Part shown: one piece after another, positions 1-40,848 of the stretch | Numbering within the stretch: the first letter of the stretch is position 1 | Layout: each line of letters starts with the position of its first letter | Source: a virus | Strand: one strand, 5' to 3' | Virus record (IMG/VR): IMGVR_UViG_3300031963_000348 | Location: 1-40,848 of that record | DNA length: 40,848 bases | Made by a program: the position numbers and the translations under genes | Notes under the pieces: model-generated | What the model was told of the DNA's origin: nothing | Seen by the model: only the letters and a program-made list of their open reading frames with translations | Database searches by the model: none

Positions 1-237
1 ATACGTGGCAGCACAGGAACATTGGCAAATCTATCAAGTCCTAATGCATCAGCGGCCCTTCAAGTTGATGCTACAACACAAGGGTTTTTGCCGCCACGTA
101 TGACCGGAGCCCAAGCCGAGGCAATATCAAGTCCTGCAGCCGGGTTGATGGTGTATGCCAACAACGGAAATGGTACCACAATCACCTCGGTAGGATGGTG
201 GGGTTACAATGGAACTACATGGGTTAGATTAAATTAA
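1..237 (+). CDS. Tail fibre protein, C-terminal end (5' partial)
   Basis: Open from the first base in frame 1, so the apparent ATG at 22 is internal. It encodes the motif QGFLPPRMTGAQAEAI followed by a VYANNGN...WWGYNGTTWVRLN ending, the usual terminus of modular Bacteroidota tail fibres. Bases 7-132 are identical to the last 126 bases of the window and in the same frame. This is therefore the 3' end of the gene that starts at 37744, and the joined protein would be about 1069 residues. The first two codons (I-R) differ from the matching codons at the right end (V-K). The role in host binding is inferred from the family and from position after the baseplate genes. Confidence 0.85.
   Translation: MRGSTGTLANLSSPNASAALQVDATTQGFLPPRMTGAQAEAISSPAAGLMVYANNGNGTTITSVGWWGYNGTTWVRLN
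7..132 (+). repeat. Left copy of 126-bp terminal direct repeat
   Basis: Identical to 40723-40848 and in the same reading frame of the fibre gene. It most likely represents assembly overlap of a circular or circularly permuted genome rather than a real duplication. The six bases before it (atacgt) do not match the bases before the right copy (gttaaa). Confidence 0.9.
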
Positions 238-271
238 TCCTTATTTTTATTGAAAATTAAACCACACCAAG

Positions 272-517
272 ATGAAAAAAGCAATTATGATCCTGTCAGC
301 ACTCGGAATTATGTCTTTTGCCGCAGAAAAGTACTTCACTATTCGCCTTACTGAAGCCCAAATTCAGTATCATTGGGGTAATTTAGAGCAGATTAAGGGG
401 CTTGTTAATCAATCCTCAATGCCGCATAACCAAGCGGTATATATCATCGGCTCTATTGATAGCCTCCAAAAGAACATACAAGAAAATGTTAAAATAGATT
501 CAACTAAAACCAAATAG
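272..517 (+). CDS. Small exported protein of unknown function
   Basis: 81 residues. It begins MKKAIMILSALGIMSFAAEK, a basic start followed by a hydrophobic stretch and small residues, which fits a signal peptide with cleavage near residue 17. The rest is polar and mostly helical-looking. The start is preceded by ACCACACCAAG rather than a Shine-Dalgarno sequence. It lies between the fibre gene and the lysis genes, three bases ahead of another exported small protein. I do not recognise the family. A virion, envelope-exclusion or lysis-accessory role is possible but unsupported. Confidence 0.6.
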   Translation: MKKAIMILSALGIMSFAAEKYFTIRLTEAQIQYHWGNLEQIKGLVNQSSMPHNQAVYIIGSIDSLQKNIQENVKIDSTKTK

Positions 518-520
518 AAG

Positions 521-889
521 ATGAAAAAAGCCCTCTTTTTTATTTCGGTCCTGTTTTCCCTCTCTGCATCAGCGCAGATGGATACTGTGATCGTAAATAC
601 CGACACTATTATCAAGCCAATAGGCGGTATTTTAGTTCAGCCCGTTATCGCTTCTGCAAAGGGTGATACTGCTTATTCAATGGATTTTGTGGCCCTAAAT
701 GTCAAGTCAGACACGCTTTCCGGCTGCAATACCTATGTTACCCTGCAGGATAAGAACGGCCGCGTTATTTCTGATTTTAACCAATGGATTCCGGCTGATG
801 TTCTCAATCAATGGGAAGCCGATGCCACACCTATTTTTAATCACATATTGGCTAACAACCCTCGTTACAAAAGGAGGATAATAAACTAA
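521..889 (+). CDS. Exported protein of unknown function
   Basis: 122 residues. The N-terminus MKKALFFISVLFSLSASAQ is a clear signal peptide, likely cut at SASA/Q. The mature part is beta-rich (MDTVIVNTDTIIKPIGGILVQPVI) with one cysteine near residue 68 and ends in a basic RYKRRIIN tail. It starts three bases after the previous gene and is followed four bases later by the next, so it belongs to the late operon. The mature protein should enter the periplasm or outer membrane. No family recognised. Confidence 0.65.
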   Translation: MKKALFFISVLFSLSASAQMDTVIVNTDTIIKPIGGILVQPVIASAKGDTAYSMDFVALNVKSDTLSGCNTYVTLQDKNGRVISDFNQWIPADVLNQWEADATPIFNHILANNPRYKRRIIN

Positions 890-893
890 AAAG

Positions 894-1115
894 ATGGACC
901 CTATTCAACAGTTGGTGATAGATCGCCTTGAAGCAATGGACAAAAAGTTTGATGACAAGTTGGACAAAATACTTGTCCAAACTACCAAGACCAATGGCCG
1001 CGTAAATGGGCTTGAACAATGGCGTAGGCAAGTGGACAAATTGATATGGTGGGTAGTGGGAGCAATAGTGGCAGTAGCCGCATTTTTCATTCAAGATTGG
1101 GTAAATAATCATTAA
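894..1115 (+). CDS. XhlA-like membrane protein
   Basis: 73 residues. It has an N-terminal amphipathic, coiled-coil-like region (VIDRLEAMDKKFDDKLDKIL), then RVNGLEQWRRQVDKLIWW, then a single C-terminal membrane segment (about residues 50-67) and a short polar tail. This layout matches phage haemolysin XhlA-type proteins, which associate with holins and endolysins at the membrane. Its position a few genes before the lysis cassette agrees. The assignment is by architecture only; it could instead be a holin accessory or a small virion membrane protein. Confidence 0.55.
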   Translation: MDPIQQLVIDRLEAMDKKFDDKLDKILVQTTKTNGRVNGLEQWRRQVDKLIWWVVGAIVAVAAFFIQDWVNNH

Positions 1116-1125
1116 ATAAAACACA

Positions 1126-1542
1126 ATGGCAACTTTTAACAAATTTGATTCTTTCGTAGAAGCCCTTGCCGAAAAGGTACACAATTTAGGCACCGATGTC
1201 CTAAAGGTAATGCTAACCAATTCAGCACCTGTCGCAGGAAATAGTGTAAAGGCTAACCTTACTGAAATTTCCGCAGGAAACGGATATACCGCAGGCGGCT
1301 CCCAAGCCACGCAGGTATCATCTGCCCAAACCGGCGGCCTTTATAAATTGGTACTGAACGATGTAGTATTCACCGCAACCGGTGCCATAGGCCCTTTCCG
1401 TTATGTAGTACTCTACAACGATACTGCAACCAACAAGGAATTGATCGGGTGGTATGATTATGCAAGTTCAATTTCGCTTGCAAACGGCGAAACATTCACA
1501 GTTGACTTTGATCCAACCAACGGCGTATTGACACTCCAATAA
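1126..1542 (+). CDS. Conserved phage virion-associated protein
   Basis: 138 residues starting MATFNKFDSFVEALAEKVHNLG, with TDVLKVMLTNSAPVAGN, EISAGNGYTAGG, GPFRYVVLYND and an FTVDFDPTNGVLTLQ ending. I recognise this pattern from a widespread family of small, beta-rich phage proteins of unknown role that sit next to fibre and repeat proteins. Start is at ATG after AAAACACA. It is followed four bases later by the 22-residue-repeat protein and is likely cotranscribed with it. Probably a virion component; the function is not established. Confidence 0.6.
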   Translation: MATFNKFDSFVEALAEKVHNLGTDVLKVMLTNSAPVAGNSVKANLTEISAGNGYTAGGSQATQVSSAQTGGLYKLVLNDVVFTATGAIGPFRYVVLYNDTATNKELIGWYDYASSISLANGETFTVDFDPTNGVLTLQ

Positions 1543-1545
1543 TGA

Positions 1546-3306
1546 ATGGCTACTCAGAATCGGAATCCTACTTCGGATATTGCTGCAACGGGTACTTGGT
1601 CAGGAACGGCCGGTACCCGTTATACGCTTGTTGACGATTATCCAACAAGTACGGGTGACGTACTGATTCATGGTACTACGGCCGGAACTATCCTTTTTGG
1701 GTATCCGGCCTTTAACATTCCTGCCATTGCTACTGCTATTTCCGTTCAAGTCCTTTATTACGATGACCGAAATGGCTCTGCAAATTCAAATATAGGCGCA
1801 CGTTTACGAATTGGAGGTACTGCATACAATGCTGCTACCCACAACCCTACCAATGGCGTAGCCGTTCAACGTACCGATAACTTTGCCACTAATCCCCGTA
1901 CCGGTGTTGCATGGACTGTGAACGATGTGAACGGGGTGGGAGCCAACGCACTTGATGCTTTTGGTTTTAATAGTACCGATGCCTCTCCATCAGTTGATAT
2001 TTTTTCGTGTCAGATACAAGTTACCTATACCGCTAACTATATACTGATCGCTGATGTTAGGACCTTTGCTCTCACCGGGCAGGCTGCTAATTTGTTAGAT
2101 AATAAAAGGATAACCGGTGATGTAAGTAGTTTTTCCTTATTGGGTCAAGATGCAGTATTAGCCAAGGGCCGTAGAATGATTGCGGATGCAGGCGCATTCT
2201 CCTTTTTGGGTAAAGATGCTAACTTAAATTTTGGGCATGAAATAATGCCTGTTTCACAAACCTTCACCCTGTCCGGGAAAGATGCCGGGTTGAGGACTAC
2301 CCGTAAGATTACGGCTGATTCGCGTACTTATACGCTGACAGGCATTGCGGCCGGCCTTAATTTAGTTCGCAAGGTAGCGGCTAATGTCGGGGCCTTTACT
2401 TTATCCGGCGTAGATAATGCGCTTAAAACGGCACGTAAGGTTATTGCTGATGTTCGCGCCTATGTCTTTACCGGGCAGGATGCTTTACTTGAAGCAAATA
2501 AGTACATACCGATTGTTAAGGGTCAGTTTACTTTAACCGGGCAAGATTCCGGCCTTCGCAAGTCCTACCGCATAGCAGCATCGGTAGCCGCCTTTACTCT
2601 TACCGGAATATCCGCTAATGCTGAAGCCGACAGGCGTATATCTGCTAATGTAGAGGCTTTTGCCCTTGCCGGCCAAGATGTTCAATTAATTGAAGCCGGT
2701 GGCCAAGCCTTTCATATTGATGCAGAGCCCATTAATTTTAACTTGTCGGGTAAGGATGCCGGGCCGAAGGCTACCCGTAGGATGCCGGTACTCTCCCGGA
2801 CATTTTCTCTAATCGGGAACGATGCTCAACTGCCCAAGACCAATGCGTACAAGATTATAGGCGCAGCCGGTGTTTTTAATGTAAGCGGTCAAGCGGCTCA
2901 ATTTGCCTATCTACACGTAATTGCGGCCGGTAATGGGGCTTTTGCTTTAACCGGTTACGATGCAGAATTGAAAGTATTAAGGCAGATTAAGTTCCAAGTC
3001 AATGCCGGGACTTTTGCTTTAGCCGGTGCAGATGCCTCTCTCAAAGAGGTATTTAAAATTAGCGCAGACAAAGGTACTTTTGTCTTTACCGGCAACCGGG
3101 TTCGCTTTGCTTATTCCGGCCTTCCAACAATAATCCTACGCGTTACCCTCCAATCCGGCGTAGTTTTGGTATATGATCTCGCTGAAACGCAAGTCAAGCG
3201 TATTGGATTACAAGATGCCTACAATTCAACTATTTCCTTATCTTCACTCTATAGAATGAGGGTGCGAGTACAAGATTCTTTTACAAGCCCAATCAAGTTT
3301 ATATGA
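1546..3306 (+). CDS. 22-residue repeat virion protein (putative adhesin or fibre accessory)
   Basis: 586 residues. Residues 1-160 form a beta-rich N-terminal domain with Asn/Thr-rich segments. From about residue 166 to 525 there are roughly sixteen tandem units of 22 residues with consensus like IxADVxxFxLTGQDAxLxxxRK; the hydrophobic F-x-L-x-G core and the xDAxL motif recur in nearly every unit. A C-terminal domain (LPTIILRVTLQSGVVLVYDL...) ends SFTSPIKFI. No signal peptide or cysteine-rich region. Its stop overlaps the next start (ATGA). Regular short repeats suggest an elongated or solenoid surface protein, but function is inferred from position among late genes. Confidence 0.65.
   Translation: MATQNRNPTSDIAATGTWSGTAGTRYTLVDDYPTSTGDVLIHGTTAGTILFGYPAFNIPAIATAISVQVLYYDDRNGSANSNIGARLRIGGTAYNAATHNPTNGVAVQRTDNFATNPRTGVAWTVNDVNGVGANALDAFGFNSTDASPSVDIFSCQIQVTYTANYILIADVRTFALTGQAANLLDNKRITGDVSSFSLLGQDAVLAKGRRMIADAGAFSFLGKDANLNFGHEIMPVSQTFTLSGKDAGLRTTRKITADSRTYTLTGIAAGLNLVRKVAANVGAFTLSGVDNALKTARKVIADVRAYVFTGQDALLEANKYIPIVKGQFTLTGQDSGLRKSYRIAASVAAFTLTGISANAEADRRISANVEAFALAGQDVQLIEAGGQAFHIDAEPINFNLSGKDAGPKATRRMPVLSRTFSLIGNDAQLPKTNAYKIIGAAGVFNVSGQAAQFAYLHVIAAGNGAFALTGYDAELKVLRQIKFQVNAGTFALAGADASLKEVFKISADKGTFVFTGNRVRFAYSGLPTIILRVTLQSGVVLVYDLAETQVKRIGLQDAYNSTISLSSLYRMRVRVQDSFTSPIKFI
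2041..3117 (+). repeat. About sixteen degenerate 66-bp coding repeats
   Basis: Tandem units of 66 bp encode the 22-residue motif of the surrounding protein. A typical unit encodes a hydrophobic strand (FTLSG, FALTG or YVFTG), then QDA or KDA, then L and a basic residue. The units are diverged at the DNA level, so the array is old or under selection, not a recent slippage expansion. Confidence 0.7.
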
Positions 3307-3575
3307 TATACACAAAATCAAATATTGAAATTCGGTTAACCTCATCCGATTCATTAGCCGGATCATCCGAAGCCAATATACTATACGTTAAGCCCGGAGG
3401 TATAGCCGGTGCATGGCCTGCAACAATTTCCGGTAATGATATTGTTTACGATACTGAATTAGCCGATTTGGACATAGCCGGTAAGTGGCAGCTACAGGCC
3501 GAGGTGTATAAGAATAGTAAGCGGCTTTTGACTTCCATGGTAGTCATGGAGGTACAACAAGGAATACAAAATTAA
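3303..3575 (+). CDS. Small beta-sandwich phage protein
   Basis: 90 residues: MIYTKSNIEIRLTSSDSLAGSSEANILYVKPGG...DLDIAGKWQLQAEVYKNSKRLLTSMVVMEVQ. The pattern of a ligand- or stem-like N-terminus, YxKPGG, then GxWxLQAxV and an EV ending is that of a common small phage protein found beside fibre and baseplate genes. It looks like a single immunoglobulin-like or BppU N-terminal-like fold. The start overlaps the stop of the repeat protein, indicating translational coupling. A virion accessory role is inferred. Confidence 0.55.
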   Translation: MIYTKSNIEIRLTSSDSLAGSSEANILYVKPGGIAGAWPATISGNDIVYDTELADLDIAGKWQLQAEVYKNSKRLLTSMVVMEVQQGIQN

Positions 3576-3585
3576 AACCAATAAT

Positions 3586-3822
3586 ATGAATCAGTCAAAC
3601 TTTGGCCAACTGAATATGCGTGATGCTATTCATGGCTTTATCGTAGCCTTTCTCACCGCAGCATTGAGTGGCCTTGTAACAGTCTTGGATGCCGGCCATC
3701 TTCCAACCGCAGGCGAACTGAAAGCCCATGCCCTCATTGGCCTTACCGCAGGAGTTAGCTACATTCTGAAAAATGTATTTAGCAATAGCAATGGTCAGTT
3801 GCTTAAAAAAGATGGCGAATGA
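3586..3822 (+). CDS. Putative holin
   Basis: 78 residues with two hydrophobic segments (about residues 15-33, FIVAFLTAALSGLVTVLD, and 48-63, ALIGLTAGVSYILKNVF) separated by a short polar loop (AGHLPTAGEL). It ends in a charged tail (LLKKDGE). This fits a two-helix holin-like protein seen before endolysins in Bacteroidota phages. It overlaps the start of the spanin-like gene and is one gene from the endolysin, supporting a role in timing inner-membrane permeabilisation. Holins are too diverse for a firm call from sequence alone. Confidence 0.6.
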   Translation: MNQSNFGQLNMRDAIHGFIVAFLTAALSGLVTVLDAGHLPTAGELKAHALIGLTAGVSYILKNVFSNSNGQLLKKDGE

Positions 3823-4361
3823 GGTTTTATGTAATGTGCTTTGTTATTGTCCTGTCAGCCTGTGTAGTTCGCAAGGATAACGCAGCCGTTGAAAGGGTTA
3901 CCGCCAAGCGACCTTTAATTGATCGCGTGAGGCCCTTTGTCATGGACCTATACCCCTGTGCTAACGACACCATTCAAGTATGGATGCCGGGTCAGGTTGA
4001 TAGCGTTCCCTACGCGGTACCGGTTCTGAACCAAGAGGAACTGAACAATATCATAGATAGCCTCGGAATGGAATACCAAGGCCAATGCGATGAGGCCCTT
4101 CGCAAGGCTTATTTAGAGGGCCGCGCTTCCGTTAAGATACCCAAGCGCAAGCCGGACACCCTTCGCCTAACCATTGTTGATCGCACGCTATTGGCCTCCA
4201 AGAATGCTGAAATAAGCACTTTAAAAGGCGAAATATTGAGGCAGATTCAAATTAACGATGAATGCGAAAAGGAGAAACGATCCTCATTAGTAATGAACTT
4301 CATAGGGCTTGCCGTATTGGTATTGACCTTGATCGCTTCTATCACCAAAAAATTTAAGTAA
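3819..4361 (+). CDS. Putative unimolecular spanin (lipoprotein with C-terminal membrane anchor)
   Basis: 180 residues. The N-terminus MRFYVMCFVIVLSACVVRK has a lipobox (LSAC, Cys15). The C-terminus has a hydrophobic helix (about residues 154-175, MNFIGLAVLVLTLIASI) followed by a basic KKFK tail. The middle is soluble, with a polar helical stretch before the membrane segment. A lipid anchor for the outer membrane plus an inner-membrane helix in one chain is the topology of T1 gp11-type u-spanins, which fuse the two membranes at the end of lysis. It lies between the holin candidate and the endolysin and overlaps both. Inference from topology and context. Confidence 0.6.
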   Translation: MRFYVMCFVIVLSACVVRKDNAAVERVTAKRPLIDRVRPFVMDLYPCANDTIQVWMPGQVDSVPYAVPVLNQEELNNIIDSLGMEYQGQCDEALRKAYLEGRASVKIPKRKPDTLRLTIVDRTLLASKNAEISTLKGEILRQIQINDECEKEKRSSLVMNFIGLAVLVLTLIASITKKFK

Positions 4362-4849
4362 TGAAGGATGAAAAAACATTAGAACGTATCAAGTTACTTC
4401 ACCCCAAGGTTAGGGATGAGGTATATGAGATTTACGATGAAATTTGCGCTTCTTTAACCGGTCGCGCCATGTGTAGGTTTACCTATACCCTTCGCACTTT
4501 TGCCGAGCAGGATGCACTTTACGCACAGGGCCGTACCAAGCCCGGTGGTATCGTTACCAATGCCAAGGGCGGCCTATCCCTTCATAACTATGGTTTGGCT
4601 TTGGATATTGTGCTTATTGTAGATGGCAAGGATGCCAAGTGGGACACCAAGACCGATTATGATAAGGATGGTAAGTCCGATTGGATGGAAATAGTAACCA
4701 TATTCAAGCAGCATGGATGGGAATGGGGCGGCGATTGGAAATTTTATGATGCACCCCATTTTCAAAAGGCATTTGGGTATTCCGTTAGGCAGTTACTTGC
4801 CCTGCACGAAGCCAAGAAAGTAGACGAACATGGCTTTGTAAAAATATAG
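4361..4849 (+). CDS. Endolysin, M15 family peptidase (VanY/Ply500-like)
   Basis: 162 residues, a single catalytic domain. Zinc-ligand motifs are visible: His75 and Asp82 in SLHNYGLALD, and His133 in APHFQ, with Asp130 as the likely catalytic acid and WEWGGDW just before it. Arg45 lies in TLRTFAEQDALYAQGR, the conserved substrate-binding segment. The domain matches L-Ala-D-Glu or D-Ala-D-Ala cleaving peptidases that cut cell-wall stem peptides. There is no signal peptide, so release depends on the holin. Start codon overlaps the upstream stop (TAATG). It is the last gene before a terminator. Confidence 0.9.
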   Translation: MKDEKTLERIKLLHPKVRDEVYEIYDEICASLTGRAMCRFTYTLRTFAEQDALYAQGRTKPGGIVTNAKGGLSLHNYGLALDIVLIVDGKDAKWDTKTDYDKDGKSDWMEIVTIFKQHGWEWGGDWKFYDAPHFQKAFGYSVRQLLALHEAKKVDEHGFVKI

Positions 4850-4872
4850 GCTTTAGTTCATCCATATACAGG

Positions 4873-4902
4873 CCCCTGTCATATTTATGATGGGGGTTTT
4901 TT
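4873..4902 (+). terminator. Intrinsic terminator after lysis genes
   Basis: CCCC (4873-4876) pairs with GGGG (4892-4895), with TCAT/ATGA extending the stem inside, followed by six T. It closes the late operon, and its T-run overlaps the -33 element of the next promoter. Confidence 0.75.
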
Positions 4903-4931
4903 GTTATGTAAAATGTCTTTTACTATATTTG
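4900..4931 (+). promoter_or_regulatory. Bacteroidota-type promoter with embedded palindrome (early promoter A)
   Basis: TTTG at 4900-4903, a 20-bp spacer, and TATATTTG at 4924-4931 match the TTTG / TAnnTTTG consensus exactly. The spacer contains a perfect inverted repeat, GTAAAA-TGTC-TTTTAC, at 4908-4923, abutting the -7 box. This is where a repressor would block polymerase. The ATG of the following gene lies six bases after the -7 box. Confidence 0.75.
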
Positions 4932-4936
4932 CACCT

Positions 4937-5155
4937 ATGGATGTAATTAAGGAACTAACGCGTAAAGAATTTTTTACTCTCGTACCGGCCTGTCAATTTT
5001 TCAATAAGTATTGCCCCGAGGTCAGAAATTATACTCACAAGATGAGAGGTATTGACGGCAATGGTAAGCCCATTGATTTTTCGGAATCCGATAAGGCGAT
5101 CATGAAGGATGCTGCCCAACGGCTTGCCAATGATCTTTACCGAATGAAATTTTGA
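4937..5155 (+). CDS. Small early protein of unknown function
   Basis: 72 residues starting MDVIKELTRKEFFTLVPAC. I chose ATG 4937 over an upstream ATG at 4901 because the promoter -7 box (4924-4931) lies between them, so the longer form would not be transcribed. The message would be almost leaderless. The protein is helical, polar, rich in Lys and Asp, with two cysteines (about residues 19 and 26). It is the first gene after the late terminator, so probably immediate-early. No family recognised. Confidence 0.6.
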   Translation: MDVIKELTRKEFFTLVPACQFFNKYCPEVRNYTHKMRGIDGNGKPIDFSESDKAIMKDAAQRLANDLYRMKF

Positions 5156-5180
5156 AAGTAAAAAAAAGATTACTGAATTA

Positions 5181-5212
5181 TTTGGTTAGTAAATAATCTT
5201 TTCCTAACTTGG
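5181..5212 (+). promoter_or_regulatory. Early promoter B with palindrome-like spacer
   Basis: TTTG at 5181-5184, a 20-bp spacer, then TAACTTGG at 5205-5212 (near match to TAnnTTTG). The spacer holds GTAAAT-AATC-TTTTCC at 5189-5204, an imperfect version of the palindrome at promoter A and in the same position relative to the -7 box. The next ATG (5217) is five bases downstream. Confidence 0.65.
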
Positions 5213-5216
5213 CTGC

Positions 5217-5471
5217 ATGAACACAATTACAACATCGGTCAATTTTACCTCTGATTACGGGAAGCCTATAGAGATGAATGTTTCACGCGATAAGTGGGGT
5301 GATTTTTCAATTAATTGGATTCAAGTAGGTAAAAGTCATTATAGCGGAAAGCAGATTAGAACGGCTCGCAGGGAGGCGATCTTGATTCAGTATGCGTTCC
5401 AATATATTGATCTGCATGAATATTTGGCTGATGAAATTTACGACCGCGAAACGAATCATTTCATAGATTAA
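5217..5471 (+). CDS. Small early protein of unknown function
   Basis: 84 residues, MNTITTSVNFTSDYGKPIEMNVSRDKWGDFSINWIQVGKSHYSGKQIRTARREAIL and so on, acidic at the C-terminus. The N-terminal half looks like a small beta-sheet (alternating hydrophobic residues), the C-terminal half helical. It starts immediately after a predicted promoter and leads the recombination operon. No family recognised. Confidence 0.55.
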   Translation: MNTITTSVNFTSDYGKPIEMNVSRDKWGDFSINWIQVGKSHYSGKQIRTARREAILIQYAFQYIDLHEYLADEIYDRETNHFID

Positions 5472-5483
5472 AAACAACACACC

Positions 5484-5771
5484 ATGATCAAAGAACAACA
5501 CACAAAACTGCACACCAAATGCCTGCGTATTTTAGACCTTATGGACCGGGCAGACCGCAACCTATTTGAGGCCAAATGGCGGTTACATCAGTACGACAAG
5601 GCCGGCGAATTTGAAAACATTAAGTTATTTACAAAGAGGCATGAGTTATTGTCCGATGTTGAAACAAAGAAGGCCGTTAGCGATCGCCTCATCAGTTACT
5701 ATGCAAGTCAGATGATTAAGTTGATCCAACCGGCTGCAAAGAAAGCATTTTTTCACCACATCAATAATTAA
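5484..5771 (+). CDS. Small helical protein upstream of recT
   Basis: 95 residues, predicted almost entirely helical (heptad-like HTKCLRILDLMDRADRNLFEAKWRLHQYD), ending FFHHINN. The start is preceded by AACAACACACC, the start-site context seen at several genes here. It lies between an early gene and recT with short gaps, so is probably part of the recombination operon. No family recognised. Confidence 0.6.
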   Translation: MIKEQHTKLHTKCLRILDLMDRADRNLFEAKWRLHQYDKAGEFENIKLFTKRHELLSDVETKKAVSDRLISYYASQMIKLIQPAAKKAFFHHINN

Positions 5772-5774
5772 ACG

Positions 5775-6671
5775 ATGAGTACAAACCAAATGGTAACGCC
5801 GGGGCCAAAAAACCCGGTCAAGGCCCTATTTGAGAGGCCCGAAGTCCAAGCCAAGTTTAAGGAATTACTTGGCAAGCGTTCAAGTTCATTCTGCACATCA
5901 GTATTGCAGATTGTTCATTCTAATGCTTTGTTATCCAAGGCCGATGCCGGAAGCATTTACCAAGCAGCAGCAGTCGCGGCAACTTTAGATTTGCCCCTTA
6001 ACGACAACTTGGGATTTGCCTACATTGTGCCTTACAACACCAAGCAGCCCGATAACACCTACAAGGTCGTAGCCCAATTCCAAATGGGGTATAAGGGCTT
6101 CATTCAACTTGCTCAACGATCCGGGCAATTCAAGAGCATTTATGCCTCTCCCATCTACCAAGGCCAAATAACCAACGAAAACCCTTTGGATGGTTATGAG
6201 TTTGATTTCACTCAAAAGTCCGATGTATTAGTGGGCTATGCTGCCAAGTTTAGGTTACTCAATGGCTATGAGGCTACCTTCTACATGACCCTTGAACAAT
6301 TAAAGAAGCATGGGGCCAAGTATTCCAAGACCTTTAGCCACAAGTCCGGGTTATGGCAGACCGATTTTGACACCATGGCCTCCAAGACTGTTATCAAGTT
6401 GCTTTTGTCCAAGTTCGCGCCTCTCTCCATTGAAATGCAGAAGGCCGTTATTACGGACCAAGCATTGGTTAACGATGCCGACACTACCGATGTAACCTAC
6501 ATTGATAACGAGCCGGTAGAGATTGACAAGGAAGCGGAGCGCGTAGCCCTTATGATTTCTGATGCTACCACTACGGCCGAGTTGATTAAAATTCAGCCCC
6601 ATGTCAAGCCCGAGCAGGCCGAATTATATGAATCCAAATTTGTTGAACTTTCAGAAAACGAATTAAAATGA
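5775..6671 (+). CDS. recT: RecT-family single-strand annealing protein
   Basis: 298 residues. The central domain carries the RecT signature: SIYQAAAVAATLDLPLNDNLGFAYIVPY, then VAQFQMGYKGFIQLAQRSGQFKSIYAS, YEFDF, and a WQTDFDTMASKTVIKLLLSKFAPLS segment. Length fits the family. RecT anneals complementary single strands exposed by a partner exonuclease, here probably the next gene, whose start overlaps this stop. The C-terminal 60 residues are acidic, as is common where RecT contacts partner proteins. Role: phage recombination and replication-end processing in the cytoplasm. Confidence 0.92.
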   Translation: MSTNQMVTPGPKNPVKALFERPEVQAKFKELLGKRSSSFCTSVLQIVHSNALLSKADAGSIYQAAAVAATLDLPLNDNLGFAYIVPYNTKQPDNTYKVVAQFQMGYKGFIQLAQRSGQFKSIYASPIYQGQITNENPLDGYEFDFTQKSDVLVGYAAKFRLLNGYEATFYMTLEQLKKHGAKYSKTFSHKSGLWQTDFDTMASKTVIKLLLSKFAPLSIEMQKAVITDQALVNDADTTDVTYIDNEPVEIDKEAERVALMISDATTTAELIKIQPHVKPEQAELYESKFVELSENELK

Positions 6672-7411
6672 ACTTTACAAACACCCACTTCAGATGCAGT
6701 TCTCTTGGAAATATCATGACCGAATCCCGATCCAAGTCAGACCCCCTTTCCGAAACAACCAAAACCCATTTGATTGATGTATACGTGGCCAACAAGTATG
6801 GCCGTCAGGAGGACATTCAATCCAAGTTCATAGAGAAAGGTTTGGCCGTAGAGGAAGATTCAATTACCCTTTATAGCCGGGTTAAAAAAGAGTATTTTAA
6901 GAAGAACGAGAAGCATTTAGCTAATCAATATATCAAAGGTACTCCCGATCTTTTTTCCGGTGAGAGCATTATGTCGGCTGATCTTATCATTGACATTAAA
7001 AGCAGTTGGGATATTTACACCTTTATGAGGGTCCTAACCAAAGATGTAAACAAGATGTATTATTGGCAATTACAGGGCTATATGGCCCTTACCGGCGCAA
7101 GGTCGGCAAAGTTGGCATATTGCCTTGTCAATACCCCCGATGTTATGATTGAGGATGAGAAGCGCAAATTAATGTATCGTATGGGCGTTATTGATCCTAC
7201 CGGTAATAAGTTGTTTGATGAAGCCTGCGAAAAGATTGAAGCCTCCATGCGCTTTGATGACATTCCTTTGGATGAAAGGCTCATTGAGTTCACTATTGAC
7301 CGCAACGATGATGACATTCAGAAGATGTACAAGAGGGTTGAGGAATGTCGCGAATGGCTCAATAAGTTTGAATCTGATCGCTTTCCTAATCTGATTATAC
7401 ATGAGGACTGA
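6668..7411 (+). CDS. YqaJ-like PD-(D/E)XK exonuclease (RecT partner)
   Basis: 247 residues. Visible nuclease motifs: GTPDLFSG (about residues 92-99), ADLIIDIKSSWDIYTF with the D-x-K core, then YYWQLQGYMALTGA (the QxxxY helix of lambda-exonuclease or YqaJ folds) and AKLAYCLVNTP. These are the features of the phage alkaline exonuclease family that resects double-stranded ends to feed RecT. The ATG overlaps the recT stop, indicating translational coupling. An N-terminal region with RCSSLGNIM is usual for the group. Confidence 0.8.
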   Translation: MNFTNTHFRCSSLGNIMTESRSKSDPLSETTKTHLIDVYVANKYGRQEDIQSKFIEKGLAVEEDSITLYSRVKKEYFKKNEKHLANQYIKGTPDLFSGESIMSADLIIDIKSSWDIYTFMRVLTKDVNKMYYWQLQGYMALTGARSAKLAYCLVNTPDVMIEDEKRKLMYRMGVIDPTGNKLFDEACEKIEASMRFDDIPLDERLIEFTIDRNDDDIQKMYKRVEECREWLNKFESDRFPNLIIHED

Positions 7412-7613
7412 AAGTAAATGGGGGATGCCGCCTTCACAGGTGGGGGGGCATCTCACCCTTTATTGTAATGGGGAGCCGGTGAGGTATAAATGCTTTACCG
7501 ATCGCCTGCACAGGCAGACCATTATAATGAGATGGAAGAAAGATGTTAAGGAAGCACGCCGAAAGGCAGATTATTGGATTGACATTCAAATTAACACCCA
7601 TGATGCAGATTAA
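7401..7613 (+). CDS. Small basic protein of unknown function
   Basis: 70 residues, overlapping the end of the exonuclease gene by 11 bases. It contains HLTLYCNGEPVRYKCFTDRLHRQTIIMRWKKDVK, which is Arg/Lys-rich with two cysteines (about residues 22 and 31). Its composition would suit nucleic-acid binding, but no fold is recognisable. An alternative in-frame start is ATG at 7425. Confidence 0.5.
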   Translation: MRTESKWGMPPSQVGGHLTLYCNGEPVRYKCFTDRLHRQTIIMRWKKDVKEARRKADYWIDIQINTHDAD

Positions 7614-7920
7614 CCTATTTGAAAACCTTGAAAGCGCGCAATATAAGAGGTTCAAGGCCTATCATGATGAAAACCCTCACATATATGAATTTTTCAAGAG
7701 ATATGCCCTCCGAAGCATTGAGAAGGGATTTAAGCATTTGAGTGCTGAATTTATCTTTAATGTGATCCGGTGGGAAACGCCAATAACGGCTTCCGGCGAT
7801 GATTTCAAAATTAACAACGATTTCAAGCCATGGTATAGCCGGCTTTTCATGAAGGACTATCCTCAATATGAGGGTTTTTTCCGTAAGAGGTCAAGTAAAG
7901 CGGATGAATGTTTTATTTGA
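7600..7920 (+). CDS. Conserved phage protein of unknown function
   Basis: 106 residues from MMQINLFENLESAQYKRFKAYHDENPHIYEFF. I preferred ATG 7600 (or 7603) to the upstream start at 7543, since the family normally begins near the FKxYHxxNPxIYxxF motif and 7600 overlaps the previous stop by only 14 bases. Later motifs, IRWETPITASGDDFKINNDFKPWYSRLFMKDYPQYEGFFRKR, are those of a widespread phage protein often near recombination and replication genes. Its biochemical role is unknown to me. Confidence 0.65.
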   Translation: MMQINLFENLESAQYKRFKAYHDENPHIYEFFKRYALRSIEKGFKHLSAEFIFNVIRWETPITASGDDFKINNDFKPWYSRLFMKDYPQYEGFFRKRSSKADECFI

Positions 7921-7952
7921 TTTGTTTGTTTAGTAAATAATGTTTTCCTTTG
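7921..7952 (+). promoter_or_regulatory. Promoter C in front of the structured RNA
   Basis: TTTG at 7921-7924, a 20-bp spacer, TTCCTTTG at 7945-7952 (one mismatch to TAnnTTTG). It contains GTAAAT-AATG-TTTTCC at 7933-7948, closely matching the operator-like element of promoter B. Expected start of transcription is about 7957-7960. Confidence 0.6.
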
Positions 7953-7957
7953 TTCAA

Positions 7958-8046
7958 AGGTGCAGCCGGGTATGGGAGAATCCTGCTGCATTTTGTGGGT
8001 TGTTTTGGGGCTACTGATCTCTCCCGTCAGTATGCCCCTTTTTTTT
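7958..8046 (+). ncRNA. Candidate structured small RNA or attenuator leader
   Basis: Between promoter C and the first downstream start codon there is a run of about 89 bases with two stems. Stem 1: GCAGC (7962-7966) with GCTGC (7985-7989). Stem 2: an 11-bp stem with one bulged T, GGGGC plus TACTGA (8007-8017) against TCAGTA plus GCCCC (8027-8038), followed by eight T. The loop of stem 1 contains GGGAGA (7974-7979), which is complementary to TCTCCC (8020-8025) in the loop of stem 2, so a kissing-loop is possible. It may be a stand-alone RNA or a leader that controls readthrough into the TAVEWL genes. Confidence 0.5.
8007..8046 (+). terminator. Strong intrinsic terminator inside a leader
   Basis: GGGGCTACTGA pairs with TCAGTA(T)GCCCC, followed by TTTTTTTT at 8039-8046. 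It lies 12 bases before the ATG at 8059, so it either ends a small RNA or attenuates the following operon. Confidence 0.75.
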
Positions 8047-8058
8047 AAACTAAATTAT

Positions 8059-8325
8059 ATGGCACAACAAACAGCAGTTGAATGGTTAGAACAAGAAATA
8101 GATAAAGTATGGAAAGGTGATATAATGTATATGGAATTGCCGAGAGATATATATTATAAATTAATTAAAAATGCAAAAGAAATAGAAAAAGAGCAAATAG
8201 TTCATGCTTATCGGCATGGGGCGAATGACGAGTTTGAACATTGGATGCATAATGAAAAAAGAGTTACAGCAATAGGTTATTACAATAGAGCCTATAAAAG
8301 AATTTATAATCACAATAAAAGATAA
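8059..8325 (+). CDS. TAVEWL-motif small protein 1
   Basis: 88 residues from MAQQTAVEWLEQEIDKVW. The upstream ATG at 7960 lies in the structured RNA and terminator, so 8059 is the better start; the next two paralogues also begin at this motif. The rest is helical and charged, with KNAKEIEKEQIVHAYRHGANDEFEH. The MxQQTAVEWL start and the xxAKxxEKEQ helix are shared with the next two genes. This family is common in Bacteroidota phages and has no known function. Coding is noticeably more AT-rich than in neighbouring genes. Confidence 0.7.
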   Translation: MAQQTAVEWLEQEIDKVWKGDIMYMELPRDIYYKLIKNAKEIEKEQIVHAYRHGANDEFEHWMHNEKRVTAIGYYNRAYKRIYNHNKR

Positions 8326-8334
8326 ATACAAACT

Positions 8335-8574
8335 ATGGCACAACAAACAGCAGTAGAATGGTTGCTTGAAAAAATGAAAAACCTTAATGTAGTTAATGCT
8401 AAAGGAGCTGAACTTGTAGAATTGTATATAACTATTCAACAAGCCAAAGCAATGGAGAAAGAGCAGATAAGTAAGGCTTGGGATGATGGTGATTATGCAT
8501 ATTTCTATTCTAAAGAAACAGGTAGAGATTTTGAAAATGGAGAACAATACTACAATGAAACCTATAACAAATGA
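8335..8574 (+). CDS. TAVEWL-motif small protein 2
   Basis: 79 residues, MAQQTAVEWLLEKMKNL, then TIQQAKAMEKEQISKAWDDGDYAYF. A paralogue of the preceding gene: the first ten residues are the same and the QAKAMEKEQ helix is conserved, but the remainder differs. The first 30 bases nearly repeat those of gene 1. AT-rich coding like gene 1. The end overlaps the next start (ATGA). Function unknown. Confidence 0.7.
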   Translation: MAQQTAVEWLLEKMKNLNVVNAKGAELVELYITIQQAKAMEKEQISKAWDDGDYAYFYSKETGRDFENGEQYYNETYNK

Positions 8575-8789
8575 AACAACAAACAGCAGTTGAATGGTTA
8601 GCAAGTAAATTATCTATTACATTTCAAACAATGTATGATGAAGAAATTAAACAAGCCAAAGCAATGGAGAGAGCCCAAAGGGTTATAGATTACAATGCCG
8701 GCTATGTTGATGGCCAACTTAATCATGTAAATGATTCAGAGAACTACGTGTATGAAAGTGAATATTTAAAAAATCAAGACAATGGCTAA
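8571..8789 (+). CDS. TAVEWL-motif small protein 3
   Basis: 72 residues, MKQQTAVEWLASKLSITFQTMYDEEIKQAKAMERAQRVIDYNAGYVDGQ. Third tandem paralogue, with the same N-terminal motif and KQAKAMERAQ helix. It overlaps both the upstream gene (ATGA) and the replication gene downstream (8 bases), so the trio is translationally coupled to replication. Function unknown. Confidence 0.7.
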   Translation: MKQQTAVEWLASKLSITFQTMYDEEIKQAKAMERAQRVIDYNAGYVDGQLNHVNDSENYVYESEYLKNQDNG

Positions 8790-9465
8790 AGACCCTGCAT
8801 TCCTGTTCTATAGTTCAGATTTTCTTACCGGAACTTTAACCTTAAATTTTGAAGATCGGGGCCGATACATTACCATACTTTGCCTTATGCATCAGCAAGG
8901 GCGATTGCAAGAAGATACCATTAGGTTTGTCGTAGGTTTTATTTCGGATAGCCTACGTTCAAAGTTTAGTATTGACGAGAGTGGTAATTGGTATAACCCG
9001 AGGTTAGAGGATGAGGTTGAAAAGCGCAAACATTTTACCGAATCCCGGCGCAACAACGGAAAAAAGGGAGGTAGAAAACCTAATGCAATACCTAATGATA
9101 TACCTATAGGTTTACCTACAACAAACCTTACTGAAAATGAAAATGAAAATGAAAATGAAAATATAAATGAATTAAGTAAGGGGGTTGTAGGGGGAAACAT
9201 TATTGAATCCCGGCCTTTATACGCGCCGCCAAAGGGTGAGGTACAACGCGTATTCATTCAGCAGGGCGGTACAATGGAAATGGCCGAGCATTTTTACAAT
9301 AAGTACGAAGCCATTGGGTGGGTCCTAAATGGGTCCCCTGTTAAGCAATGGGGCTATCTCGTAAAGAATTTTATCATAAATTGGAAAAACAACAACAATG
9401 CAAAAAACACTCACACAAGCAATGGAAGAAATGATCTCCCAACCGAACTTACCAAAGGGTTCTGA
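8782..9465 (+). CDS. Replication initiator-like protein (DUF1376-type N-terminus)
   Basis: 227 residues. The N-terminal 80 or so residues (KDPAFLFYSSDFLTGTLTLNFEDRGRYITILCLMHQQGRL) match a winged-helix-like domain common at the start of phage replication proteins. A basic GKKGGRKPN segment follows, then a low-complexity linker (PNAIPNDIPIGLP and five EN repeats), and a C-terminal domain with GGTMEMAEHFYNKYEAIGWVLNGSPVKQWGYLVKNFIINW, resembling the DnaD-like end of replisome organisers. The next gene is a DnaC-like loader starting within this one. This fits an initiator plus loader pair that recruits the host DnaB helicase. The linker DNA contains iteron-like repeats. Confidence 0.7.
   Translation: MAKDPAFLFYSSDFLTGTLTLNFEDRGRYITILCLMHQQGRLQEDTIRFVVGFISDSLRSKFSIDESGNWYNPRLEDEVEKRKHFTESRRNNGKKGGRKPNAIPNDIPIGLPTTNLTENENENENENINELSKGVVGGNIIESRPLYAPPKGEVQRVFIQQGGTMEMAEHFYNKYEAIGWVLNGSPVKQWGYLVKNFIINWKNNNNAKNTHTSNGRNDLPTELTKGF
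9078..9162 (+). other. Candidate replication origin (iterons plus AT-rich hexamer repeats)
   Basis: ACCTA occurs at 9078, 9090, 9102 and 9114, exactly 12 bp apart, with an inverted TAGGT at 9107. This is followed at 9133-9162 by five perfect copies of GAAAAT, an AT-rich block that could unwind. The position, in the linker of the initiator gene, is like lambda O. The repeats also encode a Pro-spaced and Glu-Asn low-complexity linker, so coding constraint is an alternative explanation. Confidence 0.35.
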
Positions 9466-10234
9466 TCCTGTAACCCCTTCCGATGTAGAATTAACGCCGG
9501 AGGAATTAGATGCTTTGATCCGGGAGGCCAAGGCAAAGAAGGCAGAAGTACTTGAACACGAAAGGCGCGAAAGGGAAAGGCAGAACGTGGCAAACTTTTA
9601 CCGGGAGCCATGGGCTACCGAGGTGTATTCTGATTTTATTAAGTATCGCATGAATACATTGGGCTTCAATTTGGATGCCTCCAACCGCGAGTATGTAAAC
9701 GCTTTGACCTTTTATTTCAACAGGGATGCTCGGTTTAATGACTTTCAACTTAACGGGATAGGGGTTAAGATGGATTTGAACAAGGGCCTATTCCTTTTTG
9801 GTAGCGTAGGGGTAGGAAAGACCAAGTTAATGGAACTTTTTATGAAGAACAAAAGATGCTGCTATAAGTTGATTTCATGCCGCAAGGTGGTAAGCGAATA
9901 CGTTAAATACGGCCATGAGGTTATTGAGCCCATGAGCCATTCTCTTACCCCCTTCGTAAAGAACATAGATAACTTTTTTCAGCCGGTTGAGGGTATCTGC
10001 TTTGATGATCTCGGTACCGAATCCGAATCAGCAAATAATTACGGCAATAAGAAAAACGTATTTGAGCAGATATTACTTGATCGCTATGACAATGGCTTGG
10101 ACTTTCACGAAACACACATAACCTCCAACCTTAATCCGCAAATGATTAAGGAGAGGTATGGCGATCGGGTTGTATCTCGCATGAGGGAAATGTTTAATAT
10201 CATTGAACTGAAAGGTTCAGACCGCCGCATATGA
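9398..10234 (+). CDS. DnaC-like AAA+ helicase loader
   Basis: 278 residues. N-terminal 110 residues are helical and charged. The AAA+ domain has Walker A GSVGVGKT (135-142), Walker B ICFDDLG (200-206), a sensor-like HITSNLNP (240-247), and RVVSRMREMF (257-266) with the probable arginine finger. The last line of motifs, YGDRVVSRM and IELKGSDRR, is typical of DnaC/IstB-type loaders. It overlaps the initiator gene by 68 bases in another frame; a shorter start at Met9 (9422) cannot be excluded. Role: ATP-dependent delivery of the host replicative helicase to phage DNA. Confidence 0.85.
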   Translation: MQKTLTQAMEEMISQPNLPKGSDPVTPSDVELTPEELDALIREAKAKKAEVLEHERRERERQNVANFYREPWATEVYSDFIKYRMNTLGFNLDASNREYVNALTFYFNRDARFNDFQLNGIGVKMDLNKGLFLFGSVGVGKTKLMELFMKNKRCCYKLISCRKVVSEYVKYGHEVIEPMSHSLTPFVKNIDNFFQPVEGICFDDLGTESESANNYGNKKNVFEQILLDRYDNGLDFHETHITSNLNPQMIKERYGDRVVSRMREMFNIIELKGSDRRI

Positions 10235-10359
10235 TGAAGATAATACCTATATGGGTTAAGTGTAAGGGCTGCAAGGCCCTTTTCACTATTACTCTTTTCA
10301 AAAAAAAGATAGCCGTAGCCGTATGTCCCCATTGCTCAATGATAAACGCTTCCAAATGA
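10231..10359 (+). CDS. 42-residue zinc-ribbon microprotein
   Basis: MMKIIPIWVKCKGCKALF...CPHCSMINASK. Two CxxC knuckles (Cys11/Cys14 and Cys32/Cys35) are separated by about 17 residues, a classic small zinc ribbon. It starts by ATGA overlap with the loader stop and its own TGA overlaps the next start in the same way, so it is embedded in a coupled operon. It probably binds nucleic acid or a protein partner in replication or transcription. Specific function unknown. Confidence 0.65.
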   Translation: MMKIIPIWVKCKGCKALFTITLFKKKIAVAVCPHCSMINASK

Positions 10360-10547
10360 AAAAATATTTAACAATACTTATTCAGTTTTCCGCATGGTTT
10401 TTAAAGGTACTTTACTTCTTTATAGTAGGTATTCCTGTATTTTTAATTGTGGCTACTTCAGTTACAATATTGTACTCAATGAAAAACCTACTAAATTATG
10501 TATGCGGTCCTGTTAGAAGATATATTCAGCTATGGAAAAGGGTGTAA
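10356..10547 (+). CDS. Small membrane protein
   Basis: 63 residues from MKKYLTILIQFSAWFLKVLYFFIVGIPVFLIVATSVTILYSMKNLL. I chose ATG 10356 rather than 10323 because it overlaps the zinc-ribbon stop (ATGA) and gives a proper basic start. It has one long or two closely spaced hydrophobic helices (about residues 5-40), followed by an amphipathic basic tail. Function unknown; an early inner-membrane protein of phage or host-takeover type is possible. Confidence 0.5.
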   Translation: MKKYLTILIQFSAWFLKVLYFFIVGIPVFLIVATSVTILYSMKNLLNYVCGPVRRYIQLWKRV

Positions 10548-10689
10548 ATTATATGGTAAAAAAAACGACAAAGTATTGATAATTTCGGTTCGTATGAATG
10601 TCTTGATAGTAGAGGGTAAAAATAATGATCGGTTCCCGGTCCATTTGGATCGGGTTAAAATTTTAGACGATGGTAAGCCCGGACGCTAA
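10498..10689 (+). CDS. Small beta-barrel-like protein of unknown function
   Basis: 63 residues, with YGKGCKLYGKKNDKVLIISVRMNVLIVEGKNNDRFPVHLDRVKIL, a compact all-beta pattern ending in FPVHLDRV, reminiscent of small SH3- or KOW-like phage proteins. It overlaps the membrane protein gene by 50 bases and the next gene by 20. The true start might be slightly internal. Function unknown. Confidence 0.5.
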   Translation: MYAVLLEDIFSYGKGCKLYGKKNDKVLIISVRMNVLIVEGKNNDRFPVHLDRVKILDDGKPGR

Positions 10690-10888
10690 TGAGATAATCA
10701 ATTTAATGGAGCAGACCTTGAATGAATTTATGTTCAAGTATCATAGGCCTCCAATAGAGATAAGAGTGGGCATCACCATAAAGGTTTTATTAGATTTGAA
10801 TTTAAACGGCGAATTAGACGAATTTTGCGGCATTCCGGTCCACACTTACGTGGAACTTAAATATAATCAAATACAAGCGGTAGGATGA
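10670..10888 (+). CDS. Small conserved phage protein
   Basis: 72 residues, MVSPDANEIINLMEQTLNEFMFKYHRPPIEIRVGITIKVLLDLNLNGELDEFCGIPVHTYVELKYNQIQAVG. An N-terminal helix is followed by a PPIEIRVG strand and a GIPVHTY motif. It overlaps both neighbours by a few bases within the replication operon. I do not recognise its function. Confidence 0.5.
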   Translation: MVSPDANEIINLMEQTLNEFMFKYHRPPIEIRVGITIKVLLDLNLNGELDEFCGIPVHTYVELKYNQIQAVG

Positions 10889-11313
10889 ATAACAAGAATT
10901 ATAGGTACTACATTGGAATTGACACCGGCGTTAATACCGGCTTTGCCCTTTGGGATTCATTGGAAAAAAAGTTTGAAGATGTAGATACGCTAATGATCCA
11001 TCAAGCCATAGACCTTGTTAGGCATATAGTAATGGAAAATCCGCGAATGACCTTTGTCCGGGTTGAAGATGCACGTAAGAGGAAATGGTTTGGTAATTCC
11101 GGCCGGGAGCAGTTACAGGGAGCCGGTTCCGTAAAACGTGATGCCAAAATATGGGAGGATTTTCTTACCGACATTGGCGCACATTTTGAAATGGTAGCCC
11201 CCAAGAATAACAAGACAAAATTAGGGGCCGGGCAGTTCAGTATTATATCCAAGTGGAATAAAAAAACCAATGAACATAGCCGAGATGCCGCCATGCTCGT
11301 ATTAGGTAGATAA
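10885..11313 (+). CDS. RuvC-like Holliday junction resolvase
   Basis: 142 residues, RNase H fold. Acidic residues match RuvC-like phage nucleases: Asp13 in YIGIDTGVNTGFALWD, Glu61 in FVRVEDARKR, and Asp134 in EHSRDAAMLVLG with His131. QLQGAGSVKRDAKIWEDFL is the helix usually between motifs two and three. Length is typical of short phage RuvC homologues. It would resolve branched DNA made by replication and RecT recombination before packaging. It ends the coupled replication operon; a possible promoter follows. Confidence 0.85.
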   Translation: MNNKNYRYYIGIDTGVNTGFALWDSLEKKFEDVDTLMIHQAIDLVRHIVMENPRMTFVRVEDARKRKWFGNSGREQLQGAGSVKRDAKIWEDFLTDIGAHFEMVAPKNNKTKLGAGQFSIISKWNKKTNEHSRDAAMLVLGR

Positions 11314-11354
11314 TATCAGTAAATTAATTTGTACTTTTACGAAAATCACACACC

Positions 11355-11957
11355 ATGAACATGAAAGTATTAACCCTAAAGGTTAATGAAATTAAGGCTA
11401 ATCCCCAAAACCCCCGTATCATCAAGGACCATAGGTTCAAGCAATTAGTTAAGTCCATTGAGGACTTTCCCGAAATGCTTTCCATACGGGATATAGTAAT
11501 TGATGAGGACAATATGATCCTCGGAGGCAACATGAGATGGAAAGCCTGCATAGAGGCCGGCGTAAAGAGGGTCCAAGTAATGCAAGTTACCGGCCTAACC
11601 CCTGCCCAAAAGAAGGAGTTTATCATCAAAGACAACGCTAACTATGGCGTATGGGATTGGGACCAACTTGCCAACAATTACGACAACGACAAACTTACCG
11701 AGTGGGGCCTTAATGTATGGCAGCCTACCCAATTTTTAGAGGATGACCATGAGGAATCCGGTACAAGCACCGCAGCCCATGATCCGGAAGCCGAACAGGA
11801 AGCCGAGGATGAGAAGGCCGACAAGCGGATTATCCAAATTGAGTTTGATATAGATGATTACGATGAAGCCAACGCCATCTACAAAAAGTTGAGGGGTGAA
11901 GGTCGCGACATTCCTGCCATTTTCATTAATGCCTTAAAAGAAGCCCTATGCGTGTAA
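11355..11957 (+). CDS. ParB-like protein 1
   Basis: 200 residues. The N-terminal ParB/sulfiredoxin-like domain has LTLKVNEIKANPQNPRIIKD, then LVKSIEDFPEML, and ILGGNMRWKACIEAG (about residues 56-70), the GxxR-type nucleotide-binding motif of the family, then FIIKDNANYGVWDWDQLAN. A Glu/Asp-rich linker (about 133-155) leads to a small C-terminal domain ending DIPAIFINALKEAL. No HTH domain of a partition ParB is evident, so plasmid-type segregation is unlikely. The start is preceded by ATCACACACC. It lies just upstream of the hypermodification and terminase genes, and its paralogue overlaps its end. Confidence 0.75.
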   Translation: MNMKVLTLKVNEIKANPQNPRIIKDHRFKQLVKSIEDFPEMLSIRDIVIDEDNMILGGNMRWKACIEAGVKRVQVMQVTGLTPAQKKEFIIKDNANYGVWDWDQLANNYDNDKLTEWGLNVWQPTQFLEDDHEESGTSTAAHDPEAEQEAEDEKADKRIIQIEFDIDDYDEANAIYKKLRGEGRDIPAIFINALKEALCV

Positions 11958-12496
11958 AAGAGTACGAAATTTCCGAGTTCAAGTTAGATGTAGCCAACCC
12001 TCGCATTATTGATACCTACAAATATCAAACCCTCTTAACCTCTATACGGGATTTCCCGGAAATGATGAATGTCCGGCCATTGGTTGTAGATACCGAAATG
12101 AATATCCTGTGCGGTAATATGCGTTACCGGGCTTGCCGGGAGTTAGGGTGGGAGCAAGTGCCTGCCATTATGGTTGATCTGCCCGAGGATAAGCGCAGGG
12201 AGTTAATCATCAAGGACAATATCAGTTATGGCGAATGGGATGATGATGCCATTGAGCAGGATTGGGACACCGACCTATTCAATAAGTGGATCGGTAAGGA
12301 AACATTTGACTATTCAGCCCTTGACTACGCAGACCTGTCCGGCGATATGGATGCTATGAGCAGCGGTGTAAAGAAGGCTATTCAGATTGAGTTCGGGTTA
12401 CGCTACATAGAAGCCAAGGAACTTGAAAAGGAAGCCCGTATACGGGGTATATATATAGGGGGCGTATTTCTTGAAGCATTAAAAAAAATTAAATAA
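11948..12496 (+). CDS. ParB-like protein 2 (tandem paralogue)
   Basis: 182 residues, same architecture as the previous protein: EYEISEFKLDVANPRIID, LLTSIRDFPEMMNVRPLV, ILCGNMRYRACRELG (here Cys replaces the first Gly of GGNMR), RRELIIKDNISYGEWDDD, then a C-terminal domain ending GGVFLEALKKIK. The two are clearly related but diverged, so they may have separate roles or form a heterodimer. The gene overlaps the first by 10 bases. ParB folds can bind CTP or act as nucleases; which applies here cannot be read from sequence. Confidence 0.75.
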   Translation: MRVKEYEISEFKLDVANPRIIDTYKYQTLLTSIRDFPEMMNVRPLVVDTEMNILCGNMRYRACRELGWEQVPAIMVDLPEDKRRELIIKDNISYGEWDDDAIEQDWDTDLFNKWIGKETFDYSALDYADLSGDMDAMSSGVKKAIQIEFGLRYIEAKELEKEARIRGIYIGGVFLEALKKIK

Positions 12497-12497
12497 T

Positions 12498-12674
12498 ATG
12501 GGACTATTTTCAAGTATTGTTAGTGCAACAATAAAAACAGCACTTACTCCAATAGCGGTAGTAAAAGATGCGGTAAATGTGGCAATGGGAGAAGAAGCGG
12601 ATACAACAAAAGATTTGCTAAAAAGTGCAGGTAAGGATGTTGACAATGTGATTGATGAAATGATGGGAGGATAG
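12498..12674 (+). CDS. 58-residue conserved phage protein
   Basis: MGLFSSIVSATIKTALTPIAVVKDAVNVAMGEEADTTKDLLKSAGKDVDNVIDEMMGG. The ATG follows the previous stop by one base. It has an amphipathic or weakly hydrophobic N-terminal half and a charged C-terminal helix. I recognise this as a small protein recurrent in Bacteroidota phages, usually near terminase genes, of unknown function. It is AT-rich relative to neighbours. Confidence 0.6.
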   Translation: MGLFSSIVSATIKTALTPIAVVKDAVNVAMGEEADTTKDLLKSAGKDVDNVIDEMMGG

Positions 12675-12725
12675 ATAAATATAGTCAGGTAGGGTATTCC
12701 TGCAAGCATTAAAAAATATTTAGAT

Positions 12726-13034
12726 ATGTTTTCATCCGGCAGCAACGCTATAATGATTTTGGGCATAGTTATGGCCCTGCTTTTCATATCCATTGCCATC
12801 TACTACGTTAATAAGCTATTTGCCAACAATACGCAGGAGATACTTGTAAGGTTCATTCTATTGGTGTTTACCTCATTGGTGGCCCTCTACATAGTAGACA
12901 AGGTGATAGCGTGGAGAATTAAACTGATCCCGGATGACCAAAATGCCCAATTATTTGACCTAATCAAGACATTGGTGCTAATGATATTCAGTTATTATTT
13001 TGGAACTAAAAAAGAAAAAAATGAAAATAGTTGA
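12726..13034 (+). CDS. Three-helix membrane protein
   Basis: 102 residues. Hydrophobic segments at about 8-28 (AIMILGIVMALLFISIAIYYV), 39-57 (EILVRFILLVFTSLVALYIV) and 80-93 (DLIKTLVLMIFSYYFG), with a Lys/Glu-rich tail (TKKEKNENS). Size and topology would suit a second holin or a membrane-anchoring factor, yet it sits ahead of the hypermodification genes rather than the lysis genes. No family recognised. It overlaps the next gene by 14 bases. Confidence 0.55.
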   Translation: MFSSGSNAIMILGIVMALLFISIAIYYVNKLFANNTQEILVRFILLVFTSLVALYIVDKVIAWRIKLIPDDQNAQLFDLIKTLVLMIFSYYFGTKKEKNENS

Positions 13035-13800
13035 ACTAAAGCAAGTAGAACACAACGTAAAAGTTGGTGATGTATGCGAATACATTGAGCCGAATATCAC
13101 CGAGGATAGCCTGTTTGTTTCAGATGATGAGGTAATAGGGTTCTTTATCAGGGATATTTCAAAATATTCAGAAAAACTGACCAAGATCATTGCCCTTGCT
13201 AATCATGAATTGCTTTCCGATCGGGTCCCCAAGTCCACGATGAAGCGTAGCAGCGGCCTCCACGACACTCAACACGAGGTACTCCAATACTCCACTATCT
13301 TGGGTTCAGTACCCCCCAAGCCGCATATGAGAAGGCCCTACCCTACAATCAGCAGCGTTCACCAAGTAAAGTCAGCCCAAACCTTTGTTAAGGCGATGAT
13401 GATGGCCTGCTTTGAATCGGAGGAACTAATCAAGACCATAGCCCCCAACATTTACAAGAATCAGATGGAAATATTTGAGAAGGTCCCCAAGCAATGGAAA
13501 TTTGGTCGGATGTTCACGAGCAGTATCTCCAATTTCAATATAGCGGCTCCCTTCCATGTAGACCATGCCAATATCAAAGGATGCGTAAATGTAATTATCT
13601 GCAAGCGGCAGAATAGTAAGGGCGGCGGCACCACAGTCCCCGATTATGGGGCTACAATGGATAGCGTAGATAATTCCATGTTAGTTTACCCGGCGTGGCG
13701 CAATATTCATGGCGTTACCCCCATCATACCCCTTGCACCCGGTGGCTATCGCAATTCCCTTGTATTCTATCCCCTTAAAGCATTCCTGACCAATGAATAG
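13021..13800 (+). CDS. TET/JBP-family 2-oxoglutarate/Fe(II) dioxygenase
   Basis: 259 residues from MKIVELKQVEHNVKVG; the start at 13021 is a normal ATG, whereas the extension to 13000 is poly-Lys. The C-terminal half has the full double-stranded beta-helix signature: iron ligands His179 and Asp181 in APFHVDHANIKG, then GGGTTVPDYG, LVYPAWRNIHGVTPI with distal ligand His230, and Arg244 in GYRNSLVFYPLK to hold 2-oxoglutarate. The pattern HxD...GG..xPDYG...HGxTP...RxSxVFY is that of TET/JBP enzymes, which hydroxylate the 5-methyl group of thymine or 5-methylcytosine in DNA. Its coupled neighbours act on 5-hydroxymethyl-pyrimidines. With no methyltransferase in the genome, thymine is the likelier substrate (inference). 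Confidence 0.8.
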   Translation: MKIVELKQVEHNVKVGDVCEYIEPNITEDSLFVSDDEVIGFFIRDISKYSEKLTKIIALANHELLSDRVPKSTMKRSSGLHDTQHEVLQYSTILGSVPPKPHMRRPYPTISSVHQVKSAQTFVKAMMMACFESEELIKTIAPNIYKNQMEIFEKVPKQWKFGRMFTSSISNFNIAAPFHVDHANIKGCVNVIICKRQNSKGGGTTVPDYGATMDSVDNSMLVYPAWRNIHGVTPIIPLAPGGYRNSLVFYPLKAFLTNE

Positions 13801-14791
13801 CATTTTCCCGGTTCATAGCATTGATCGTTCAATATCCCGGTGGGAAAACTACCTTTGGAATCTCACCCCTGTGGAGCAGATAGGCGGCATATGGTACAAG
13901 CGAGAGGATAAATTTGCCCCATTGGGCTATCACTCCATCAATGGCTCCAAATTGCGCCAATGCCTATGGCTTGTCAATGGGTGGGTAAAGGAGAAGGGAA
14001 TCCGGGGAGTAATATCCGGGTCCGTAGTAGGCAGCCCCCAACACCCTTTTATATCCTCTATCTGCAAGCATTATGATCTTGGATGCCTCATCGTTACCGG
14101 TGCCAAGGACTACATGAAGCACAAGAATATGCAGTTGGCAGAGCAGGCCGGGGCCAAGTTCATTGTAACTAACATAGGCTACGCCAAGGCCCTCCAATCA
14201 AAGTGCTTTCAGTTCAAGGAGAAGATACCGGCACATGAGGTACTTGAAACAAACATAACCCTTGATGATCGCCTCAACCCCCCCGACCGCATAGAAGGAT
14301 TTCATAAGGTCGGTTCAATCCAAGTAAATAATATCCCCGACCACATAGAAACAATAATTATTCCCTGTGGCAGTTGCAATTCCGTTACTTCAATTATGTA
14401 CGGCCTTTTCAATAAGATGCCCAAGTCCCTCAAAAGGGTTATACTTATGGGCATTGGCAACAATGGGAGCAAGAATCTGAACTACATACCCCATCGCCTT
14501 GAATTAATAAGCCGGGTGATAGGCAAGCCGGTCAACAAGGCTTTCAATTACCGCTTTCTTAATACCTCTAACCCCAAAGGTATAGATGTACTGCACTTCA
14601 ATCCCAATGGCGAAGGATATTGTACTTACGAGGATTGGATGCCATACGAAATAGATGGCGTGGAACTGCACCCGAGGTATGAGGGCAAATGCCTCAATTA
14701 CATAAAGTCCTACCCCCACAAGTTTGAGCAATATTGGAACGAAAATACCCTCTTTTGGATCGTAGGTAACGAGCCTAAATACTTATGGTAA
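13793..14791 (+). CDS. PLP-dependent enzyme, fold type II (ACC deaminase/D-cysteine desulfhydrase-like)
   Basis: 332 residues. The N-terminal part has WYKREDKFAPLGYHSINGSKLRQCLWLV with Lys53 as the Schiff-base lysine (NGSKxRQ), then IRGVISGSVVGSPQHPFISSICKHYDLGC. The phosphate-binding loop is IIPCGSCNSVTSIMYG. These are the marks of tryptophan-synthase-beta-fold enzymes near ACC deaminase. The C-terminal third (YCTYEDWMPYEIDGVELHPRYEGKCLNYI) is unusual and probably substrate-specific. Its start overlaps the dioxygenase stop and its end overlaps the transferase. The likely role is to modify an amino acid attached to the hydroxymethyl base, for example by decarboxylation or elimination. The exact reaction is not deducible. 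Confidence 0.75.
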   Translation: MNSIFPVHSIDRSISRWENYLWNLTPVEQIGGIWYKREDKFAPLGYHSINGSKLRQCLWLVNGWVKEKGIRGVISGSVVGSPQHPFISSICKHYDLGCLIVTGAKDYMKHKNMQLAEQAGAKFIVTNIGYAKALQSKCFQFKEKIPAHEVLETNITLDDRLNPPDRIEGFHKVGSIQVNNIPDHIETIIIPCGSCNSVTSIMYGLFNKMPKSLKRVILMGIGNNGSKNLNYIPHRLELISRVIGKPVNKAFNYRFLNTSNPKGIDVLHFNPNGEGYCTYEDWMPYEIDGVELHPRYEGKCLNYIKSYPHKFEQYWNENTLFWIVGNEPKYLW

Positions 14792-15885
14792 AAATCGGCA
14801 GTTATTGTGAATTGAACGGCGTAGAGCCTATTTCCGACCTACAATATGGCATGGACTTTCGCCTGCCTCAACACCGGCGTGAGGTATTCCTGCGCTTTTA
14901 TGCCTTTCATCTCAAATACCGGTCCCATCCCGGCGCGGTATATTACGCTTTCCCCTACCTATTTGCCAAGTTAGGCATGAGCCATGAGCAGCGTTTATGG
15001 TTCGCCTTCATCAATGGCTGCAGTCAGAATGTGATAACTACCTACTTGATATTTGAGCAATTTCCCGATTTGCACAAAATTGATATGACCAAGTTCAGTG
15101 CATGGTTCCGCAAGCATTATGAAAAATTAGGGTGGGACACCGATCGCCGCTATGTAAAGAACACATTTGAACAATGTGTAATGTCTTACCGGGAAAATCT
15201 TGCCGGCCGCACCCAAGAGGAATACTTTGAAGCCCTCACCGATAGCCCTAACCATTACGATAACTTCACAAAACTATGGGATAACATAATAACCAATTTT
15301 TTCAGTTTTGGCCGCCTTGCTACTTTCTCCTATACCGAATACCTCAAAATAGCCGGGCTGCACATTGACTGCAATAGCCTATTCCTTGATGACATAGACG
15401 GCAGCCGGTCCCATCGCAATGGCCTCTGCAAGGTATTGGGCCGCGATGATATGGATTGGTGGAAAGAGCCGGTTAAGTACGATGAGCAGTTCATAGCGTG
15501 GCTGAAGGTGGAAGCCGACAGGCTGATACAAGATGCCGGGAAGAAATACCCTCACCCGGACCTGTCTTTTTTTACCCTTGAATCTACCCTTTGTTGCTAT
15601 AAGTCATGGCACCGGCCTAACCGCAGATACCCCAATGTTTACAATGATATGTTCTACGAAAGGATTGTTTACGCTACCCAAAAATGGCGCGATCCCTGTA
15701 AGTTTGATATATTTTGGCAATGCCGCAAGGAATCCCTGCCCAAGCACCTGCGCATAGAGGATAACCCCAAGGATTACGGCCTTGATCCCCGGAAGCAGAA
15801 TCACTACCTCACTACCGGCGAGGTTATTATGATGGACAAGGAATATGACTGTTTTTCTAACCGCTATAACGACTACATACGATGA
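14785..15885 (+). CDS. Amino acid:DNA transferase-like (alpha-glutamyl/putrescinyl-thymine pyrophosphorylase family)
   Basis: 366 residues. Characteristic segments: VFLRFYAFHLKYRSHPGAVYYAFPYLFAKLG, then QRLWFAFINGCSQNVITTYLIFEQFPDL, DSPNHYDNFTKLWDNIITNFFSFGRLATFSYTEYLKIAG, and a late TLESTLCCYKSWHRPNRRYPNVY. This layout is that of the helical family in thymine-hypermodifying phages that displaces the pyrophosphate or phosphate on activated 5-hydroxymethyl-dU and joins an amino acid or amine. Coupled by overlap to the PLP enzyme upstream and to the kinase downstream. Family assignment rests on remembered motifs and on context. Confidence 0.72.
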   Translation: MVKIGSYCELNGVEPISDLQYGMDFRLPQHRREVFLRFYAFHLKYRSHPGAVYYAFPYLFAKLGMSHEQRLWFAFINGCSQNVITTYLIFEQFPDLHKIDMTKFSAWFRKHYEKLGWDTDRRYVKNTFEQCVMSYRENLAGRTQEEYFEALTDSPNHYDNFTKLWDNIITNFFSFGRLATFSYTEYLKIAGLHIDCNSLFLDDIDGSRSHRNGLCKVLGRDDMDWWKEPVKYDEQFIAWLKVEADRLIQDAGKKYPHPDLSFFTLESTLCCYKSWHRPNRRYPNVYNDMFYERIVYATQKWRDPCKFDIFWQCRKESLPKHLRIEDNPKDYGLDPRKQNHYLTTGEVIMMDKEYDCFSNRYNDYIR

Positions 15886-16367
15886 ATGTACTTTTAATTG
15901 GAGCCTGTGGAGTAGGCAAGACTTGGGTTATGAAACAACTGATAAAGTTAAAGGGAGCCAATTTAACCTACAAAATAGGCATGATATACTACCACTCTAA
16001 TAGTTTGGTTAACATAATAGGGAAATACGATAATTCCACGTTTGAAGGAAGCGACCGCCTCTCCATGGCCGCCGTAAAGGATATAGCCGCTTTTATGGTC
16101 CGCAATTATGATAAAATAAACATATATGAGGGGGACCGGTTCACTAATTCAACATTCATCACCGCAGCCTCACCAATAATCGTAAAAATACAAGGGCATG
16201 GGGATGAGGGCCGCCGGTTAAGGGGCAGCCAACAAACCGACCGACATATCAAAAGCATAGCCACGAGAGTAAGCAATATATCAGCCCATCACGATGTAGA
16301 AAATTCGGATGAGGCCCTTTTTTTAATCCTAAAACTGATTGAAGATGCCGAAAAAAAACAAAGATAA
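15882..16367 (+). CDS. 5-hydroxymethyl-dU DNA kinase-like P-loop kinase
   Basis: 161 residues. Walker A GACGVGKT (7-14), then LGKY-like IIGKYDNSTFEGSDRLSMAAV, a Walker B-like INIYEGDRFTNSTF (80-92), and an Arg/Gln-rich lid, GHGDEGRRLRGSQQTDRHIKSIATRV. The GKYD...GSDRLSM and EGDRF motifs are those of the small kinases that phosphorylate 5-hydroxymethyl-uracil in DNA, activating it for amine or amino-acid addition. This explains its placement beside the transferase and dioxygenase. The separate helical domain found fused in some relatives is absent. The gene overlaps terS by 23 bases. Confidence 0.78.
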   Translation: MNVLLIGACGVGKTWVMKQLIKLKGANLTYKIGMIYYHSNSLVNIIGKYDNSTFEGSDRLSMAAVKDIAAFMVRNYDKINIYEGDRFTNSTFITAASPIIVKIQGHGDEGRRLRGSQQTDRHIKSIATRVSNISAHHDVENSDEALFLILKLIEDAEKKQR

Positions 16368-16746
16368 TAGCCCGGTAGTGCAGTCCCAAGAGAGTGACAA
16401 AAGTGACGAATTAAAAAGGGCGATGATTTTAGCCCTTGAAAGCACGTTAGGGGTAGTAACGGGAGCCTGCAAAAGGGTAGGTATATCAAGGCAGACACAT
16501 TACCGGTGGAGGGAGGAAGATGCCGCCTACCGGGAAGCCGTAGACGAAATATCCGAAATATGTATTGACTTCGTAGAAAGCCAACTGCATAGGCAGATAA
16601 GAGATGGCAATACAGTGGCCACTATCTTCTACCTCAAAACCAAAGCCAAGAAGCGCGGCTATGTAGAGAAGCATGAAATTGAGCATTCCGGTGAAGCCCT
16701 AACCAAAACCATAATCAAATGGGGTGATAAAGAAATTGAGGTATGA
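16345..16746 (+). CDS. terS: Terminase small subunit
   Basis: 133 residues from MPKKNKDNSPVVQSQ. The DNA-binding part has a helix-turn-helix: LESTLGVVTGACKRVGISRQTHYRWREEDAAYREAVDEI (about residues 28-68), typical of small terminases with a homeodomain-like N-terminus. The middle helices (FVESQLHRQIRDGNTVATIFYLKTKAKKRGY) are the oligomerisation core common in these proteins. ATG 16345 is preferred to the TTG two codons upstream. It overlaps the kinase upstream and the large subunit downstream (ATGA). It recognises the packaging site. Confidence 0.85.
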   Translation: MPKKNKDNSPVVQSQESDKSDELKRAMILALESTLGVVTGACKRVGISRQTHYRWREEDAAYREAVDEISEICIDFVESQLHRQIRDGNTVATIFYLKTKAKKRGYVEKHEIEHSGEALTKTIIKWGDKEIEV

Positions 16747-18104
16747 TCGAATTCAGTCCCAAGCAAAATGAGGCTATGGATGCTATCGCCATGGAGAAAT
16801 ATGCGTTTATCCTGTTCGGCGGTGCAATGGGTGGGGGCAAAACTTTTTGGGGCCTGTCAGCCCTGCTAATCATGTGCCAAGCCTTTCCCCGTAGTAGATG
16901 GTGCGTGATACGTGAGGACCTTGAAAAGATTAGGATTACCACAATACCCTCATTCACCAAGCTAAACCCATCCGGCACCCTGCGTACTTCACCTTACGAA
17001 TATCGGCACCCCAATGGATCGGTAATTATGTTCAAGGGCGAAAACTACGACAAAGACAAGGAGTTGCAATGGCTCAAAGGATTGGAGGTAAACGGCTTTC
17101 TATTTGAGGAAATAAACGAGTGCCAAGAGGCTACCCTCAATATTGCATTCGGTAGGGCCGGCCGGTGGGAATGTGAACCAAGGCCCAAGCCCGTTATACT
17201 TGCCACTTGCAACCCGGCTGATAATTGGATTAAGCGCAGAGTATATGACCAATGGGAAAAGGGGTCCCTACCGGATAATTGGCTTTACATACCTTCCAAG
17301 ATTACCGATAACCCAAACCTAACCGAGGAATACAAGGAAAACCTCAAAAATATGCCGCGTTACCAATACGAGGTATTCGTAGAGGGTAATTGGAATCTCC
17401 AACTGAAAACCGGTGGCGAGTTTTACAAGTGCTTTGAACTTGATAAGCATATAGGCAAATGCAAATATGATCCGGAGTTAGCCCTCCATATTTCGTGGGA
17501 TGATAACGTAAACCCCTACTTACCTATGGGTATATTCCAAGTCCGGGATAAAGAGGTATTTATGATTGATGAGATAACCGGCGAAAACCCCAATAACACA
17601 ATCAAGGCCGTATGCAATGAGTTCAAGCGGCGTTACCCGGCGCATCAATCCGGCCTGTTCATTTATGGGGATGCTACCGCTAACAAGGAAGATACCAAGT
17701 TAGAGAAGGGCTATAACTTTTACCGCCTCATCATGGAGGAATTGAGGGACTACAAACCAACGAGCCGGGTGATGAGCCATAACCCTTCCGTAGTAATGAG
17801 GGGTAATTGGATTAACACGATCTTTGAGAAAGAATTAGAGGGCATAAAGGTCCTTATTGACGAGAGCAACAAAATAACCATTAAAGATTTTGTTAATCTG
17901 AAGGAGGCCGCCGATGGCACCAAGTCCAAAGAAATGGAAACGGAAAGCAAGACCGGTGTACGCTATCAAAAGTACGGCCACTTTACTGATCTTTTTGACT
18001 ATTTTATGTGTACTGCCTTCATGGAATATTTCATCCGCTATCAAAAGGGCGGCATATCTATGCCCATCAGAATGGGCCGGCCCGGTACAAAAAACGCTTA
18101 TTAG
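16743..18104 (+). CDS. terL: Terminase large subunit
   Basis: 453 residues. The ATPase domain has Walker A GGAMGGGKT (26-34), the Walker B-like GFLFEEINE, and the coupling motif ILATCNPADNWIKRRVYDQW. The nuclease domain carries ALHISWDDN, GLFIYGDATANKEDTK and HFTDLFDYFMCTAF with the expected acidic residues. It is full length. It cuts and pumps DNA into the prohead using the portal at 20213. If the upstream cassette modifies DNA, this enzyme must tolerate or exploit the modified bases (inference). Confidence 0.95.
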   Translation: MIEFSPKQNEAMDAIAMEKYAFILFGGAMGGGKTFWGLSALLIMCQAFPRSRWCVIREDLEKIRITTIPSFTKLNPSGTLRTSPYEYRHPNGSVIMFKGENYDKDKELQWLKGLEVNGFLFEEINECQEATLNIAFGRAGRWECEPRPKPVILATCNPADNWIKRRVYDQWEKGSLPDNWLYIPSKITDNPNLTEEYKENLKNMPRYQYEVFVEGNWNLQLKTGGEFYKCFELDKHIGKCKYDPELALHISWDDNVNPYLPMGIFQVRDKEVFMIDEITGENPNNTIKAVCNEFKRRYPAHQSGLFIYGDATANKEDTKLEKGYNFYRLIMEELRDYKPTSRVMSHNPSVVMRGNWINTIFEKELEGIKVLIDESNKITIKDFVNLKEAADGTKSKEMETESKTGVRYQKYGHFTDLFDYFMCTAFMEYFIRYQKGGISMPIRMGRPGTKNAY

Positions 18105-18168
18105 CAAAAAAATAATACGCTATCTGAATGAGGCCTTCCCGGAATTGTAAAAAAAAGTTACACATTTA

Positions 18169-18201
18169 TTTGGTTTGTTTAGTAAAATATCTTTTACTTT
18201 G
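18169..18201 (+). promoter_or_regulatory. Promoter D with perfect palindrome
   Basis: TTTG at 18169-18172, a 21-bp spacer, TTACTTTG at 18194-18201 (one mismatch to TAnnTTTG). It contains the perfect inverted repeat GTAAAA-TATC-TTTTAC at 18182-18197, the same element as promoter A. The first gene downstream is a winged-helix protein, which could autoregulate here. Confidence 0.65.
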
Positions 18202-18223
18202 TGTCAAACAAAACCACAAAAAA

Positions 18224-18514
18224 ATGAACACACAAACCACATTCACCGAGTTAGAGCAAAAAGTTCTTGATGCTTACATTCCTATGCTTTATGCAGAGGC
18301 AGGATTTTCTGATGTTGATGCTAATGACCTTTCAAAGGCTACCGGCATCCCGATGAGAACTATCAGAGGCGTACTTGGTTCTTTAGTTAAGAAAGGAGTT
18401 ATTTGGACTGATGAAACGGATAATTTCATGGCAGATCAGCAATATGTTATTATCTACCTGTCCGAAGCCTTTTATCACCTTCACCCCGAATGGTCAAAAG
18501 AAATAAACAATTAA
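18224..18514 (+). CDS. Winged-helix DNA-binding protein (putative regulator)
   Basis: 96 residues from MNTQTTFTELEQKVLDAYIPMLYAEAGFSDVDANDLSKATGIPMRTIRGVLGSLVKKGVIW. The second half of that segment is a helix-turn-helix (DLSKATGIPMRTIRGVLGSLVKKG) followed by a wing (VIWTDETDNFMADQQYVIIYL), similar to MarR- or DprA-C-type winged helices. ATG 18224 is chosen because the upstream in-frame starts precede the promoter. It stands right behind promoter D, which carries the operator-like palindrome. It is the best candidate for the protein that binds that element (inference). Confidence 0.65.
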   Translation: MNTQTTFTELEQKVLDAYIPMLYAEAGFSDVDANDLSKATGIPMRTIRGVLGSLVKKGVIWTDETDNFMADQQYVIIYLSEAFYHLHPEWSKEINN

Positions 18515-18519
18515 TCACC

Positions 18520-18550
18520 GGGGTCTACGGCCCCCATTAACCTTTTTCAT
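18520..18550 (+). terminator. Weak hairpin, possible attenuator
   Basis: GGGG (18520-18523) with CCCC (18531-18534), a 7-base loop, then a T-run at 18543-18547 eight bases downstream. It may be a weak terminator or a leader structure for the gene at 18551. The stem is only four pairs. Confidence 0.3.
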
Positions 18551-18793
18551 ATGTTGAACTATAAAGTAACAGTATCAGAGTTAAATAGCGAATTTTCGGT
18601 AGACATCAATTACGATGATTATGACCGGGCCATTGAGAGATATAGAGAGCAATGCGCACGCAAGGCTGAACACGTATCGTTCATAGGCAATTTGGCCTAC
18701 GAGATTAAGTTAGAGGCATTTTATGATGGCGTATGGATTAGGACCCAAAAGGTATTGATCCAAGGCTACGAGTATAATAATTCAAACAAATAA
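18551..18793 (+). CDS. Small protein of unknown function
   Basis: 80 residues, MLNYKVTVSELNSEFSVDINYDDYDRAIERYREQCARKAEHVSFIGNLAYEIKLEAFYDGVWIRTQKVLIQGYEYNN. A strand-helix-strand pattern with an acidic NYDDYDRA segment; one Cys. It belongs to the accessory block between terminase and head genes. No family recognised. Confidence 0.55.
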   Translation: MLNYKVTVSELNSEFSVDINYDDYDRAIERYREQCARKAEHVSFIGNLAYEIKLEAFYDGVWIRTQKVLIQGYEYNNSNK

Positions 18794-18804
18794 ACCCCCT
18801 TTTT

Positions 18805-18891
18805 ATGAGCAAGTCAGATAAATACGCATACGCATTTTTGGCCCTGTCTTTTGGCTATTTCGTGATCCGCACTATCGTTAGTTTCATTTAA
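18805..18891 (+). CDS. 28-residue single-pass membrane microprotein
   Basis: MSKSDKYAYAFLALSFGYFVIRTIVSFI. A short charged N-terminus is followed by one hydrophobic helix of about 20 residues. It fills the gap between two recognised genes, with 11 and 20 bases on either side. Start context is not diagnostic because this phage lacks Shine-Dalgarno sequences. It may be a real small membrane protein; codon evidence is too short to be sure. Confidence 0.4.
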   Translation: MSKSDKYAYAFLALSFGYFVIRTIVSFI

Positions 18892-18911
18892 AACCCATAA
18901 ACCTAAACAAA

Positions 18912-19193
18912 ATGCAAATTCACAACCTTGACAATGAACTGAAGTACTGCGAAGCCCAAGGGCTTGCTAATTGTTTTCAATCCTATGCAGAAAATTGCTG
19001 CAATGGGGATTCAATCATGGAGGTAGGGTTCAACCCCAATTCCGGATATGTCTATATAGCCCTTGAAAATGGCATATCCATATGCTCCATGCTCGGCAGA
19101 GATGTAGAGTATTTAGTAACCTCTTTTGAGGACGGGGAGGAGTTTTTCTTTGACACCTATGATGAAGCCGTAGCCAAAATGGAATCAATGTAA
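18912..19193 (+). CDS. Conserved small phage protein
   Basis: 93 residues with CNGDSIMEVGFNPNSGYVYIALENGISICSMLGRDVEYLVTSFEDGEEFFFDTYDEAVAKM. I recognise the GDSIMEVGFNPNSGYxYIALENGI and VTxFEDGEEFFFDTYxEA motifs from small proteins recurring in Bacteroidota phages, of unknown function. Acidic, with an alpha/beta pattern. It ends the accessory block; a terminator follows. Confidence 0.65.
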   Translation: MQIHNLDNELKYCEAQGLANCFQSYAENCCNGDSIMEVGFNPNSGYVYIALENGISICSMLGRDVEYLVTSFEDGEEFFFDTYDEAVAKMESM

Positions 19194-19231
19194 TTTTGTG
19201 GTTAGTTAGTAGCAAAATCCCACACCGGGTA

Positions 19232-19265
19232 GGGGGGCAGGCCATTTTTGGCGGCCCCTTTTTTT
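19232..19265 (+). terminator. Intrinsic terminator before the head genes
   Basis: A G-run at 19232-19237 pairs with CCCC (19255-19258), and the inner GCC/GGC continues the stem around an ATTTTT loop, followed by seven T. It separates the accessory block from the structural operon. Confidence 0.7.
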
Positions 19266-19286
19266 ATTTGGTGAATTATTTGGGAT

Positions 19287-19314
19287 TTTGTAGTATATAA
19301 ATTTGTTACTTTTG
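19287..19314 (+). promoter_or_regulatory. Putative late promoter for the structural operon
   Basis: TACTTTTG (19307-19314) is a perfect -7 match to TAnnTTTG, and TTTG stands at 19287-19290. The spacer is only 16 bp, shorter than the usual 19-21, and the GTAAAA palindrome of promoters A and D is absent. It lies 15 bases before the first head gene. Confidence 0.45.
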
Positions 19315-19328
19315 GTAAAAGCAATGCA

Positions 19329-20213
19329 ATGGCTTATATTATCCCGTCAGATTTAGCAAGGACAATTCAGACCGAAAATCTGCAGCAAATTATAGGTAAT
19401 GATCCATCAGTACTTTCCGGGGCGATACTTGCAGGAGAGGCAGAAGCCAAAAGTTACCTAACGCAAAAATACGACCTAACCGATGAATTTAAGGACCTCA
19501 ACCTTTGGAATCCCGATGTAGTATATAACGCCGGTGATCGGGTATATGTCAATGGTCCCCTGTTTAGCATCAGTTCTACCTATGTGCAGGATGATGTAGT
19601 TTCCTACAACGGCCGCGTATATAGGTGTATGCACGCCGTAACTACTCCCGGTCCCTTTGACCTTTACTATTGGAATGACATTGGAAGCCTCAATCAAATT
19701 TACAACGTAAAATTTCCGGCTCCTGTTTTCCAATACAATGGACTTTACAATATCGGCGATGAGGTATTTTGGTATGGATATACCTACCAAGCAAAAGTTC
19801 AAACATCAGCATTGAGCCACGATGTAGCCCTGCAATATAGAGTAGTGGCCAATTTGCCATATCTCAATGTAGCACCTAATGATCCGCAGAACGGCTTTGC
19901 ACATTGGGGTACCGGTGCGCCTTTTATCTTCAGCGCAGGAACATTGCCTACGGACTTTAACCACTACAATGTAGGTGATACGCGCGACCAACAAATGGTT
20001 CTTTATATCATTGACATTATTCTCTACCACGTACATAGCAGGATAGCCCCGAGGAATATCCCTGACCTACGCGTTAAGCGTTATGACGATGCTATCAAAT
20101 GGCTCCGAATGGCCGCCAATGGTGATGTTACGCCGGCCTTACCTAAAATACAACCCCATCAAGGCAACCGCATCCGCTTTGGAGGTAATATCAAACAAAT
20201 AAACACATACTAA
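19329..20213 (+). CDS. Head-tail connector, Mu gp36-like (DUF1320) with inserted modules
   Basis: 294 residues. The two ends form a gp36-like fold: MAYIIPSDLARTIQTENLQQIIG...LSGAILAGEAEAKSYLTQKYD (1-50) and QQMVLYIIDIILYHVHSRIAPRNIPDLRVKRYDDAIKWLRMAANGDVTPALP (about 220-272). Between them lie about 165 extra residues with repeats of the type YxxGDxVxxxGxxY (VVYNAGDRVYVNG, STYVQDDVVSYNG, GLYNIGDEVFWYG). These resemble small chitin-binding-like modules on virion proteins. Usual gp36 homologues are about half this length. The start is the first ATG after the promoter with in-frame coding, and the stop overlaps the portal. Confidence 0.7.
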   Translation: MAYIIPSDLARTIQTENLQQIIGNDPSVLSGAILAGEAEAKSYLTQKYDLTDEFKDLNLWNPDVVYNAGDRVYVNGPLFSISSTYVQDDVVSYNGRVYRCMHAVTTPGPFDLYYWNDIGSLNQIYNVKFPAPVFQYNGLYNIGDEVFWYGYTYQAKVQTSALSHDVALQYRVVANLPYLNVAPNDPQNGFAHWGTGAPFIFSAGTLPTDFNHYNVGDTRDQQMVLYIIDIILYHVHSRIAPRNIPDLRVKRYDDAIKWLRMAANGDVTPALPKIQPHQGNRIRFGGNIKQINTY

Positions 20214-21589
20214 TGGCAAATTTGTTTCAGCAAGTACGGAACTATCTATTCCCTACACCCGATAATCCGCTTTCACAACAAAGGCCGTCAGATTGGAGGC
20301 AATATAAAAATCCCGAAAGGAATCTACGCAGCTACATAACCCCTGTTCAGCTACAACGTATACGCCAAGACATTCAATCTTGGAGAGAGGCAATAGGAGA
20401 GGCAGAGCAGGCATGGTACCCCCATCGTGTACGAATGCAGAGGATGTTTATAGATACAGTGCTGAATGGACACGTAGATGCCTGTATGCAACGCCGCAAG
20501 AATCTCACCCTCTTAAAGGATTTCAGAATCGTTAATGCCGCCGGGACCGAGAATGAAAAATTGACCAAGTTATTCCGCAAAAGATGGTTCAGTCAGTATT
20601 GCAGCTATGTCTTGGATGCGCAATTTTACGGCTATTCCCTTATTAGTTTGGGGGATTTGGTGGCCGATGAGTTTCCCCAACTGACCACTATTCGCCGTTT
20701 CAACGTATCTCCCGATCGTAAAAACGTAACGAGTTATGTATATTCCCTTTCCGGTGCGCAGTTTTTAGAGGAGCCTTACCGCCTGTGGAATGTATGGGTA
20801 CCTACTCCTACTGAAATTGGTGTATCGCTTGTAGGATATGGTTTGCTCTACAAAGTAGCCATGTACGAAATTATTTGCCGCAACACGCTTGGATTCAATA
20901 CCGATGCAGCCGAGTTGTATGGTATGCCGGTCCGGGTGGGTAAGACACAAAAAACCAATGAGGATGAGAGAGCCGTATTTGAGCAGTCCCTTGCACAAAT
21001 GGGTTCAGCCGGCTACATTCTTATGGATATGATGGATGAGTTAGATTTAGTGGAATCCAAGGGTAATGGCCAAGGCTTCAAAATTTATGAATCTTTGGAA
21101 TCCCGGTGCGAGAAGAAAATATCAAAAATCCTGTTAGGCCATGCCGATGCGCTTGATAGCGTTCCCGGTAAGTTGGGAGCCGGTCAAGGTGAGGAAAGTC
21201 CCGTACAACAGGCTTTGGATGATGTGGCAACCATTGACCATAGATTCCTGTGCGACAATATCAATACCGAATTACTGCCCCGTTTGAGGGAGATGGGTAT
21301 TGCGATCCCCGAGGACCATTATTTTGAGATTAAGAACGATGCCGAGAAGGAAGAAATACGAATGAGAGAGGATGATTCTAACAAGAAAACCGCAGAGATA
21401 GCCCAAACAATGAAGAATGCCGGCCTTCAGATGGACCCTGCCTATTTCCAAGAGCGTACCGGTATTCCTACGAGCAAGATGGAAATACCCGAGCCTCTCA
21501 AACCCGGTGCGGAGAAGGAAGAAGGGGAAGAAGAATCAAACAAGTTGAGCAAGAAGATAAAGGCCCGTTTGAATGAACTATACCGATAA
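20213..21589 (+). CDS. Portal protein, Mu gp29-like (DUF935)
   Basis: 458 residues. Segments typical of the family: DTVLNGHVDACMQRRKNLTLLKDFRI, YCSYVLDAQFYGYSLISLGD, LWNVWVPTPTEIGVSLVGYGLLYKVAMYEIICRNTLGFNTDAAELYGMPVRVGKT, and ISKILLGHADALDSVPGKLGAGQGEESPVQQALDDV. The C-terminal 60 residues are Glu/Lys-rich. The portal is the dodecameric ring for DNA entry and exit, binding terminase and connector. It overlaps the connector gene upstream and the MuF gene downstream. Confidence 0.9.
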   Translation: MANLFQQVRNYLFPTPDNPLSQQRPSDWRQYKNPERNLRSYITPVQLQRIRQDIQSWREAIGEAEQAWYPHRVRMQRMFIDTVLNGHVDACMQRRKNLTLLKDFRIVNAAGTENEKLTKLFRKRWFSQYCSYVLDAQFYGYSLISLGDLVADEFPQLTTIRRFNVSPDRKNVTSYVYSLSGAQFLEEPYRLWNVWVPTPTEIGVSLVGYGLLYKVAMYEIICRNTLGFNTDAAELYGMPVRVGKTQKTNEDERAVFEQSLAQMGSAGYILMDMMDELDLVESKGNGQGFKIYESLESRCEKKISKILLGHADALDSVPGKLGAGQGEESPVQQALDDVATIDHRFLCDNINTELLPRLREMGIAIPEDHYFEIKNDAEKEEIRMREDDSNKKTAEIAQTMKNAGLQMDPAYFQERTGIPTSKMEIPEPLKPGAEKEEGEEESNKLSKKIKARLNELYR

Positions 21590-23039
21590 GCAAATAGAGG
21601 AGTTATTAAAGAGGGTATATGAGGGGTCTATTGATCCCTCTACTGATTTACCCGAGGACCTTTATTTGGCTATCGGGAAGCATTTAGAGAAGGGTTTATA
21701 TGCCGGTTATGGCGGAAATATGACTGATTTCGCTTTTGGTGGCACCGATCATGAACTTTTAGACACGCTTCGCAACAATGTTTATTTGTTTTCCGGGGCC
21801 AAGACCTACCAACAATGCAGGGAGATGTCGCAAATGGCTGCTAATTCCAAGAACTTTAAAGAGTTCAAGGAGCAAGCACGCAAGGTTTACGACCAATACA
21901 ATGTAGATTGGCTGAAGGCTGAATACAATACCGCAATAGGCCAAGCAACACAGGCCAACCAATGGAACGATATTGAAGCGGATAAAGAAACATTCCCTTA
22001 CTTACGCTATGTGGCCGTAATGGATAAAAATACGAGTGAGATATGCCGGCCGTTAGATGGCATAACCCTGCCCGTAGATCATCCCCTGTGGAATAAGTAT
22101 AGCCCCTTGAACCACTTTAATTGTCGCTGCATCCTTGAAAAAATTGATAAGTATGAGAAGGTAAAGACCTCATCAGAGGCGAGGGTAAAGTCAGTAACTA
22201 AAGAATTGAATGAAAATGTAGCCCCCGAGTTCAAAATGAATCCGGGTAAAGATGGTTACATATTTTCACCCAAGCACCCATATTTTGAGGTGGCCCCCAA
22301 GGATAAAGATTTCGCCAAGCGCAATTTTGATCTTCCAATACCGCCGCCGCCTATAGATAAAATTGAATTGAAAAACATCAAGGAAGCACCGGGCATTGTT
22401 AAGAGCCTATTTAGGATAACGCAAAATATACCGGTAGATTCGGTATCAGTGCCTATCGTAAATATGAGAAAGGAATTGAGTGAAAAATTGAATCAGTTAA
22501 AATCCCTGCTAAACGAATACGAGATACCTAAATTTTCGGCATATCAAAAAACCCCTCCAAAGGTTATTTTTGAAACAACAAAAAATTATTATGGCCGCGT
22601 AGTTACATCAAGGGTCGGGCCTATATTGGAAATGAATTTTGGAAACACTACCGACCATTATACTGAAAGGCTTTACGATCCAAAGAGCATGATAATAAGA
22701 AGCAAGAGCCGAGTTGATAAAGATAAGAATCTAATTGCCACTACAACACATGAATTTGCGCACGTTTTAGGCGTATATGAAAACAAGGATATTTACGGAA
22801 TGATTGATAGTAAGTACAGTTCATTTTGGGACGGAATAATGAAAAATTTCAGAGCCTACAATAAGGAGTTAAAGGCCACGAGTGGTTTAGCTAATTACAA
22901 CCTATCTTTAGGAAGATATGCCTCCACAAATGCTGATGAATTTTTTGCCGAGGCTTTTACTGAATATAAATTAAGCAGTAACCCCTCCAAGTATGCCAAA
23001 ATAGTGGGAGATTTAGTAGACAAAACCTTCAAAAAATAG
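21573..23039 (+). CDS. MuF minor head protein fused to lethal-factor-like zinc metallopeptidase
   Basis: 488 residues. Residues 1-200 are a MuF-type domain, with QCREMSQMAANSKNFKEFK, YLRYVAVMDKNTSEICRPLDG and the diagnostic SPLNHFNCRC (about 177-186). After a linker with PIPPPPID (255-262), the C-terminal domain has a zincin motif HEFAH (393-397) and a downstream DEFFAEAF (455-462). This pair matches anthrax lethal factor (HExxH with the third ligand in EFFAEAF). MuF fusions with toxin domains are a known class of virion-carried polymorphic toxins. Here the enzyme could be packaged and delivered with DNA, acting in the new host (inference). The catalytic residues look intact. Confidence 0.85.
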   Translation: MNYTDKQIEELLKRVYEGSIDPSTDLPEDLYLAIGKHLEKGLYAGYGGNMTDFAFGGTDHELLDTLRNNVYLFSGAKTYQQCREMSQMAANSKNFKEFKEQARKVYDQYNVDWLKAEYNTAIGQATQANQWNDIEADKETFPYLRYVAVMDKNTSEICRPLDGITLPVDHPLWNKYSPLNHFNCRCILEKIDKYEKVKTSSEARVKSVTKELNENVAPEFKMNPGKDGYIFSPKHPYFEVAPKDKDFAKRNFDLPIPPPPIDKIELKNIKEAPGIVKSLFRITQNIPVDSVSVPIVNMRKELSEKLNQLKSLLNEYEIPKFSAYQKTPPKVIFETTKNYYGRVVTSRVGPILEMNFGNTTDHYTERLYDPKSMIIRSKSRVDKDKNLIATTTHEFAHVLGVYENKDIYGMIDSKYSSFWDGIMKNFRAYNKELKATSGLANYNLSLGRYASTNADEFFAEAFTEYKLSSNPSKYAKIVGDLVDKTFKK

Positions 23040-23042
23040 TAT

Positions 23043-23225
23043 ATGGAATCTATTAATCTGATTTGTTTTAATTGTAAATGGTTTGGAGATACCGAAGATG
23101 GGGGCGGCTGCAAGGCTTTCCCCGATGGCATCCCCAATGAAATATTGTCCGGAGAAAATAAACATAAAAAACCCCTGCCCGACCAAGATAACAAAATTGT
23201 TTACGAGCCAATAAAACAAGACTAA
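23043..23225 (+). CDS. Small cysteine-containing phage protein next to MuF
   Basis: 60 residues, MESINLICFNCKWFGDTEDGGGCKAFPDGIPNEILSGENKHKKPLPDQDNKIVY. Three cysteines (CxxC plus GGC) suggest metal binding. The CKAFPDGIPxxIxxGxxxH motif recurs in small phage proteins encoded after MuF-type genes. The TAG of the MuF gene is in frame with this start, three bases apart. An immunity or chaperone function for the MuF toxin is possible but unproven. Confidence 0.6.
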   Translation: MESINLICFNCKWFGDTEDGGGCKAFPDGIPNEILSGENKHKKPLPDQDNKIVYEPIKQD

Positions 23226-23581
23226 TGACACCTATACAATTAAAAACCTTCATGAGTGAGGTATATGCTCAAATTAGGCATCTGCATCACATAGCACCCA
23301 ACATTCCGGTCCACGAAATACTCGGTAAATTTTATTCTGAATGGGATAGCCTGTCCGATGATTTCATTGAAACATTTTCCGGTGCATACGGCGATATACA
23401 TGGCTCAATGCTTTTTTCCGTTACCGATCCAATGGAGCCCATTGATTATATCAAGGCTGCAAAGAATACGCTAATTGATGCGCAAGCACTATGCGTTAAT
23501 GATCCGGATTTACTCAACATTTTGGCCGATATGATAGGCCTGTGTGACCATTCCATTTACCTCTTAAACCGGGCATACTAA
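23225..23581 (+). CDS. Helical protein, possibly DUF5856/ferritin-like
   Basis: 118 residues predicted as a four-helix bundle: LKTFMSEVYAQIRHLHHIAPNIPVHEILGKFYSEWDSLSDDFIETFSGAYGDIHG, then DYIKAAKNTLIDAQALCVNDPDLLNILADMIGLCDHSIYLLNRAY. The LHH...HxxLGKFYxxWDSLxDxFIETFxG pattern recalls DUF5856 proteins of other phages. It starts by overlap with the preceding stop. Possible virion or head-assembly factor; function uncertain. Confidence 0.5.
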   Translation: MTPIQLKTFMSEVYAQIRHLHHIAPNIPVHEILGKFYSEWDSLSDDFIETFSGAYGDIHGSMLFSVTDPMEPIDYIKAAKNTLIDAQALCVNDPDLLNILADMIGLCDHSIYLLNRAY

Positions 23582-23859
23582 TGTACAACTATAGCAAATT
23601 TCAAGCAAGCGGAAACAAGGCCATTGACTTTTGTGCTAATCTGATCGGGTGCGCAAGGGCCAATAACCTATCACCCAAGGCTCTGCATCTTCAAAAGCAA
23701 TACTACGAATGGTTCAAGTCCGGAGTTCAGACTTATCTTGATCGTTCATTAGAGGAAGGTGAGTTGATGCAGTTTGACGGCGTAGATATTGAATTGGGAA
23801 GCAAGTTCCAATCCAAGCCGGTTGTCATTGAATACTATCCAAGCACCATTGAGGCATGA
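23581..23859 (+). CDS. Small structural-operon protein of unknown function
   Basis: 92 residues, MYNYSKFQASGNKAIDFCANLIGCARANNLSPKALHLQKQYYEWFKSGVQTYLDRSLEEGELMQFDGVDIEL. The N-terminal half is helical, the C-terminal half has short strands. It overlaps both neighbours (by 1 and 4 bases) between the MuF region and the tail-completion genes. Probably a head or connector accessory. No family recognised. Confidence 0.55.
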   Translation: MYNYSKFQASGNKAIDFCANLIGCARANNLSPKALHLQKQYYEWFKSGVQTYLDRSLEEGELMQFDGVDIELGSKFQSKPVVIEYYPSTIEA

Positions 23860-24311
23860 GTAAACTGAACTTTGATAAGGTAATTAAGAAATTTGATAAG
23901 CTAAAGCAAGATTTGCCGAAGGTATTGGCAAACGATGCGGTACGCTACTTTAATCAAAGTTTTGTTAAAGGTGGGTGGGATGGCCAATCTTGGAAGGTCC
24001 CCGATAGGAAGATACCCGGCACCTATGCCTACAAGTACCCCAAGAAGGGGGCGAGCCGCCGGCACACACGCGCTACCCTTGTTGAATCCGGTGCTTTAAG
24101 GCGCGCAGTAGCAACATCAGTAAAGCGAGTATCATTTTCAAGTATTAAATTTATGGTAGCATTACCCTACGCCGCCATACATAATGAGGGGTTGCAGATG
24201 AAATATGGGGGCAGGATGCCTAAACGCAAATTTATGGGGGATAGTCCACAATTACGTAATTTGCAAAGAAGGAAAATTAAAAACGCAATACAAGCAATAT
24301 GGCAGGCATAA
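23856..24311 (+). CDS. Phage virion morphogenesis protein (Mu gpG/tail completion-like)
   Basis: 151 residues. Motifs: FNQSFVKGGWDGQSWKVPDR, TLVESGALRRAVATSVKRVSFSSIKFMVALPYAAIHNEGLQMKYGGRMPKRKFMGDSPQL. The F-x-x-x-GxxW, LxxSGxLRxS and YAxIHNEG...PxRxFMG series is the signature of the phage virion morphogenesis family (HK97 gp10-like), which joins head and tail. It overlaps the next gene by 13 bases. Confidence 0.8.
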   Translation: MSKLNFDKVIKKFDKLKQDLPKVLANDAVRYFNQSFVKGGWDGQSWKVPDRKIPGTYAYKYPKKGASRRHTRATLVESGALRRAVATSVKRVSFSSIKFMVALPYAAIHNEGLQMKYGGRMPKRKFMGDSPQLRNLQRRKIKNAIQAIWQA

Positions 24312-24856
24312 AAGAAGCGATACAATCACTACTTACCAAGTGCGAAGCCATAGACGGAATTGCGCACGTAAGGATATGGAATAACCAACTTAACTACGAG
24401 ATAGATGGGCAAATATACGACTTTCCCAAGCCGGCCATCTTCATTGAAACACAAATACCTAATTTATTTGTCCCTTTAGGCGGTGGTTACTCTCAATCCG
24501 ATGTGTATTTCAACATTCACATTGTCCATGAGCAGTTTGATGCCGGCTACGGCACTTTTGAGCAGAATATAGATGTATTTGATTTAAGGGCCAAAGTAAT
24601 TGCGGCTCTTAATCTTTTTAAGCCTACGAATTGTACGCCGTTAATGAAATATAGCGAGCAGCAGGACTTTGAGCATACCAACCTATACCACTACCAAATA
24701 TCATGGCTTTGCGGTGTAATAGACGATGCCGGTGTAGATACCTCCAACGATATAACCAAAGACCCTCCAACGGACCTGACTGTTACCGGTAGCGTAGAGG
24801 TAGAAATAGCAAATAATCAAAACGAAAATTACCGCAAAATATGGCACGCTCAATAG
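24299..24856 (+). CDS. Tail terminator-like protein (Mu gp37-like, DUF1834 type)
   Basis: 185 residues: IKEAIQSLLTKCEAIDGIAHVRIWNNQLNYE...FPKPAIFIETQIPNLFVPLGGGYSQSDVYFNIHIVHEQFDAGYGTFEQNIDVFDLRAKVIAALNLFKP, then a region with NLYHYQISWLCGVIDD. This alpha/beta pattern and its position after the morphogenesis protein fit a tail terminator or connector. The call depends on order of genes more than on strong motifs. Confidence 0.55.
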   Translation: MAGIKEAIQSLLTKCEAIDGIAHVRIWNNQLNYEIDGQIYDFPKPAIFIETQIPNLFVPLGGGYSQSDVYFNIHIVHEQFDAGYGTFEQNIDVFDLRAKVIAALNLFKPTNCTPLMKYSEQQDFEHTNLYHYQISWLCGVIDDAGVDTSNDITKDPPTDLTVTGSVEVEIANNQNENYRKIWHAQ

Positions 24857-25683
24857 ATGAAATACAGGCAGCAATTATAACCGATGTTCAAGCGGATTCA
24901 ACCCTTTCCGGGCTGACGAGTACAAGCCGTAGGGCTATTTGGAGGCTTTGGACCTATGTCATAGCCGTTTCCATTAACCTCTTGGAGCAGTTGATGGATA
25001 TATTCAAAACCAATACGGAAAATACAGTCCTGCTTTCTGCACCGCAGACCCCACAATGGCTGCAAGATCGGGTATTCAAGTTCCAATACGATGCCACTGA
25101 TCCCCAAGTATTGCAGATTATTGACCTCATCCCTCAATACGAGGTAGTTGATGAAGATTTGCGTATCGTTACCCGGTGTAGTGTTAAGACCAATATTGCC
25201 GGTTCGGTTACTGTGAAAGTAGCAAAGGGCGAAACGCCGGGACCCTTGAATGGCAGCGAACTTGCTGCCCTGCAAAGTTATGTATCATTGATCGGTGTAA
25301 CCGGTATAGCATATGCGGTTACTTCTACCGATAGCGACAAGATTTTCATACAGGCCGATGTGTAGTATCAAGGTGCATACGCTTCCATTATCCAAACAAA
25401 TGTTATCAATGCAATATTGACTTTTTTGGCTTCCCTTCCCTTTGACGGGTCAATGAAGATTAATGACCTTGAAAGTGCTATGCGAAGCGCAGAGGGGGTT
25501 AATGATGTTGTGTTGAAGAATGTTATTGCGAGGGAGAATGCTACTCCGCTTGCAAGTGGTACATATCTTGTAATCAACAACCAATTTGTAGGCCGCCTGT
25601 GGCCAACAGTTTCCGGTTATATGGTTACTGAAGATACCGCCGGTAGCACCATTTACGATACTCTCACCTTTATACCCGAATAA
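24841..25683 (+). CDS. Baseplate J-like protein interrupted by an in-frame TAG
   Basis: One continuous frame of 280 codons with a single amber codon at 25363-25365 (codon 175). The part before it (MARSIDEIQAAIITDVQADSTLSGLTSTSRRAIWRLW...) and the part after it (LPFDGSMKINDLESAMRSAEGVNDVVLKNVIARE) together give a normal baseplate J-like protein; the family usually has Tyr-Tyr at the site where this gene reads TAG-TAT. The downstream part alone would start at a TTG or at ATG 25453, which lacks the core. Explanations: point mutation in the sampled variant, sequencing error, or readthrough. Baseplate J-like proteins form the wedge that triggers sheath contraction. Confidence 0.75.
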
Positions 25684-26351
25684 TGTCAATCTACGATATA
25701 TCATATACGAATAGGGTTGTTGAGTTACTGCCCCCCGATAAGCGGTATTCAAGGACTGTTGCATGGTTTAAGGCTATCGTCAATCAATTACAATATCTAC
25801 ATACCGATGTGTTAGTTGATTTTCGTACCGGTAGTGATTATCCTATCTACGCGCCGGGCAGTTATAACAAATTTGACCGGGTTATTTATGGTCAATCAGT
25901 ATACGAGAGCCTTTACGATACCAATACCGCAGTCCCTACTGATACCTCCAAATGGAGGCTTTATCAGTTGCACTTTTTGGGTGTAGAAGATCGCCTAAAA
26001 TACAATGGGCAAGTATTAGTACTTGACTATGCTATTAACGATCGCTTTAACACTAACTTCCGGCAGCCGCCTCTCCAAAGTGATATTTACTTCACCATCA
26101 ACACGCCGGCCGTAGATGTATTCATAGTGGGCGGTGATGAATCCAATAGCAGTACAATATTGGAAATGATCAGTAGCGAATATGTGATTAATTCATATTC
26201 CTTTACTGCATTCACAAATTTTGTAATCAATATTCCTGTTGCAGTATATAACGCTTTAAGTACTGACCCTGCAGCAAGAGATAAGATAGTACGTGGATTT
26301 GTTGATGAAATACTCCACGCAGGCCTTAAATACTCAATTCAAACATATTAA
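25683..26351 (+). CDS. Baseplate-region protein following the J-like protein
   Basis: 222 residues: SIYDISYTNRVVELLPPDKRYSRTVAWFKAIVNQLQYLHTDVLVDFRTGSDYPIYAPGSYNKFDRVIYGQSVYESLYDTNTAVPTDTSKWRLY. It starts on the last base of the preceding gene, as tail protein I-type genes do after J. The segment at about 58-92 (GSYNKFDRVIYG...YES...W) repeats the YxxxDxVxYxxxxY...W module seen inserted in the gp36-like connector. C-terminal helices follow. The likely role is to connect baseplate and fibres. Confidence 0.6.
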   Translation: MSIYDISYTNRVVELLPPDKRYSRTVAWFKAIVNQLQYLHTDVLVDFRTGSDYPIYAPGSYNKFDRVIYGQSVYESLYDTNTAVPTDTSKWRLYQLHFLGVEDRLKYNGQVLVLDYAINDRFNTNFRQPPLQSDIYFTINTPAVDVFIVGGDESNSSTILEMISSEYVINSYSFTAFTNFVINIPVAVYNALSTDPAARDKIVRGFVDEILHAGLKYSIQTY

Positions 26352-26354
26352 TAC

Positions 26355-27275
26355 ATGAAAAAAGTAGATTTATCAGCAGTAACTTCCGTTAATGGTTTTC
26401 CTTTCAAGAGTGGAACTATGTCGCATCTCCAAGCGGCCTATCAAGAAGCCATTGCGAGTACAGTCAAGTCAATAATCTTTGGCAGCGTTTATGATCCGGC
26501 CGTAGGATATATCCTGCATGGATGCGTTAACACCGGCGTGGGTAGTAACTATATCATATCAGCCGGAGCCGTATTTTTTAATGGCGAGGTATATCAAGTC
26601 CCGGCGGCAACATTCAGCGTTTCCGGTTCTAATGTACCGGTAGGCGTTATTTCTACAACATATTTTTCGGCAGCCAATGCTGATCCTGTAGCCTTCACCG
26701 ATGGCGTGAGCAGGAACGTGCATGAAATTAGACAAGTAGTATTCCAAGCCGGGTTAAGCGGTAGCGGTGCTTTCAACTATCTTTCCGCAGTAGATATGAG
26801 ATATAAGCCGCAGGGATGCGTGGGTCAAGTTATCATGTGGAAGGCTCCAAGCGGTGATTACAACGATTATTTTGACGGCACCGGACTTGGTGATCATCCA
26901 CTCACTACCGGATGGGCTATTTGTAATGGGTCCAATGGTACTGATAACTTTCAGGGCCGCGTACCTGTGGGCCTTGATACTACCGATTCTGATTTTAACG
27001 TAGTAGGAGAAACGGGCGGTGCAAAAACCCACACTTTGACTGTTACCGAGATGCCGAGCCATAACCACACAGTTACCGATCCCGGCCATACTCACTCATT
27101 TGATGGTGCTACTACTCCGGGCGGTAGTGGTACAGGAGATAGAGATGGCGTGAACGCAACACTTAATACCGCTTCGGCCTTTACCGGAATCACTATTGCT
27201 GCAAATGGCGGTGATGGAGCGCACAACAACTTGCAGCCCTACAAGGTCGCATTATTCATTCAAAGAGTAGCATAA
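26355..27275 (+). CDS. Tail collar/short fibre protein
   Basis: 306 residues. The C-terminal domain is a phage tail-collar fold: GCVGQVIMWKAPSGDYNDYF...GWAICNGSNGTDNFQGRVPVGLDT, then GGAKTHTLTVTEMPSHNHTVTDPGHTHSFDG, and the family ending NNLQPYKVALFIQRVA. The HNH...HTH histidines typically coordinate metal. Residues 1-155 are a beta-rich attachment and shaft region. It follows the baseplate genes, so it is likely a short fibre or receptor-contact protein. Confidence 0.8.
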   Translation: MKKVDLSAVTSVNGFPFKSGTMSHLQAAYQEAIASTVKSIIFGSVYDPAVGYILHGCVNTGVGSNYIISAGAVFFNGEVYQVPAATFSVSGSNVPVGVISTTYFSAANADPVAFTDGVSRNVHEIRQVVFQAGLSGSGAFNYLSAVDMRYKPQGCVGQVIMWKAPSGDYNDYFDGTGLGDHPLTTGWAICNGSNGTDNFQGRVPVGLDTTDSDFNVVGETGGAKTHTLTVTEMPSHNHTVTDPGHTHSFDGATTPGGSGTGDRDGVNATLNTASAFTGITIAANGGDGAHNNLQPYKVALFIQRVA

Positions 27276-27277
27276 CT

Positions 27278-27481
27278 ATGTGTGATAAAAGTAGTTCCCA
27301 TCTTCGCAAGGTGCAGGGTTACTTAAAACCAAAATTGCACCCCCTCTTTGAGGGATTCGTAAATGCCAACGAGGTAAGCGAATCTACGGCCCTAAATATG
27401 ATCGTTAGGGATTTCTTTAACCGGGTCCCCGAAAGGGAAAGAATGGACTATTTGCGGCGTTCAAGGGATAAAAATAAGTAA
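27278..27481 (+). CDS. Small protein, possibly ribbon-helix-helix
   Basis: 67 residues: MCDKSSSHLRKVQGYLKPKLHPLFEGFVNANEVSESTALNMIVRDFFNRVPERERMDYLRR. A strand-helix-helix pattern, LKPKLHPLFEGFVNANEVSESTALNMIVRDFF, resembles CopG/ribbon-helix-helix proteins with the SESxALNxIVxxFF motif. It is Arg/Lys-rich at the end. It lies two bases after the collar gene. It may be a regulator of late genes or a structural accessory. Confidence 0.5.
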   Translation: MCDKSSSHLRKVQGYLKPKLHPLFEGFVNANEVSESTALNMIVRDFFNRVPERERMDYLRRSRDKNK

Positions 27482-27525
27482 TTTACTTTCAAAACCCCTC
27501 CAACCCTGCTATCTAATTTCAATTT

Positions 27526-28635
27526 ATGAATCCTTTCAGTTACGTAGTTAATCCCAATGTTGATGAGCCAATAATGTTATTGGACAAGCACATTGGCTTT
27601 GATGAGCAGGAAGGTCATGGCGTAGATGGTTCCCTGTTTGTTAGGGAACTGATGATGTTAGACCAAATGGGCAAAAAGTCCATTAAGGTTTGGATTAATA
27701 GTCCCGGTGGCATCGTAATGGATGGCTACAACATCTACAACGCTATTCTCAAAACCAAAACCAAGGTAGATACCATTTGCGTAGGTATCGCCGCAAGCAT
27801 AGCCGCAGTAATATTCCAAGCCGGCCGCCGCAGGGTGATGAATGAATATGCTCTCCTTATGTACCATAACCCATACGGGGGAGGTTCAGACGAACTGAAG
27901 AAAATGAGGGTAAGCATAGCCAAAATGATCGCCGGCCGTACTAATACTACTGACGAGGATGTACTGAAGATGATGGATAAGACAACGTGGATTTCCGCAA
28001 CCGATGCGCTGATGAGTGGCTTTGCGGATGAGATAGAGGTAAGTGCCGATTTCAACAAGAAGCACAAAAACACTTCCGATGCAAAGGCCATGTGGAGGGA
28101 ATCAGCGCAAGTACTCAATAGCATTTTTAATCAAAAATCAATAAACATGTCAAAAGTTGCTAATAAGTTAGGGTTGAATCCCGAAGCAAGCGAAGAAAGC
28201 ATCTTGGCTGAAGTAAGCCGTATCGTAGACAAGGCTTCCGAAATGGAGGACAAAATGTCTAAAATGCAAAACGAATACGCTGAAGCCAAGGCCAAGTGCG
28301 ATGAGTTGGAGAATGCTCTCAACGAAATGAAGAAGAAAGCCGAAGATGAAGCCGAAGCTAAAGCCAAGGCCGAAGCCGAAGCCAAGCACGAAAAGGCCAA
28401 GAACATGATTGAGGGCTTTGTAAAGGCCGGTAAAATCAAGAATGAATCAGCAGAAAAATGGATCGCCCAAGCAGAGGTTGACTTTGATGGCATCAAAAAC
28501 CTACTTGAAGAACTGCCTACTACAAAGGCTGCCAACAAGATGGAAAATGCACAAGGTTCTGTAACCGAAGCAGAATTGACCGGCGTTATCGCAAGGACAA
28601 TGGCCGATGCAAGGAACAAATTCAAACTTAATTAA
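27526..28635 (+). CDS. ClpP-like head maturation protease with fused scaffold
   Basis: 369 residues. Residues 1-170 are a ClpP-type serine protease fold with WINSPGGIVMDGYNIYNAI, the nucleophile Ser91 in GIAASIAAVIF, and His114 in LLMYHNPYGGG; the Asp lies further on. The rest is scaffold-like: a long charged coiled coil (SEMEDKMSKMQNEYAEAKAKCDELENALNEMKKKAEDEAEAKAKAEAE, about 240-290) and a C-terminal region. Protease-scaffold fusion is common in phages. An internal in-frame ATG at 28147 would produce scaffold alone. The protein is directly before the capsid gene. Confidence 0.85.
   Translation: MNPFSYVVNPNVDEPIMLLDKHIGFDEQEGHGVDGSLFVRELMMLDQMGKKSIKVWINSPGGIVMDGYNIYNAILKTKTKVDTICVGIAASIAAVIFQAGRRRVMNEYALLMYHNPYGGGSDELKKMRVSIAKMIAGRTNTTDEDVLKMMDKTTWISATDALMSGFADEIEVSADFNKKHKNTSDAKAMWRESAQVLNSIFNQKSINMSKVANKLGLNPEASEESILAEVSRIVDKASEMEDKMSKMQNEYAEAKAKCDELENALNEMKKKAEDEAEAKAKAEAEAKHEKAKNMIEGFVKAGKIKNESAEKWIAQAEVDFDGIKNLLEELPTTKAANKMENAQGSVTEAELTGVIARTMADARNKFKLN
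28147..28635 (+). CDS. Nested scaffold protein (internal start of the protease gene)
   Basis: 162 residues, MSKVANKLGLNPEASEESILAEV and so on, in frame with the protease gene. The ATG follows an ATAAAC context like others in this phage and falls exactly at the protease-scaffold boundary, as in lambda C/Nu3. It would supply extra scaffold for capsid assembly. Expression from this start is inferred, not shown. Confidence 0.5.
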   Translation: MSKVANKLGLNPEASEESILAEVSRIVDKASEMEDKMSKMQNEYAEAKAKCDELENALNEMKKKAEDEAEAKAKAEAEAKHEKAKNMIEGFVKAGKIKNESAEKWIAQAEVDFDGIKNLLEELPTTKAANKMENAQGSVTEAELTGVIARTMADARNKFKLN

Positions 28636-28657
28636 TTAACAATAAAAACAGAAAAAA

Positions 28658-29716
28658 ATGCCTGAAGCATTAAATATCCAAGACACATCATGGTCCGGTC
28701 CTGCCGCGAGTTACATGATCACACGCGCCGTAGTAGGTGCTGAAACAATTGAGAGTGGGTCAATTTATGTGGAAGATGGAATCCGCAAAAAGAAGACCAT
28801 CCCACGCATTGAGGTATCAAACTTCATGCAAAAACGCCAAGCCACTCCAACCTCCAAGGGAAGCGTTGATGTAGATGGTCGCGTTCTGAATCCACAGGAC
28901 CTCATGATGTATTATGAGTTCAACCCAAGGGATTATGAGCAACACTTTTATGCAGAGCAACTTCAGCCTAAACTTTTGGGTAGGGAATTGCCTGTTACCG
29001 CAGAGAACTTCATGATGATGCAGACAATGAAGCGTTTGAATGAGTTTTTTGAATATGCTATTTGGAGAAGCCGCGTAGATTACGATCCATCCGGAGCAGC
29101 AGTATTGCCTTCAGCTAAAGGCGATGCATCAAGCGGTACCCCTCTTTATGATACTGACGGCGTTCCTGCCCTGTATTATTTTGATGGGTTGATTAAAAAA
29201 TTGTTGGATGCAGTTTCTGATCCAAACTACCCAACCATCGCAGTAAGCGCACCCAAGACCCTCGTAGCAGGCACCGCCGGTGTAGGTGAGGAGAACATTG
29301 GTGATGCTTTCTTGAGATGCTATAAGTTGGTTCCACAGGCTTTACTTTACAAGTATGGAGCCGGTGGCCTTCGCTTTATCATCAGCAAAAAGACCCAACA
29401 GGTTTACGAAGAATGGCTGACTACAACTGCCATTTACAAGAACAACGACTATACCGAGAAAGGTATCAATCGTTACAAGGGTTATGATGTTCAGCCATTG
29501 GCCGGTGTACCCGATAACACAATTATCGTATGTATCGCCAAGCCGGACATTGATTCCAATATGTGGCTTGGTATCAATAGCACCGAGGATAACCAACTTC
29601 AGTTGATGAGGCTCCAAAACAATTCTGAATTGTTCTTTGTAAAAGGACTTTTCAAAATGGATACCCAAGTTGGATTCCCTGACCAAGTTGTATTGTACAC
29701 TACATTAACCGCGTAA
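28658..29716 (+). CDS. Major capsid protein
   Basis: 352 residues: MPEALNIQDTSWSGPAASYMITRAVVGAETIESGSIYVEDGIRKKKTIPRIEVSNFMQKRQATPTSKGSVDVDGRVLNPQDLMMYYEFNPRDYEQHF, with later YEEWLTTTAIYKNNDYTEKGINRYKGYDVQPLAGVPDNTIIVC. This is the pattern of capsid proteins of Bacteroidota phages of the Mu-like head type. It follows the protease-scaffold gene and precedes a strong terminator, consistent with high expression. Length fits an HK97-fold capsid protein. Confidence 0.85.
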   Translation: MPEALNIQDTSWSGPAASYMITRAVVGAETIESGSIYVEDGIRKKKTIPRIEVSNFMQKRQATPTSKGSVDVDGRVLNPQDLMMYYEFNPRDYEQHFYAEQLQPKLLGRELPVTAENFMMMQTMKRLNEFFEYAIWRSRVDYDPSGAAVLPSAKGDASSGTPLYDTDGVPALYYFDGLIKKLLDAVSDPNYPTIAVSAPKTLVAGTAGVGEENIGDAFLRCYKLVPQALLYKYGAGGLRFIISKKTQQVYEEWLTTTAIYKNNDYTEKGINRYKGYDVQPLAGVPDNTIIVCIAKPDIDSNMWLGINSTEDNQLQLMRLQNNSELFFVKGLFKMDTQVGFPDQVVLYTTLTA

Positions 29717-29722
29717 TCATCA

Positions 29723-29746
29723 TAGGTAGGCCTTCGGGCCTACTTA
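29723..29746 (+). terminator. Intrinsic terminator after the capsid gene
   Basis: GTAGGCC (29726-29732), a TTCG tetraloop and GGCCTAC (29737-29743), with further flanking pairs. The tail that follows (CTTTAAAAATT) is only moderately T-rich. Confidence 0.7.
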
Positions 29747-29763
29747 CTTTAAAAATTATAACA

Positions 29764-30192
29764 ATGAAAAATTTCATTCTTTCTTTCATCGCAATTTTTG
29801 CCTTTGCAGTTGTTAATGCGCAGAGTACTTCTCCACGCTTTGGCACCACTGCTAACCAAGACAATACGGGTCGCGCATTGAATTGGAAATATGTTTCAGC
29901 AGTAGATGCAGCCGGTGCTGATAGCCTTGCTCTTTATCCAAATGCATACAACACAACAGTTCGCGTAACCTTGACTGATTCGTTCACTTTGAAGCAGCCT
30001 AATATTACTCGTTCATACGCTGCTGATGTTATCAACATTGTAGCATCCGGTTCAAGCGGAGCAAAACTGAAATTCAGTGGCTCTAATTTCCAAACTGCAG
30101 GAGCGGCAACACTCTCATCCGGTGGCAGAGCAGTTATTACCTTGATCTTTGACGGGGTTAAGTGGGTAGAATCTGCGAGAGTAGTTCAATAA
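29764..30192 (+). CDS. Exported protein with its own terminators
   Basis: 142 residues. The signal peptide MKNFILSFIAIFAFAVVNAQ is clear, with likely cleavage before Gln20. The mature part is beta-rich, SPRFGTTANQDNTGRALNWKYVSAVDAAGADSLALYPNAYNTTVRVTLTDSF, ending KLKFSGSNF...AVITLIFDGVKWVESARVVQ. I recognise the RFGTTANQDNTGR motif from proteins following phage capsid genes in this group. It is unusual for a structural-operon protein to be exported; it stands alone between two terminators. A cell-surface or superinfection-related role is possible; function unknown. Confidence 0.7.
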   Translation: MKNFILSFIAIFAFAVVNAQSTSPRFGTTANQDNTGRALNWKYVSAVDAAGADSLALYPNAYNTTVRVTLTDSFTLKQPNITRSYAADVINIVASGSSGAKLKFSGSNFQTAGAATLSSGGRAVITLIFDGVKWVESARVVQ

Positions 30193-30201
30193 TAATATTT
30201 C

Positions 30202-30234
30202 AAAAAAGGGGCGGTCATCGGCCGCCTTTTTTTT
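30202..30234 (+). terminator. Strong intrinsic terminator, A-tract/T-tract hairpin
   Basis: AAAAAAGG, then GGCGG (30210-30214) against CCGCC (30222-30226), then eight T. A and T tracts on both sides make it potentially bidirectional, although no gene on the - strand is supported. Confidence 0.8.
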
Positions 30235-30253
30235 AACTTGTTAATTTAACACC

Positions 30254-30427
30254 ATGACTTTAGAAGATATCAAAAAGCAAGTTGCACATTTGCCTCATGT
30301 GAAGAAAGTATGGGTCAAGGCAGGTGAGGTGTATATCCAACCGGTTAAAGGTGCAACTGAACATGATTTAACGCAGGAAGAAAAGCCTGTTAAAACCTCT
30401 AAAAAATTAAAAGATGGCTCTGAATGA
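30254..30427 (+). CDS. 57-residue protein upstream of the sheath gene
   Basis: MTLEDIKKQVAHLPHVKKVWVKAGEVYIQPVKGATEHDLTQEEKPVKTSKKLKDGSE. Preceded by TTAACACC, the start-site context of this phage, and overlapping the sheath start at 30414 by 14 bases. The first half (IKKQVAHLPHVKKVWVKAGEVYI) is a small helix-strand unit, the tail is Lys/Glu-rich. A tail-assembly accessory is likely from position only. Confidence 0.6.
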   Translation: MTLEDIKKQVAHLPHVKKVWVKAGEVYIQPVKGATEHDLTQEEKPVKTSKKLKDGSE

Positions 30428-31940
30428 TATAGTATTCGTGAAAGGTCAGGGGGGCTTGGGAAGGCCATTGACCGGCGAAGATTTTATTTCCGGCCTTGTT
30501 CTTTATACTGCTAATGGCAATTTGCCTTCCGGATGGTCAACAACCAACAGGATTAAATTGATCGGCAGCGTACAAGATGCAGAAAACGCCGGTATCAAGG
30601 ATGATTATTCCGATGCAACCGCAGCTACCGGAACATATCTCATCACGACCAAGGGCAATACCGGTGATACCATCAAGTTGAAATATACTGATGCATCCGG
30701 TGTAGTTCGCGATCTTGGACTTTACACAGTTGCGGCAGCCGAAAGCAGCATAGCCCTCCAAGGGGCAGCATGGGCGGCAGTAATCAACGCAGGCACCCTC
30801 ACTCATGGATGCACTGCAACCTTCAATACTGCAACCCTCACAGTTACTTTGCCAAAGGACCAAGGTATCTATCCAAATACCGGCACTCCATTTGCAGTAA
30901 CCCTCACCGGTGCTTTTGCAGGAACACTCACTCAAAATGTTGTTCCCGGCGTAGCAAGTTTGCAAGCCGTTTGGCATTATCACATCAACGAATATTTCCG
31001 CATCCAACCCAAGGGCAGCCTCTATGTAGGCTTCTATGCAGTACCGGGTACATATACCTTCTCTGAAATTCAGACCATGCAGGTATTTTCGGGTGGGAAG
31101 ATTCGCCAATTTGGTGTTTACAAAGATTCAGCAGCCTTCGCTTCAGCCGACCTTACCGCTATACAAACAATTTGTAGCGTTTTAGATACTTTGCATATGC
31201 CTGTTAGCAGCGTTCTCTATGGTGCTGACTTGAAAGCGGTAGCCGATCTGACCACATTGGCAGACTTGGGTACTTTGTCTGCAAGCAAGGCGAGTGCAGT
31301 TATTTCACAAGATGCCGGCGGCCTCGGAGCATTCCTGTATGTAACCTATGGCAAGTCCATTACTACATTGGGTGCAGCACTTGGAGCCGTCAGCCTCTCC
31401 AAGGTTAGCGAGGATATCGCATGGCCTCAAAAGTTCAATATCTCATCGGGTTACGAGTGCGATACAGTTGGCTTTGCAAACGGACAGGCATTATCTTCTA
31501 TAAGCCAATCCGTATTAAACACATTGGATGATCGCCGTTACATTTTCCTCATCAAGTATGTGGGACTTGCCGGTTCTTATTTCAATGATAGCCATACTGC
31601 TATTACTGTTACAAGCGACTACGCTTACATTGAGAACAACAGGACCATTGACAAGGCTATTAGGGGTGTATATGCTGATCTCATCAGCTACATCAATAGT
31701 CCATTGGTGCTTAATTCTGACGGAACTTTGAAGGACACTACCATTGCGTTCTTTGAGAGCCAAGCCGGTAACAATTTGGACCAAATGATTAGAGATAGTG
31801 AGTTGTCAGCCTACGAGGTAACTATTGATCCGACACAGGATGTGCTTTCCACAAGCAACATAACAGTCGCGGTTAAATTGGTTCCCATTGGAGTAGCAAG
31901 GCAAATTACTGTTAACATCGGATTTACAACATCAATCTAA
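30414..31940 (+). CDS. Contractile tail sheath protein (DUF2586-like)
   Basis: 508 residues. It begins MALNDIVFVKGQGGLGRPLTGEDFISGLVLY. The C-terminal sheath domain has YIFLIKYVGLAGSYFNDSHTAITVTSDYAYIENNRTIDKAIRGVYADLISYINSPLVLNSDGTLKD, whose FNDSHTA and ENNRTIDKAxRxxYxxL motifs are diagnostic of sheath proteins in this phage group. A middle insertion rich in Thr, Gly and Ala (about 70-180) is surface-exposed in such proteins. It shows the phage has a contractile (myovirus) tail. Confidence 0.88.
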   Translation: MALNDIVFVKGQGGLGRPLTGEDFISGLVLYTANGNLPSGWSTTNRIKLIGSVQDAENAGIKDDYSDATAATGTYLITTKGNTGDTIKLKYTDASGVVRDLGLYTVAAAESSIALQGAAWAAVINAGTLTHGCTATFNTATLTVTLPKDQGIYPNTGTPFAVTLTGAFAGTLTQNVVPGVASLQAVWHYHINEYFRIQPKGSLYVGFYAVPGTYTFSEIQTMQVFSGGKIRQFGVYKDSAAFASADLTAIQTICSVLDTLHMPVSSVLYGADLKAVADLTTLADLGTLSASKASAVISQDAGGLGAFLYVTYGKSITTLGAALGAVSLSKVSEDIAWPQKFNISSGYECDTVGFANGQALSSISQSVLNTLDDRRYIFLIKYVGLAGSYFNDSHTAITVTSDYAYIENNRTIDKAIRGVYADLISYINSPLVLNSDGTLKDTTIAFFESQAGNNLDQMIRDSELSAYEVTIDPTQDVLSTSNITVAVKLVPIGVARQITVNIGFTTSI

Positions 31941-31951
31941 AATAACTAAAT

Positions 31952-32368
31952 ATGGCTACTCCCTTAATAAACGGAATCAATTATAGTTGGGCAAATGTAA
32001 CCATTAACCTCTTTGGCGTTCCCGTAGTTGGTATAACCAAGATTGACTACAAGCGTAAGCAAAAGAAGGAGAATAACTACGGCATTGGCGCGCAGCCGGT
32101 GAGTAGAGGTTACGGCAACTTTGAATACGAGGGTAGTATTGAACTTTATACTGACGAGTGGAAGCGAATCATCGCTGCATCTCCCAATCGCGATCCCCTG
32201 CTTATTGCCCCTTTCAACATTCAAGTTGTTTACGGAGGCACAGGCGTAACGATTGACAAAGATGTGCTACGCGCAGTAGAGTTCATGGAGGACCCCCTTG
32301 CCGCAAGCCAAGGTGATACCAAACTGCTTGTAAGCATTCCCCTCATCATCGGGGCAATAGAAAGGTAA
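31952..32368 (+). CDS. Tail tube protein
   Basis: 138 residues: LINGINYSWANVTINLFGVPVVGITKIDYKRKQKKENNYGIGAQPVSRGYGNFEYEGSIELYTDEWKRII...GDTKLLVSIPLIIGAI. The beta-rich pattern with YGIGAQPVSRGYGNFEYEGSIEL is typical of tail tube proteins following the sheath gene. Length is usual for the family. It forms the inner rigid tube for DNA passage. Confidence 0.82.
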   Translation: MATPLINGINYSWANVTINLFGVPVVGITKIDYKRKQKKENNYGIGAQPVSRGYGNFEYEGSIELYTDEWKRIIAASPNRDPLLIAPFNIQVVYGGTGVTIDKDVLRAVEFMEDPLAASQGDTKLLVSIPLIIGAIER

Positions 32369-32393
32369 TTCATGGTGTGGGTTACTATATAAT

Positions 32394-32424
32394 CGCCGGT
32401 CATACTATCGTGGCCGGCGTATTT
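32394..32424 (+). terminator. Intrinsic terminator-like hairpin after the tube gene
   Basis: CGCCGG (32394-32399) against CCGGCG (32414-32419), with the following tatttattt being T-rich. It separates the abundant tube mRNA from the chaperone gene. Confidence 0.6.
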
Positions 32425-32425
32425 A

Positions 32426-32446
32426 TTTGTCAATTTTGTATATTGC
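32426..32446 (+). promoter_or_regulatory. Possible promoter before the tail chaperone gene
   Basis: TTTG at 32426-32429 and TATATTGC at 32439-32446 (near match to TAnnTTTG); spacing is poor, so this is weak. AGTAAATAAT at 32447-32456 repeats the half-site found at promoters B and C. Confidence 0.3.
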
Positions 32447-32463
32447 AGTAAATAATACACACC

Positions 32464-32796
32464 ATGGACGAAATTCAAGTTAAAGAAAAGGCCGAAAAAC
32501 TATCCCAATTACATGGGTGCAATGTCACTCCGCTTGTATTCAAGGATGGTGAAGATTCTATCATTGGCTTCGTAAAGGAGCCGCCGAGAATCGTTAAGCA
32601 GAGAGCATTGGATGCCGTAATGCAGAAAGGTGCAGTAACGGCCGCCGGTGAACTTATGGAGGCTATGCTCATTAAGGAGGAAAGCGATCAGCGGCTTTAT
32701 GTAGACCGGCCCGAGTATGATAAATTCTATCTTGGAGCATCAATGGCCTGCATGGAATTGGTTAAGGTGAGCCAAGAGCAGTTTAAAAAAAAATAG
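32464..32796 (+). CDS. Tail assembly chaperone, short form
   Basis: 110 residues: MDEIQVKEKAEKLSQLHGCNVTPLVFKDGEDSIIGFVKEPPRIVKQRALDAVMQKG...RPEYDKFYLGASMACMELVKVSQEQFKKK. Location between tube and tape measure, size, and an A-rich slippery sequence at the stop are those of gpG-type chaperones. It would bind the tape measure protein to assist tail assembly. The start follows AATACACACC. Confidence 0.8.
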   Translation: MDEIQVKEKAEKLSQLHGCNVTPLVFKDGEDSIIGFVKEPPRIVKQRALDAVMQKGAVTAAGELMEAMLIKEESDQRLYVDRPEYDKFYLGASMACMELVKVSQEQFKKK

Positions 32797-32966
32797 AAGA
32801 ATATAGGATAACCGATGAGAGTAGTGACGAAACGCAAATAGGGGCATTCATCGCATATTATTCCCATTTTTCTATTGATCCGAATGAATTAACTGACGAT
32901 GAGTTTCATCGTATATGGGGCCAACTGAAATTTGTGCTTCAAAAATTAGGTAAAATGGAAAAATAA
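32464..32966 (+). CDS. Tail assembly chaperone, -1 frameshifted long form (G-T type)
   Basis: At TTTAAAAAAAAATAG (32782-32796) a -1 slip on the nine-A run changes the frame before the TAG. Translation then continues IEEYRITDESSDETQIGAFIAYYSHFSIDPNELTDDEFHRIWGQLKFVLQKLGKMEK to TAA at 32964-32966, giving a 167-residue product. The second frame has no good start of its own and its stop overlaps the tape measure start (TAATG). This matches the lambda gpG-T arrangement and the usual ratio-controlling frameshift. Confidence 0.75.
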
Positions 32967-34561
32967 TGGCCGGAGAAAGGGTAGAATATGAGATATCGTT
33001 ACGCGATCTGCTTTCACAAAAGTTGCAGAATGCTGAAAATAGTGCCAAGGGACTTGATGGTACTATGGGTAGTTTGCAAGGCACCATTGGTAAGATAGGC
33101 GTAGCCATTGCCGGTGCTTTTGCCGTAGATAGAATCCTGTCTTTTGGTAAGTCCATTATTGAAGCCGGGTCCAAGGTAGAAGATGCCACTACCGGTTTAA
33201 CCACTCTTTTAGGCGATACGGCCCAAGCAACCCAAGTCGTAAAAAACACGATGGAGGATGCTACAAAAACCCCCTTTGCATTTGAGGGTTTACTTTCAGC
33301 TAATCAACAATTAATTGCGGCCGGTATTAATTCCGAAAGGGCAAGGGAAGATGTAATGAATCTTGCCAACGCAGTAGCGGCTTCCGGTAAGGGTAACGCC
33401 GAGTTTGAGAGGATGACGGCCAACCTTGCACAAATTAGCACAGTTGGAAAGGCTACCGCGCAAGATATTAAGCAATTTGGCATCGCCGGTATCAATATTT
33501 ACAAAGTCCTATCCGAGGCCACAGGCCAACCTATTGAGAAGGTTAAAGAAATGGAGGTTAGTTATGATATGTTGACCATGGCTCTCAAAAAGGCCCATGA
33601 GGAAGGCGGTATCTATTACAACGGCCTTGAAAACATGAGTAAAAATACTTCCGTAAAGATTTCCAACCTTGGAGATACCATATTCGTTTCAATGGTAGAT
33701 ATTTTTCAGCAGATGAAGCCCCTGACTGATTTCGTATTAGGAGGCATTGCTGATGGCCTTAATTCAATCCGAGAGTATATTTCTAACCTCAACCTAAAGG
33801 CGTTTGCAGAAGGGCTTATTTCGGGCTTTAAAGCATTTAACGACTTCATGCAGCCATTGTACCAACATATTAAGGCTGCTTTTAATACGATATGGGAAAC
33901 AGTTACCAAGGTTTGGAATGCTTTATCACAATTCGGTGAGGAAGGTACCTCCATTCTAACCGGCCTACGTGATGCACTTGGATTCCTTATTGATGCTTTC
34001 GTATGGTGGTATGAGGTGATGTATAGTTTCATTGCCGGCGTTATTGATGTTGCCCATACCATTTGGGTTATATTGGAAAAATTAGGCGTAGTATGGGCCA
34101 TAGGAAAGGTATTTGAGGGGGTATGGGGAGTTATTAAGTTGATCGGGCAAGGGCTTGCATGGGTGTATGATACAATAATTAAGCCGGTCGTAGAAAAGAT
34201 TTTTGGTGCATACGAGGCCGTAAAAAAGTTTTTAGGAATAACAAGTCCCGGCGGCGCGGCTGCAGGGGGAAAAGCCGCAACTGAAAAAACGGCTATGGAA
34301 TTAGGTGGGGAAGCAGCGACCAAGTCCGGCAGCGTTCCCGGTATGGGTAAAATACCTTCCATGGGCGCACCTTCCACAGGCGAAACAAAAGGCGTTTCCG
34401 GGTCCAAGGTAACAACCATTAACGTATCAATAGGTAAGTTAATTGAAGAATTTAAGATACAAACAACCAATATAGGCGAAGGCGCAGGCAAGGTTAGGGA
34501 AATGGTGGCCCAAGCCCTATTGAGTGCAGTAAACGATAGTCAAATAACCGCAGGAATATAA
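32966..34561 (+). CDS. Tape measure protein
   Basis: 531 residues. N-terminal YEISLRDLLSQKLQNAENSAKGLDGTMGSLQGTIGKIGVAIAGAFAVDRILSFGKSII, then the conserved TTGLTTLLGDTAQATQVVKNTMEDATKTPFAFEGLLSANQQLIAAG and QISTVGKATAQDIKQFGIAGINIYKVLSEATGQ, typical of tape measure proteins. Hydrophobic helices lie at about 340-385, and a Gly/Ala-rich low-complexity region at about 428-475. At roughly 1.5 angstrom per residue the length implies a tail near 80 nm (an estimate). Its start overlaps the chaperone stop. Confidence 0.88.
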   Translation: MAGERVEYEISLRDLLSQKLQNAENSAKGLDGTMGSLQGTIGKIGVAIAGAFAVDRILSFGKSIIEAGSKVEDATTGLTTLLGDTAQATQVVKNTMEDATKTPFAFEGLLSANQQLIAAGINSERAREDVMNLANAVAASGKGNAEFERMTANLAQISTVGKATAQDIKQFGIAGINIYKVLSEATGQPIEKVKEMEVSYDMLTMALKKAHEEGGIYYNGLENMSKNTSVKISNLGDTIFVSMVDIFQQMKPLTDFVLGGIADGLNSIREYISNLNLKAFAEGLISGFKAFNDFMQPLYQHIKAAFNTIWETVTKVWNALSQFGEEGTSILTGLRDALGFLIDAFVWWYEVMYSFIAGVIDVAHTIWVILEKLGVVWAIGKVFEGVWGVIKLIGQGLAWVYDTIIKPVVEKIFGAYEAVKKFLGITSPGGAAAGGKAATEKTAMELGGEAATKSGSVPGMGKIPSMGAPSTGETKGVSGSKVTTINVSIGKLIEEFKIQTTNIGEGAGKVREMVAQALLSAVNDSQITAGI

Positions 34562-35199
34562 TGGCAGACGAAATAATCATAGGCAGGGGTATAAACGCTT
34601 TGGGAATCTTGGTTAGGGCCTATAATCTGACCAACGTAAGGGTTCCCGATGCGCGCAAAAGCCCATACGAAGAACAGGAACTGCAATTAAACTATGCTCA
34701 ACCCGATGCAACAAGGGCGGCCCCTCTTTACCCGGACAATAAGGCCGGTTATTTAGGCGTACCCGTATTTACTGACCTTACCCTGCAAGGCGGCTTTTAT
34801 ACCGACAATATCACCGGGCAGCAAGTTACATTCCCTGACATACGCTTTGATGCGGTCCTGTGTACAGTTGATTTTGTAGCACGTATTATCAAAACAGAAA
34901 TACAGGGCCGAGATGGTACTGTGAAGGAATACATAGGCGAGGATGATGCGCGTATTACGATCCAAGGCGTTATTCCCGGGACCAATGGCGTATATCCTCA
35001 AAACGATGTGAGCCTTCTAAACCAATGGCGCAAGGCTCCAATATCCAAGGGGGCCGTATGCGGATTCCTGCAAATGTTAGGTATAAGCAATTTGGTCGTA
35101 GAGAGTTGCAATTTGCCGCAGATTGTAGGCGGCTATTCCTATCAAACCTTTACGCTGAATTGTATTTCAGATAACCCCGTAGAATTGGTAATTCAATAA
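34561..35199 (+). CDS. Tail protein after the tape measure (DUF6046-like)
   Basis: 212 residues: ADEIIIGRGINALGILVRAYNLTNVRVPDARKSPYEEQELQLNYAQPDATRAAPLYPDNKAGYLGVPVFTDLTLQGGFYTDNITG, then FPDIRFDAVLCTVDFVARIIKTEIQGRDGTVKEYIGEDDARITIQGVI. The RDGTVKEYIGEDDxxIxIxG motif is recurrent in Bacteroidota tailed phages between the tape measure and the hub. Its role is probably tail or baseplate assembly; I recall the DUF number without certainty. Confidence 0.6.
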   Translation: MADEIIIGRGINALGILVRAYNLTNVRVPDARKSPYEEQELQLNYAQPDATRAAPLYPDNKAGYLGVPVFTDLTLQGGFYTDNITGQQVTFPDIRFDAVLCTVDFVARIIKTEIQGRDGTVKEYIGEDDARITIQGVIPGTNGVYPQNDVSLLNQWRKAPISKGAVCGFLQMLGISNLVVESCNLPQIVGGYSYQTFTLNCISDNPVELVIQ

Positions 35200-36371
35200 T
35201 GTTTAGATGCGTAACCAATATAGTCATTACTCAACAAGGTACCGGGCGCAACAAGGTCCTGACCTTTGACTATGTAACCGAGTTTTTCGCTACCGACACT
35301 TGGGTTGATCTGACTAATCAAGCCACAATTAAGATACCCAAAAACCTTTACGCCAAAGACCAATACGGCAAATTATACCCTCTTTTCGGAACTAATAAGA
35401 ATATTGGCGGCTTTGATAATTCCAATCCCCTCTTTTTACGGGGCGATAAGGTTACTATCCGCTATGGGTATAGGTATTTCCGTAATGGCAACGAGGTACT
35501 TGATCTCCCGGCAGATACAAAAAATCAACCTATATATCAGTTCCAAGGCTTTATTACCGAGGTAGGCTCCAAGAAGCCTATTGAAATAAAGTGCGAGGAC
35601 AATATGTGGAAGCTAAAGCAGATACCGGCTACCCCAAAGGTGTGGAATGGATCGGTAGAAAGCCTCATATCTGAACTTTTGGCCCCCTATCCCGAGTACA
35701 AAGTAAATAAATTGACCACAACAACGATAGGCCCCATCGTAGTGGGTAATGAATCCATTGCTCAATTACTTGAAAGGCTGCGCAAGGAAGCCAATTTAGA
35801 ATCCTATTTCCGGGGGAATGAGTTGAGAATCGGAGGCATAGTATATATAGAAAGTGAAGCCGTAGAGAGAAAATTTGTTTTCCAACAAAACATTATTTCA
35901 GATGACCTGTCCTATAAGCGCAGGGATGATATTATTTTAAGCGCAGTAGTGATAAGCCGGTTTGAAGATTTTACCGGCGGCACAACGAAGCAAGGAAAGG
36001 CCAAGACCAAACGTGATCGCGTAGAAATATTGGTTTATTGGGACAAGGCCCTGCAAAAATGGAAATACAGTGAAAAACCATATCCGGCTAACGTGGAAGG
36101 TGAAAGACGTACCCTACATTTTGTAAATATTAAGGATAAAAATACCCTGTTTGAAAAGGGTGTTGATGCCTTAAAAAGATATTTTTATGAGGGCTTCAAG
36201 GGTAAGTTTACTACGTTTGGCATTCCCTATGTCAAGCAAGGTGATAACGTAACCATTGAGGACCCAATCCTGCCCGAAAGGAATGGCAAGTACAAGGTAA
36301 AAGGGGTAGAGTATTCCGGCGGTACCCAAGGGCATAGGCAAACAATTATTTTGGATTATAAAATATCCTAA
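35199..36371 (+). CDS. Baseplate hub protein (gpD/gp27-like)
   Basis: 390 residues: VLTFDYVTEFFATDTWVDLTNQATIKIPKNLYAKDQYGKLYP, FLRGDKVTIRYGYRY, QFQGFITEVGSKKPIEIKCEDNMWKLKQIPATPKVWNGSVESLISELLAPY, and a C-terminal FGIPYVKQGDNVTIEDPILPERNGKYKVKGVEYSGGTQGHRQTIILDYKI. The strand-rich domains with GFITEV..KKPIEIKCED and GxYxVKxVEYS..G.RQxIxLDY are those of tail hub proteins such as P2 gpD or T4 gp27. It overlaps the spike gene. Confidence 0.78.
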   Translation: MFRCVTNIVITQQGTGRNKVLTFDYVTEFFATDTWVDLTNQATIKIPKNLYAKDQYGKLYPLFGTNKNIGGFDNSNPLFLRGDKVTIRYGYRYFRNGNEVLDLPADTKNQPIYQFQGFITEVGSKKPIEIKCEDNMWKLKQIPATPKVWNGSVESLISELLAPYPEYKVNKLTTTTIGPIVVGNESIAQLLERLRKEANLESYFRGNELRIGGIVYIESEAVERKFVFQQNIISDDLSYKRRDDIILSAVVISRFEDFTGGTTKQGKAKTKRDRVEILVYWDKALQKWKYSEKPYPANVEGERRTLHFVNIKDKNTLFEKGVDALKRYFYEGFKGKFTTFGIPYVKQGDNVTIEDPILPERNGKYKVKGVEYSGGTQGHRQTIILDYKIS

Positions 36372-36889
36372 TGAACGAGCAACATGACCGGTCAATATCT
36401 ACTGCCATAAAGAAATTGGCAGGCACTTTTACCCAACAAAAGATAACTTTTGATTTGGGCAATGTCGTTTCCGTTAATGCCGATGAGCGCACCTGCGAGG
36501 TGGGTATGGATAACAACGTAACCATGACTTGCAAACTTATGGCCCAAGTGGGAGATGGAATACTACTTGTACCGGCCGTAGGTAGTGATGTATTGGTAGG
36601 ATATTTTACCTATGACAATGCTTTTGTCTTTATGTATAGCGACCTTGACACTATAAGCCTAAAGGGTACTGAATTAGGAGGCCTTGTTAAGGTTATTGAA
36701 CTGACTAAAAAATTGAATAACCTTGAAAACAAGGTTAATGCAATAATCACTAATTTTAATTCGCATACCCATGCCGGAGTAACTACCGGGCCGGGAGTAT
36801 CGGGAACTACTGCTACTCCTGTAACCGGCGCATTAACCCCGACATTGAGGACTGAAATTGAAAACCCAAATGTAGCACATGGCACTTAA
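36371..36889 (+). CDS. Baseplate central spike protein (gpV/Mu gp45-like)
   Basis: 172 residues. An OB-like N-terminal domain (about 25-98: FDLGNVVSVNADERTCEVGM...VLVGYF), then a helical segment (VIELTKKLNNLENKVNAIITNFNSHTHAGVTTGPGVSGTTATPVTGALTP). The SHTHAGVTTGPGxSGxT motif with HxH is the metal-binding spike tip found in Mu gp45 and P2 gpV, which pierces the outer membrane. It overlaps the following gp25-like gene by 11 bases. Confidence 0.78.
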   Translation: MNEQHDRSISTAIKKLAGTFTQQKITFDLGNVVSVNADERTCEVGMDNNVTMTCKLMAQVGDGILLVPAVGSDVLVGYFTYDNAFVFMYSDLDTISLKGTELGGLVKVIELTKKLNNLENKVNAIITNFNSHTHAGVTTGPGVSGTTATPVTGALTPTLRTEIENPNVAHGT

Positions 36890-37184
36890 TCAAGATTTGG
36901 CCCTTGACAATAACGATATAGCCGTACTTGACGGAGATTTCTATATTGCTGAAAGCGACCAACAACATATTATAGATACTATTAATGCTTTCCCCGGATG
37001 GTGGAAGGAATACCCGGCTGACGGCGTGGGGCTTATGTCTTATTCCAAGGCTCCTACCGATCTGCAAGAACTTGCCCGGTCCATAAAACTGAATCTACAA
37101 TCAGATGGTTATTCCGTAGAAAATCCAAAGGTAGATAACGTGAATGGCCATCTTATTATTGATCCTAAAGCAACCAAGTCATGA
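36879..37184 (+). CDS. Baseplate wedge protein, gp25/GpW-like
   Basis: 101 residues: MALNQDLALDNNDIAVLDGDFYIAESDQQHIIDTINAFPGWWKEYPADGVGLMSYSKAPTDLQELARSIKLNLQSDGYSVENPKVDNVNGHLIIDP. The DLAL...GDFxIAxSDxQHIxDxxxxxPGWWKEYPxxGVGL motif with a following helix and DGYxVxxxxVD strand is typical of gp25-like baseplate wedge proteins in this phage group. It overlaps both neighbours. Confidence 0.7.
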   Translation: MALNQDLALDNNDIAVLDGDFYIAESDQQHIIDTINAFPGWWKEYPADGVGLMSYSKAPTDLQELARSIKLNLQSDGYSVENPKVDNVNGHLIIDPKATKS

Positions 37185-37747
37185 GTACGTTCACAGGAGT
37201 AAACGGGCAGAGCCTTTTTGATGTATGCTGCAATACCTATGGTACGCTTGACTATATGTATAAGTTGATCCAAGATAGCGGCAAAGAGAATATCAATGCC
37301 GGTGTAAATACCGGAGATAAGTTTATTTGGGATTCGGCCCTAATCGTAGATCAGCAAGTCAATCGTTATACTACCCTTTCCGGAAAAATATTTGCAACCG
37401 CAGCCGGCGGCAATGGGAATACGTTCTACATTGTCATTGGCCAAGATGGGCAGATTCCTACTAACAATATTTATGTACCACCAAATAATAATTCACCTGT
37501 GGCAAGTCAATATCAAAAAACCTCGTCATACTCAAAATCGGTTACAGTAGACGGAGAAATGATCTTCTATATCGCAGATTTGATCGGTAAAGACATTTTG
37601 CAGATTGAACTTGAAATTAAGCCTCTAAAGGCTACCGATTTTAGTTGGAATAAAGTAACCGGCAACCTCACACTAAATAGTGCTTCAGTTGAGACCTTTG
37701 CCGGACAAACTATGTTTATTTTGTACACAGAAATAATTACGCTATGA
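37181..37747 (+). CDS. LysM-like tail/baseplate protein
   Basis: 188 residues. The N-terminal part, NGQSLFDVCCNTYGTLDYMYKLIQDSGKENINAGVNTGDKFIWDSALIVDQQ, has the GQSLFDxCxxTYGTLDYxYKL...WDxxLVVDQ pattern of a LysM-like domain found in Bacteroidota phage tails. The C-terminal half is beta-rich and ends FAGQTMFILYTEIITL. It overlaps the fibre start (ATGA). A peptidoglycan-contact or baseplate-fibre junction role is inferred. Confidence 0.65.
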   Translation: MSTFTGVNGQSLFDVCCNTYGTLDYMYKLIQDSGKENINAGVNTGDKFIWDSALIVDQQVNRYTTLSGKIFATAAGGNGNTFYIVIGQDGQIPTNNIYVPPNNNSPVASQYQKTSSYSKSVTVDGEMIFYIADLIGKDILQIELEIKPLKATDFSWNKVTGNLTLNSASVETFAGQTMFILYTEIITL

Positions 37748-40700
37748 GGCATCTATTTATATTCCTATTCGTATTGATCGGCTTTGAATCCATTGCCCAA
37801 CAACCTACTAACTACACTCGCGTGGCCGGTCGCTATAAATGGACTTCCGGATATTTTGATTCTACCATGCACATACCATCCGGTCCTACGCCGAAATTGG
37901 GCGGCGGTTATACCGGTCCCGGTGCATTGTTTTTCAATACTACCGATTCATCAGTATATACTTGGACCGGCACGCAATGGACCCTTTTACGAGGCTCTAT
38001 TGAGGGTGAGGTGAGTGCCGTTAGGAATAATACAGGCTCCGCAATAACCAAAGGAAGCGTAGTGTATATTACCGGCTCAACCGGTACAGTCCCAACCATT
38101 GCAAAAGCATCTGCAAAAGCAGAATCTACCTCATCAGTAACTTTTGGCGTACTTGCACAAGATTTGGCCGCCGGTGAAACGGGATATGCGGTACTTTCCG
38201 GCCGTCTTTATGGGCTCAACACGAATGCCTATACGGAAGGCGATCCGGTATATTTGGACACGATAGCCGGTCAATTCACTCATACTAAATACCAAGCACC
38301 ATTGCACTTTGTATTGGTGGGTTATATTGTTAAAAAATCCGGCGGTAATGGATCGTTAGAGGTGAAGATTCAAAACTATCCGGAACTTGATGAACTGCAT
38401 AATGTTCGTATTACTGATCCGGTGCGTAACCAATCAATACTTTTGTACGATTCCACGAATAAACTTTGGGTAGATACGGCATTGTCGGCAGTGGCTCCGA
38501 GTACCAATATTTATAATGCGGATGGTACGCTGACTGGGAATAGGACTTTGACGAGTGGTGGGTATAGTTTAACTATATTAGGTGGTATTGAAGAGGTTGT
38601 AGGTTTCCCAAGTGAACAAATATCTTTAAGATTACAAGGTTCTACAACTACAAAAAATCCTTATTTAAGCTTGAAGAATACCAATGCTTCTGGCAAAGAT
38701 TATACTTTGCGAAGCATGACTGATGGCTCATTTGATATATTTAATTTATCTAATTTAACTTCAATATTTAAACATGATTGGACTAATAATATAAATTATT
38801 TCAAATCAGCTTCTGGATTAACAGATACAAATAATTTTTATTTAGGTTTTAATATTGTTAGTGGATTATGGTTAACAAGTTCAAAAGCAATAGGCAATTA
38901 TGCAATATGCCAATCTGGTGGTAGCACATTTGTTAATGCTCCAACAAGTGGTAGTATAGGATTTAGAATTAATAATGCGGATAAAATGACTCTTACATCC
39001 GCAGGTCGCCTTCTTTTGGGCACTACTACTGAGGCAACGTATTTGCTGGATGTGAACGGCACACTTCGCACAACAGATGAAATTACTTTAAGCAAAGCAA
39101 GTGGAACGGCTTTGATGAATGTTATCGGTGGTAGCGGTGTTGAATCGCAAGTCAGAATAGGTTCACAAACTGCGAACACAAGATTTTCACTAACGGCAAA
39201 CGGTGGCGATTTTTATATCGGTTCTCAACCAGACGTAGGAACATCTACAAAGATTTTTACAATAAGCAGAGCAAACACAAATGTAGCTATTGTAAACAAT
39301 ACAACAACGGCAACCTATGCAAATAAGTATTCGCTTTTGGAATTGGTTGGTACCGGGAAAGGTTTTCTCCCTAACAGAATGACGCAATCACAATTGAGAG
39401 GAATTGCAGGAGCAGTAAATGCAGTGTCAATTGTAAGCGGTGGAAGTGGATATACAAACGGAACTTATAATAACAAAACAGCCATAGTAACAACCGCATA
39501 TGGAACTGGTACAGTCCAAGTATCTGCAACAGTAGTTGGTGGTGTTGTTACAACACTTACGATTGGGCCTATACCTCCATATGGTTCTGGATTTCAAATT
39601 GGTGATATAATAACATCTATTGTTGACTTATCAGGAGGAGCAGGATTTCAGGGTAAGATTAGTGGCGTAACAACACCAACATCTTTAATTGCATATCAAA
39701 CGGATGCGACAGAAGGAGCATACATACACACATCAAATAACGGATGGCAAAGAATACTGACAACTTCTGATAGTAGCGGAAACATTTACACAACCGATGG
39801 CACACTGACGGGGAATAGGATACTTGATGCAAGTACTTATACTTTAAATTTTAATGCAAATGCATCACAAGGAATTGTTTTTCATAAACAAAGGATAAAT
39901 ACTCTTGATTATTATTATGGATTTTCTGGTAAAGATGTTCCATTAACATCCACTGGTAATGCTACTAATTATAATGTAGCTGCATCATTTAACGGCAATG
40001 TTTTGTATTTAAATGCTGGATTAGCTTTAGCATTTTCAATGTCAGGTACTGAAATAATGAGGCTAACCAATAATAATAATTTCATTGTTGGTAATGGTAG
40101 TAGTTTCTCAGACGCAGGCTACAAATTAGACGTGCAAGGCACAGGGCGGTTTACGGGGAATGTTAGAGTTGATAATGGAATTAGAATATCAAGAGAAGGT
40201 GTAGTTACAAATGGTTATACTATGATAATTGGCGACCAGCCTGCTTTGGCAGGTGCTACGCCATATTACAATACTTTAATTGGTAATACCCCTTATGGGT
40301 TATCATCAAATAAAACAAGAAATGCTATTTTAGGTTCTACATGGCAATCAACTGGTGATGGTGCAGTTGGTGTAGGTAATAATGTGTATTTGGGAGGTGA
40401 TGGTGCTATTGCTTTTGGTAATGGTACAACTGCTTTAGCAAATGAATTTGTTGCAGGGAACCCAAACTATGCAATCACAAATGTATATTTTGGTAATGGT
40501 AAAATTGGTGGAGATTTTAATACTTATTCTTCAAGAGATGGTGTTTCATATGCTATAAATGGTAGCGGTGGAAATGGTACAGATAGAATTGGCGGTAACA
40601 TAACAATTGCAGGAGGTAAAGGAACAGGAGCAGGAACACCGGGTGATATTATTTTCTCAACTGCAACTCCTACAACAACAGGGACAACGCTTCAATCACT

Positions 40701-40848
40701 TACTCAAAGATGGTGGGTTAAAGGCAGCACAGGAACATTGGCAAATCTATCAAGTCCTAATGCATCAGCGGCCCTTCAAGTTGATGCTACAACACAAGGG
40801 TTTTTGCCGCCACGTATGACCGGAGCCCAAGCCGAGGCAATATCAAGT
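37744..40848 (+). CDS. Modular tail fibre protein (3' part continues at 133-237)
   Basis: Open to the last base: 1035 codons here and 34 more through the circular junction, 1069 in total. A signal-like hydrophobic N-terminus (MRHLFIFLFVLIGFESIAQQ) precedes a baseplate-proximal domain (GEVSAVRNNTGSAITKGSVVYITG...GEVKI-like, about 85-220). Modules follow: two NIYxxDGTLTGNRxL units (about 257 and 680), two LLDVNG/KLDVQG units (about 433 and 791), and two GFLPxRMT units (about 540 and 1020). GC content drops visibly at 38580-38990 and 39800-40700, suggesting swapped receptor-binding parts. The N-terminus looks exported, which is odd for a fibre. Start overlaps the preceding stop. Confidence 0.85.
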   Translation, partial: MRHLFIFLFVLIGFESIAQQPTNYTRVAGRYKWTSGYFDSTMHIPSGPTPKLGGGYTGPGALFFNTTDSSVYTWTGTQWTLLRGSIEGEVSAVRNNTGSAITKGSVVYITGSTGTVPTIAKASAKAESTSSVTFGVLAQDLAAGETGYAVLSGRLYGLNTNAYTEGDPVYLDTIAGQFTHTKYQAPLHFVLVGYIVKKSGGNGSLEVKIQNYPELDELHNVRITDPVRNQSILLYDSTNKLWVDTALSAVAPSTNIYNADGTLTGNRTLTSGGYSLTILGGIEEVVGFPSEQISLRLQGSTTTKNPYLSLKNTNASGKDYTLRSMTDGSFDIFNLSNLTSIFKHDWTNNINYFKSASGLTDTNNFYLGFNIVSGLWLTSSKAIGNYAICQSGGSTFVNAPTSGSIGFRINNADKMTLTSAGRLLLGTTTEATYLLDVNGTLRTTDEITLSKASGTALMNVIGGSGVESQVRIGSQTANTRFSLTANGGDFYIGSQPDVGTSTKIFTISRANTNVAIVNNTTTATYANKYSLLELVGTGKGFLPNRMTQSQLRGIAGAVNAVSIVSGGSGYTNGTYNNKTAIVTTAYGTGTVQVSATVVGGVVTTLTIGPIPPYGSGFQIGDIITSIVDLSGGAGFQGKISGVTTPTSLIAYQTDATEGAYIHTSNNGWQRILTTSDSSGNIYTTDGTLTGNRILDASTYTLNFNANASQGIVFHKQRINTLDYYYGFSGKDVPLTSTGNATNYNVAASFNGNVLYLNAGLALAFSMSGTEIMRLTNNNNFIVGNGSSFSDAGYKLDVQGTGRFTGNVRVDNGIRISREGVVTNGYTMIIGDQPALAGATPYYNTLIGNTPYGLSSNKTRNAILGSTWQSTGDGAVGVGNNVYLGGDGAIAFGNGTTALANEFVAGNPNYAITNVYFGNGKIGGDFNTYSSRDGVSYAINGSGGNGTDRIGGNITIAGGKGTGAGTPGDIIFSTATPTTTGTTLQSLTQRWWVKGSTGTLANLSSPNASAALQVDATTQGFLPPRMTGAQAEAISS
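40723..40848 (+). repeat. Right copy of 126-bp terminal direct repeat
   Basis: Identical to 7-132, in the same frame of the fibre gene. See the left copy. The right boundary is set by the end of the window, so the true repeat or overlap may be longer. Confidence 0.9.

Follow-up and report, generated by a model that had tools for sequence, protein, structure and literature searches.

A predicted thymine hypermodification operon with a TET/JBP-type first enzyme ahead of the terminase genes of a 41-kb phage

Four overlapping genes in a viral genome probably constitute an operon for the post-replicative hypermodification of thymine, similar to the pathway of phage ViI but opening with a TET/JBP-type step. 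The assignment is supported by family membership, intact motifs, conserved gene order, the alternation of TET with thymidylate synthase (TS)-type genes, and the homology of the predicted third and fourth steps to proteins of phage Vi01. The window analyzed here, 40,848 bases long, covers an entire IMG/VR virus record and represents a phage known solely from a metagenomic contig. About 126 bases are common to its two ends (7–132 and 40723–40848), from which the record is judged to be probably nearly complete; the same repeat suggests a possibly circular assembly.

Architecture of the locus and the four enzymes

The cassette spans positions 13021, the ATG of the TET gene, to 16367, the stop of the kinase gene, and comprises four ORFs on the plus strand: a TET/JBP-type Fe(II)/2-oxoglutarate dioxygenase, a fold-type-II PLP enzyme, an amino acid:DNA transferase (ADDT), and a P-loop kinase. 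Neighboring ORFs overlap at 13793/13800 (TET/PLP), 14785/14791 (PLP/ADDT), and 15882/15885 (ADDT/kinase). The terminase small subunit gene, terS (16345..16746, plus strand; phrog_309 at 3.7e-12, phrog_4044 at 2.9e-9), has its ATG inside the kinase gene and is in turn overlapped by the start of the large subunit gene, terL (16743..18104, plus strand; PF04466 at 1.8e-9, phrog_979 at 1.4e-24). The gene order and boundaries given in the first-pass annotation, four overlapping genes followed by terS and terL, are correct.

Upstream of the TET gene are a small membrane-like ORF, which overlaps it, and two accessory genes for ParB-N domain proteins, also on the plus strand. The first (11355..11957; PF02195 at 6.3e-5, phrog_620 at 8e-27) occupies the same position in the order 5′ of TET in many contigs, and the second (11948..12496) matches PF02195 at 1.6e-7, above the cut-off, with the ParB1-ParB2-TET order kept. 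Most complete contigs of the window type have two tandem ParB-N paralogues, at 11355–12496 in the window, ahead of the cassette. Scans of the window for promoters and terminators gave results below chance, and Rfam and tRNA searches of it gave no matches. A search for a bacterial host via prophages returned a single match, to one short Actinomycetes MAG contig.

ADDT relatives are encoded by 60 IMG/VR loci, in many of which the order ParB1-ParB2-TET-PLP-ADDT-kinase-TerS is kept. TET, PLP, and ADDT genes occur together in 20 viral contigs, corresponding to 15 ADDT clusters at 90% identity, and all four cassette genes are adjacent in a 168-kb contig (L025). As judged from the conservation of each ORF, and of their order, in many IMG/VR contigs, the four are not chance ORFs. 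The catalytic motifs of all four proteins are intact and conserved, and signs of decay are absent.

The TET/JBP-type protein (13021..13800, 259 residues) matches PF12851 (Tet_JBP) at 3.5e-7 with a score of 30.1 bits, under the curated cut-off of 34.9, and matches phrog_6059 at 1.1e-54. Its relatives in IMG/VR contigs are 54–74% identical, and 13 of 13 match PF12851, the best at 4.6e-14. The HxD...H iron triad and the 2-oxoglutarate-binding arginine are present, with H179-x-D181, H230, and R244 invariant across 13 sequences, and the best PDB match of the TET profile is human TET2 (E 0.0013). Several database names differ from this assignment: phrog_6059 and the TET of cyanophage MED4-184 (L062:6980-7765) are annotated as "queuine tRNA-ribosyltransferase," and the TET of Caulobacter phage Cr30 (L073:4879-6207) is labeled "putative SNF2 DNA repair protein," whereas Pfam and the profile built here place them in TET/JBP. 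In MED4-184 (L062:5641-8088), ParB and TET genes, with CPAG_00034 between them, precede the terminase without an ADDT.

The PLP enzyme (13793..14791, 332 residues), predicted to act in tailoring, matches PF00291 (PALP) at 2.5e-4, under Pfam's curated cut-off; 13 of its 17 relatives, which are 35–69% identical in IMG/VR contigs, match the same family. The Schiff-base lysine, K53 of an NGSK motif, and the GS phosphate-cup residues are invariant among the relatives. The predicted structure (pLDDT 93.4) was matched by Foldseek to the D-cysteine desulfhydrase/ACC deaminase fold (E 1.6e-10), with SbnA and OASS also among the fold matches. Vi01_182, a PF00291 protein of phage Vi01, is 41% identical to the window enzyme, and some 345 phage records contain homologues at 34–39% identity; most of these phages are Ackermannviridae, which also carry an ADDT. 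Vi01_182 would be the ViI decarboxylase, given the ViI pathway and the four PLP families looked for in Vi01, three of which, those other than PF00291, gave no match. Fold-type-II PLP enzymes are seldom decarboxylases. Two near relatives of the cassette have 3′ flanks that are 99% identical and differ in the PLP gene: L017 has it, and L016 lacks it between TET and ADDT. In the PLP-less version, the breakpoint coincides with the stop codon of TET (L016:7861-7968 compared with L017:1666-2661); an assembly chimera is possible there.

The ADDT, or aGPT-PPlase-like protein (14785..15885, 366 residues), matches phrog_3271 at 3e-77. A Pfam search with the window protein alone matched no model, PF18724 ("Amino acid:DNA transferase") included; among 24 relatives, 16 match PF18724, the best at 5.8e-26. 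Identity to the window ADDT is 48–68% across 23 relatives, and mycobacteriophage Zemanar gp3, 40% identical, also matches PF18724. PDB sequence searches with the single cassette proteins and with the ADDT profile found no relative; the ADDT was placed by fold search alone. The model (pLDDT 91.7) has as its first PDB fold match 8z2m, the 5-phosphomethyl-dU glycinyltransferase (PUGT) of phage PaMx11 (probability 1.00, E 0.011, TM 0.65 on the target); HhH DNA glycosylases come next in the ranking. The TET/JBP, fold-type-II PLP, and ADDT assignments of the first-pass annotation are thus upheld at the family level by profile searches of relatives, and the predicted structures of the latter two agree, matching PLP fold type II and 8z2m, respectively.

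The P-loop kinase (15882..16367, 161 residues), predicted to act on the 5-hydroxymethyl group in DNA, contains a GACGVGKT P-loop and an EGDR motif. Its relatives in IMG/VR contigs are 25–57% identical, and PF18751 (P-loop nucleotide kinase 3) is matched by 19 of 23 of them, the best at 1.4e-13; the window kinase by itself gave no PF18751 match in the Pfam search. An hhalign comparison with actinophage kinases gave a probability of 99.4% (E 6.8e-22), and a PDB search with the kinase profile returned general P-loop proteins only. The earlier placement among the 5-hydroxymethyl-dU (5-hmdU) DNA kinases does not hold: the relatives fall in PF18751, and the HMUDK and HMUD2 families (PF18748/PF18747) are matched by Vi01 proteins. 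ADDT and kinase form a single ORF in four loci (L030, L041, L043, and L056). The name "terminase small subunit" is attached to several phage DNA kinases, including Zemanar gp4 (L064:2875-3465; PF18751 at 3e-71) and Vi01_061c (L069:38203-38865; PF18748 5-hmdU kinase match at 3e-116), and to phrog_800, which matches the window kinase.

Source of the hydroxyl group

A TET/JBP enzyme as the hydroxyl source had been called unusual. It is the commonest source beside this ADDT clade: among 34 ADDT clusters, 26 have TET only, three have a TS-type gene only, five have neither, and none has both. The alternation gives a Fisher p of 0.009, although the clusters are non-independent and many contigs are fragments, so that absences are weak. 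In addition, the combination of ParB, TET/JBP, pyrophosphorylase, and kinase ahead of the terminase has been published for actinophages. Eight Ackermannviridae have TS and lack TET. Phage Cr30 carries both TET and a thymidylate synthase, the latter a canonical full-length enzyme scoring 373 bits versus 27–86 in the others; a literature search for DNA modification in Cr30 found no report.

The 40.8-kb window record contains no PF00303 (thymidylate synthase) match that could represent a ViI-type dUMP hydroxymethylase, and no PF00145 (cytosine-5 methyltransferase) match. Among the window proteins scanned, no DNA polymerase was recognized and a DnaC-like loader was found, which suggests that replication probably uses the host polymerase and nucleotides and that the change would have to occur on DNA. 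The simplest reading is that TET stands in for the TS-type hydroxymethylase as the supplier of 5-hmdU, acting on DNA.

Proposed pathway and competing readings

In the proposed pathway, the TET/JBP enzyme would act like JBP on thymine residues within DNA, oxidizing their methyl groups to yield 5-hydroxymethyl-dU, and the PF18751-type kinase would phosphorylate the resulting hydroxyl. The ADDT would then exchange the phosphate for a free amino acid, for which serine is the best guess. Finally, the PLP enzyme would tailor the amino acid attached to DNA, with decarboxylation as the most likely reaction, to give a base resembling 5-(2-aminoethoxy)methyl-dU, and the modified DNA would be packaged and resist restriction enzymes. 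The core of the line of oxidation, activation, ligation, and tailoring beside terS and terL that had been put forward from the first reading is retained; its kinase family and the rarity of its TET source are not, and of the pyrimidines from which its substituted base could derive, thymine is favored.

Several observations bear on individual steps. The ADDT-kinase fusions suggest that the second and third steps are coupled. The fold match to 8z2m favors the ADDT step, since the substrate of that enzyme is the product expected from the first two. The pair of near relatives with and without the PLP gene is as expected if the PLP enzyme performs the final step. The least certain step is the serine-derived product, which is suggested by the homology of the PLP and ADDT proteins to those of Vi01, by the ViI base, and by the pathway attributed to Lee 2021, in which the ViI base reportedly derives from serine through a PLP-dependent decarboxylase.

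The readings that compete with this pathway concern the base, the order of the steps, and the purpose of the cassette. Phage TETs studied biochemically reportedly act on 5-methylcytosine (Burke 2021), and this activity, together with the family name, would fit a cytosine version of the pathway, in which TET would oxidize host- or phage-derived 5-methylcytosine and the 5hmC formed would be phosphorylated and receive an amino acid. A host methyltransferase could provide the 5-methylcytosine, and in one locus (L019:1163-5475) a TET-ADDT-kinase set is followed by a PF00145 C5-cytosine methyltransferase, a possible cytosine branch. That locus is, however, the only one of 48 related records with such a gene; the other 47 and the window lack it, and a C5-methyltransferase partner was rejected. 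Moreover, the ADDT and PLP relatives sit in thymine pathways (Vi01, PaMx11), and the alternation of TET with a TS-type gene is consistent with a 5-hmdU source. Cytosine is accordingly an improbable target, and thymine is the likelier base on grounds of homology, TS-type alternation, and the near absence of C5-methyltransferases. Somewhat less improbable, though still unlikely, is that the PLP enzyme works in solution rather than on DNA, supplying the ADDT with a D-amino acid or a non-proteinogenic one to attach. Its nearest folds (D-cysteine desulfhydrase, ACC deaminase, SbnA, and OASS) all use free amino acids, and the position of its gene between TET and ADDT is compatible with either order of action. 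The homologous protein of ViI-like phages, in contrast, reportedly acts after attachment (Lee 2021), and the clean absence of the PLP gene from L016 suits a late step at least as well.

The genes around the cassette raise the question of its purpose. ParB precedes TET in most complete window-type contigs and in each of the five TET-bearing phages sampled (Zemanar, Tonitrus, LittleMunchkin, Margaery, and MED4-184), and the operon continues into terS and terL. A ParB-guided modification limited to certain sites, which would mark the DNA for packaging or regulation instead of protecting it in bulk, would account for these neighbors; yet the sequence holds no sign of site choice, and two relatives with larger genomes, L022 and L025, have the cassette with no ParB matches in the stretch examined, so this reading is given about as little weight as a cytosine target. 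Far less probable is a defense or scavenging system separate from virion DNA, or a decayed remnant. Domains of the aGPT-PPlase type are also predicted in bacterial defense systems (PMC13092281), but the genes considered here occur in phage genomes 5′ of the terminase, and the four intact, conserved catalytic motifs without decay argue against either possibility.

The preferred pathway, post-replicative modification of thymine, can be extended more tentatively, at somewhat less than even confidence: a ViI-type route to aminoethoxymethyl-dU or a related base may be fed by a thymine-oxidizing phage JBP, TET and a TS-type hydroxymethylase may be interchangeable as the opening module, and small phages lacking a DNA polymerase or nucleotide-pool enzymes of their own may thereby hypermodify thymine after replication. 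If true, this would tie TET/JBP enzymes to the hypermodification of thymine with amino acids and account for hypermodified DNA in a 41-kb phage apparently dependent on host replication. It would also predict a phage enzyme that oxidizes thymine, of which a literature search found no report. The compact four-gene set would lend itself to a one-tube test in vitro, and the predicted base could alter restriction, sequencing, and Cas9 sensitivity.

Relation to known systems

The base in ViI DNA is 5-(2-aminoethoxy)methyl-dU (PMC6449724). Similar to the window, the ViI/Ackermannviridae 5-NeOmdU system has ADDT and fold-type-II PLP homologues and activation by a DNA kinase; the Vi01 set comprises a TS-type gene, two 5-hmdU kinases (PF18747/PF18748), Vi01_199 (PF18724 at 3e-58), and Vi01_182. 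The main differences are the first step, which is assigned to a TS-type enzyme (PF00303) in Vi01 and to TET/JBP in the window, the kinases, which belong to PF18747/PF18748 in Vi01 versus PF18751 in the window, and the placement of the genes, which are scattered over the Vi01 genome and adjacent in the window. The PUGT of PaMx11/M6, which the window ADDT matches best in fold, has no detectable sequence similarity to it. In PaMx11/M6, the 5-hmdU reportedly originates in the nucleotide pool, with other tailoring enzymes acting afterwards.

The arrangement closest in neighborhood is found in actinophages. In Gordonia phage CaiB (PMC9302106) and Rhodococcus phage Tonitrus (PMC11955845), genes for ParB, TET/JBP, pyrophosphorylase/ADDT, and kinase lie ahead of the terminase, and restriction evasion has been proposed, with citation of Iyer 2013 or Lee 2018/2021. 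The block in these phages and in Mycobacterium phage Zemanar shares with the window the TET, ADDT, and PF18751 kinase families, with ParB 5′ and the terminase 3′, and its ADDT is about 17–38% identical to that of the window. Unlike the window, it lacks a PLP gene. Tonitrus (L061:3761-4642) and LittleMunchkin (L067:3045-3926) encode an extra protein of about 293 residues 3′ of the kinase, possibly their tailoring enzyme; only the Tonitrus protein matches ApbA, and weakly (E 0.013).

Glutamicibacter phage Montesquieu has consecutive ADDT, PLP, and kinase genes, as in the window, with a PLP homologue that is 27% identical to the window enzyme, and carries a TS/pyrimidine hydroxymethylase where the window has TET. 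A literature search found no description of TET joined with a ViI-type PLP enzyme. By family assignment, the cassette is a known front end of TET, PF18751 kinase, and ADDT combined with the predicted tailoring enzyme of the ViI pathway.
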